A DNA stretch of 34,731 bases from the NCBI GenBank assembly GCA_019721035.1, contig JAHEAA010000021.1:1-34731 (forward strand). The letters run 5' to 3'. Below are positions 1 to 34,731 of this stretch, one piece after another. This DNA is from Candidatus Sysuiplasma acidicola. GTDB lineage: Archaea; Thermoplasmatota; Thermoplasmata; Sysuiplasmatales; Sysuiplasmataceae. The notes beneath the pieces are model-generated. The model saw only the letters and a list, made by a program, of their open reading frames with translations. It was not told the DNA's origin and ran no database searches. The number at the start of each line of letters is the position of its first letter. Position 1 is the first letter of the stretch. Both the position numbers and the translations under genes were made by a program.

Positions 1-1
1 G

Positions 2-241
2 GGATCTGTCGTCGAAACGTGCCGGAAATACTCCATCGACCCTGCCATGTACTATCGTTGGAAGGCATCCTACGACACATTCGGAGTCGACGGTCTCAAA
101 TCACACTACAGAAGAATGGAACCAGGCCTCAGGAAACTGATGAAGGAGAACTCAAGGCTGAAGAAGCTCCTTGCAGAGAAGGATCTCACAGTGGAGATGC
201 TCAGCGAAGCATTAAAAAAAAGGAGGATGGAAAAGAGATGA
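2..241 (+). CDS. IS3-family transposase OrfA, C-terminal part
   Basis: This is the 3' part of the first IS3 frame; its start lies left of the window. The visible residues read VVETCRKYSIDPAMYYRWK, typical of the recognition part of the OrfA helix-turn-helix that binds the IS ends. They are followed by a charged region with heptad-like leucines (about residues 45-75), the usual leucine-zipper dimerisation segment. The frame ends with TGA at 239-241. The first bases of that stop overlap the ATG of orfB (ATGA at 238-241), so the two are translationally coupled. Near its end the frame crosses an eight-A run (214-221), where ribosomes could slip by -1 to make the OrfAB fusion transposase. Identification as IS3 OrfA is firm because of the adjacent OrfB. 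Confidence 0.8.
   Translation, partial: GSVVETCRKYSIDPAMYYRWKASYDTFGVDGLKSHYRRMEPGLRKLMKENSRLKKLLAEKDLTVEMLSEALKKRRMEKR
214..226 (+). other. Slippery A-run and ribosome-binding site between orfA and orfB
   Basis: Eight A residues at 214-221 sit in the phase TTA AAA AAA relative to orfA, so A_AAA_AAA is available for a -1 slip into the orfB frame, which is open through this point. AGGAGG at 221-226 follows directly and lies 11 bases ahead of the orfB ATG at 238. IS3 elements commonly make OrfAB by -1 frameshifting at such runs. That it works here is inferred. Confidence 0.55.
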
Positions 242-1149
242 GCACACTGGCATCGGAATACGTTGGAAGAGGCATCAGCTCAACCGCGGCCGCCAGTCTT
301 CTGCACATTCCGAGATGCGCCCTTTACAGAACACCTGTGCACTCGCCTTCCAGGAAGGGAAGGCGGTATTCCGAAATCACACTCAGAAAGACCGTGGATG
401 GGGCATTCGTCTATCTGTCAAACGGGCAGGTGGTTGATGAGATGAAGGAGTTGCTCTCAAGGGAATTCGTCTGCTACGGTTATAAGAAAGTGGCAAAGCA
501 CCTGCAGCGTGAGGGCTTTGTGATAAACAGGAAGAAAGTACGCAGGCTGATGGCATGGAACGGTCTTCTTAACCATTCATACAACAGACGCAGCCCCGTC
601 AGCAGAGTGGTGGAATCCAAAGTGATTGTCAGTGCGCCGAACCAGGTCTGGGAGGTGGACATAAAGTATGTCTGGATTGCCGGCGAGGAGAGGAACGCAT
701 ACTTCCTCGGATTCATCGACTGCTTCACCAGGGAGGCCGTGAAGCACTATTTCGGCTTCCACTGCAACGGCGGAGATGTCCGTGAAACGATGTTCCATGC
801 ATTCCATGACAGGGGTATTGGCGAGATAGACAGCATGAGGATCAGGAACGACAACGGTACACAGCTCGTCTGCAACACCGTAGAGGAGTTCCTGGCAATG
901 ATGAACATCGGCCATGAACGCATCCATCCCCAGACGCCGAAGGAGGATGCGCATATCGAGTCCTTCAACTCCATACTCGAGAGGGAAGTGATCAGGAGAT
1001 TCGAGTTCGAGAGCTTCGGCGATGCCGAAGCAACGATCAACAGATTTGTGGCGTTCTACAACAGCGAACGTATTCATTCAGCAATAGGGTACAAGACACC
1101 GAGGGAGATGTATCAGAAATGGAAAGTAAAATGTACAGAGATCGCATGA
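238..1149 (+). CDS. IS3-family transposase OrfB (integrase core)
   Basis: OrfB of 303 residues carries the retroviral-type integrase core that cuts and joins the IS ends. An N-terminal HTH_21-like segment (about residues 65-120) precedes the catalytic domain. The DDE residues are D141 (in WEVDIKYVW), D205 (in RNDNGTQ) and E241 (in DAHIESFN), giving the expected DD(35)E spacing. The C terminus has the FYNSERIHSAIGYKTP motif typical of IS3. The ATG at 238 overlaps the orfA stop and has AGGAGG upstream. In IS3 elements OrfB alone is usually not the active form; the fusion OrfAB is. The frame is intact, so the element may still be mobile if its left end is complete. IS3 elements seem uncommon in archaea, so transfer from bacteria is possible. 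Confidence 0.93.
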   Translation: MSTLASEYVGRGISSTAAASLLHIPRCALYRTPVHSPSRKGRRYSEITLRKTVDGAFVYLSNGQVVDEMKELLSREFVCYGYKKVAKHLQREGFVINRKKVRRLMAWNGLLNHSYNRRSPVSRVVESKVIVSAPNQVWEVDIKYVWIAGEERNAYFLGFIDCFTREAVKHYFGFHCNGGDVRETMFHAFHDRGIGEIDSMRIRNDNGTQLVCNTVEEFLAMMNIGHERIHPQTPKEDAHIESFNSILEREVIRRFEFESFGDAEATINRFVAFYNSERIHSAIGYKTPREMYQKWKVKCTEIA

Positions 1150-1232
1150 GTCATTACAAGTCAACATTGTCTCAGATTAGGGGACCAAACCACTGCTTGT
1201 TCTGTCAAGCATATACGGCATCTATCGTGCGG

Positions 1233-1265
1233 CCGGCACCTGAATACCTAAAAGTTTGGTGCCGG
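1233..1265. repeat. Stem-loop, 8-bp perfect arms
   Basis: CCGGCACC (1233-1240) and GGTGCCGG (1258-1265) are perfect inverted copies separated by 17 bases. A second small inverted repeat, TTTGCC/GGCAAA with a 4-base loop, follows at 1301-1316. Both lie between the IS3 right end and the next gene. No T-run follows the first one, so its role is unclear. Confidence 0.5.
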
Positions 1266-1368
1266 GATCCGGACTTCATCACACTTTCCTGCGTGAAGCG
1301 TTTGCCATGCGGCAAAAAGGACCTTTTCTCCCGATAGGGTTTTATCCCGCTCATACATAGCTGTAACT

Positions 1369-1590
1369 ATGCCTGGAGAGAAATCAATCCTGGAGGGAAT
1401 AAAGAGTTTCTCCCTGCCTGAGTTCAATAAGGTTGAGGGAGAACTGAAGGCCGTGAGGTCCGATATATCGCGGGTGGAAGGCACACTGAAGGCAGAGATA
1501 TCGAATGTCAGGGTTGAACTCAAGGCACTCTCTGAGAAAGTGGACCTGGTAAGAGATATGGAAAAACTTAAGCTGAGAGTTCAGGAATAG
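1369..1590 (+). CDS. Small coiled-coil protein, unknown function
   Basis: This 73-residue frame is rich in charged residues with regularly spaced hydrophobics (FNKVEGELKAVRSDISRVEG and similar repeats to the end), predicting one long amphipathic helix or coiled coil across residues 17-70. No membrane segment, signal peptide or enzymatic motif is visible. The ATG at 1369 is preceded by TTTTAT at about 1339-1345, spaced suitably for a leaderless transcript. It may be the surviving part of a longer regulator, since short helical proteins beside IS elements are often remnants. The repeated VEGxLKAE unit suggests internal duplication. Whether it is expressed is not shown by the sequence. Confidence 0.5.
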   Translation: MPGEKSILEGIKSFSLPEFNKVEGELKAVRSDISRVEGTLKAEISNVRVELKALSEKVDLVRDMEKLKLRVQE

Positions 1591-1701
1591 GCGCAGAGAA
1601 GACAGTAAGTCTCACTCTTTATCGCACTATAATAATGCTCGAATATTCGTAGTTCAAATGTGAAATGCAGGCATTTTCAGGATTGATTATTTAAATAAAA
1701 A

Positions 1702-1749
1702 CCTCTCCGGATTGCCTATTTTACACGAAATGGGGAGAGGAGTTTCGTG
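1702..1749. repeat. Two interleaved inverted repeats behind a TATA-like box
   Basis: CCTCTCC (1702-1708) pairs with GGAGAGG (1734-1740), and CACGAAA (1724-1730) pairs with TTTCGTG (1743-1749). The pairings overlap, so only one can form fully, or they form a pseudoknot-like arrangement. TTTAAATAAA at 1690-1699 resembles a TATA box. A 12-codon frame (ATG at 1730, stop at 1766-1768) begins inside the second arm set. Leader peptide or small RNA are both possible; neither is shown. Confidence 0.35.
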
Positions 1750-1769
1750 CATGAATCTGGACGGCTAGT

Positions 1770-1965
1770 TCATGACTGCCTTGTCCTCAGCTCCTCGACG
1801 AACTTATCCCTCAGCTGAGGGTTCTTGAGAATTTCAGACAGGACGCTTTCGAGAGGGCCCGCCTTGACGCTCTCCGGCGCGCTCCTCAGTATGGACTTTG
1901 CCAGGAGATCAACTCATAAACTGAGCTCTAGTTCAGTTCTGCAGGCCTTTTTCGCACGAAGGGAT
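1770..1965 (-). pseudogene. Gene remnant with an in-frame TGA
   Basis: On the minus strand, positions 1913-1770 encode an uninterrupted helical segment of 47 residues (for example LAKSILRSAPESVKAGPLES and ending in EELRTRQS) before a TGA stop at 1772-1770. No ATG, GTG or TTG starts this frame. The same frame continues upstream through a TGA at 1916-1914 into a further basic stretch (LRAKKACRTELELSL). It looks like the C-terminal end of a decayed gene. A functional readthrough codon is conceivable but much less likely. The remnant lies just beyond the 3' end of the tRNA-Met gene. The original function is not recognisable. Confidence 0.4.
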
Positions 1966-1998
1966 ATAGGTGTTTTACAACTTAAACTGTGGGTTATG

Positions 1999-2096
1999 TG
2001 CCGGGGACGGGATTTGAACCCGCGGCCTTCGGATTTCCCAAGGGCAGATGCGCATCTCTATGAGTCCGACGCTCCGCCAGTCTGAGCTACCCCGGC
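1999..2096 (-). tRNA. tRNA-Met (CAT), elongator, with intron
   Basis: Read on the minus strand, the acceptor arms GCCGGGG (2096-2090) and CCCCGGC pair, with discriminator A at 1999. The D arm begins GCTC. The T arm is GCGGG-TTCAAAT-CCCGT. The anticodon stem TCGGA (2069-2065) pairs with TCCGA (2033-2029), and the anticodon CAT is at 2062-2060. The G1-C72 end and overall sequence match archaeal elongator tRNA-Met rather than initiator. A 24-base intron interrupts the anticodon loop. CCA is not encoded. Confidence 0.93.
2035..2058 (-). other. tRNA-Met intron (24 nt) with bulge-helix-bulge
   Basis: The intron sits between tRNA positions 37 and 38. CTCA (2064-2061) can pair with TGGG (2040-2037) as the central 4-bp helix, including one G-U pair. 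This leaves 3-base bulges TAG (2060-2058) and AAA (2036-2034), cut after 2059 and 2035. That is the canonical substrate of archaeal tRNA splicing endonuclease. Confidence 0.85.
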
Positions 2097-2120
2097 AGCG
2101 TACGGGGGAAAGTGAAGCGG

Positions 2121-2130
2121 AATTAAAAAT
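2121..2130 (-). promoter_or_regulatory. TATA box of the tRNA gene, also T-run after rps3ae
   Basis: On the minus strand this reads ATTTTTAATT, centred about 29 bases ahead of the tRNA 5' end at 2096. It also lies just past the rps3ae stop, so its T-run may end that transcript. Confidence 0.55.
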
Positions 2131-2134
2131 TACG

Positions 2135-2920
2135 TCACTCTCTCTTCGGAGAGTTGTCGATTATTTCCTCCGGAGAAATCTCTTCTTCGGCGCGAGGCGA
2201 AGGCGCAGGTGCAGGCACTTCCTGCGATGAGGGAAGTTCTTCCGCATCCTGTTCCGCTGGTTTCACGGGCTCTTCAGACGGGGGTTGTTCTGCCGCAGCA
2301 GGAGATGGAGGAATGACAAAACCTTCCGGAGGTAATGCGATGATCTCGCTGCGCCTGATTTCAACCTTCTTCATAGGTATGATGATTTTGGTCGATGCTG
2401 CTATTTCCTTGGCAAGATCTCCAGCGACGATCGCCTTGACCAGTTCTCCAAGCATCATGCCTGAGACTCTGCTCTTGACCAGACTCGTCGTTATGTTCCT
2501 TATGGATGTTTCCTGGGCCGACTGAATACGTCGCTCCGTCACTACCATCGGCTTAAGCCTGACTGTGAAGCCATCCTTGGTCACCGCATCGACAACATGC
2601 TCTGTCTTGGTTCTCTTCCTTCTTGTGAGCCTGCGCACATAATCGTTTGTGAGATCGTGGCCTATGAACTGAGTGTGAACCTCATTTCCCTTTATCGAAT
2701 CCGCCTTGAACCTCAGTTTGATGTGCATCTTGGAAAAATCACCGGTCAGGTCCTGAACAGTGGCCTCAGTGGTTCTCTGATTCAGATCCTCCTGCGACGT
2801 TGCGGGCGTCTCGCCAAGCTCAATTGAATTAAACATTTCAGGAGCATAAATTTTAAACCAGGATTTCTCCTTCCACTTGTCCTTTACCTTCCTGGATGCT
2901 GACTTTGATTTATCTGCCAT
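2135..2920 (-). CDS. rps3ae: 30S ribosomal protein eS1 (S3Ae)
   Basis: This component of the small ribosomal subunit is found in archaea and eukaryotes but not bacteria. The start at 2920 gives MADKSKSASRKVKDKWKEKS, the usual basic N terminus, followed by the family core (WFKIYAPEMFN, GHDLTNDYVRRLTRRKRTK, VRLKPMVVTERRIQSAQ, RNITTSLVKSR) over about residues 15-200. The protein is 261 residues. The last roughly 60 residues are an acidic, proline- and alanine-rich tail (for example PPSEEPVKPAEQDAEELPSS) that is longer than expected for the family. An in-frame codon upstream would add 13 residues, but the TATA box at 2962-2970 favours the 2920 start. The gene stands alone, convergent with nothing, and reads towards the tRNA. 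Confidence 0.95.
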   Translation of the reverse strand: MADKSKSASRKVKDKWKEKSWFKIYAPEMFNSIELGETPATSQEDLNQRTTEATVQDLTGDFSKMHIKLRFKADSIKGNEVHTQFIGHDLTNDYVRRLTRRKRTKTEHVVDAVTKDGFTVRLKPMVVTERRIQSAQETSIRNITTSLVKSRVSGMMLGELVKAIVAGDLAKEIAASTKIIIPMKKVEIRRSEIIALPPEGFVIPPSPAAAEQPPSEEPVKPAEQDAEELPSSQEVPAPAPSPRAEEEISPEEIIDNSPKRE

Positions 2921-2961
2921 GTGTTGACACGCCCGTTGGACCCGTGTTAGTAAAAACAATC

Positions 2962-2970
2962 CATATAAAA
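2962..2970 (-). promoter_or_regulatory. TATA box of rps3ae
   Basis: The minus strand reads TTTTATATGG here, about 45 bases ahead of the chosen start, giving a leader of about 20 bases. Confidence 0.55.
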
Positions 2971-3165
2971 TGCTTATGGGAGGAAAAACGATAATTGCCT
3001 GTGTTCAACAGCACTGATGGCGCGCATGCACGGTCAAGTTTGTGCATCTCCTGCTGAAAATTTTTGCGGAGTTGAAGCAGGCACCCTTTGGTTCATGGCC
3101 ATTAAACACGAATCTGGTTTACCCCGCTGTGCCAAAGCCTGACTTGCCAACACGTCGCTTGGATT

Positions 3166-3175
3166 AAAAGTATAA
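3166..3175 (+). promoter_or_regulatory. TATA box of the lipA-dehydrogenase operon
   Basis: AAAAGTATAA is centred about 35 bases ahead of the lipA ATG and is the only good promoter signal before the operon. The genes that follow overlap or lie within 12 bases of each other. Confidence 0.5.
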
Positions 3176-3205
3176 GGCATCAGCAGATTATGTGATCGAA
3201 AATAA

Positions 3206-4147
3206 ATGATGGTTAACGACAGAAAGCCGGACTGGCTGCGGGTCACATTGGCATCCAACGGGCGCTACGCCGGACTCAAGAAGGGCCTCAGGGAACTTGG
3301 TCTCAAAACTATCTGCGAGGAAGCGCGCTGCCCAAACATATTTGAATGCTGGACTGGCGGTACCGCCACTATTCTGCTCATGGGCGATATGTGCACCAGG
3401 GGGTGCAGATTCTGCGCCGTCAGCACAGGGAATCCTCACGGAGTTCTCGATGCTGGGGAACCGGAGAAGGTGGCGGCACAGGTTGCCGGCAGCGGTCTTA
3501 CGTATGTGGTGCTGACATCCGTGGACAGAGACGATCTATCCGACGGTGGCGCAAACCATATTGCCGAAACAGTGCGCTCGATAAAGAGACTGAACAGCAG
3601 CATACTCGTAGAAGTGCTGATGCCGGACTTTGGCGGAGACAGAGACGCTCTGGACAATATCATAGCTTCAGGCGCGGATGTTCTTGCGCATAATGTGGAA
3701 ACCGTAAGGAGGCTCACACCCTCTGTCAGAGACAGAAGAGCAACATACGATCAGAGTCTTGATGTCCTGGAATACTTGAAGAAGGCCTCCGGCAGAGTTA
3801 CGAAGACTTCACTCATGGTGGGCCTTGGAGAGACCTTTGACGAGATAATCGACGCACTGCATGATGTAAGGGAGAGGGGCGTAGATGCGGTCACACTCGG
3901 TCAGTATCTGAGACCCTCCGACTGGCATCTTCCTGTTTCAGAATACATTCCGCCAGAAGTATTCGATCGGTACGCCGAAGCTGCCAGAGGTATGGGATTT
4001 ATAATGGTCGCCAGCGGACCGCTCGTCAGGAGTTCCTACCGGGCTGGAGAGCTGTTCTTCGAGGGGGTTCTGCGTGCCAGCCCCGCTGTCGGCGCTGGAT
4101 CATCAAACACATTCCATGAGTATATTGCAGCCAACATGAAAAGGTGA
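3206..4147 (+). CDS. lipA: Lipoyl synthase LipA
   Basis: This radical SAM enzyme inserts two sulfurs into octanoyl groups bound to the lipoyl domain of E2. The auxiliary Fe-S cluster cysteines are C37, C42 and C48 (CEEARCPNIFEC). The radical SAM cluster cysteines are C63, C67 and C70 (CTRGCRFC). The conserved RSSY near the C terminus (275-278) supplies the serine ligand. At 313 residues it is of normal family length. The ATG at 3206 follows a TATA-like AAAAGTATAA at 3166-3175, so the leader is short. Its stop overlaps the GTG of the next gene by 4 bases. It is the first gene of the dehydrogenase operon, and its substrate is presumably the E2 encoded three genes downstream. Identification is secure. 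Confidence 0.97.
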   Translation: MMVNDRKPDWLRVTLASNGRYAGLKKGLRELGLKTICEEARCPNIFECWTGGTATILLMGDMCTRGCRFCAVSTGNPHGVLDAGEPEKVAAQVAGSGLTYVVLTSVDRDDLSDGGANHIAETVRSIKRLNSSILVEVLMPDFGGDRDALDNIIASGADVLAHNVETVRRLTPSVRDRRATYDQSLDVLEYLKKASGRVTKTSLMVGLGETFDEIIDALHDVRERGVDAVTLGQYLRPSDWHLPVSEYIPPEVFDRYAEAARGMGFIMVASGPLVRSSYRAGELFFEGVLRASPAVGAGSSNTFHEYIAANMKR

Positions 4148-5265
4148 AAAGTTCGATGGAAACAAAACTCAAAATGGGTACAGCACTGTTTCAGATAATA
4201 GATAATGAGGGTAACTTCGAAAAGGAGCTGGAACCCGAGATTCCGAGGGAAAAGCTCATCCGCATGTACAGGGTGATGCAGACCGTCCGGATGTTTGAAA
4301 GCATAGCAATGGGACTCCAGAGACAGGGGAGGATAGGTTTCTACATCGGTGCGGGAGGGCAGGAGGCGTGCAGCGTGGGCTCAACGGCGGCTCTCAGAGA
4401 CAGCGACTGGATTTTTCCTGCCTACCGTGAACCTGGTGCACTCCTTTTGAGAGGCGAGACCGTGCTGCAGCTGTTCAACCAGCTGTTCGGTAATGAAAAT
4501 GACTACAACAAGGGCAGACAGATGCCCAATCACTTCAACTCCAGGGAAAAGAACATAGTTACGCCCTCGAGTCCCATAGCAACGCAGATTCCGCATGCGG
4601 TGGGAATGGCCATGGCTGCGAAGATCAGAAAGACGGGCGACATAGCGCTCACGTATTTTGGAGACGGCGCAACTTCGGAGAATGATTTTCACAGCGGCAT
4701 GAACTTTGCCGGCGTGTTCGAAGCGCCTGTTGTCATGTTCTGCCAGAACAATGGCTACGCAATATCACTCCCGACAAAGAGACAGACGAGAGCGGAAACG
4801 CTCGCACAGAAGGCTATAGCATATGGCATACCGGCAGAAAGAGTCGACGGCAACGACATACTGGCCGTATATGCCGCGACAGAAAGGGCCGCGGAAAGGG
4901 CAAGAAAGGGAGGCGGACCCACCATGATTGAAGCAATAACGTACAGGATAGGCCCGCATTCATCCTCTGACGATCCGACGAAATACAGGGACAAGAAGGA
5001 AGTGGAGGAATGGATGAAAAAGGAGCCGATTAAGAGAATGAGGGGATATCTCATCAGAAAGGGCTTCTGGAACGAGGAAAAGGAGAAGGAACTCGTCGGC
5101 GAAATAGATGCGGAAATCAGATCGGCCGTGAAGGTCGCGGAGAGGACAGGGAAGCCGCCAATAGAGTCGATTTTTGAGAATGTATACGAGGAGATGCCCT
5201 GGAACTTGAAAGAGCAACAGGATGAGACGGTTGCAAGATACGGCAGAAACTACAGAGGAGAGTGA
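4144..5265 (+). CDS. pdhA: 2-oxoacid dehydrogenase E1 component, alpha subunit
   Basis: With E1beta this forms the thiamine-diphosphate decarboxylase that acts on a 2-oxoacid and passes the acyl group to lipoyl-E2. The ThDP motif starts at GDG 173-175 and ends at QNN 201-203. The phosphorylation-type loop GPHSSSDDPTKYR is at about 270-282. At 373 residues it is normal for the family. The GTG start at 4144 overlaps the lipA stop (GTGA); an ATG at 4156 is an alternative. The gene is commonly labelled pyruvate dehydrogenase, but archaeal homologues in Thermoplasma favour branched-chain 2-oxoacids, so the substrate is open. Overlap with E1beta by 4 bases supports balanced expression of the alpha2-beta2 enzyme. 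Confidence 0.94.
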   Translation: MKSSMETKLKMGTALFQIIDNEGNFEKELEPEIPREKLIRMYRVMQTVRMFESIAMGLQRQGRIGFYIGAGGQEACSVGSTAALRDSDWIFPAYREPGALLLRGETVLQLFNQLFGNENDYNKGRQMPNHFNSREKNIVTPSSPIATQIPHAVGMAMAAKIRKTGDIALTYFGDGATSENDFHSGMNFAGVFEAPVVMFCQNNGYAISLPTKRQTRAETLAQKAIAYGIPAERVDGNDILAVYAATERAAERARKGGGPTMIEAITYRIGPHSSSDDPTKYRDKKEVEEWMKKEPIKRMRGYLIRKGFWNEEKEKELVGEIDAEIRSAVKVAERTGKPPIESIFENVYEEMPWNLKEQQDETVARYGRNYRGE

Positions 5266-6245
5266 GCCTGATGGTCGTTGAAACGCTGCTTCAGGCAGTC
5301 ACCGATGCCTTGCGCACGGAGATGGAAGCCGATGACAGGGTTGTCCTGTTAGGAGAGGATGTCGGAAGAGACGGCGGCGTCTTCAGGGCAACAGAGGGAC
5401 TCATAGACGCATTCGGAGCAGGGAGGGTCATGGACGCGCCGCTAAATGAGGCTGGGATAATCGGCGTGGCCACGGGTATGGCGATGTACGGAATGAGACC
5501 CGTTGCGGAAATACAGTTCATGGATTTTATATATCCCGGTTTTGACCAGATTGTAAGCGAAGCCTCGAAAATCAGGTACAGATCAGGAGGGACATATTCC
5601 GTGCCGATGGTCATCAGGACACCTTACGGCGGAGGCATCAAGGGCGGTATATACCATTCACAGAGCACCGAGGCGTATTTCACCCATACACCTGGTGTGA
5701 AAGTGGTTTCGCCGTCGACGCCGTATGATGCGAAGGGTCTGCTCATCTCATCGATGAGGGATCCGGACGTCGTCCTCTTTCTGGAACCGAAGCGTATATA
5801 CAGGTCGTTCAAGGAGGAAGTGCCTGAAGGGCATTACACTGTGCCCCTCGGAAAAGCAAAGACGGTGAGGGAAGGAAAGGATGTAACACTCGTGTCGTAC
5901 GGCGCATCCGTTCACACATGCATCCGGGCCGCAGAAGAGGCTTCGAAAGAGGGTATTTCCGCCGAGGTCGTGGACCTGAGAACGCTCGTTCCAGTCGATA
6001 TTGAGGCGCTGCTTGCATCCGTGAACAAAACGGGAAGGCTGATTGTCGTGAATGAGGCGAACAAGACCGGAAGTTTTGCAGGAGAGATTTCCGCACTCGT
6101 TGCGGAAAGAGCCATAGACATCCTGCGTGCTCCGATTTACAGGGTTTCGGGTTTCGACGTACCATTCAGTTATACATGGGAAAACGTCTTTATGCCGGAT
6201 GCGGCGAGAGTGCTTGAATACATCAGAAAGTCAGTCAACTACTGA
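5262..6245 (+). CDS. pdhB: 2-oxoacid dehydrogenase E1 component, beta subunit
   Basis: This is the partner of E1alpha, completing the ThDP site and binding E2. It has the transketolase-type pyrimidine-binding domain (GEDVG 31-35; PLNEAGIIG with conserved E63, which activates the cofactor) and the C-terminal transketolase domain (VTLVSYG, AEVVDLRTLVPVD). At 327 residues it is of full length. The GTG at 5262 overlaps the E1alpha stop; an ATG at 5271 is possible. The stop is 12 bases before E2. The sequence closely follows the E1beta pattern shared by pyruvate and branched-chain dehydrogenases and does not separate them. Confidence 0.94.
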   Translation: MSLMVVETLLQAVTDALRTEMEADDRVVLLGEDVGRDGGVFRATEGLIDAFGAGRVMDAPLNEAGIIGVATGMAMYGMRPVAEIQFMDFIYPGFDQIVSEASKIRYRSGGTYSVPMVIRTPYGGGIKGGIYHSQSTEAYFTHTPGVKVVSPSTPYDAKGLLISSMRDPDVVLFLEPKRIYRSFKEEVPEGHYTVPLGKAKTVREGKDVTLVSYGASVHTCIRAAEEASKEGISAEVVDLRTLVPVDIEALLASVNKTGRLIVVNEANKTGSFAGEISALVAERAIDILRAPIYRVSGFDVPFSYTWENVFMPDAARVLEYIRKSVNY

Positions 6246-6257
6246 AGAGTGATTTGA

Positions 6258-7466
6258 TTGAAGAAAGAATTTAAACTGCCAGATGTCGGCGAAGGTGTAG
6301 CAGAGGGAGAGATAAGAAAGTGGCTTGTGAAGGAGGGAGAGAGCGTCAGGGAATTCCAGCCGCTCGCCGAAATAATGACCGACAAAGTGAATGTCGAAAT
6401 GACTTCGCCGTTCACCGGCAAGATACTGAAGCTGAATGCCGGGGAAGGACGAGTCGTCAAAGTTGGCGAAGTGATAATGGAGGTTGAGGTCGAAGAGGAA
6501 ACCGGTGCGCCGAAGGAGAAGAAACCGGAGCCTGCCACACCTGCACGCGCGTCAGCCGGAGAGGCGGCCCGTTCACAGAGTACAGCGGAACACATCCGGG
6601 CGACGCCGGCTGTCAGGAAGAGGGCGAGGGAACTTGGCGTCGACATTTCAACGGTTAAACCTGCAGATCCTTCAGGCAGGGTCACCACCGAGGACGTGGA
6701 GGCTGCGGCAAAGAAAGGCAGCACAGGCGCAGCAGCGACAACCGCCGGCCGCGTACCAGAACAACATGATGCGGTCGAGCGCATACCCGTTCAAGGCATA
6801 AGACGCAGGATCTTCGAAAGAATGGCCGAATCGAAGAGAAACATACCGCACTTCAGCTATGTTGACGAAGTGGACATGACCAGCATAGTCCATGCGAGGG
6901 ACATACTGGCAAGAAAGTATGGGGATCGTGTCAAGGTCACCTTTCTGCCGTTCATAATAAAGGCGACAGTGGAATCGCTGAAGGAGTTCCCGTATCTCAA
7001 TGCATCATACGACGAGAAGACAAACGAGATTGTGCTTAAGAAGCATCACAACATAGGAGTTGCTGTTGCGACAGAAGCCGGGCTCATCGTTCCAAACATA
7101 AAAGATGCGGACACCAAGAGCATTGAACAGCTGGCTAAAGAGGTGGAGGAACTCGCATCGAAGGCAAGGGCAGGGAGTCTGTCTCTTCCTGAGGTGCAGG
7201 GAGGCACGTTTACCATTACCAATGTCGGCCCCATAGGCGGATTGCTCTCGTCCCCGGTGATAAACTACCCGGAAAGCGCAATACTCGCCATACACAGGGT
7301 CCAGCAGCGGCCGGTGGTCCGCAATGGGCAGATCATAATCAGGGATATGATGTACTTCACCGTTGCCTGCGATCACAGAATAGTTGACGGGGCGGTGGCC
7401 GCACGGTTCGGTAACAGGCTGATAGAGTACCTTGAGCATCCGTTCCTGATGAAGCTGGAATTCTGA
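6258..7466 (+). CDS. pdhC: Dihydrolipoamide acyltransferase E2
   Basis: This is the core of the complex: it carries the swinging lipoyl arm and transfers the acyl group to CoA. Domains in order are a single lipoyl domain (about 1-80; lipoylated K43 in MTDKVNVEM), a charged and alanine-rich linker, a peripheral-subunit-binding domain (about 113-150, RATPAVRKRARELG), a second linker, and the catalytic domain (about 170-402) with DHRIVDG (H373, D377). The start is TTG at 6258, preceded by GAGTGAT, and no ATG is available. It overlaps the E3 start by one base. The single lipoyl domain is the target expected for the LipA and LipB encoded in the same operon. Confidence 0.95.
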   Translation: MKKEFKLPDVGEGVAEGEIRKWLVKEGESVREFQPLAEIMTDKVNVEMTSPFTGKILKLNAGEGRVVKVGEVIMEVEVEEETGAPKEKKPEPATPARASAGEAARSQSTAEHIRATPAVRKRARELGVDISTVKPADPSGRVTTEDVEAAAKKGSTGAAATTAGRVPEQHDAVERIPVQGIRRRIFERMAESKRNIPHFSYVDEVDMTSIVHARDILARKYGDRVKVTFLPFIIKATVESLKEFPYLNASYDEKTNEIVLKKHHNIGVAVATEAGLIVPNIKDADTKSIEQLAKEVEELASKARAGSLSLPEVQGGTFTITNVGPIGGLLSSPVINYPESAILAIHRVQQRPVVRNGQIIIRDMMYFTVACDHRIVDGAVAARFGNRLIEYLEHPFLMKLEF

Positions 7467-8860
7467 TGGACAGATATGATGTTGTTGTGATTGGGGGTGG
7501 CCCTGCAGGTTATCCGTGCGCCATACGGCTTGCGCAGCTCGGCAGGAAGGTTCTGCTAGTCGAAAAGGAGAGCATAGGCGGCGAGTGCCTCAACTTCGGA
7601 TGCATTCCCTCCAAGACAATAATACAGGCGGCGGACACGATAAGCAGATTCAAAGCGCTTGGTGAGAGCGGCATTGTGGACGCGGGCAAGGCGGACGTGA
7701 ATATGGCAAAAATGCAGCAGTACAAGGAAGCAGTTGTGGCGAAGCTCACAAAGGGGGTGTCCGCACTCCTCCGATCGAACGGCGTTCAGACTATGCACGG
7801 AAAAGCGAAACTGGCTGGAAGAGGCGAAATCGATGTGGAGGGACACGGAAAGATAGCGTGTGCCAACGCCGTTATCGCCACCGGAACGGTGTTCAGCGAA
7901 CTGCCTTCTCTCCCATTCGATCACAAGACAGTCATCGACGCCAGGGATTTCCTGTCGCTCGACAAGGTTCCGGAAAAACTGCTTGTCGTAGGCGGCGGCT
8001 ATATAGGACTGGAACTCGGCGTCGCGGCCGCGAAAATGGGGAGCAGGGTCAGCATCGTCGAAGTCATGCAGCAGATAATGCCGGGCACCGATCAGGAAGT
8101 GCTCCGTGTTGTCATGAAGAGTCTTGAAAGACTGGTAATATCCGTGTTCACCGGCTCGACAGTGGAATCGCTCGGCAGGAAGAAAGAAGGCGCGGTCGCC
8201 TCCGTCAGGAAGCATGACGGCAGTCTTGTCGACATCGCAACAGATGTCGTCCTGGTCAGCGTGGGCAAACGCTCCGCGACAGGCACGCTCGGGCTCGAAC
8301 ATGCGAACGTCGCGACAGACGCAAAGGGATTCATTACAGTGGATGATCGGTGCAGGACAAGCTCTGACTGGGTCTATGCGGCGGGCGATGTCACCGGACC
8401 GCCGTTCCTTGCACACAGGGCAACAGCAATGGGGCATGTCGCTGCCGAAGCAATATGCGGCCTGCCGTCCGCGATGGATCAGAAGGTCATGCCTGTAGCC
8501 GTCTTCACCGATCCGGAGATATCGGCGGCAGGCATGTCTCAGGAACAGGCCGTTGCGGCAGGCATAAAGACAAAGACGGTAAAGTTTCCCTATGCGGCCT
8601 CGGGAAGAGCGCTTTCCCTCGGGGATACAGAGGGGTTCGTCAGACTCGTGATCGATGAAGAATACGATACAGTCATTGGTGCGCAGATTGTCGGGCGTGA
8701 GGCATCGGAGCTGATAAGCGAAATTGCGCTTGCAATAGAGATGGGAGCAACCGCGGAAGACATAGCGCTGACAGTGCATCCGCACCCGACGCTTCCGGAG
8801 ATGATCATGGAAGCGGCCGAAGTTGCCGAAAAAAAACCGACACATATTTTCATTAAATGA
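7466..8860 (+). CDS. lpdA: Dihydrolipoamide dehydrogenase E3
   Basis: This flavoprotein reoxidises dihydrolipoamide on E2 with NAD+. The FAD motif GGGPAG is at 10-15. The redox disulfide is C41/C46 (GGECLNFGCIPSK). The NAD motif GGGYIGLELG is near 177. The second FAD motif is AAGDV, and the catalytic pair is H440 and E445 in HPHPTLPE. The 464 residues match the family length. The ATG at 7466 overlaps the E2 stop (TGATG). Its place directly after E2 makes it the E3 of this complex rather than a free-standing disulfide reductase. Nothing is missing. Confidence 0.96.
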   Translation: MDRYDVVVIGGGPAGYPCAIRLAQLGRKVLLVEKESIGGECLNFGCIPSKTIIQAADTISRFKALGESGIVDAGKADVNMAKMQQYKEAVVAKLTKGVSALLRSNGVQTMHGKAKLAGRGEIDVEGHGKIACANAVIATGTVFSELPSLPFDHKTVIDARDFLSLDKVPEKLLVVGGGYIGLELGVAAAKMGSRVSIVEVMQQIMPGTDQEVLRVVMKSLERLVISVFTGSTVESLGRKKEGAVASVRKHDGSLVDIATDVVLVSVGKRSATGTLGLEHANVATDAKGFITVDDRCRTSSDWVYAAGDVTGPPFLAHRATAMGHVAAEAICGLPSAMDQKVMPVAVFTDPEISAAGMSQEQAVAAGIKTKTVKFPYAASGRALSLGDTEGFVRLVIDEEYDTVIGAQIVGREASELISEIALAIEMGATAEDIALTVHPHPTLPEMIMEAAEVAEKKPTHIFIK

Positions 8861-8867
8861 TGATACC

Positions 8868-9554
8868 ATGCAGAGCGAATATGCCGTGGACAGTGAAAAA
8901 TTCCGCAGGAAGTGCAATGTTCTCAATATCGGCCTCACAGATTACGCATACGCGCTGAATCTGCAGCGCCGACTACTAGTCCTGAGGCAGAATTCTTCCA
9001 TATACGATACGCTGGTTGTCACGGAACACATGCCGGTAATCACGTTCGGTAGAGGATACAGGGATGAGCTGCCGGAACTCAACGTGCCGGTTTTCTCGAT
9101 TGAGAGGGGAGGGGAGGGCACCTACCATGGCCCCGGTCAGCTGGTCGCATACCCGATAATCAACCTCACGGAAAACGGCATCGGAGTCAGAAGGCTTGTT
9201 CAGGGAATGCTACGCGCTGGCGTTGCGGCGCTGAGTGCTACGGGTATTGATGCAGAGGCGAGACTCGATCCGGTGGGCATCTGGATCGGCGACAGGAAAA
9301 TAGCATCGCTCGGCATCGCTGTGAAACGATGGGTTTCCTTTCACGGGCTGGCGATTAACCTGAACAACGATCTCGATGGTTTTGCGCTCATCAATCCATG
9401 CGGCATGAGCGCATCGACGATCACATCTGCAAAGAAAGTCCTCGGCCACAGCGTAGATTTCACTTTAGTACAGCAGGCGCTCATTGATGCATTCATGAAA
9501 GAATTTGATCTTCAGCCTTCTCCGGGAAGTCTGAGCGATCTGCCTGCAGAATGA
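8868..9554 (+). CDS. lipB: Octanoyltransferase LipB
   Basis: LipB moves octanoate from acyl carrier (or another octanoyl donor) to the lipoyl-domain lysine, producing the substrate of LipA. The family signature RGGEGTYHGPGQ is at 80-91. The catalytic lysine is K144 (RKIASLGI) and the catalytic cysteine is C178 (NPCGM), both in the expected contexts. The ATG at 8868 gives 228 residues, near the usual size; an upstream in-frame ATG at 8823 lies inside lpdA and adds a tail without family similarity. It follows lpdA by 7 bases and closes the operon. Archaea generally lack bacterial acyl-carrier protein, so the octanoyl donor is an open question. Confidence 0.93.
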   Translation: MQSEYAVDSEKFRRKCNVLNIGLTDYAYALNLQRRLLVLRQNSSIYDTLVVTEHMPVITFGRGYRDELPELNVPVFSIERGGEGTYHGPGQLVAYPIINLTENGIGVRRLVQGMLRAGVAALSATGIDAEARLDPVGIWIGDRKIASLGIAVKRWVSFHGLAINLNNDLDGFALINPCGMSASTITSAKKVLGHSVDFTLVQQALIDAFMKEFDLQPSPGSLSDLPAE

Positions 9555-9684
9555 CCGCCGTCGTCGCAATGAGACTCGTTAAGCAACTGCAGGCGGCAGC
9601 GATGCATTGAGAGTCACGGCAGAGACTGCAATTGTTAGCTGAAAACAAAAAGTGTTAAGAACTGGGACGAATTGAGCTGTTGCA

Positions 9685-10158
9685 ATGTTTCCAGTTCCAA
9701 CAAAATTTTTCGTGACCTCCGGCAAGGCAGTCAGCAAAGTTTCAGATCTGAATGCATTTGATCAGGCGCTGATCCTTGCAGGGATAGGAGAACAGAATCT
9801 CGTCTCTGTGTCCTCGGTGCTCCCGGTTGGCATCAGAAAAATACCAAAGAGGGATCTGCCAAGAGGTATGGTAACACACTGCGTTCTTGCCCAGATGCGC
9901 GGGGGCGAAGGCGAGACAATATCCGCGGGTGTCGCTTACGGCTTCAGGGCTGACGGACAGGGCGGTTATGTCGCGGAAGGACACATGCATGGCACGAAGA
10001 AGAATATGACACAGATACTCGAATGGAAAATGGACGAGATGGCCAAGCTGAGGCGCATAAGATTCAAGAAGATAACGTATGTTGCCGAAGAGCTGGATAT
10101 ACCGCTTGACCACTACGGCGCATGCCTTGCGTCCGTCGTATTCACATTTGACGACTGA
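9685..10158 (+). CDS. pdaD: Pyruvoyl-dependent arginine decarboxylase
   Basis: This enzyme makes agmatine, the first step from arginine to polyamines in many archaea. The proenzyme cuts itself between S43 and S44 in LVSVSSVLP, and the new N-terminal serine becomes the pyruvoyl group. Residues RGMVTHCVLAQMRG and HMHGTKKN further on are typical of the family. At 157 residues it is close to the usual 155-165. The ATG at 9685 is the first in frame after the upstream intergenic stretch. It stands about 130 bases after lipB and is followed within 17 bases by the zinc-ribbon gene, so those two may be cotranscribed. Confidence 0.93.
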   Translation: MFPVPTKFFVTSGKAVSKVSDLNAFDQALILAGIGEQNLVSVSSVLPVGIRKIPKRDLPRGMVTHCVLAQMRGGEGETISAGVAYGFRADGQGGYVAEGHMHGTKKNMTQILEWKMDEMAKLRRIRFKKITYVAEELDIPLDHYGACLASVVFTFDD

Positions 10159-10174
10159 AAAGGCGGCGTGACAG

Positions 10175-10606
10175 TTGGTGCAGGTAATCGCTTGCCCAAA
10201 ATGCGGCTTGGCCAAGATCTGCGCCGAAGGTGTGGCAACCACGCGGTGTTCGCATTGCAGCACGTCGATTCACGCAGACAGAGCAACTGTGTACTACAGC
10301 GGCGGAGACAGGGAGATGGCCATGGATGCTGTCTTTAAGATTAACGCACGCTCCGGCGCATTTTCAGCCGCCGGCAGGCAGAAGAAAAACGGCGACGGGA
10401 AGGGTGTGGCGGAACGAACTGTCCGCCGTCCACAAAGGAGTCGCAGCCTGGACAGTTTCCTTTCGGCGCGGAAGGCATTCTCAGGCGAAGAATTTGCAGC
10501 GTGGATGGAGCTCGGGGCAGACAGGACAGAGAGACTGATTGCCAAACTGCTCGAAAGCGGCAGGATTACAGCTCACAGGGACGGTCATTACGAAATCGTC
10601 AGATGA
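10175..10606 (+). CDS. Zinc-ribbon and winged-helix protein (DUF5817-like)
   Basis: The N-terminal zinc ribbon is CPKC (C7, C10) and CSHC (C25, C28), followed by ADRATVYYSGGDREMAMDAV, which resembles archaeal DUF5817 proteins as I remember them. A basic linker (about 65-95) leads to a C-terminal segment, FSGEEFAAWMELGADRTERL, with the pattern of a winged-helix DNA-binding domain. The 143 residues suggest a small nucleic-acid-binding or transcription-related protein. The start is TTG at 10175 or GTG at 10178. It follows arginine decarboxylase by 17 bases and probably shares its transcript. Function is unknown. Confidence 0.75.
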   Translation: MVQVIACPKCGLAKICAEGVATTRCSHCSTSIHADRATVYYSGGDREMAMDAVFKINARSGAFSAAGRQKKNGDGKGVAERTVRRPQRSRSLDSFLSARKAFSGEEFAAWMELGADRTERLIAKLLESGRITAHRDGHYEIVR

Positions 10607-10648
10607 GCCTAACCGTTCCGGGGGCGGACGATTGGCCCTGCGGTCTGT

Positions 10649-11356
10649 TCAAATCAGCCTTTTCTTCTTCTCGCTGACCCGTGCCACGGTGAAACGCGGC
10701 AATATTTTCAGAACAACATATGAATGAACAAGAAGCGCAAACAGCAGTGCGCCGGTATCGAACGCCATCGTGATCACGGACGGTGCAAACGAGAATACAG
10801 GTATCACAAGGAAACCGAAGATCGCCTGAAGCGCCACGGCAGCAACAACTCCGTAGTGAACCGCACTCTTTTCCACAGCATAGCCGATTATGCTTCCCGT
10901 AGCTCCGCCTATCAGCTCCAGACCGACGCTGTAAATGAGCAGCACGGAGAAGACCTGAAAGTCGATGGAGTTCTGCCTGAACAACTCAGCGTACTGACCC
11001 ATGATCAGCCCTGCTGCCATGGCGGTTCCCAGCGACAGCCCGTAAAAACGCGTCGCGCCATTGCGCCTGACTCTGGGAAAATTCACTATGACGAGAACAA
11101 TGAGCTGCTCCAAGACAAGGAAGAGCAGTGATATGATGAATCCGCCGGCAGAAAAAGGCAACTCAACAAAGAAGAGGACAGCTCCAACAACAAGGCCGAC
11201 TGCAACGAGTCCGAAAACCTTTGCGTCCTCAAAATATGCGATGTCTGACTTCGGCCAAGTGTACGGAGAAAGCGAATGATAGAGCATGAACAGGGCAGGC
11301 ACGAATGAAAGCACGGCGATTGTAGGCAGAAGGAACGGTATCAAATCGTTTTTCAA
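10649..11356 (-). CDS. Integral membrane protein, unknown function
   Basis: About 235 residues with six or seven hydrophobic segments (for example LIPFLLPTIAVLSFVPALFM, VFGLVAVGLVVGAVLFF and FIISLLFLVLEQLIVLVIV), short loops and a basic C-terminal tail (EKKKRLI). No transporter or enzyme motif is recognised. The gene begins 12 bases after the stop of the DNA polymerase IV gene and is probably in its transcript. GGGAG lies directly before the TTG at 11356; a second TTG at 11344 would fit that site better and is also about 23 bases from a TATA-like TTAAATAG, so the start is unsettled. The glycine-rich segments near the middle (GLELIGGATGSIIGY) are the most distinctive region. Confidence 0.75.
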   Translation of the reverse strand: MKNDLIPFLLPTIAVLSFVPALFMLYHSLSPYTWPKSDIAYFEDAKVFGLVAVGLVVGAVLFFVELPFSAGGFIISLLFLVLEQLIVLVIVNFPRVRRNGATRFYGLSLGTAMAAGLIMGQYAELFRQNSIDFQVFSVLLIYSVGLELIGGATGSIIGYAVEKSAVHYGVVAAVALQAIFGFLVIPVFSFAPSVITMAFDTGALLFALLVHSYVVLKILPRFTVARVSEKKKRLI

Positions 11357-11368
11357 CTCCCTATTTAA

Positions 11369-12451
11369 TTACACGAAATCTGAAAGGGATTTCTGGCCTT
11401 TCTTCTCGGCAAGATTCGATATCTTTACGCCGATGCGCCGCAGTTTTCCTTCGTGCTCGGCAAGAAAATCATCAATCAGGTGCACCAGGATGCGCCTGCT
11501 CATCACGACATCGGACATGAAATCCTGCAGACTCCTGTTCTTTGTTCTGGTGGAAAGATCTTCCATGATGCCGGTAAACGAGATTGTCTTGAATGCAATG
11601 CCGTCTCTGTCTGCCATGGCAATAACTTCCGTCAACAGAGCGGAAGCTCTTTCTTCCAGAATAGTTCGGTCTCTGGTATCCTCCTTCAGGGTTACAATTC
11701 GCCCGTACTGTTCGCGCTTTCTGTCTTTCACAGGCTCGTCGTCAATCCCTCTGCATGCATTATAGAGCCAGGAGCCCATGCTTACTCCGAATTCGCGCTG
11801 CAGCTGTCTGAGCTCGATAAGACGCAGATCTCTGACCGTCTGCACATCCATGCTGTTCAATTTTCCCTCAGTGACCTTGCCGACACCGAACAGTTTTCCA
11901 ACAGACAGCTGCTCCAGGAACGACTGGACGTCTTCCTCGTTTATCACTGTGAGTCCGTCAGGTTTTATCATCCCGGCTGCCATCTTGCTGATCAGCTTGT
12001 TCGGGCCGACACCGACAGAGCAGGTGAGGCGTTCACGGCTCAGTATCTCAGCCTTCAGTTCCATGGCTCTCTGTCGTGCCTGCTCAATGCTGTCGAGCGT
12101 GCCTGTCAATTCAAGATACGCCTCATCTACGCTTGCCTGCTCCATGACGCCGGAGAAGGCACGGAGTATAGCCATGACTCTCTCCGAGACCTCATCATAA
12201 TAGTCGAGATCCGCGCGGATGAACTTCGTGTCGCTGTTTGCCATCCGCTTTGCGGCAACTATAGGCAGGCCCGAGCGGATTCCAAGTTTTCTCGCTTCGT
12301 AATTTGAAGTGGAGACGGCGCCGCTGTCCTCCGTTCTGCCGGAATATATGCACACAACCGTCGGCTTGCCTTTCAGCTCCGGATTCCTCAGCTCTTCACA
12401 CTGTGCATAGAAATAATCCAGGTCCACATGCATGACAATCCGGTCAGCCAC
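11369..12451 (-). CDS. dinB: DNA polymerase IV (Y family, Dpo4-like)
   Basis: This is a translesion DNA polymerase. The palm motifs are VDLDYFYAQCEE near the N terminus and SVDEAYLEL (catalytic D and E), with NYEARKLGIRSGLPI between them. The thumb region has helix-hairpin-helix pattern LFGVGKVTEGKL, and the little-finger domain follows. The last residues, QKSLSDFV, resemble a PCNA-interacting peptide. Starting at GTG 12451 gives 360 residues beginning MADRIVMHVDLDYF, which aligns with the start of Sulfolobus Dpo4; a TATA box 26 bases upstream supports a leaderless transcript. A GTG at 12466 lies too near that box. The downstream membrane-protein gene is probably cotranscribed. Confidence 0.94.
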   Translation of the reverse strand: MADRIVMHVDLDYFYAQCEELRNPELKGKPTVVCIYSGRTEDSGAVSTSNYEARKLGIRSGLPIVAAKRMANSDTKFIRADLDYYDEVSERVMAILRAFSGVMEQASVDEAYLELTGTLDSIEQARQRAMELKAEILSRERLTCSVGVGPNKLISKMAAGMIKPDGLTVINEEDVQSFLEQLSVGKLFGVGKVTEGKLNSMDVQTVRDLRLIELRQLQREFGVSMGSWLYNACRGIDDEPVKDRKREQYGRIVTLKEDTRDRTILEERASALLTEVIAMADRDGIAFKTISFTGIMEDLSTRTKNRSLQDFMSDVVMSRRILVHLIDDFLAEHEGKLRRIGVKISNLAEKKGQKSLSDFV

Positions 12452-12471
12452 ATTCCGGCATCGCACCCGTA

Positions 12472-12482
12472 CCTAAATAATG
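12472..12482 (-). promoter_or_regulatory. TATA box of dinB
   Basis: The minus strand reads TTATTTAGG, centred 26 bases ahead of the GTG at 12451, which supports that start and leaderless transcription. Confidence 0.55.
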
Positions 12483-12522
12483 TAATCGTCCTGCATCCGC
12501 GAGCACGTCCAAAACATTATTG

Positions 12523-12531
12523 TTTATATAC
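12523..12531 (+). promoter_or_regulatory. TATA box of the exoprotein gene at 12556
   Basis: TTTATATAC is centred 29 bases ahead of the ATG at 12556. It is divergent from the dinB promoter 45 bases away, so the two may be co-regulated. Confidence 0.6.
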
Positions 12532-12555
12532 GATCCAAAGTTATTGTCACAAACG

Positions 12556-12945
12556 ATGTCAAAAAGGAGCAACAGGGCGCTGCTCGGCATACTGTCCCTG
12601 ATAATAGTGGTTCTTGTTATTTCAACGGCATATCTGGTGTCGGTTGTACAGATGGGGCAGTTCGCAAAGTTGGCAACCAACGACCGTGTGAATATTTCGT
12701 CGTTCGGAAAGGCAGTGAGACTCCTGCAGGTGAGGTATTCGGGATATCTTACGCTCATTTACAACGCCTCATCCTCAATATACCTGACAGTCAGTTACAG
12801 TTACGCGGGACACAATTTTACGGCCACCTATTTCGGCAGCAGCAACGATATCAGACTCGCAGTCCTTCCGGCAGAACTGACACTGACGTTTTACACCGCA
12901 TTTGGCTCGGCAAACGTGAGATACAATGCGATTCTGGAGTACTGA
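12556..12945 (+). CDS. Membrane-anchored extracellular protein, unknown
   Basis: A 129-residue protein with a basic N terminus (MSKRSNR), a single membrane segment at about 9-31 and an outside domain rich in tyrosine, serine and beta-strand-like alternation (YSGYLTLIYNASSSIYLTVS). It contains possible N-glycosylation sites (NIS, NAS, NFT). No catalytic motif is visible. The TATA box at 12523-12531 predicts a leaderless start here; the in-frame ATG at 12520 lies inside that box and is rejected. The ectodomain resembles a small beta-sandwich, but no family is recognised. The site-2 protease gene follows by 51 bases with its own possible promoter. Confidence 0.7.
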   Translation: MSKRSNRALLGILSLIIVVLVISTAYLVSVVQMGQFAKLATNDRVNISSFGKAVRLLQVRYSGYLTLIYNASSSIYLTVSYSYAGHNFTATYFGSSNDIRLAVLPAELTLTFYTAFGSANVRYNAILEY

Positions 12946-12996
12946 ACACTGAATGTGCGACACATATTTTGACCGGACAGGAGACGTGCCTGAAAT

Positions 12997-13683
12997 ATGA
13001 GCAGAAGAGACAGCTACACGTACAGTTTTGACATGGAACACGGAACAGGAAGCGACGGAACACCTTACTATTACGTTCCGAAGAGGAGCGTAAGGTTCAG
13101 CAGGGAGGAGATCGGGCACCTGCTGCTCGCAATGGTTGTTCTCATGGCTGCCTTTACAATCATGCTCGGAGGCATGCAGCATCTGGCGTCTATAGGCGGC
13201 TACCTGCTGGTTTCCGCGACTGCCGTTCTGACAGGTTTCCTGTTTCACGAACTCATGCACAAATACGTTGCGCAGAAATACGGCGCATGGGCGGAATTCA
13301 GATCGTCGAGATTCGGCCTGCTGTTTGCACTGATAACTTCATTTTTCGGTCTGCTGTTCGCGGCGCCCGGTGCGGTATACATATCGGGGAACTTGAACCG
13401 CAGGGAAAACGGTACCGTCAGTCTGGCCGGACCCATGACCAACGACGTATTTTCGGCCGTGTTCCTGATGCTGGCAGTTGCGGTTCAGGGCAATCCGTTC
13501 CTCTTCGATTATTTTGCATATGTTTCGTTCCTTGACGCCTGGCTTGGTCTCTTCAATATGATTCCATTCCCCCCACTGGACGGTTCAAAAGTATTCATGT
13601 GGAATAAGCGTGCGTTTGCAGTGGGATTGATAATACCGGCAGCATTCATAGGCATACTGGCCACGATGCACATCGGCCTGTGA
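12997..13683 (+). CDS. Site-2 protease family zinc metalloprotease (M50)
   Basis: This membrane-embedded metalloprotease is likely to cut substrates inside the bilayer. The zinc motif is HELMH (H84, E85, H88) in a hydrophobic helix, and the third ligand is D195 in NMIPFPPLDG, the NPxxDG-type motif. About five hydrophobic segments are visible. The first 35 residues are polar and tyrosine-rich. At 228 residues with no PDZ or CBS domain, it belongs with the minimal archaeal members. The ATG at 12997 is preceded by AGGAG. The substrate is unknown; the anchored protein encoded just upstream is one candidate by position only. Confidence 0.88.
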   Translation: MSRRDSYTYSFDMEHGTGSDGTPYYYVPKRSVRFSREEIGHLLLAMVVLMAAFTIMLGGMQHLASIGGYLLVSATAVLTGFLFHELMHKYVAQKYGAWAEFRSSRFGLLFALITSFFGLLFAAPGAVYISGNLNRRENGTVSLAGPMTNDVFSAVFLMLAVAVQGNPFLFDYFAYVSFLDAWLGLFNMIPFPPLDGSKVFMWNKRAFAVGLIIPAAFIGILATMHIGL

Positions 13684-13720
13684 AAGCACCGGCCTGTGCA
13701 CCCGCCGGAGGTTGGACAAA

Positions 13721-13730
13721 TTATTTAATT
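13721..13730 (+). promoter_or_regulatory. TATA box of adk
   Basis: TTATTTAATT is centred about 25 bases ahead of the GTG at 13750, suggesting a leaderless or nearly leaderless transcript, although GGGAGG lies directly before the start codon. Confidence 0.6.
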
Positions 13731-13749
13731 CCCGGATTGATGGGAGGAT

Positions 13750-14382
13750 GTGAAAACCAGATTGGTCTTTCTAGGCCCGCCCGGTGCCGGAAAAGGAACA
13801 CAGGCATCTATTGTATCGAGCAGATTCTCGCTGCCGTGGCTGGCAACAGGCGACATGCTGAGGGACGAGATTGCCAGAAAGACCACACTGGGCATTGCAG
13901 CAAAGAATTATGTCGATGACGGCAAACTGGTCGCTGATGAAGTCGTCAACGCCATATTGAAAGAGCGCCTGAGAGAGCACAGGAACGGTTTCGTTCTTGA
14001 CGGATACCCGCGCACAATAGAACAGGCAGAATATCTCGATTCAATAGTCACGCTTGACAAGGTGCTGTTTTTCGATGCACCGGAAGATGTGCTCGTGGAA
14101 AGGATAATCAACAGGCGTATCTGCCCGGCTTGCAACGCCGTCTACAACATATCGGAATACAAGCCGAAGGTCGACGGCGTCTGCGATAGAGACGGAACGA
14201 GGCTGGAGCTGAGATCCGACGACAACGCACAGGTTGCCAGCTTCAGAATAAAGACATTCTGGGAGAAAACCGCACCGCTGGTGAGCTACTACTTTGAGAA
14301 AGACATCCTTGCCAAAATAACAGCGAGTCTGCCATTTGACGAAGTAACGAGAGAAATACTGCAGGTCCTCGAGTCGGATTGA
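13750..14382 (+). CDS. adk: Adenylate kinase with zinc-binding LID
   Basis: It interconverts ATP, AMP and ADP in the cytoplasm. The P-loop is GPPGAGKGT (9-17), the AMP-binding region contains TGDMLRDEI and GFVLDGYPRT (80-89), and the LID (about 122-155) carries C125, C128, C145 and D148 in the order C-x2-C-x16-C-x2-D. That is the zinc site of the long bacterial-type enzymes. At 210 residues it is of the long type, unlike the short euryarchaeal kinase of methanogens, so horizontal descent is possible. The start is GTG at 13750. Neighbours on both sides are unrelated. Confidence 0.96.
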   Translation: MKTRLVFLGPPGAGKGTQASIVSSRFSLPWLATGDMLRDEIARKTTLGIAAKNYVDDGKLVADEVVNAILKERLREHRNGFVLDGYPRTIEQAEYLDSIVTLDKVLFFDAPEDVLVERIINRRICPACNAVYNISEYKPKVDGVCDRDGTRLELRSDDNAQVASFRIKTFWEKTAPLVSYYFEKDILAKITASLPFDEVTREILQVLESD

Positions 14383-14815
14383 ATCTGCCTCCGTCAGTCA
14401 GGTGTGTCATCAGTTTGGTCAAAACATGGATGCACTGCCCATGTTCGAGCCTCAGGGCGATGTCAAACACCTGCAGATATGCACTGTCGGCAGGACTGTG
14501 CGCCCGATGTGACGAACAGCGGCGATAAGCACCAGCAGCTGAGCGCCTGATAGGTGTGAAACCCGGCATCCTCCCTGAGCACACATCTTGCAAGAGAGAG
14601 GCAAAGGCCGAATGTGCAGGAACCGCCGATGCAGGTGCCTATCAGCAGGACAACAGGGACAGCATCTCTGGAATTTATGGAAGCCCCAACCGATGGCGGA
14701 AAGTATACTGCCCATCCTATTCCTATAAGCAATACTGCGCTCTTTCATTTCGGTCGATCGAGCGAGCGTCTTCCTCTCCATTCAACCGGCTTCCGCCTGT
14801 TTGCCATGGCATCAC
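14383..14815 (-). pseudogene. Decayed membrane-protein gene
   Basis: On the minus strand a promoter-like TTTAATAACC at about 14841-14852 precedes GTG/ATG codons at 14815 and 14812. The frame reads NGEEDARSIDRNERA, then stops. The next frame continues with membrane-type sequence (LLIGIGWAVYFPPSVGAS, VPVVLLIGTCIGGSCTFGL). After a second shift a third frame gives LQVFDIALRLEHGQCIHVL to about the adk stop. The pieces follow one another without large overlap, as expected for two frameshifts in one gene. No frame alone is credible. The original family is not recognised. Confidence 0.42.
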
Positions 14816-14895
14816 AATGATAGCCGGCATGGATAGGCAGTTGGTTATTAAACAATATTTGCTATCTACAAAATTTAAGGCCATTCTGGCACATA

Positions 14896-14906
14896 CATAA
14901 GATAAA
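14896..14906 (+). promoter_or_regulatory. TATA box of the GH18-like gene
   Basis: CATAAGATAAA is centred about 26 bases ahead of the ATG at 14927, fitting a leaderless transcript. Confidence 0.55.
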
Positions 14907-14926
14907 CCTGAGCGATTACCGCAGCG

Positions 14927-15907
14927 ATGAACAGCAGACGTTTGGGTGTTTTCATATTGATCGTCATGATTGTATTTACCCCATCTATTGGACTTGTGCA
15001 TGCCGGTACGAGACCAGCGACCGCGCCAAGTGCAGGCAGGAGCGCGATAGTCTGGATGGGATTGGAGATTACTGGAGAGAATGTCAGTGCAGACCTGCAG
15101 TCTATCGGCAGTCACAGGGGTGATTTGACCGGTGTGTCGTATGAACATTATATGCTCGGATCTCAGGGATACTTCGGGCCCATTCTTGGCGTAAGCAACG
15201 TCACCGGCCGAATAAAATCTTTCGGTCTTCAGACGTACCCGATGATCATAAGCGCGAATCTTGGTGACATCGAATACGTCATCGACCATCCGTCGAATTT
15301 TATCACCAAATCTGTTTCAAAGGCTAAATGGGCGGGATATACAGGATACAACATCGATTTTGAACCGACGCAGATGGCAAACGCATCGGTTGCCGGCGCC
15401 TATGCGTCGTTCCTGACAGCATTTGCAGACGCACTCCACAAGGAGGGCAAGAAACTCACTGTTGACATAGCTACCTGGAATCCAATCTGGAATTTCACAG
15501 AACTTGCAAACACCACTGTGAATACACTTTACGACATGAGCACTTACGCTTCACCGTCGTTTAATTTTGCTGCCGCATTGGGCTACGCAAACGCCACGAT
15601 TCCTCACTCGAAACTCGGCGTTGGCCTCATAACTGTAAATGTCAACACCGGAGCCCTTCTGCAGAATTATTCCGTTTCGGCGAGATTTATCGCCCTTCAA
15701 TCTGACGGCGTGCTCAAAATCGCAATATGGGACATGCCGCTTGCCTCTTACTGGTGGCCCTATCTGCACCAGTTTATAGTCGCGGGCAAAGTGCAGGCGA
15801 GCACTATTCCGGTTCTGGCATACGCGATTGCTGCTGTCGGAGGTCTGGCCCTTGCAGCGGTTGCAGCACTCTTTGTAAACAGGAGAAGAAGCAGAAGGGC
15901 GAAATAG
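14927..15907 (+). CDS. GH18-like surface glycosidase, membrane anchored
   Basis: A secreted protein of 326 residues with an N-terminal signal segment (about 6-26), a TIM-barrel-like domain and a C-terminal membrane helix (about 293-317) followed by a basic tail (NRRRSRRAK), so the enzyme would sit outside the cell anchored at its C terminus. GYNIDFEP (140-147) matches the chitinase-family DxxDxDxE pattern at its last D and E; E146 would be the catalytic acid, while the first aspartates are replaced by tyrosine and asparagine. Later segments (STYASPSF, HSKLGVGLITVN, AIWDMPL) fit the barrel strands. The substrate may be a glycan on cell surface or in the environment; activity is not certain given the altered motif. 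Confidence 0.75.
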   Translation: MNSRRLGVFILIVMIVFTPSIGLVHAGTRPATAPSAGRSAIVWMGLEITGENVSADLQSIGSHRGDLTGVSYEHYMLGSQGYFGPILGVSNVTGRIKSFGLQTYPMIISANLGDIEYVIDHPSNFITKSVSKAKWAGYTGYNIDFEPTQMANASVAGAYASFLTAFADALHKEGKKLTVDIATWNPIWNFTELANTTVNTLYDMSTYASPSFNFAAALGYANATIPHSKLGVGLITVNVNTGALLQNYSVSARFIALQSDGVLKIAIWDMPLASYWWPYLHQFIVAGKVQASTIPVLAYAIAAVGGLALAAVAALFVNRRRSRRAK

Positions 15908-16080
15908 GCTCTGATACCGTGATGAGCGCTGCGACGGATGTAAAGCAGTTGATGGAAGCAGCATCATGCAGCCGCGAAATTCAGGAACCTGAGAGTCAGC
16001 TTACCGCAATTGCGCTATGAACAGCATTAACACGAACATCCTCAGAAATGAGACGGAAAAGCAATTGAAATTTCGAAAGC

Positions 16081-17292
16081 TCAGCTTGCAGTTTGTGCCG
16101 ACTCGCCGGTGAGAATGGGATCCCGTCCAAATCTGGCGAGAAATATGCCGGCCATGAGTGCCACAGGTACGGTAAGAAGCAGAAAGACGCTGCCGAGTCC
16201 GATGACCGCCGATAATGCACCGACAATGAACGGCACAACAGCGAAAATGATGTTATTGAACGCGAGAAAGTAGGAATTCACCGCACTTCTCTCTTCCCTC
16301 TTTGTACCGCGGGCAATCATAATTGTTGACATCGGGTAAATGGAGCCATGAGGGAAGCCAAGCAGAGCCATAACGATCAGGAATGAAGTGAATGACGGAG
16401 AAAACGCCATTCCAATCAGGCCCGCGAGCGTGATCGTCACAGATGCGGCAAAGAACGGCTTGAGTGAATTCTGTGGAACAATCATTATTGCAAGTCGCGT
16501 TATGAAGGAAACGGTGAAAAACGGGATGAATGACAGATACGCGGCACTGCTCGAAACGCTGAATTTTTCTATTGCGTAAATTGCGAGGAATGTTGTAATG
16601 GCTGCAAATGGTATGCTGTAAGTCGAATTCGCAAGGAGAGAGGAGATGAAGCCGCTGCTACCAAGTGCAGTCCTGCCACGTGATTCAGACCTGATTTCAG
16701 GGAAATCAACAACCATTGAAAGAAAGAAACCTGCGACTGCGAGAACATCGAAGAACAGGAAAACTGTCCTGTAATCTACAAAACTGAGCAGCCGGGTTTC
16801 TATGAACGGGCCGATGATAAGGCTTGCACTGAGGCTGGTGGTATAGAGCGCCAGAAGCCGCTCGGTCGACTTCATGTCTTTAGCCGTGGATGCGGCCGTG
16901 ATTAGATTTGGCATGACGATTCCACTCGCAAAACCCGCGAAGGAAGCAATGAGCCAGACTGTAGTGGATGTGGAAAAGTAGAAGAGCGGAAGGGCTAGTG
17001 CGATCGCACCATTGGAAGCAATAAAAGCCCTCCTTCGCCATTTTCCGACAAGCCTGGGGTTCAGATAGGATGTTGCGGCAAAGGTTGCCACGAAAGAAGA
17101 TGCTGCCAGAAGACCGACAACAGCATTGCTGAATCCCAGTGAATGTTTGGCAAATGGAGATATCGTTGTCATGATCATATTATTTGTTGCACGGGCAGCG
17201 ACAGTCATCAAGGAAAGGGTAACGGCGAAGTATACGAACTCCGGCAGTTTGCGCCTGCCTTGTGGAAACACCGAATGAACGACCTTCTTCAA
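16081..17292 (-). CDS. Major facilitator superfamily transporter
   Basis: A secondary transporter of about 403 residues with roughly twelve hydrophobic segments and the usual two halves. A loop rich in basic residues after the second helix (NPRLVGKWRRRAF) corresponds to the MFS motif A region, and FGFPHGSIYP-like text (LLGFPHGSIYPMSTIMIARG) fits the later half. Arg and Asn in an early helix (AARATNNMI) are unusual and may bind substrate. The start is taken as TTG at 17292 because a TATA box lies 27 bases upstream; an ATG at 17355 would lie beyond that box. The gene diverges from the ArsA operon, with promoters about 100 bases apart. The substrate cannot be told. Confidence 0.85.
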   Translation of the reverse strand: MKKVVHSVFPQGRRKLPEFVYFAVTLSLMTVAARATNNMIMTTISPFAKHSLGFSNAVVGLLAASSFVATFAATSYLNPRLVGKWRRRAFIASNGAIALALPLFYFSTSTTVWLIASFAGFASGIVMPNLITAASTAKDMKSTERLLALYTTSLSASLIIGPFIETRLLSFVDYRTVFLFFDVLAVAGFFLSMVVDFPEIRSESRGRTALGSSGFISSLLANSTYSIPFAAITTFLAIYAIEKFSVSSSAAYLSFIPFFTVSFITRLAIMIVPQNSLKPFFAASVTITLAGLIGMAFSPSFTSFLIVMALLGFPHGSIYPMSTIMIARGTKREERSAVNSYFLAFNNIIFAVVPFIVGALSAVIGLGSVFLLLTVPVALMAGIFLARFGRDPILTGESAQTAS

Positions 17293-17313
17293 GGATCGTG
17301 CAAAACTCAGACT

Positions 17314-17323
17314 GCAATTTAAG
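17314..17323 (-). promoter_or_regulatory. TATA box of the MFS gene
   Basis: The minus strand reads GCTTAAATTG, centred about 27 bases ahead of the TTG at 17292. It decides between that start and the more distant ATG. Confidence 0.5.
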
Positions 17324-17411
17324 CGTTTAGCAGTGTGACCTGTTAACACAAGCATGAAGAGTGAAATCAGCTGTACGGATTGCTGTGCACGAAGCTGCTC
17401 AGAAGCACGGG

Positions 17412-17453
17412 AAAATATAATAGGTTGAAGGCAGCACTGAAGGATTGAGGTGA
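17412..17453 (+). promoter_or_regulatory. Promoter and ribosome-binding site of the ArsA operon
   Basis: AAAATATAAT (17412-17421) is a good TATA box. GAGGTGA (17447-17453) matches the complement of the archaeal 16S rRNA 3' end and lies 4 bases before the TTG at 17458, supporting that unusual start codon. Confidence 0.65.
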
Positions 17454-17457
17454 GCCT

Positions 17458-18678
17458 TTGAGGATACTGGTTTACACGGGCAAGGGAGGTGTCGGAAAAA
17501 CCTCCGTTTCAGCGGCTACTGCGCTCAAATGTGCCGAGAAAGGTTTGAGGACAATCATAATCAGCACAGATTCTGCTCACAGCCTGTCGGATAGCGTGGA
17601 TGTGGAAATCGGGCCGTCGATAAAAAATATCGGCGACAACCTGGACGGTCTGGAAATTGACATACTCAAGGAACTCGAAGAAAACTGGAACGACATCAGA
17701 ACATACATTTTCACTTTCTTCACGTCGCAGGGAATGGATGAAATTTCTGCCAAAGAGATGGCGATCTTCCCCGGAATGGAATTCATTGCTGCACTGTTTT
17801 ATCTTGAGCGCTTCTACAGAAATGACGAATACGACGTTGTGGTGGTTGACACTGCACCTACCGCTGACACGCTGCGCCTGCTCAGCTTTCCTGATGTGGC
17901 AGACTGGTATTTCCAGCGTTTTTACGGCGTGATGAAAAATTTTGTCAAAGTGGCCAGAGTGACTGTGGGAAAAGTCATTTCGATACCTCTCCCGTCGGAT
18001 GAGGCTATGCACGAATTCGAAAAATTCAATCTCAGGATAAAGGATGTCAGGGAACTGCTGACGAATCCCGAGATAACATCCGTTCGCCTGGTGACGAATC
18101 CTGAGAAGATGGTGATCAGCGAGACCATGCGGGCCTACACGTATCTTTCACTGTACAATCTCAACGTTGAGGCACTCATTGTGAACAGAGTGTATGACAG
18201 GAATGCAAAAAACGCGGATCCGATGAAATTGAAGGAGCAGGAGCAGTACCTTTCCATGGTTCAGGAAGTATTTTCCGGGCTGAAAATTTTCTACGCTCAC
18301 CAGTTTACGCTCGAGGTTGTTGGCAAAGAATCAGTGCGCAGGCTGGCAGACGAGCTTTTCTCTGATTCTGATCCGTCGGAGATATTCAGCCGGGAGAATC
18401 CGCTGAAGATTGTGTCAAAAGGTGGAACGACGACAATAAAGCTCAAGGTGCCATTCACGAACATTGCCAGCCTAGAGTTATATACCACGCGAGACGCTAT
18501 CATAGTCAACATCGGTCCGTACAGGAACACGATTGCACTGCCGCTCGGACTGTATGGAAGGGAAGTTTCATCTGCGGAAATATCCGACGGTGTACTTTCA
18601 ATCAGATTTACGGAGGAGGAAAATGCCGGAAAGAAAGGAAAGCGATCTCTTGGAAGAAAAAACAAAAGAACTGATTGA
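17458..18678 (+). CDS. arsA: ArsA/Get3-like ATPase with C-terminal Hsp20-like domain
   Basis: A deviant Walker-A ATPase: GKGGVGKT at 8-15, the switch-I-like segment STDSAHSLSD at 36-45 and DTAPTADTLRLL at 131-142. These are the features of ArsA/Get3 proteins, which in eukaryotes deliver tail-anchored membrane proteins. The C-terminal part (about 320-385; TTTIKLKVPF to LSIRF) matches the Hsp20-like domain that follows the ATPase in many archaeal ArsA proteins. No arsenic genes are nearby, so a role in membrane-protein targeting or chaperoning is more likely than arsenite efflux. The TTG start is supported by GAGGTGA. The 3' end overlaps the next gene by 56 bases. Confidence 0.93.
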   Translation: MRILVYTGKGGVGKTSVSAATALKCAEKGLRTIIISTDSAHSLSDSVDVEIGPSIKNIGDNLDGLEIDILKELEENWNDIRTYIFTFFTSQGMDEISAKEMAIFPGMEFIAALFYLERFYRNDEYDVVVVDTAPTADTLRLLSFPDVADWYFQRFYGVMKNFVKVARVTVGKVISIPLPSDEAMHEFEKFNLRIKDVRELLTNPEITSVRLVTNPEKMVISETMRAYTYLSLYNLNVEALIVNRVYDRNAKNADPMKLKEQEQYLSMVQEVFSGLKIFYAHQFTLEVVGKESVRRLADELFSDSDPSEIFSRENPLKIVSKGGTTTIKLKVPFTNIASLELYTTRDAIIVNIGPYRNTIALPLGLYGREVSSAEISDGVLSIRFTEEENAGKKGKRSLGRKNKRTD

Positions 18679-18928
18679 GCATGCGTACAGGGCTGGCATC
18701 GGCACACTGTCTGCATTGAGATCAGTGCTGCCTGCCCCTCCGACCAATTCCAGGGCACTCAGGGAATTCAGGAATGCCCAGAAGGAGATGTTGCTTACAG
18801 CAAGATCTTTTATCGATGCTCAGATTGCATTCATAGACATATTTGATGCCGCATCCGGAAACAGAAGCGGTAAGAAGCAGATAAAGAAAATTGAAGTCAG
18901 GGACAAGAGCCAACCTGCCCGGAAATGA
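18623..18928 (+). CDS. Small helical protein in the ArsA operon
   Basis: This 101-residue protein begins MPERKESDLLEEKTKELIEH at an ATG with a strong GGAGGAGGA site (18612-18620). It lies in another frame over the last 56 bases of the ArsA gene, so the two are translationally coupled. The sequence predicts two helices (about 5-35 and 48-75) separated by a proline-rich turn (VLPAPPTNSR), then a basic tail (KKQIKKIEVRDKSQPARK). No membrane segment, cysteine cluster or known motif is visible. Close coupling suggests a partner or cofactor of the ATPase; this is inference from position. Confidence 0.75.
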   Translation: MPERKESDLLEEKTKELIEHAYRAGIGTLSALRSVLPAPPTNSRALREFRNAQKEMLLTARSFIDAQIAFIDIFDAASGNRSGKKQIKKIEVRDKSQPARK

Positions 18929-19015
18929 TTGACGTGCGGCATTAAATGTGCTGCCACCTGCCCGATGTCAGCCACAATAGCAAACAATAATGATGGCGCG
19001 TTCCTTCTGGTGATT

Positions 19016-19381
19016 ATGGAAAGCGGCGGAAGGTCGAACGTCACTGACCACATGGCAAATGTGAGGACATACCTTGCATGGGTGCGCACAGGGATAACTG
19101 TAATTGCACTCGGTTTTGTTGTGGCCAAATTCGGGATAATCATCAAGGAGCTCGTTCCAGGCGCTCCTACGACTTCGTATCATCTTTCTTCTGCGATTGG
19201 AATAGCGCTGGTTCTTGCAGGGGGGTTCATGCAGTTGCTAGCGCTGCGGAGTTTTCTCAGCAACAGGAAAAGTATTGAGGCTGGCAATTACGCGCCTTCA
19301 GCGGTTGGCGAGGTTTCGACTGGAATTATCTCATTCATCATAGCAATTATGCTCATATTGTACATGCTGCTCACGCTGTAA
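19016..19381 (+). CDS. DUF202 family membrane protein
   Basis: A 121-residue protein with three membrane segments and the DUF202 signature at its N terminus: HMANVRTYLAWVRTGITVI. The segments are about residues 24-43, 58-78 and 98-119. Function of the family is not established; related bacterial proteins are small inner-membrane proteins. The ATG at 19016 gives the usual short N terminus; GGTGATT lies immediately before it, close for a ribosome-binding site, so an upstream ATG at 18965 remains possible. The gene sits 87 bases after the small ArsA-linked gene and 40 bases before the glycosylase-like gene. Confidence 0.82.
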   Translation: MESGGRSNVTDHMANVRTYLAWVRTGITVIALGFVVAKFGIIIKELVPGAPTTSYHLSSAIGIALVLAGGFMQLLALRSFLSNRKSIEAGNYAPSAVGEVSTGIISFIIAIMLILYMLLTL

Positions 19382-19420
19382 CGCAACTGCGAGCTGTTTC
19401 AATCAGATGGACGGCCACTC

Positions 19421-20680
19421 ATGACTGAAGAACTGAAAATTTCAATCGATAATGCAAGGAAGCTTGCCGTCATCAAGCAGCACCTATCGCAGCCCGGACA
19501 CAGCAGCGATGACTCAGTCGACGATAAAATAATGGGCGTGATGCGGGATATCGGCTACCTGCAGATTGACCCGATAAGCACTGTAGCAAGAAATCCGCTT
19601 CTTGTCCTCTGGAGCCGAATCGGCAATTTCGACAAGAACAGTCTGAACAGACTCCTGTGGAAAGAGAGGCGCCTTTTCGAGTATCGCGCACACGCAGCAT
19701 CGATTGTGATGACAGAGGATTATCCCGTATACCGCAGGGCGATGAAAGATTATGCAAACAGCAACAACGCATATGATGAGAAGACTCTGAGCTGGATGAA
19801 GAGCAACGAAAGACTGGCAAAGCGGATTAAAACGGCACTGAAAAAACGCGGACCAGTTCCATCAAGGGAAATAGAAGACGAGTCCGACATTGGGTGGAAA
19901 TCAACAGGATGGAGCAATGAGAGAAACGTAAACAGGATGCTTGAACTGCTGCTCTACAAAGGGCAGGTTATGGTGGCGGAGAGACTGGAAGGCGGGCAGA
20001 AACTCTGGGACCTTGCCGAACGAGTACTGCCTGCCTGGACTCCGCGTGGAGAGCTCACGGAAGAAGAGGTGGAGAGGATTTGCATAGAGAAGTCATTGAA
20101 GGCTATGGGTGTGGCCACAGCAGCTGAAATTGCTTCACACTTCGTTCCCAGAAGATACAAGCATCTGGAAAAGCTGTTAAATGGAATGGTGAAGGACGGG
20201 GCCGTGGCACAAGCCAGAATAATTAAAAACAGCCATTCGCTGGATGACAGGTGGTATATCCACTCGGATGATGCAGTCATCCTCGGTGATATAGACAGGC
20301 ACTGGCAGGGAAGGACAACACTCCTGTCCCCCTTTGACAATCTGATTATAGACAGAAAGAGGACGTCGCGGCTGTTTGACTATAAATTCAAAATGGAGAT
20401 ATATGTTCCGCGAGCTTTGCGGAAGCATGGCTATTATGTCATGTCGATCCTTCACGGCGACAGGCTGATTGGAAGAATCGATCCAGAATTTGACAGGAGT
20501 ACAGGCAGGTTGAAAATCAATTCGGTCTTTGAAGAACCGGGCATCAGTTTTTCGGCAGGAATTGTGAAACAGTGCGCCGATTCGATAAGAGAGCTGGCTT
20601 TGTTCCTTGGTGCTGAAAGGGTGACAGCTGCAGGAAAAGTGCAAAGACGCTGGAAAGCAGAGCTGGAGGGCATTGCATGA
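19421..20680 (+). CDS. Winged-helix DNA glycosylase family protein (YcaQ/AlkX-like)
   Basis: A 419-residue member of the HTH_42 family, which includes E. coli YcaQ and Streptomyces AlkZ, DNA glycosylases that remove bulky or crosslinked alkylated bases. GYLQIDPISTVARNPLLVLW is the family hallmark; Q48-I49-D50 corresponds to the catalytic QxD variant (YcaQ/AlkX) rather than QxQ (AlkZ). Repeated winged-helix modules are apparent (VPSREIEDESDIGWK, GVATAAEIASHF), and the segment TTLLSPFDNLIIDRKRTSRL is highly characteristic. The ATG at 19421 fits. Possible roles are repair of crosslinks or protection against a natural product. No resistance or biosynthetic genes are adjacent. Confidence 0.88.
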   Translation: MTEELKISIDNARKLAVIKQHLSQPGHSSDDSVDDKIMGVMRDIGYLQIDPISTVARNPLLVLWSRIGNFDKNSLNRLLWKERRLFEYRAHAASIVMTEDYPVYRRAMKDYANSNNAYDEKTLSWMKSNERLAKRIKTALKKRGPVPSREIEDESDIGWKSTGWSNERNVNRMLELLLYKGQVMVAERLEGGQKLWDLAERVLPAWTPRGELTEEEVERICIEKSLKAMGVATAAEIASHFVPRRYKHLEKLLNGMVKDGAVAQARIIKNSHSLDDRWYIHSDDAVILGDIDRHWQGRTTLLSPFDNLIIDRKRTSRLFDYKFKMEIYVPRALRKHGYYVMSILHGDRLIGRIDPEFDRSTGRLKINSVFEEPGISFSAGIVKQCADSIRELALFLGAERVTAAGKVQRRWKAELEGIA

Positions 20681-20761
20681 AGCGGCTGTTGACCGGTAGT
20701 TCAATTACGCCTGCAATGAATAGAACCCGGCTCAATGTTCAGATTGGCAGAACTGCACAGA

Positions 20762-20776
20762 CTGCCAGCCTGGCAG
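20762..20776. terminator. Perfect palindrome between convergent genes
   Basis: CTGCCAG (20762-20768) and CTGGCAG (20770-20776) are perfect inverted copies around one base, placed between the convergent ends of the glycosylase-like gene and the zinc-finger gene. This position fits a bidirectional transcription end, although there is no long T-run. Confidence 0.35.
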
Positions 20777-20807
20777 AAATATCTCAGCAGTTCAGGCGAT
20801 TACAGAC

Positions 20808-21356
20808 TCAGACATAGAACGCGTTAAGGAAGGCAAGAGGTGCATCTTCGCGTGCTCCTTCAAAGCCCATTCTTGCGTTCAGCGCAAGTGTATTGAGATA
20901 ATGGTGCCTTTCGAATTCGGCGTGTCCTTTCATATCCTCTTCACTCCTGAGCACCATGCCGCACCGCTCGCATATTAGCAGTGAAGGATCGACATTGTGT
21001 ACGATTTTCTCCCAAATTCTACTTTCGAGCTCGTGCTCTTCGTGAAGGTCCCTGAAAGTTGGAATTCCAAGTGTCATGACACCCTCCACAACAGGGACGG
21101 GAAGATCTTTCCCCCAGACACCCAGTTTGAAAGTCACTTCGAATTTTCCCTTTCTTCCGGAAATAACAACGTCCGCGTCCCGGACTCTGCCTATTGCGAC
21201 TCTATCCACATCCTTCCTTCCAGCCCGGATGTCCCAGAAACCTTCCTTTACAGTCTGTGATTCCAAAGCGAATCCTTCGGACGACAGAATCGATTTGATT
21301 TTATTGAAGACATCAGATGGCTCTATTTCCTTTTCAATGAATCCGCATCTCTTCAT
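20808..21356 (-). CDS. Zinc-finger-tailed protein, unknown function
   Basis: About 182 residues. The first 120 residues form a mixed alpha/beta domain (FNKIKSILSSEGFALESQTV, DADVVISGRKGKFEVTFKLG) with no family that I recognise. Near the C terminus CERCG (C129, C132) with H145 and H151 or H152 in KGHAEFERHH gives a C2H2-type zinc finger. Such an arrangement suggests nucleic-acid or protein binding. The start is taken at 21356, preceded by GGAG; an ATG at 21377 is only about 10 bases from the TATA-like AAATATGAAAT and less likely. It converges with the glycosylase-like gene. Confidence 0.75.
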   Translation of the reverse strand: MKRCGFIEKEIEPSDVFNKIKSILSSEGFALESQTVKEGFWDIRAGRKDVDRVAIGRVRDADVVISGRKGKFEVTFKLGVWGKDLPVPVVEGVMTLGIPTFRDLHEEHELESRIWEKIVHNVDPSLLICERCGMVLRSEEDMKGHAEFERHHYLNTLALNARMGFEGAREDAPLAFLNAFYV

Positions 21357-21507
21357 GCATTTAGCATCTCCGCGCATCTATTTCATATTTCACAACAATA
21401 TCTGGCGTATCATTCACCGAATCGAAGTTATGTGCGCCGGTCCCGGCCTGGTTGAAGTCTGCTTGACGAACCGTCATATCCGGGGGATACATGCCTGACT
21501 GATTTTT

Positions 21508-21524
21508 GCTAAAATATATTTAGC
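21508..21524. promoter_or_regulatory. TATA box enclosed in a 6-bp inverted repeat
   Basis: GCTAAA-ATATA-TTTAGC: the arms 21508-21513 and 21519-21524 are perfect inverted copies, and the TATA core lies between them, centred 29 bases ahead of the ATG at 21545. A dimeric regulator could block TBP binding here. It may also be a chance feature of an AT-rich promoter. Confidence 0.45.
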
Positions 21525-21544
21525 AGAAGAAATCATTTTGTACA

Positions 21545-22240
21545 ATGTCAGAATCTAGCACCCCTTCCTCAAAGAAAGGAAAGGGGATTTCTACTGGTGC
21601 CTTTGCAGCCACTGTGGTCATACTATTGATAGTTGCCGGAGCAGGATGGGCGCTTTATGCAGTTAGACCCTCTACTGCAGCGCCTTCTGCTTCTGTGAAG
21701 CAACAGGTCACTTCACTTGCTTATGAACACTGGCAGGCAATAGGTGTTGAGAACCTTTCGCAAACCATGTCACAATACACGTCCGGCTCTGTTCTCTACT
21801 GGTCGGTAAAGGGAAGTGTTCTTAATGGAACATATACGAATAAGAGCACAATTGAAAGTACTTGGTCAAAGTTTTTCTCGCACGACCCTGTCGACTACTA
21901 CTCAGTATATAACTTTAAGATCAGCATTAGTGGAAACGTTGCTTCTGTTACTGCAGATCTTTGGTACATAGTACTAATCAATCAGAGCGCAAAATTGCCG
22001 GTGTCGGGTCTCACTCCTATCAAGGGCAACAGCAGTGTGAACTCCACTGTCGCCACTCTTATTCTGCCTTACCTGCTGACGTATCACTATTCAAACGGAC
22101 TCTGGCACCTGACCAGCGACTGGTGGGGGCTCCCGAGTCCGCACCAGGGATTCGTTGTCAAAGGGATAGTTGAGCAGTTCGCTAATCTATCACCGCCTTC
22201 AAACAGCACGGGGAGTTCGCCTGTAGGTGGATACTATTGA
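21545..22240 (+). CDS. Membrane-anchored extracellular protein, NTF2-like fold suggested
   Basis: A 231-residue protein with a serine/lysine-rich N terminus, one membrane segment (about 19-40) and an outside domain of about 170 residues. The domain pattern (YEHWQAIGVENLSQTMSQYT, LNGTYTNKSTIESTWSKFF, NFKISISGNVASVTADLWYI) resembles NTF2/SnoaL-like alpha+beta domains, which are found in enzymes and in binding proteins. There are several possible N-glycosylation sites (NLS, NGT, NKS, NQS, NSS, NST). A serine/proline-rich C-terminal tail follows. The TATA-containing inverted repeat just upstream supports a leaderless start here. The function is unknown. Confidence 0.75.
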   Translation: MSESSTPSSKKGKGISTGAFAATVVILLIVAGAGWALYAVRPSTAAPSASVKQQVTSLAYEHWQAIGVENLSQTMSQYTSGSVLYWSVKGSVLNGTYTNKSTIESTWSKFFSHDPVDYYSVYNFKISISGNVASVTADLWYIVLINQSAKLPVSGLTPIKGNSSVNSTVATLILPYLLTYHYSNGLWHLTSDWWGLPSPHQGFVVKGIVEQFANLSPPSNSTGSSPVGGYY

Positions 22241-22319
22241 GCCGGCCTGACGATTTCAAGGCCAATATACTCTGATTTCCGATTGGGAAAAACAATATTG
22301 TCTGCCGCATCGGCCGTTG

Positions 22320-22553
22320 ATGAATTGCGTGGAAATCATAACTGAGTCGAGGGGCGAGCTGGATTACCGGCCCATGCAGGGATTCTTGCCGCCTGGGATG
22401 CGAATAAGTAAAACTGTCGTTGCAGAAGAGCACGAAAAGACCATGTGGCTGGAGGGGGGTGTTTTCAATATGCCTCAACAATGTTTCAAATGTCGGATAT
22501 CTGGGCGGCCGCGAAGACAGTCATCTGAGTGTACGTCATCACACCTGGAGTGA
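22320..22553 (+). CDS. Possible small protein, doubtful
   Basis: A frame of 77 residues (MNCVEIITESRGELDYRPMQ at its start) with a TATA-like AAACAATATT about 26 bases upstream. Its last 68 bases run over the 3' end of the minus-strand exoprotein gene, where the sequence becomes basic and unconvincing (RPRRQSSECTSSHLE). The first 55 residues look more protein-like than the rest and include FNMPQQCFKC. It could be a small gene, a remnant, or chance. Confidence 0.25.
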   Translation: MNCVEIITESRGELDYRPMQGFLPPGMRISKTVVAEEHEKTMWLEGGVFNMPQQCFKCRISGRPRRQSSECTSSHLE

Positions 22554-23676
22554 GAACAGCCTGCACAATCAGCGAGTTTCCATCCGCACACACCAGCAAT
22601 GAGATGTGAGCTGAAGAGCTGTTGCTGATGTTTGCGCTTACGAAGAAATAATCCTTCCCGCTGACAACGCCCGAGTGGTAACTTGATGAGTAATTCTTGT
22701 TGCCGCTGAATTGAATATTCAACGCTTCATACAGAGATGACGAGTAAGTGCTGCTCTTGAAAGTGGCGAACGATGAAAGGGCAATTTCACTCCGGCTCAC
22801 ATTGCCGAACACCGCAGCACCGGCAGCAGTAAGGTTACCCAGATACTGGTTCCCGACTGTACTTGTGCTCGCGCCGCTGATGCTGGCATTACCAGACAGG
22901 CCAGAAAGAGCGCGGATAACAGAACTCATGTTGGTAACATTCGCGCTGAAATAAATTGTGGAGTCTATGCCGATGCCAAATGCACTGGCTGCCTGCGAGG
23001 AGGTCACCAGGTGTGCAGGATAGGAAACTGTGGTTCCACTGCCCAGAGTACTTAATTCTTCAGTCATTACAGCTACAAGGCCCGATTTTGGAACGCCGGG
23101 TGAGCCCACATAAACAAAAGCCAGGAAGTAATTTCCATCATGTGCGAAAATCGCTTCGGTCACGTTTCCATTGTTTGTGAAATTTACAAAAGTATATGGT
23201 GTACTTCCAATCGTTCCGGTGGAAACCTGAACTGAGATATTGTTATGGAGTTTGGCAGTGAGATTGACATATATGCCGGTAGCGAGTGTAGCATTCGGGA
23301 GATACAGTAAAGCGCCATCAATGTTCGCACCAGTCTTATTCTCTCCATATCCGATTACCGAAAACTGCGAATTGCCATTGAGATATTGTGTCTCATTCGC
23401 AGGCAGAGGACTGCCGGATTGAGTATAATTTGGCATGAGCATGCCGAGATATGCCTTTACGAACGCAATCGGATTGTGCGCGCCTGCGGTTATATAATAC
23501 TCGCGATGCCAGCTTCCGCCTACACTGCTGCCGATTGTACCGGAGGAAAGAAACGAAGTACCTGCAGACATGGCCGGGCCATGTTTGACGAGGCGCGGGT
23601 AGAGGTAAACTGCCGCTCCTGCGACAATAAGAACTGCAACGAAAATGACAGCTACGGCTTTGACTTTTGAACCCAT
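22486..23676 (-). CDS. Large membrane-anchored extracellular protein, unknown
   Basis: About 396 residues starting MGSKVKAVAVIFVAV, with one membrane segment (about 5-26) and a long serine-, glycine-, asparagine-rich ectodomain carrying more than ten possible N-glycosylation sites (for example NYT, NET, NKT, NAT, NLT, NIS, NVT, NMS). The middle repeats alternating strand-like segments (VQVSTGTIGSTPYTFVNFTN, ALLYLPNATLATGIYVNLTA), suggesting a beta-rich surface protein. Only one cysteine is visible, in LLVCADGNS. The ATG at 23676 has a TATA box 28 bases upstream. The function is not recognised; an S-layer-associated or sensory role is possible. Confidence 0.78.
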   Translation of the reverse strand: MGSKVKAVAVIFVAVLIVAGAAVYLYPRLVKHGPAMSAGTSFLSSGTIGSSVGGSWHREYYITAGAHNPIAFVKAYLGMLMPNYTQSGSPLPANETQYLNGNSQFSVIGYGENKTGANIDGALLYLPNATLATGIYVNLTAKLHNNISVQVSTGTIGSTPYTFVNFTNNGNVTEAIFAHDGNYFLAFVYVGSPGVPKSGLVAVMTEELSTLGSGTTVSYPAHLVTSSQAASAFGIGIDSTIYFSANVTNMSSVIRALSGLSGNASISGASTSTVGNQYLGNLTAAGAAVFGNVSRSEIALSSFATFKSSTYSSSLYEALNIQFSGNKNYSSSYHSGVVSGKDYFFVSANISNSSSAHISLLVCADGNSLIVQAVLTPGVMTYTQMTVFAAAQISDI

Positions 23677-23699
23677 GGTCCCGATACTTTCACAACACA

Positions 23700-23709
23700 C
23701 TATTTAACC
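23700..23709 (-). promoter_or_regulatory. TATA box of the exoprotein gene at 23676
   Basis: The minus strand reads GGTTAAATAG, centred 28 bases ahead of the ATG at 23676. It rejects the longer in-frame start at 23700. Confidence 0.6.
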
Positions 23710-23737
23710 GTTTGCAGACAGTTCGACAAAAAGGTAA

Positions 23738-23865
23738 CTGGGCTGACCTGGCAGGCACGCATTCGATAAAGCTGAACGCCGCAGGCGGCAAACGGCAGTG
23801 CCGTGAAATTGTGCGAAAAGTGTGCTGCCGGGCACATCGTTGATGGAACAAATGGGTCAGCCCGG
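23738..23865. ncRNA. Candidate structured RNA, multi-branched
   Basis: A nested set of perfect or near-perfect inverted repeats: outer stem GGGCTGACC (23740-23748) with GGTCAGCCC (23855-23863), extendable by two pairs; second stem GGCAG-G-CAC (23750-23758) with GTGCTGCC (23822-23829), one bulged base; inside it GCCG/CGGC (23778-23789, loop CAGG) and CGGCA/TGCCG (23793-23803); and CATC/GATG (23835-23845) between the outer and second stems. It lies between the PIN toxin and exoprotein genes with no coding frame. Which strand is transcribed is unknown, and no known RNA family was recognised. Confidence 0.4.
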
Positions 23866-23890
23866 ATTTGAAGCATCATTGCGGTGCGAT

Positions 23891-24403
23891 TTACTTGTCA
23901 TGTTTCTCTATTTGGCTGATTGCCCAGTGCACGAGATCCACGGTCAAATAAAGGGTAGAATACCTGTGAAGTCTGTCAATGCAGGCAATTGCTTCTCTCT
24001 TGCCTATGATATTCTCTCTGTATGCGCGTGTTACAATCGCCAGCGTGCCATGCGGTTCCAGTCCATAACTCCTAGCCACTTCCCTCGCTTCCAAATCATC
24101 GGTGAATACAAGACTGACACCTTCCTGTTTGGCAAGTGCTATCGCAGTGGATTCCCCGGCGCCCAGTCCGTACTCCTCCATTATCAGTTTGGACATATCT
24201 TTTGCCCGCCCTTTCAACCTTGAGACTTTGCAATTTGCCGGGAAGCGTGAGGCGTCTCCGAGTTCGCGGACAACATCCTCGCTCAACAATATGTCCTGGA
24301 AAACGCGGAACACCTTCAAAGAATCTATCTGGCCCAAATGCGTAAGCGGGCCGGTGTCTAAAACAGCATTCTTAATTCTTGCCACCGAGTCCCCACTCCA
24401 CAT
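23891..24403 (-). CDS. PIN-domain protein, probable toxin (VapC-like)
   Basis: A PIN-type ribonuclease of about 170 residues. The acidic metal-binding residues are D16 (AVLDTGPLTHL), E47 (VVREL), E84 (LGAGESTAIALA) and D102/D103 (VFTDDLEAREVA), in the expected order. The C-terminal part continues for about 55 residues beyond the last acidic motif. The ATG at 24403 overlaps the end of the ribbon-helix-helix gene by 32 bases; a GTG at 24385 would start at MARIKNAVLDTG and fits the usual PIN N terminus as well. Overlap, order and a shared operator upstream make it the toxin of a type II pair. The RNA target is unknown. Confidence 0.87.
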   Translation of the reverse strand: MWSGDSVARIKNAVLDTGPLTHLGQIDSLKVFRVFQDILLSEDVVRELGDASRFPANCKVSRLKGRAKDMSKLIMEEYGLGAGESTAIALAKQEGVSLVFTDDLEAREVARSYGLEPHGTLAIVTRAYRENIIGKREAIACIDRLHRYSTLYLTVDLVHWAISQIEKHDK

Positions 24404-24566
24404 CCTCCTTGATTGCGGCTTCTATGCGTTCAGATCGCACGCGTCTTATCGTCTCCCTTACAGCAGCTCTAATGAGCTCAGATCTGTTGGCATACCAGCC
24501 CTCCTTTATCAGTTCGTCCATTTCGCTGACTAGCCGGTGGGTTAACTTGGCAGGAATTGTGTCCAT
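24372..24566 (-). CDS. Ribbon-helix-helix antitoxin
   Basis: A 64-residue protein whose N-terminal strand (TIPAKLTHRLVSEMDEL) and two helices (GWYANRSELIRAAVRETI) form the ribbon-helix-helix DNA-binding fold. The acidic C terminus (EAAIKEDVEWGLGGKN) would bind the toxin. The ATG at 24566 stands 3 bases from a perfect 12-bp inverted repeat, the likely operator for autorepression. The gene precedes and overlaps the PIN gene, the normal antitoxin-first order. Pairing of this fold with a PIN toxin is well known in archaea. Confidence 0.87.
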   Translation of the reverse strand: MDTIPAKLTHRLVSEMDELIKEGWYANRSELIRAAVRETIRRVRSERIEAAIKEDVEWGLGGKN

Positions 24567-24568
24567 AG

Positions 24569-24596
24569 CAATCGTAATACCATAGTATTACGATTG
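24569..24596. promoter_or_regulatory. Operator of the toxin-antitoxin pair
   Basis: CAATCGTAATAC (24569-24580) and GTATTACGATTG (24585-24596) are perfect 12-bp inverted copies around CATA. The site lies between a minus-strand TATA-like CTTAATAC (24597-24604) and the antitoxin ATG at 24566, covering the expected transcription start. Ribbon-helix-helix antitoxins usually bind such palindromes as paired dimers. Confidence 0.8.
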
Positions 24597-24725
24597 TATT
24601 AAGGCTTTTGGCGGGATGCTTTGAAATCGTCATTTATGACAGCTCAATGAAGATGGAGTCAATGCCGATGTGTTAAAGCGAGATGGAGTCTTGTTAAACA
24701 AATTTTTGCTCAATCGCATAAATAT

Positions 24726-25477
24726 AATGGGTCCGCCCGGACTTATACCATATATAAGTATAAGACAAAGATAATACCCTATCATCCCTCATAAATGGTA
24801 GTTACAGATATAAGATGCGACGTCTGGATATAGCACGATGCTTCCTGTGATTTCTCAGACCTGTGAATGTGCTCCCGAATAAATGATGTGAAGTAAGAGC
24901 TGAACACTATAACATGGCGCAACCGCTCAGAATATCAACCGACAGCCATCAAGGTAGAAATGGAACGGTTGAGCGATTCGCATTCCGATATCGGTGGCTT
25001 CATTTCAAATGTTCGAAGGCTATGAAAGCCCAGCAGAGTGGACAACGGACTACCTTTTTCCCATCCTGAAGAGTTCAAACACGAATGCGGAGAGAGAAGC
25101 GGCAAAACTGAAGGACAGTTCGGTGTGAACAAATCACACACATTGCTCAACTCGAGACCGGTGAAACGGGGGAAGAGAGCGTTCGATCGCACGTGCCACT
25201 TCACATTCATCGCCAACCTGTTCGCCGCCGTCACATGGGCACAGCACTCCCTCAAGCAGCATCTCGGCTGCATGACTTACATCACAGCGTAAAACAGGCC
25301 TGCAGTGAGCATGCTGCAACCGTTCAGCAGCCATGAGGCACGATCGCAATCATATTCCGCAACGGACACACGTGAAATTTATTGCGCTTGCATCATAATC
25401 TTGAGGCAGGAGTGCCTTCAAGGCACTCAAAACAGTTCACAGCGGGGGAATGAGTCTATTCGCATATTGGAATAAAA
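24726..25477. repeat. Repeat copy A, about 750 bp
   Basis: This stretch is a near copy of 27795-28550 in the same orientation, with mostly single-base differences and a few small indels. It begins AATGGGTCCGCCCGGACTTA and ends near GGAATAAA. Near the left end is a hairpin (24742-24764, CTTATAC/GTATAAG). Near the right end is the palindrome GAGTGCCTT-C-AAGGCACTC (25410-25428). It contains a transposase remnant (25038-25292). The flanks outside the repeat are unrelated between copies. It is probably an insertion-sequence derivative with most of its transposase deleted. Confidence 0.8.
25038..25292 (+). pseudogene. Transposase C-terminal remnant in repeat A
   Basis: The translation contains ERSGKTEGQFGVNKSHTLL followed by KRAFDRTCHFTFIANLFAAV, which has the pattern of the last catalytic glutamate (E in the EGxFGxxK context) and following helix of a DDE transposase. 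Upstream catalytic domains are missing from this copy. Relative to copy B, a 2-base length difference just before HPEEFKHECG shifts the frame. It is therefore unlikely to be a working gene. The IS family cannot be fixed from this part. Confidence 0.5.
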
Positions 25478-25534
25478 CATGCCGGTGAATCTAACCATAT
25501 ACTGACGCCATGTTTCGGAGGGACTAGCCATCCA

Positions 25535-25545
25535 AATAATTATTA
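25535..25545 (+). promoter_or_regulatory. TATA-like box of the surface-protein gene at 25581
   Basis: AATAATTATTA lies about 41 bases ahead of the TTG at 25581, between repeat A and the gene. It gives a leader of about 15 bases. Confidence 0.4.
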
Positions 25546-25580
25546 GTACATCAGAAGTAATACGTTAGGCGAGTGGTTAC

Positions 25581-27152
25581 TTGTCATTGGGATCTGGATC
25601 TATCAAGGGATCTATTTCAAGGGAGCCGAGGATGCTGGTGACCACAGCTGTTGTTCTCATTGTCATCATTGCTTCTGCAAGCGCTGCTGAAGTCGTCACG
25701 TATAACCGTAATGTTAGTCCGCGCAACAGTAACAAATTGTTTGTAAATGAAACTGGGCCATTCTTCCCTAGCGGTGCGAGCATACAGTTCAGGAATCCAA
25801 ATGGCATGAATGCATCGAAAACACTGGTCAGTGTCTACATGCATCCTGTGAATTCAGGCGGCGCGCCGCTAAATATCAACAACAGCAAACTTCTTGTCGT
25901 ACGCTCTTTTTCCAACTCATATGGATTGTTTACCTTTCCGTTCAATGGCTTAATCGATAGTGTTGCAATGGGCTGGCGAAGCAATCTTACCCAGATGGGA
26001 GGGAAGTCGTATGCCGACGCGTTCGAGACATCTTTCGCGGTCACTGCGGTTGAACAGCTTGCTAACAACACAACCTGGTCGGCCATAACCTATCTGCGGT
26101 TTTCACCGGGTTTGCTGCTGCGGTATCTCAACGACAGCGCGTTTCATCTTGCGTATGAAGTCACTTTCAACATTTTCATTGATAATGCAAAACAGCAGCC
26201 GTCAGCGTATCCACACAATACCATCGCTACGCCTGACTGTGTGGGTGGCAGATGCCTTCATTGCACGCCCGGGTATTACTGGAAGGCCCTGGGCTCGACT
26301 ATTACCCCAAATATCTGGGTACCGGTTGAGTGGGTGAACAATCTGACGACATATGCAGGTGGATCAATTGGTTACACCTTGGGCATAAGCGGGGAGGATA
26401 CCGTCTTTCAAGCTGGTGTTTACAATACTGTTAAGGGTGCATGGTCTGTAAACAGTTCACAGCCGACTAGCACGCCCGCTTATGGCAACATCGCATCGGA
26501 AGCATTCACAAATTACAAATCGGCGGTTATTTTCATAAACGCTTCAGTAACATATTCAGAGTATCAATACGTCTACGTCAATTATTATTGCCAGGTAACT
26601 TCCTATAACGACTATCAGGCTGACATATACGTCAATAATGTTGGGTTGAGCGGTGGCAATGTTATGATGATGGCGAGATTCTCGCCGCCTGGAGGAGATC
26701 TATCCTCGATACTTCCACAACAGATGCAGGGGTTTCCTAACGTGGTCTATACGTCTTTTGGCAAGCAACAAAACTTCAGCAGCACAATTACACCATTTAC
26801 AAGTGAGCAGTATTCATACTTCCGTCTTACATCTAGCACCTCCAGTTTGGCTAATTACGTATCTGGTTTTCTGCCTCTGGGTGGTGTGATGACATCATTC
26901 ATGAACTGGGCAAAGACGATAAGTTCGGATATCGTGGGTATTGCAATACCATACGTCAGTGACATACTGTCTGGAATTAATTTTGAAAAAACTGTCGTGG
27001 TTGGTGCTGACATCAGCCTTCAAAATGGGCAGAACTTCGATATATCAGTGGCGGGATACAGCTTTCAATCCATTCAGCAGTACGACCTTTCAGGATGGAA
27101 CAGCGGAACAGCCGGCATATTGTTGTCCTACTGGAATGTTACCGGGAGCTGA
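25581..27152 (+). CDS. Large membrane-anchored ectodomain protein, paralogue 1
   Basis: A 523-residue protein with an N-terminal membrane segment (about 18-38) and a long tyrosine-, serine- and asparagine-rich outside part with many possible N-glycosylation sites. It resembles the protein at 30023 throughout: LVSVYMHP versus LLAVYIQV, FETSF versus AETSF, IWVPVEWVNN (245-254) versus EIPIAWAND (222-230), and a C-terminal block beginning TVVVGADISLQNG (471) versus TVIFSGDILNNG, each 53 residues from the end. A cysteine cluster (C220, C225, C228 in CVGGRCLHC) is not matched. The start is TTG at 25581; an ATG at 25632 would lose part of the basic leader. The gene lies between the two repeat copies. 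No enzyme family is recognised. Confidence 0.78.
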   Translation: MSLGSGSIKGSISREPRMLVTTAVVLIVIIASASAAEVVTYNRNVSPRNSNKLFVNETGPFFPSGASIQFRNPNGMNASKTLVSVYMHPVNSGGAPLNINNSKLLVVRSFSNSYGLFTFPFNGLIDSVAMGWRSNLTQMGGKSYADAFETSFAVTAVEQLANNTTWSAITYLRFSPGLLLRYLNDSAFHLAYEVTFNIFIDNAKQQPSAYPHNTIATPDCVGGRCLHCTPGYYWKALGSTITPNIWVPVEWVNNLTTYAGGSIGYTLGISGEDTVFQAGVYNTVKGAWSVNSSQPTSTPAYGNIASEAFTNYKSAVIFINASVTYSEYQYVYVNYYCQVTSYNDYQADIYVNNVGLSGGNVMMMARFSPPGGDLSSILPQQMQGFPNVVYTSFGKQQNFSSTITPFTSEQYSYFRLTSSTSSLANYVSGFLPLGGVMTSFMNWAKTISSDIVGIAIPYVSDILSGINFEKTVVVGADISLQNGQNFDISVAGYSFQSIQQYDLSGWNSGTAGILLSYWNVTGS

Positions 27153-27339
27153 ACACTTTTTTGCAACTACAGATGCAGTGCAAAGTTTTCCACTGCAGGG
27201 TCATTTCAAGAGATCGGAAGTCATTGAACTTCTCTGCCATTGAATGTTATTGTTGCGACTGGTCTGTCCTCTAACTTGGATTTTCGCGCCTGAATGAGAT
27301 ATTACATTTCGCAGCATTTTTCACGCTATCTCGATCCTG

Positions 27340-27428
27340 ACCGTACGGTTATGAAGCTATGGTGGTTTCATGCTGTTCCACCGCTCTGCCGCCTCAAGCA
27401 GCAGCGGTGGAAGGGTATGGAAATACCC
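27340..27428. ncRNA. Candidate structured element, stacked hairpins
   Basis: Three inverted repeats follow closely: the palindrome ACCGTACGGT (27340-27349); TTCCACCGCT (27376-27385) with AGCGGTGGAA (27403-27412), 10 perfect pairs and a 17-base loop; and, with no gap, GGGTAT (27413-27418) with ATACCC (27423-27428) closing a GGAA tetraloop of the GNRA type. Two adjoining helices and a GNRA loop suggest folded RNA. The stretch is noncoding, between paralogue 1 and a gene remnant. Transcription is not shown. Confidence 0.35.
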
Positions 27429-27551
27429 CATCTGGGAAACAGGAAACTGAAAATTGAAATCTCCTGAAACATACAAAAAGATCAACGCTTTTATTACCTG
27501 TGAAAATCCAAGTTAGGACCTCTCTGCGGCACGTCTGTCTACACCCCATAA

Positions 27552-27749
27552 GACGTCTCATATGATGCAACGGGTTATTTGCTTCAACTCAATGGTGAAA
27601 AGATTATAGCAGGAACTGCAACTGCTGCCACTCTGCTTCCAGGCGACAGTTCTTGCTTCGAAAATGTGCATAACGGTCTCTCTACCATTCAAATTGGGCA
27701 TACTCTCTTGGACCCCCTTTCTGCCTCTTGTCACTGTGCCTCTTTATAG
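27552..27749 (+). pseudogene. Fragment of a coding frame, probably a surface protein
   Basis: An open stretch of 65 codons without a start codon reads plausibly as protein in its first 50 residues (DVSYDATGYLLQLNGEKIIA, then GTATAATLLPGDSSCFENVH), then deteriorates before a TAG. Text of this kind resembles extracellular beta-rich domains. It lies between paralogue 1 and repeat B. It is probably the remnant of another secreted-protein gene. No family was recognised. The rest of 27153-27794 shows only the hairpins described separately. Confidence 0.35.
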
Positions 27750-27794
27750 TGCGTGAAGGCATGGAAAAATCAAGAGCTTTAAACCGTAAGTCAG

Positions 27795-28550
27795 AATGGG
27801 TCTGCCCGGACTTATACCACAAATAGGTATAAGACAAAGGTAATATCCTATCATCCATTACAAATGGTAGTCAGAGATACATGATGCGACGTCTGGATAG
27901 AGCACGATGCTGCCTGCGTTTTCGCAGACCTGTGAATGTGCTTCCGAATAAATGATATGAAGTGAGAGCTGAACACTATAACATGACGCAACCTTTCAGA
28001 CTGTCACAACCGACAGCCATCAAGGTAGAAATGGAACGGATGAGCGATTCGCAGTCCGATATCGGTGATTTCATTTCAAGTATTCGAAGGCCATGAGAGC
28101 CAGGCAGAGTGGACGGCGGAGCTGCCTTTTCACCCATCCTGAAGAGTTCAAACACGAATGCGGAGAGAGAAGCGGCAAAACTGAGGGACAGTTCGGTGTG
28201 AGCAAGTCACACACATTGCTCGACTCGAGACCGGTGAAACGGGGGAAGAGGGCATTCGATCGCACGTGCCACTTCACATTCATCGCCAACCTGTTCGCCG
28301 CCGTCACAAGAGCACAGCACTCCCTCAAGCAGCATCTCGGCTGTCTGACTTACATCACAGCGTAAAACAGGCCTGCAGTGAGCATTCTGCAACCGTTCAG
28401 CAGCCGTGGGGCACGATCGCAACCACAATCCGCAACGGACACACGTGAAATTTATTGCATTTGCATCAAAATCCTAAGGCAGGAGTGCCTTCAAGGCACT
28501 CAAAAAAGTTCACAGCGAGGGCATGAATCTATTCACACATGGGAATAAAG
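27795..28550. repeat. Repeat copy B, about 750 bp
   Basis: This is the second copy of the element at 24726-25477, in direct orientation. The left hairpin is CTTATACC/GGTATAAG (27811-27833), one pair longer than in copy A. The right palindrome (28483-28501) is identical. A further hairpin CTGCG-TTTT-CGCAG is present near 27915-27930, and is imperfect in copy A. The copy ends about 20 bases before the ISH3-like element. The 2.3 kb between the two copies holds paralogue 1. Confidence 0.8.
28093..28365 (+). pseudogene. Transposase C-terminal remnant in repeat B
   Basis: This is the counterpart of the remnant in repeat A: HPEEFKHECGERSGKTEGQF to KQHLGCLTYITA with few substitutions. The upstream part of the frame (MRARQSGRRSCLF) differs from copy A because of the 2-base length change. 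Most substitutions between the copies in the common part keep the frame, which suggests that the part was under selection until recently or that the copies are young. Alone it lacks two of the three catalytic acids. Confidence 0.5.
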
Positions 28551-28576
28551 ATGGAAACAGACCGTTTTTTTTACCC

Positions 28577-29964
28577 CAGTAGTCCCGCATAAGGAAATAG
28601 TTGCACTGGCACATTTTTTGATGTGAGAGTGCATTCCAGTGTTTGGAGGCATTGGGATGCACTCTACGAATGAGATAAGCAACAGAAGGATTAAGGATTT
28701 TGTGCTCAAGCGATTTGAACGCCATTTCCAGCTGCCTGTCGGTAATTCCGATTATACGAAGGGCGCCTACATTGCTGTACTTGTCTGGACAGCCATGGTG
28801 CACAAGTTCGTCGACGGCGTTGCGGGCGTAATGAGGGAGAAGTGGCTGCTGGCCGTTCCCTCGGGTGACACGGTCAGGCGTGCGCTGAACAGGATGCCCG
28901 CGGGCGATGTGAAAAGGCAGATGCTGGAAATAAACGGCAATGTCATTTCGGCGGCAAATAGGATGCGCATGTTCACAATGCCGGTGACATGCGCAATTGA
29001 CTGCAACGACAGGGAGTATTATGGAAAGAGAGTTTCGAAGCTCGTTGTGGGCGGAAAGCACAAGAACGGTACATCCTGGTTCTACAGGATTGCAACATTC
29101 TGTGTCGTGGAAAAGGGAATGCGTTTCGAGATTGCAGCCACAGAGTACAACGTCTTTTCCAGCCTTCCGAAGGTTGTGAGGAGGCTGATTGATGATGCCT
29201 CACGCCATGTGCGCATAAGGCACCTGCTCATGGACAGGGCATTCTCGACGGTCGAGATAAGACATATGCTGACGGACATGGGCATAAGCTACGTTATGCC
29301 GATAGAAACGAACGACAGAATCGAGAGGGAGGTGAAGGCAACACGCGGTCTTCGTTTCAGGCACATTGAATGGGTGACAACATACAGGGGCATCACCGAC
29401 ACGACAACACTCATAATCATAGACAGCGGCGAAGTGGTGCAAAAAAGGAAAAGACATCAGGAGACAGTATACTGGCTCTACGTCACAAACATGTCAGTGA
29501 CGGACGAGAACATCGTCGACATATGCCGTTACTACGACGATCGCTGTGGTATAGAGACAGGCTACAGGGTTGATGACCATGAGTTCACTGGAATGACAAC
29601 ATCACACAGCGACGCCATCCGCCTCTTCTATCTCTTTCTCTCAGTCATTCTCAGGAACATATGGACGCTGCTGAAGACAATGCAGTCTGTGCGCGGCGAG
29701 CGAGAGACAGCCGCCTACGCATTCAAAGAAGAATTCAGGAAGGATATCATCTTCTCATCAATGAGATCATGATGCGCACTCGTTAGTTCGTGAAACGGTC
29801 CATAACCGCACAACAGCAGGCATGAATGTGGAAACATCGTTGCATGTCCCAACAGTTCAGCGGACATGCCGCCGCATCAGTCACCGCACCGCTGACTGAC
29901 AACGGATTTGCAGGCGCTTAAACAGATTCGTGTCGGCTGCTGTCCCATATATGCGGGACTACTG
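28577..29964 (+). mobile_element. Complete ISH3-like insertion sequence, 1388 bp
   Basis: The left end CAGTAGTCCCGCATA (28577-28591) is matched exactly by the inverted right end TATGCGGGACTACTG (29950-29964): 15 perfect terminal pairs. TACCC flanks both sides (28572-28576 and 29965-29969), a 5-bp target duplication. Length, repeats and duplication all fit the archaeal ISH3 family. The insertion lies after an eight-T run beyond repeat B and about 15 bases ahead of the TATA box of paralogue 2. With an intact transposase and clean ends it is probably a recent arrival. Confidence 0.9.
28657..29772 (+). CDS. ISH3-like DDE transposase
   Basis: A transposase of about 371 residues, the only gene of the element. 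Counted from this ATG, the probable catalytic residues are D115 (TCAIDCNDREYYG), D193 (LLMDRAFST) and E300 (RCGIETGYR). The Y-rich DREYYG block and the YDDRCGIETGYR block are typical of ISH3 and related IS4-superfamily enzymes. The long insert between the second D and the E is beta-rich, as usual for that group. A GTG at 28639 could add six residues. The frame is intact to the stop, and about 180 noncoding bases separate it from the right terminal repeat. Confidence 0.9.
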   Translation: MHSTNEISNRRIKDFVLKRFERHFQLPVGNSDYTKGAYIAVLVWTAMVHKFVDGVAGVMREKWLLAVPSGDTVRRALNRMPAGDVKRQMLEINGNVISAANRMRMFTMPVTCAIDCNDREYYGKRVSKLVVGGKHKNGTSWFYRIATFCVVEKGMRFEIAATEYNVFSSLPKVVRRLIDDASRHVRIRHLLMDRAFSTVEIRHMLTDMGISYVMPIETNDRIEREVKATRGLRFRHIEWVTTYRGITDTTTLIIIDSGEVVQKRKRHQETVYWLYVTNMSVTDENIVDICRYYDDRCGIETGYRVDDHEFTGMTTSHSDAIRLFYLFLSVILRNIWTLLKTMQSVRGERETAAYAFKEEFRKDIIFSSMRS

Positions 29965-29977
29965 TACCCCCCAATAT

Positions 29978-30016
29978 TCTTATATCGGCAGGAACGTTAA
30001 CTCAACCATGGAGTGA
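29978..30016 (+). promoter_or_regulatory. Promoter and ribosome-binding site of paralogue 2
   Basis: TTCTTATATC (about 29977-29986) is a TATA-like box just right of the IS insertion. GGAGTGA (30010-30016) lies 6 bases before the TTG at 30023 and 9 before the GTG at 30026. The IS therefore left the core promoter intact but replaced everything upstream of it. Confidence 0.5.
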
Positions 30017-30022
30017 CTTTTC

Positions 30023-31630
30023 TTGGTGAAACATTCCATAAAGCGTATAGGCGCAGTTGTAATCAGCGTTATCATAATTCTTGCTGTGCTTTTCGCGCAT
30101 CCTTGGATTGGTCACAATCTCAGCAATCGGGGAAAAAATACAACAGGTATACCAATCGGTTTTTCCGTCTCTCCGGATATTACTTCATCACAGCTCTTAG
30201 CTGTTTATATTCAGGTGTGGTCAGCCAATCCACCGATGCAGCGTTTTTCAACCGCTAAGAACATACCTCAGCTACTGGGAATCTGGGCTAATTCGACGGG
30301 CGTGGTATCTGGATACCTCCCATTCTATTTTCTCGATATCGCCTCAAATTGGTCGGGATTCTTCAGGTCTGCGGGTCAGCTGGGGGCTGAAACTTCTTTC
30401 ACTGCACAGTTAACCTATTATTTTTACTACAACAAGACGACCGACCAAGTGATCCTTTATTCCGATCAGTTGCCTTACAATCCCCTGCAGGTGAATCGCA
30501 GCTCTGTCTTTTCTATTAACTTGCATCCTTCATTAATTGGCAGACCACACATCTTTGTCAACAGTACTGCCACCACTGGAGTTTCATCCGCTTCTGCTTC
30601 AGCGCTCAGCAATGATCCGAGCCAGGGTCAGACAAGATGGGTATTGATGAAGAGGACAACATTTGGCACTGTGACCAGCCCTGTAGAGATTCCTATTGCA
30701 TGGGCAAATGACACAGGAGGGAATACGCAGATAATCACATCAGTAACAATTGGCGCCATAAATAACGAAGTAGGGTGGACTACAGGGCAGGGATATAACG
30801 AGAGCAGTAAGTACTCTTTCTATTTGTCAACAGGTAGTAGTTATACTTCCCCTTCGAATGTTTCAGTGAGTACCGAAACATTTGCTGTTACCTCGCCCAA
30901 TGCCAGTCAAAGAGAATCGGCAGGCTTCATCTATGCAAATGGCTCACTAGAGGCTGACATTTATCAAGAACAGGAATACGAATGCTTTGCCTCTGTCGGC
31001 GGGGAGGTTTGTATGTGGGTAAACCTTTCCATCTATGAAACGATACCACTTATAGACATAGTAAACACGCAGAGTTCTAATGGCAATACTCTTTTTCAAT
31101 TGGGATACGTGTACGATGGGTATGATGCGTACAGCCCTTATACGAGTCCACAGGCGATAAGTACATTGAACTGGCCGGCAAATCTCATAAAGAAGTTTTA
31201 TACCAACCTCAGTGCGGGCAGTGAAGTCCAGTGGTCAACTGTTTACTCTTCAATAACCGGCAGTGACAACAACCTTGGAGCGGATATCTTTGGCATTTTA
31301 TCAATTGGTCTTAGCTTTCTGGGGGTCATAACTGCAGCAGCAGTTGCGACAGGTTGGATTCCCGGTGATGGATGGGCCGCAATAGCAGCGGATGATGCCA
31401 ATACTCTTGGCATGTATGCGAGTGTAGCATCGCTTCTATCAAACGGAATAATGAACGCCAAGAGCAGCACAGTCATTTTTTCCGGGGACATCTTAAACAA
31501 CGGATATCCCACACCAACTCAAGGCAATACTATTGCACTTGTTATCTATTCACTTAACCTTGAGACATCGATTAGCGGTACTGACTATATCCTGCCTGTC
31601 TTTGACGGAGTCGGAGCTCCCAATCCATAG
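30023..31630 (+). CDS. Large membrane-anchored ectodomain protein, paralogue 2
   Basis: A 535-residue protein with a basic N terminus (MVKHSIKR), a membrane segment at about 9-27 and a long ectodomain full of serine, threonine, tyrosine and possible N-glycosylation sites. It is a divergent relative of the product at 25581, with shared blocks in the same order (listed there); the C-terminal block starts at residue 483. Near the end a hydrophobic segment (about 425-448, IFGILSIGLSFLGVITAAAV) could be a second membrane span or a hairpin; the other paralogue also has a hydrophobic region here (LPLGGVMTSFMNW). Two cysteines (ECFASVGGEVC) may form a disulfide. The start is TTG at 30023 or GTG at 30026. 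No function is recognised. Confidence 0.78.
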   Translation: MVKHSIKRIGAVVISVIIILAVLFAHPWIGHNLSNRGKNTTGIPIGFSVSPDITSSQLLAVYIQVWSANPPMQRFSTAKNIPQLLGIWANSTGVVSGYLPFYFLDIASNWSGFFRSAGQLGAETSFTAQLTYYFYYNKTTDQVILYSDQLPYNPLQVNRSSVFSINLHPSLIGRPHIFVNSTATTGVSSASASALSNDPSQGQTRWVLMKRTTFGTVTSPVEIPIAWANDTGGNTQIITSVTIGAINNEVGWTTGQGYNESSKYSFYLSTGSSYTSPSNVSVSTETFAVTSPNASQRESAGFIYANGSLEADIYQEQEYECFASVGGEVCMWVNLSIYETIPLIDIVNTQSSNGNTLFQLGYVYDGYDAYSPYTSPQAISTLNWPANLIKKFYTNLSAGSEVQWSTVYSSITGSDNNLGADIFGILSIGLSFLGVITAAAVATGWIPGDGWAAIAADDANTLGMYASVASLLSNGIMNAKSSTVIFSGDILNNGYPTPTQGNTIALVIYSLNLETSISGTDYILPVFDGVGAPNP

Positions 31631-31639
31631 AGTAATCAG

Positions 31640-31882
31640 TTATAATCTTGTCAGAAATTCGAACACCATGATGCCCATGCATCTGAATAAGGACAACGAG
31701 GTATGCAAAGTGGAGTTCGATGATGAAACCCCGAATAAGATAGGGGTCGGGAAATTTCGTAGCATGAAGGTTTCAGCGTCTGTCGTTGCCATAAGGTGTT
31801 CACTAGCCACGTTTACCATCAGCTTCAGTTCGATGCCGTTGAACCTTACCCGTGACAAAATGACATTCTTGAACCGTGCCAT
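31640..31882 (-). CDS. Possible small protein, doubtful
   Basis: An 80-codon frame starting MARFKNVILSRVRFNGIELK. The N-terminal half has protein-like hydrophobic alternation (NGIELKLMVNVASEHLM), and the rest is less convincing. No promoter or ribosome-binding site stands out. It converges on paralogue 2, ending 10 bases from its stop. It could be a remnant. The rest of 31883-32018 shows no feature except a short inverted repeat GCCAA/TTGGC at about 31924-31935. Confidence 0.25.
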   Translation of the reverse strand: MARFKNVILSRVRFNGIELKLMVNVASEHLMATTDAETFMLRNFPTPILFGVSSSNSTLHTSLSLFRCMGIMVFEFLTRL

Positions 31883-32018
31883 GTAAGAACCAGCCTTCCC
31901 ATCCTTCTCCAAAGACCCACTTCGCCAAAATTGGCAAATACCGGACCACCGCTTACAAAGGGCAAGTGAGGAAGGGAGAAAGAGAATTATAGGCAGAAAA
32001 AAGGCTTTCTCTACATTA

Positions 32019-32632
32019 TTGGTAGTTGCTGGATGCATAGTGTTTCTGTGGACTGCATTTTCGTTAACATCACAACCGGGATCGCTACAACTGAGGGGCG
32101 AGATCACACAAACTCATTCTTTAATCAGTTCTGGGATACCCGATACTCTGCCACCTGTTCTCAAAGATTCAACGCTTGTTGGATCCTTAAATTCATCGCA
32201 CACTATTTCGATAACTGTTGTCCTGAGCGAGAATATGGCAACTGCAGACGATTATCTAAGAAGTATCTCCAATACTCAATCTAGCCTTTATCACAGATTC
32301 CTGACACCCACTCAATTTTATGGAATGTTCGGGCCGAATAGCTTATCAATATCCCTTGTGAGGGAATGGCTATCAGCCGAAGGAATCACCAACATAAGTT
32401 CCAGCTTTTACGGCCAGCTGACATTTGTAGCCAATGTGTCAGAAATAGATGTTCTTTTCTGTGTGAGCCTGAACGTGTATTCATACTCGGGCGAGCTTTA
32501 TTAAGGGGTATCTCAAGTGAAAGTTTACCTATCCCGATATACAGGGATGGGTATGGCGCCGGAGCGGACATCGTGCACTCGGCAGCAACGATAGATAAAC
32601 TTTCAAGTGGTAAACCGCTTAGAGGGCTGTGA
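32019..32632 (+). pseudogene. Broken S53 peptidase (sedolisin) propeptide gene
   Basis: The first frame holds a membrane-type leader (LLVVAGCIVFLWTAFSLTS) and then text matching the pro-kumamolisin activation domain: SITVVLSENMATADDYLRSI, SSLYHRFLTPTQFYGMFGPN, VREWLSAEGITNISS, and FVANVSEIDVLF. It stops at 32502-32504 after YSYSGELY. The expected continuation (RGISSESLPIPIYRDGYGAG) is in another frame, ending at 32632, so there is a frameshift near 32500. The catalytic domain is absent. No good start codon is present; the basic stretch RKKAFSTL upstream is open but lacks ATG. The gene is dead, but shows that an acid-active secreted protease once lay here. Confidence 0.75.
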
Positions 32633-32720
32633 AGTGTCAACGCATGGGCTATCGTTCAGGGTGTTGCATAGTACAAAATAAAGAGCCAAACCGCAAACTA
32701 TTCAGTGGTGTTACCATTGT

Positions 32721-33095
32721 TTGAGGAATTTTGTGAGGAAGATGGTAAGCAATAAGCTGAGAGACGTAATATTGACTCTTATCTCAGGATTCCTTACCTC
32801 TTTAGCATCCTTGGCATACAACTACAAGTGGGCGACACTCGTTGTTTTTGGAAAAGTATCTTATGGAATTGCATTTGGTTATCCCACCGGATTCATAACT
32901 ACAGTAGCTAATGGAAGCACGTCTGACTATGTGGGGTCTGCCGTTACATTTAAATTTGGAAATTATTATTTTATCCCAATCGCCTTCGGAATCGATTTGG
33001 TGTTTTGGACCATCCTCTCTGGAATTATTATTGAGTTGTTTAAGTGGGGTAGGCACAATCGAAAAACAAGAAAGCATAGCCGCATTAATTCGTAA
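32721..33095 (+). CDS. Small membrane protein, unknown function
   Basis: A 124-residue protein with a basic N terminus (RNFVRKMVSNKLRD), a hydrophobic region at about 16-55 that may hold two spans, a short polar loop with an N-glycosylation-type site (NGS), a second hydrophobic segment at about 83-105 and a strongly basic C-terminal tail (KWGRHNRKTRKHSRINS). The start is TTG at 32721; GTG at 32733 and ATG at 32742 are alternatives. A weak TATA-like AAAATAAAG lies at about 32674-32682. No family is recognised. The open frame beyond its stop (33096-33350) is in the same phase and is listed separately. Confidence 0.6.
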   Translation: MRNFVRKMVSNKLRDVILTLISGFLTSLASLAYNYKWATLVVFGKVSYGIAFGYPTGFITTVANGSTSDYVGSAVTFKFGNYYFIPIAFGIDLVFWTILSGIIIELFKWGRHNRKTRKHSRINS

Positions 33096-33179
33096 CGATT
33101 CGTTGCCGGGTTAACAGATACTTGCCCGGAAGTTCCGAGCTCTCAAGTTACAAGTGGATACTTCATCCCGCCGAAGAGA

Positions 33180-33350
33180 TTGAGCAGCTTCTCCTACCCA
33201 TCTGTGAACCCTGAGGTCCCATTGTGGATGGATTTTTTTCTATCGAAAGCTCACGACGGATATATTAGAGAGGGAATCCAACTCCTGAGTAAACGTCAAG
33301 AGGAGATTTTATCGCGAAGAGTGCGCTCCGCCCATGACGATGGCATTTGA
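33180..33350 (+). pseudogene. Fragment or small gene in phase with the membrane protein
   Basis: The frame following the TAA at 33093-33095 stays open to a TGA at 33348-33350. Its later part reads like protein: GYFIPPKRLSSFSYPSVNPE, then a helical MDFFLSKAHDGYIREGIQLL. Possible starts are TTG at 33180 and ATG at 33228; neither has a clear ribosome-binding site. It could be a short gene, or the C-terminal end of a decayed one. Confidence 0.35.
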
Positions 33351-33401
33351 GTGATGCAGAGGGCAGTGACGTAAACGTCGAGGCGTTCATGATTACTGTA
33401 T

Positions 33402-33614
33402 TCACTCGATTTTCCTGACAGCATCTAACAGCTGATAAGTGGTCCTTTCATCGTTGTGGAAAGAAGCATGGACCAACATGCAGACCATTGCGGTCTTGGG
33501 CTTGGACAGTCTGTCGGGCAAATCACGGACGAAGCTGCGTACCACGGGATCGTCGATGTATCTTTGCACTGTTGCCTTAAGCTCCCGGATGTCTGAGAGT
33601 TCTTTCGTAAAAAT
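33402..33614 (-). CDS. Small protein without a standard start codon
   Basis: On the minus strand a clean 70-codon frame (FTKELSDIRELKATVQRYID, PVVRSFVRDLPDRLSKPKT, ASFHNDERTTYQLLDAVRKI) ends at TGA 33404-33402. It is helical and charged, with no membrane segment. It is in the same phase as the recombinase and follows its stop directly, with only 27 nucleotides between that stop and the first codon given here. There is no ATG near the beginning. A TATA-like TTAAATAC is centred near 33635, which would place leaderless transcription at an ATT codon at 33614. GTG in ATVQRY is a later possible start. It could be a small gene next to the recombinase, or part of a longer protein cut by a stop codon. 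Confidence 0.5.
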   Translation of the reverse strand: MFTKELSDIRELKATVQRYIDDPVVRSFVRDLPDRLSKPKTAMVCMLVHASFHNDERTTYQLLDAVRKIE

Positions 33615-33641
33615 TGATGTGCCTGTTGAGTATTTAATTAT

Positions 33642-34731
33642 TCACCCGGGCAGTCGAATAACTGCCTTGTCGCGGTCAATTACTGAAACAAACTCCCAGC
33701 CTTCTTTCAGGTAGTTTTCGATATCCTTCTGCGAAACGACCTTCTGCCTGTTTCCATTGTTCACCAGGTTGCTCACAACCTTTTGTTTTATGAGCTCAGA
33801 GATTTTGCTTTCAGGAATTTGCTCTATTCCACCCAGTGCATCTATTTCTTCCTCAGTATATCCGATTGATTTCAGGATGACTGAATGTACGTGGGCGCCA
33901 GACTCGTGGTGGGAAGCAGATGTTTCCAGATATTCAGAGCACTGATCGTAACTGTTCCTCATATCCGTAATGACGTCTTCAGGCAACCTGTTCTTGTTTG
34001 TGGTGTACGTCGCCTCAATGTCCCCTACATGTCCCATGAAAAACATCCTGTAGGCATGCGAAATCCGCTGCCTGCTCTCTGCTATCATGAGCTGAGTATC
34101 AAAAAATGAGCGCCAGACATACGGTCTCTGTGTGAGTCCGACTGCCCTCATTGCCACCCTTATCTCATTGCCTATCTTCGTCGTCCTGAGGAACGGACTT
34201 CTGTCGACCACGCCTGGGAAACGGCTTTTGCCGAAATGGGCAGACGAAGTGGCTATTATTCCTGTATCCGGTGTGAGCCTTTCACCCGCTCTGGCTCTTT
34301 CATTCAGATATTCGGTAAGAACATCGCACCCCTCACGGCTCAAAAAGGCTACGTACTGCCTCCTGGATTTTGACAGTTCGGGTGGAACGACAATCATTGC
34401 CGGAACAGTCTGCGCTGATACTCTGTTGTCTTTCAGACTGAAATCCTTTACGTCCGATATCTTCAGGCCGCTGACGCCGAGATAATCGCATAGTGTCTCA
34501 ATTCGCAAGCCTGCATGTGAAATAAGTATGATGGCAGAACGGGTCCTCAGGGAGGTGGTCGGCGCGTACAGGACTCTTTTCAGCTCCTCCTGCGTTGGCA
34601 CCCTTTCGTCTCTCAGCGTAGGGCGTCTTTGAGTGTTCGCTATCTTTATGCGCCGCTGTATTTGTTTGCCCGAGAATTCCGCCCAACTCTTGATGGCTTT
34701 CAGATGATTGGCGATGTATCCCGGGGAATAT
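33642..34731 (-). CDS. Tyrosine recombinase (integrase), N terminus beyond window
   Basis: A site-specific recombinase of the phage-integrase superfamily. The frame is open to the window edge, and the part upstream of the GTG at 34601 encodes a core-binding segment (GYIANHLKAIKSWAEFSGKQ), so that GTG is not the true start. The catalytic domain contains the first arginine in SHAGLRIETL, the second motif with WRSFFDTQL, the GH pair in FFMGHVGDIEATY, and the probable nucleophile tyrosine in EATYTTNKNR. The roughly 100-residue tail after the tyrosine (SKISELIKQKVVSNLV and onwards) is of the type found in archaeal integrases. It may belong to an integrated element extending right. Intact so far as seen. 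Confidence 0.87.
   Translation of the reverse strand, partial: YSPGYIANHLKAIKSWAEFSGKQIQRRIKIANTQRRPTLRDERVPTQEELKRVLYAPTTSLRTRSAIILISHAGLRIETLCDYLGVSGLKISDVKDFSLKDNRVSAQTVPAMIVVPPELSKSRRQYVAFLSREGCDVLTEYLNERARAGERLTPDTGIIATSSAHFGKSRFPGVVDRSPFLRTTKIGNEIRVAMRAVGLTQRPYVWRSFFDTQLMIAESRQRISHAYRMFFMGHVGDIEATYTTNKNRLPEDVITDMRNSYDQCSEYLETSASHHESGAHVHSVILKSIGYTEEEIDALGGIEQIPESKISELIKQKVVSNLVNNGNRQKVVSQKDIENYLKEGWEFVSVIDRDKAVIRLPG

What the first reader, a model, noticed from the sequence alone, without database searches (positions are those of the whole stretch)
25581..31630. Two divergent paralogues of a large anchored ectodomain protein set among repeats and an IS
The proteins at 25581-27152 and 30023-31630 share conserved blocks in the same order over most of their length, including a C-terminal block exactly 53 residues from each end, yet differ strongly in between. 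Both have one N-terminal membrane anchor and many glycosylation sites. They are separated by a repeat copy, a surface-gene fragment and an ISH3-like element. This looks like a diversifying family of surface proteins, with no domain that I can name.
Basis: partly seen in the sequence, partly recalled or inferred. Interest (0 to 1): 0.57.

Follow-up and report, generated by a model that had tools for sequence, protein, structure and literature searches.

The report
Undescribed anchored archaeal surface protein family
Two very different-looking neighbouring genes of an archaeon belong to one old, so far unnamed family of membrane-anchored, probably sugar-coated surface proteins, which are candidates for the poorly known protein coat of acid-loving archaea of the class Thermoplasmata, many of which lack a regular wall.

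Summary
The two proteins (A, 25581-27152; B, 30023-31630) show no usable pairwise BLAST similarity. With relatives from other Thermoplasmata genomes, their profiles align over 381 columns (probability 98.9, E 1.9e-17, score 137.6). The best of 100 column-shuffled controls scores 24.6. The C-terminal block starts exactly 53 residues from both ends.

They are ancient paralogues, not a local duplication. Subfamily A is one fully supported clade, and genomes of two families carry both types. All 21 rows have an N-terminal anchor. All 17 B rows also have a hydrophobic segment near the C-terminus, which the 4 A rows lack. No invariant catalytic-type residue was found. Pfam, NCBIfam, PHROGs and PDB sequences give no family. 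IMG/VR, phage and plasmid searches give no relative.

The gene is patchy (27 of 400 class genomes) and stands alone. Repeats and IS are local: direct repeats flank gene A, an IS sits 58 bp before gene B, and the third repeat copy has no family gene. The only close orthologue pair is under purifying selection (dN/dS 0.11).

Most likely: anchored N-glycosylated coat proteins. Both structure predictions failed (pLDDT below 35).

The parts
25581..27152 (+). A-type protein P0001, 523 aa as first listed; the true start may lie downstream (ATG at codon 18). N-terminal hydrophobic anchor about residues 18-36; cysteines 220, 225, 228, 337; 13 sequons
   Evidence: relatives
30023..31630 (+). B-type protein P0002, 535 aa; N-terminal hydrophobic anchor about residues 9-27; second hydrophobic segment 422-440; cysteines 321 and 330; 14 sequons
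   Evidence: relatives
26991..27149 (+). C-terminal block of A (TVVVGADI and tail, last 53 residues)
31469..31627 (+). C-terminal block of B (TVIFSGDI and tail, last 53 residues)
24726..25476 (+). Repeat copy R1, directly upstream of gene A (end approximate)
27795..28545 (+). Repeat copy R2, same orientation, 91% identical to R1 over 629 bp; with R1 it brackets gene A (end approximate)
28577..29964 (+). Insertion sequence, 1388 bp, 15-bp perfect inverted ends, TACCC on both sides, DDE transposase 28639-29772; ends 58 bp before the B start; single copy in this assembly

Best explanation
Both genes encode members of one old family of extracytoplasmic proteins of Thermoplasmata. Shown here: homology of A and B over most of the ectodomain; a conserved N-terminal hydrophobic anchor; sequon enrichment; a pair of cysteine sites that occur together; in type B a hydrophobic segment before a C-terminal tail of about 50-60 residues; sporadic, stand-alone occurrence. 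Inferred: the uncleaved anchor holds the protein in the membrane, the chain is exported and N-glycosylated, and the mostly strand-rich ectodomain is clamped by a long-range disulphide (C228-C337 in A; replaced by a local pair, C321-C330, in B). In type B the hydrophobic hairpin tucks against or into the membrane near the C-terminus, so that the ectodomain is held at both ends, whereas A hangs from the N-terminal anchor only. Together they would be accessory glycoprotein components of the irregular exterior protein coat that some acidophilic Thermoplasmata carry instead of an ordered wall. The repeats and the IS are later, local insertions; recombination between the direct repeats R1 and R2 could delete gene A and so contribute to its patchy occurrence.
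For: Homology. Anchor in 21 of 21 rows and C-terminal hydrophobic segment in 17 of 17 B rows, 0 of 4 A rows. Sequons above the shuffled mean in 23 of 23 sequences. Cysteine site I in 11 of 21 rows, site II in 8 of 21, and all 8 with site II also have site I (not corrected for kinship). No D, E, H, K or R among the 20 columns that are at least 80% conserved, which speaks for a structural rather than catalytic role. No constant gene partner. An unordered exterior protein layer about 20 nm thick, of unknown composition, is described for two Thermoplasmatales (PMC12448462, passages read).
Against: Only 27 of 400 class genomes match, and in the home family one search found 3 of 8 genomes, so it cannot be the universal coat protein. 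No expression, localisation or glycan data exist here. Both structure predictions failed. Earlier work reports S-layers in acid-mine Thermoplasmatales (PMC3750248, passages read).
Confidence: 0.42

Rival explanations
1. Anchored recognition protein (adhesin, receptor or solute-binding protein) that acts at the surface but is not a coat component; A and B bind different partners.
For: Strong divergence of the ectodomain between relatives with a constant frame; patchy accessory occurrence; two or more copies in some genomes such as G269, G278 and G305.
Against: No domain of known binding families in Pfam or NCBIfam; no linked transport or signalling gene recurs.
Confidence: 0.27
2. Membrane-active protein: the hydrophobic segments of type B near the C-terminus insert into a membrane (fusion, pore formation or antagonism between cells), and A is a non-inserting partner or regulator.
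For: Hydrophobic segment with a Kyte-Doolittle mean of at least 1.6 in 17 of 17 B rows and 0 of 4 A rows, also in 6 of 9 more distant relatives; 3 of the 4 genomes with A also have B.
Against: The segment may simply be a second anchor or a buried helical hairpin; no immunity-like or delivery gene recurs nearby; no structure obtained.
Confidence: 0.1
3. Secreted or anchored enzyme (for example an acid-stable protease or glycosidase).
For: S53 protease genes or fragments lie near the B gene in this window (32019-32504) and in G003, and acidophiles export many hydrolases (recalled).
Against: No D, E, H, K or R among the 20 columns conserved in at least 80% of rows; no enzyme family matched; the S53 gene was not found in other relatives' neighbourhoods that were compared.
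Confidence: 0.08
4. Cargo of a virus or mobile element (for example a virion surface protein of an integrated element).
For: Direct repeats around gene A, an IS before gene B, an integrase-like ORF at the contig end (33642-34601, weak Pfam match), and an IS66 transposase beside the A gene of G224.
Against: Five scans of viral contigs and searches of the phage and plasmid records found no relative; 9 of 10 scanned neighbours elsewhere are not mobile-element genes.
Confidence: 0.06

Closest known systems
Exterior protein layer of Thermoplasmatales (Cuniculiplasma divulgatum, Oxyplasma meridianum; PMC12448462, passages read)
   Same: Unordered, probably glycoprotein layer on the outer membrane face of S-layer-less acidophiles of this class; membrane-anchored sequon-rich proteins would fit
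   Different: Its proteins are not identified; no link to this family has been shown, and the family is found in a minority of genomes
Archaeal S-layer glycoproteins
   Same: Exported, N-glycosylated, strand-rich surface proteins (recalled)
   Different: No S-layer family match, sporadic occurrence, anchor at the N-terminus rather than the C-terminus (recalled for haloarchaea)
Archaeal type IV pilins and archaellins
   Same: Hydrophobic N-terminal helix followed by a glycosylated strand-rich part (recalled)
   Different: Much longer; only a sub-threshold match of the anchor of L029 to UpsB (14.3 bits, cut-off 70); no pilus operon seen nearby
Fusexins (class II fusogens) and other membrane-inserting surface proteins
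   Same: Large strand-rich ectodomain with a hydrophobic membrane-contacting part (recalled)
   Different: Fusexins are anchored at the C-terminus (recalled); no Pfam match in 15 members; no structure available

Membership tests
One protein family containing both A and B | Significant profile-profile similarity over most of the length, above shuffled and unrelated controls | tested here: met
   Score 137.6 over 381 columns against at most 24.6 (100 column shuffles), 17.9 (reversed) and 27.4 (7 unrelated proteins)
One protein family containing both A and B | Same predicted fold | tested here: inconclusive
   Model of B has mean pLDDT 34.8; its C-terminal piece 34.5; A was not predicted
Exterior protein layer component | Membrane anchor, export and N-glycosylation sites | tested here: met
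   Anchor in 21 of 21 rows, sequons above shuffled mean in 23 of 23; actual export and glycosylation not shown
Exterior protein layer component | Abundant presence on the cell surface | not testable with these tools
   No proteomic or transcript data
S-layer protein | Match to a described S-layer family | tested here: not met
   No Pfam or NCBIfam family above cut-off
S-layer protein | Near-universal in the lineage as the major coat | tested here: not met
   27 of 400 class genomes
Type IV pilin / archaellin | Family match above cut-off | tested here: not met
   UpsB 14.3 bits against a cut-off of 70, anchor region only, 1 of 9 proteins
Viral or mobile-element protein | Relatives in viral, phage or plasmid collections | tested here: not met
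   IMG/VR; phages; plasmids
Hypervariable (diversifying) surface protein family | Positive selection between close orthologues | tested here: not met
   dN/dS 0.11 (NG86) in the only close pair; one pair only, whole-gene average
Hypervariable (diversifying) surface protein family | Members linked to the same repeat in the genome | tested here: not met
   Third copy at G000:C29 has no family gene nearby; the two window copies do flank gene A

The most novel reading that the evidence does not exclude
Type B is a cell-envelope protein with an internal hydrophobic hairpin that inserts into membranes (fusion or pore formation between archaea living at low pH), and type A is its ancient non-inserting paralogue that pairs with or restrains it; the two together would be a new archaeal membrane-remodelling or antagonism system.
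Probability: 0.06. Interest if true: 0.78.

Novelty: new variant of a known kind. Interest (0 to 1): 0.4.

Why it matters
It defines by sequence a family of anchored surface proteins that the searched libraries do not name, in archaea that live at very low pH, often without a regular wall. The proteins of the irregular exterior layer of Thermoplasmatales are unidentified (PMC12448462, passages read), so a family with a fixed architecture gives proteomics and cryo-tomography a concrete candidate. It also shows that two neighbouring genes with no pairwise similarity can be recognised as old paralogues once relatives are added.

Tried and rejected
Rejected: chance similarity (controls); local gene duplication with fast divergence (tree); a link of the family to the repeat (third copy at G000:C29:4213-4839 lies upstream of a radical SAM/SPASM gene, no family member nearby); viral origin; enzyme (no conserved catalytic-type residues). 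Not accepted: the surface-gene fragment between the genes.

Led nowhere: AlphaFold2 on B with a three-row alignment (pLDDT 34.8) and on its C-terminal 158 residues alone (34.5). PDB sequence search of the 15-row profile gave only 3 chance-level rows (best E 0.64). The one genome-contig scan found a single relative. Paper searches for a described family; none of the titles or abstract starts listed describes this family, but the library lacks most subscription papers. The early three-row profile with composition correction did not separate P0001 from shuffles, and thin profile-profile comparison was weak (probability 5.1); only the fuller sets were decisive. Rows dropped: partial ORFs L023 and L024 from the tree and the all-row alignment (21 of 23 used); six divergent or partial rows (L022, L023, L024, L025, L026, L028) from the 13-row B profile. 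In one search the matches of G227 and G326 cover the anchor region only and are doubtful, as is G380. The 400-genome draws overlap and are not independent.
Full report
WHAT WAS CHECKED. The window is the whole of contig C21 of a 1.97-Mb draft genome. I place it in the archaeal class Thermoplasmata from the title of the record of its same-genus relative G003 (MAG: Thermoplasmata archaeon isolate WH2.bin25; that contig has the same length, 54488, as G003:C228). The two ORFs exist as stated.

ARE THE TWO PROTEINS RELATED? BLASTP between them gives E 0.65. Each has relatives of its own: P0001 has a 97% identical orthologue in G003, and P0002 has 40% and 35% identical relatives in G003 and G006. 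A combined profile found matches in 20 of 400 genomes drawn from the class. These fall into two subfamilies: A (P0001, its G003 orthologue, one each in G224 and G398) and B (P0002 and the rest). Profile-profile comparison of A (4 rows) and B (13 rows) gives probability 98.9, E 1.9e-17, score 137.6 over 381 columns. The reversed alignment scores 17.9 and the best of 100 column-shuffled alignments 24.6. Seven unrelated secreted or surface-type proteins from the same loci score at most 27.4. Without any protein of G000, G003 or G006 the subfamilies still match (probability 96.7, E 4.1e-10). Direct BLASTP links appear between subfamilies elsewhere (L029 with L016, E 5.5e-7, and L018, E 9.5e-7), but one reversed control reached E 3.9e-4 (L029 against its own reverse), so only the stronger links count. 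Against this, the earliest thin profiles were not decisive. The C-terminal block lies exactly 53 residues from both ends. I take homology as established.

AGE. In a maximum-likelihood tree of 21 rows, A is one side of a branch with support 100/100 (the tool warns that the very long branch L028 meets the A branch, so the place of that join is unsure). A occurs in families f1 and f31, B in f1, f31, f17 and f26, and G000, G003 and G224 carry both. So the split is older than these lineages or was spread by transfer; it is not a recent duplication in this window.

ARCHITECTURE. All 21 rows have a strongly hydrophobic N-terminal segment. All 17 B rows have a second peak (Kyte-Doolittle 19-residue mean of at least 1.6) near the C-terminus, in about half of them followed by another; none of the 4 A rows reaches 1.6 there. 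Six of the nine further relatives recognised by the B profile show it too (12 ORFs examined). Two cysteine sites about 110-120 residues apart occur in 11 and 8 of 21 rows, and all 8 with the second have the first. P0002 and L012 instead carry a close pair nine residues apart. Sequons exceed the shuffled mean in 23 of 23 sequences. The 20 columns that are at least 80% conserved hold P, N, W, S, Y, G and F only. Structure prediction failed for full-length B (mean pLDDT 34.8) and for its last 158 residues (34.5); the rule of the tool limited the alignment to three rows. All statements on fold are therefore inferences.

DATABASES. No Pfam family reaches its cut-off in P0001 or P0002, and the 15 members of the B alignment give only two one-member matches at E 0.03-0.05. 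No NCBIfam family reaches its cut-off in 9 proteins. One nameless PHROG matches 1 of 15 members at E 0.0011. The PDB sequence search gave nothing better than E 0.64. No relative was found in five scans of IMG/VR or in the phage and plasmid records.

DISTRIBUTION AND NEIGHBOURS. With the broad B profile 27 of 400 class genomes match, two of them only in the anchor region. With the A profile 5 of 400 match, one only in the anchor region. In a draw of 292 genomes from the phylum 4 match, all within the class. Within its own family of 8 genomes, one search found full-length members in 3; the broader profile adds a distant one in G004. Neighbouring genes do not recur beside the family except in three genomes of one genus that share a locus next to a class I tRNA synthetase gene. 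Of 10 neighbours scanned, 9 are metabolic, transport, protease or information genes and one is an IS66 transposase beside the A gene of G224. The gene thus behaves as a stand-alone chromosomal accessory gene.

THE LOCAL DNA. Two direct copies of a repeat of about 750 bp (24726 to about 25476 and 27795 to about 28545, 91% identical over 629 bp) flank the A gene. In G003 the A gene also has this repeat upstream, and its contig ends about where the second copy would begin. A third copy in the genome (C29:4213-4839) lies upstream of a radical SAM/SPASM gene with no family member there, so the repeat does not mark the family. The IS runs from 28577 to 29964 with 15-bp perfect inverted ends and TACCC at both sides, and is single-copy in this assembly. 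It ends 58 bp before the B start. The A orthologue pair differs at 13 residues, with dN/dS 0.11 (NG86): purifying selection. No test of the A-B divergence itself was possible at this distance.

INTERPRETATION. The best reading is anchored, N-glycosylated coat proteins (confidence 0.42 for the function; about 0.97 for one family, my estimate). Two cultured Thermoplasmatales show a dense unordered exterior protein layer, about 20 nm thick, whose proteins are unknown, and the authors call for proteomics (PMC12448462, passages read). An older paper reports S-layers and S-layer genes in acid-mine Thermoplasmatales (PMC3750248, passages read), so 'no ordered wall' is not universal. The patchy occurrence means the family can be at most an accessory part of such a coat. 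Recognition protein, membrane-active protein, enzyme and mobile cargo remain as rivals with decreasing probability.

NOVELTY. The kind (anchored archaeal surface glycoprotein) is known; the family, its two-type structure and the B-type C-terminal hydrophobic segment are not named in the libraries searched, and none of the paper listings describes it as far as titles and abstract starts show.

Noticed in passing
window 24726-25476 and 27795-28545; G000:C29:4213-4839: Three-copy repeat with an 84-90 aa open frame that looks to me like the end of a decayed transposase; the 25038-25292 frame has no Pfam match.
   Followed up: partly
window 23891-24566 (-): Ribbon-helix-helix gene followed by a PIN-like gene (weak PIN match): a probable toxin-antitoxin pair; pieces of this stretch recur at G000:C5:46309-46574 and in G003.
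   Followed up: no
window 32019-32504 (+): A pro-kumamolisin activation domain (E 1.9e-19) that ends in a stop without the protease domain: an S53 protease remnant or a free-standing propeptide. G003 has a complete S53 protein two genes after its B-type gene.
   Followed up: partly
window 33642-34601 (-): Integrase-like ORF near the contig end; Phage_integrase match below the cut-off.
   Followed up: no
L005 (G006), L024/L030 (G290), L031 (G305:C18), L016 (G224:C28): Several relatives are interrupted by a stop or frame change, which may be decay, switching or assembly error.
   Followed up: no
window 21545-22240 (+): Small membrane protein with a sub-threshold match to PycTM (Pycsar effector; E 0.0034, below cut-off).
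   Followed up: no
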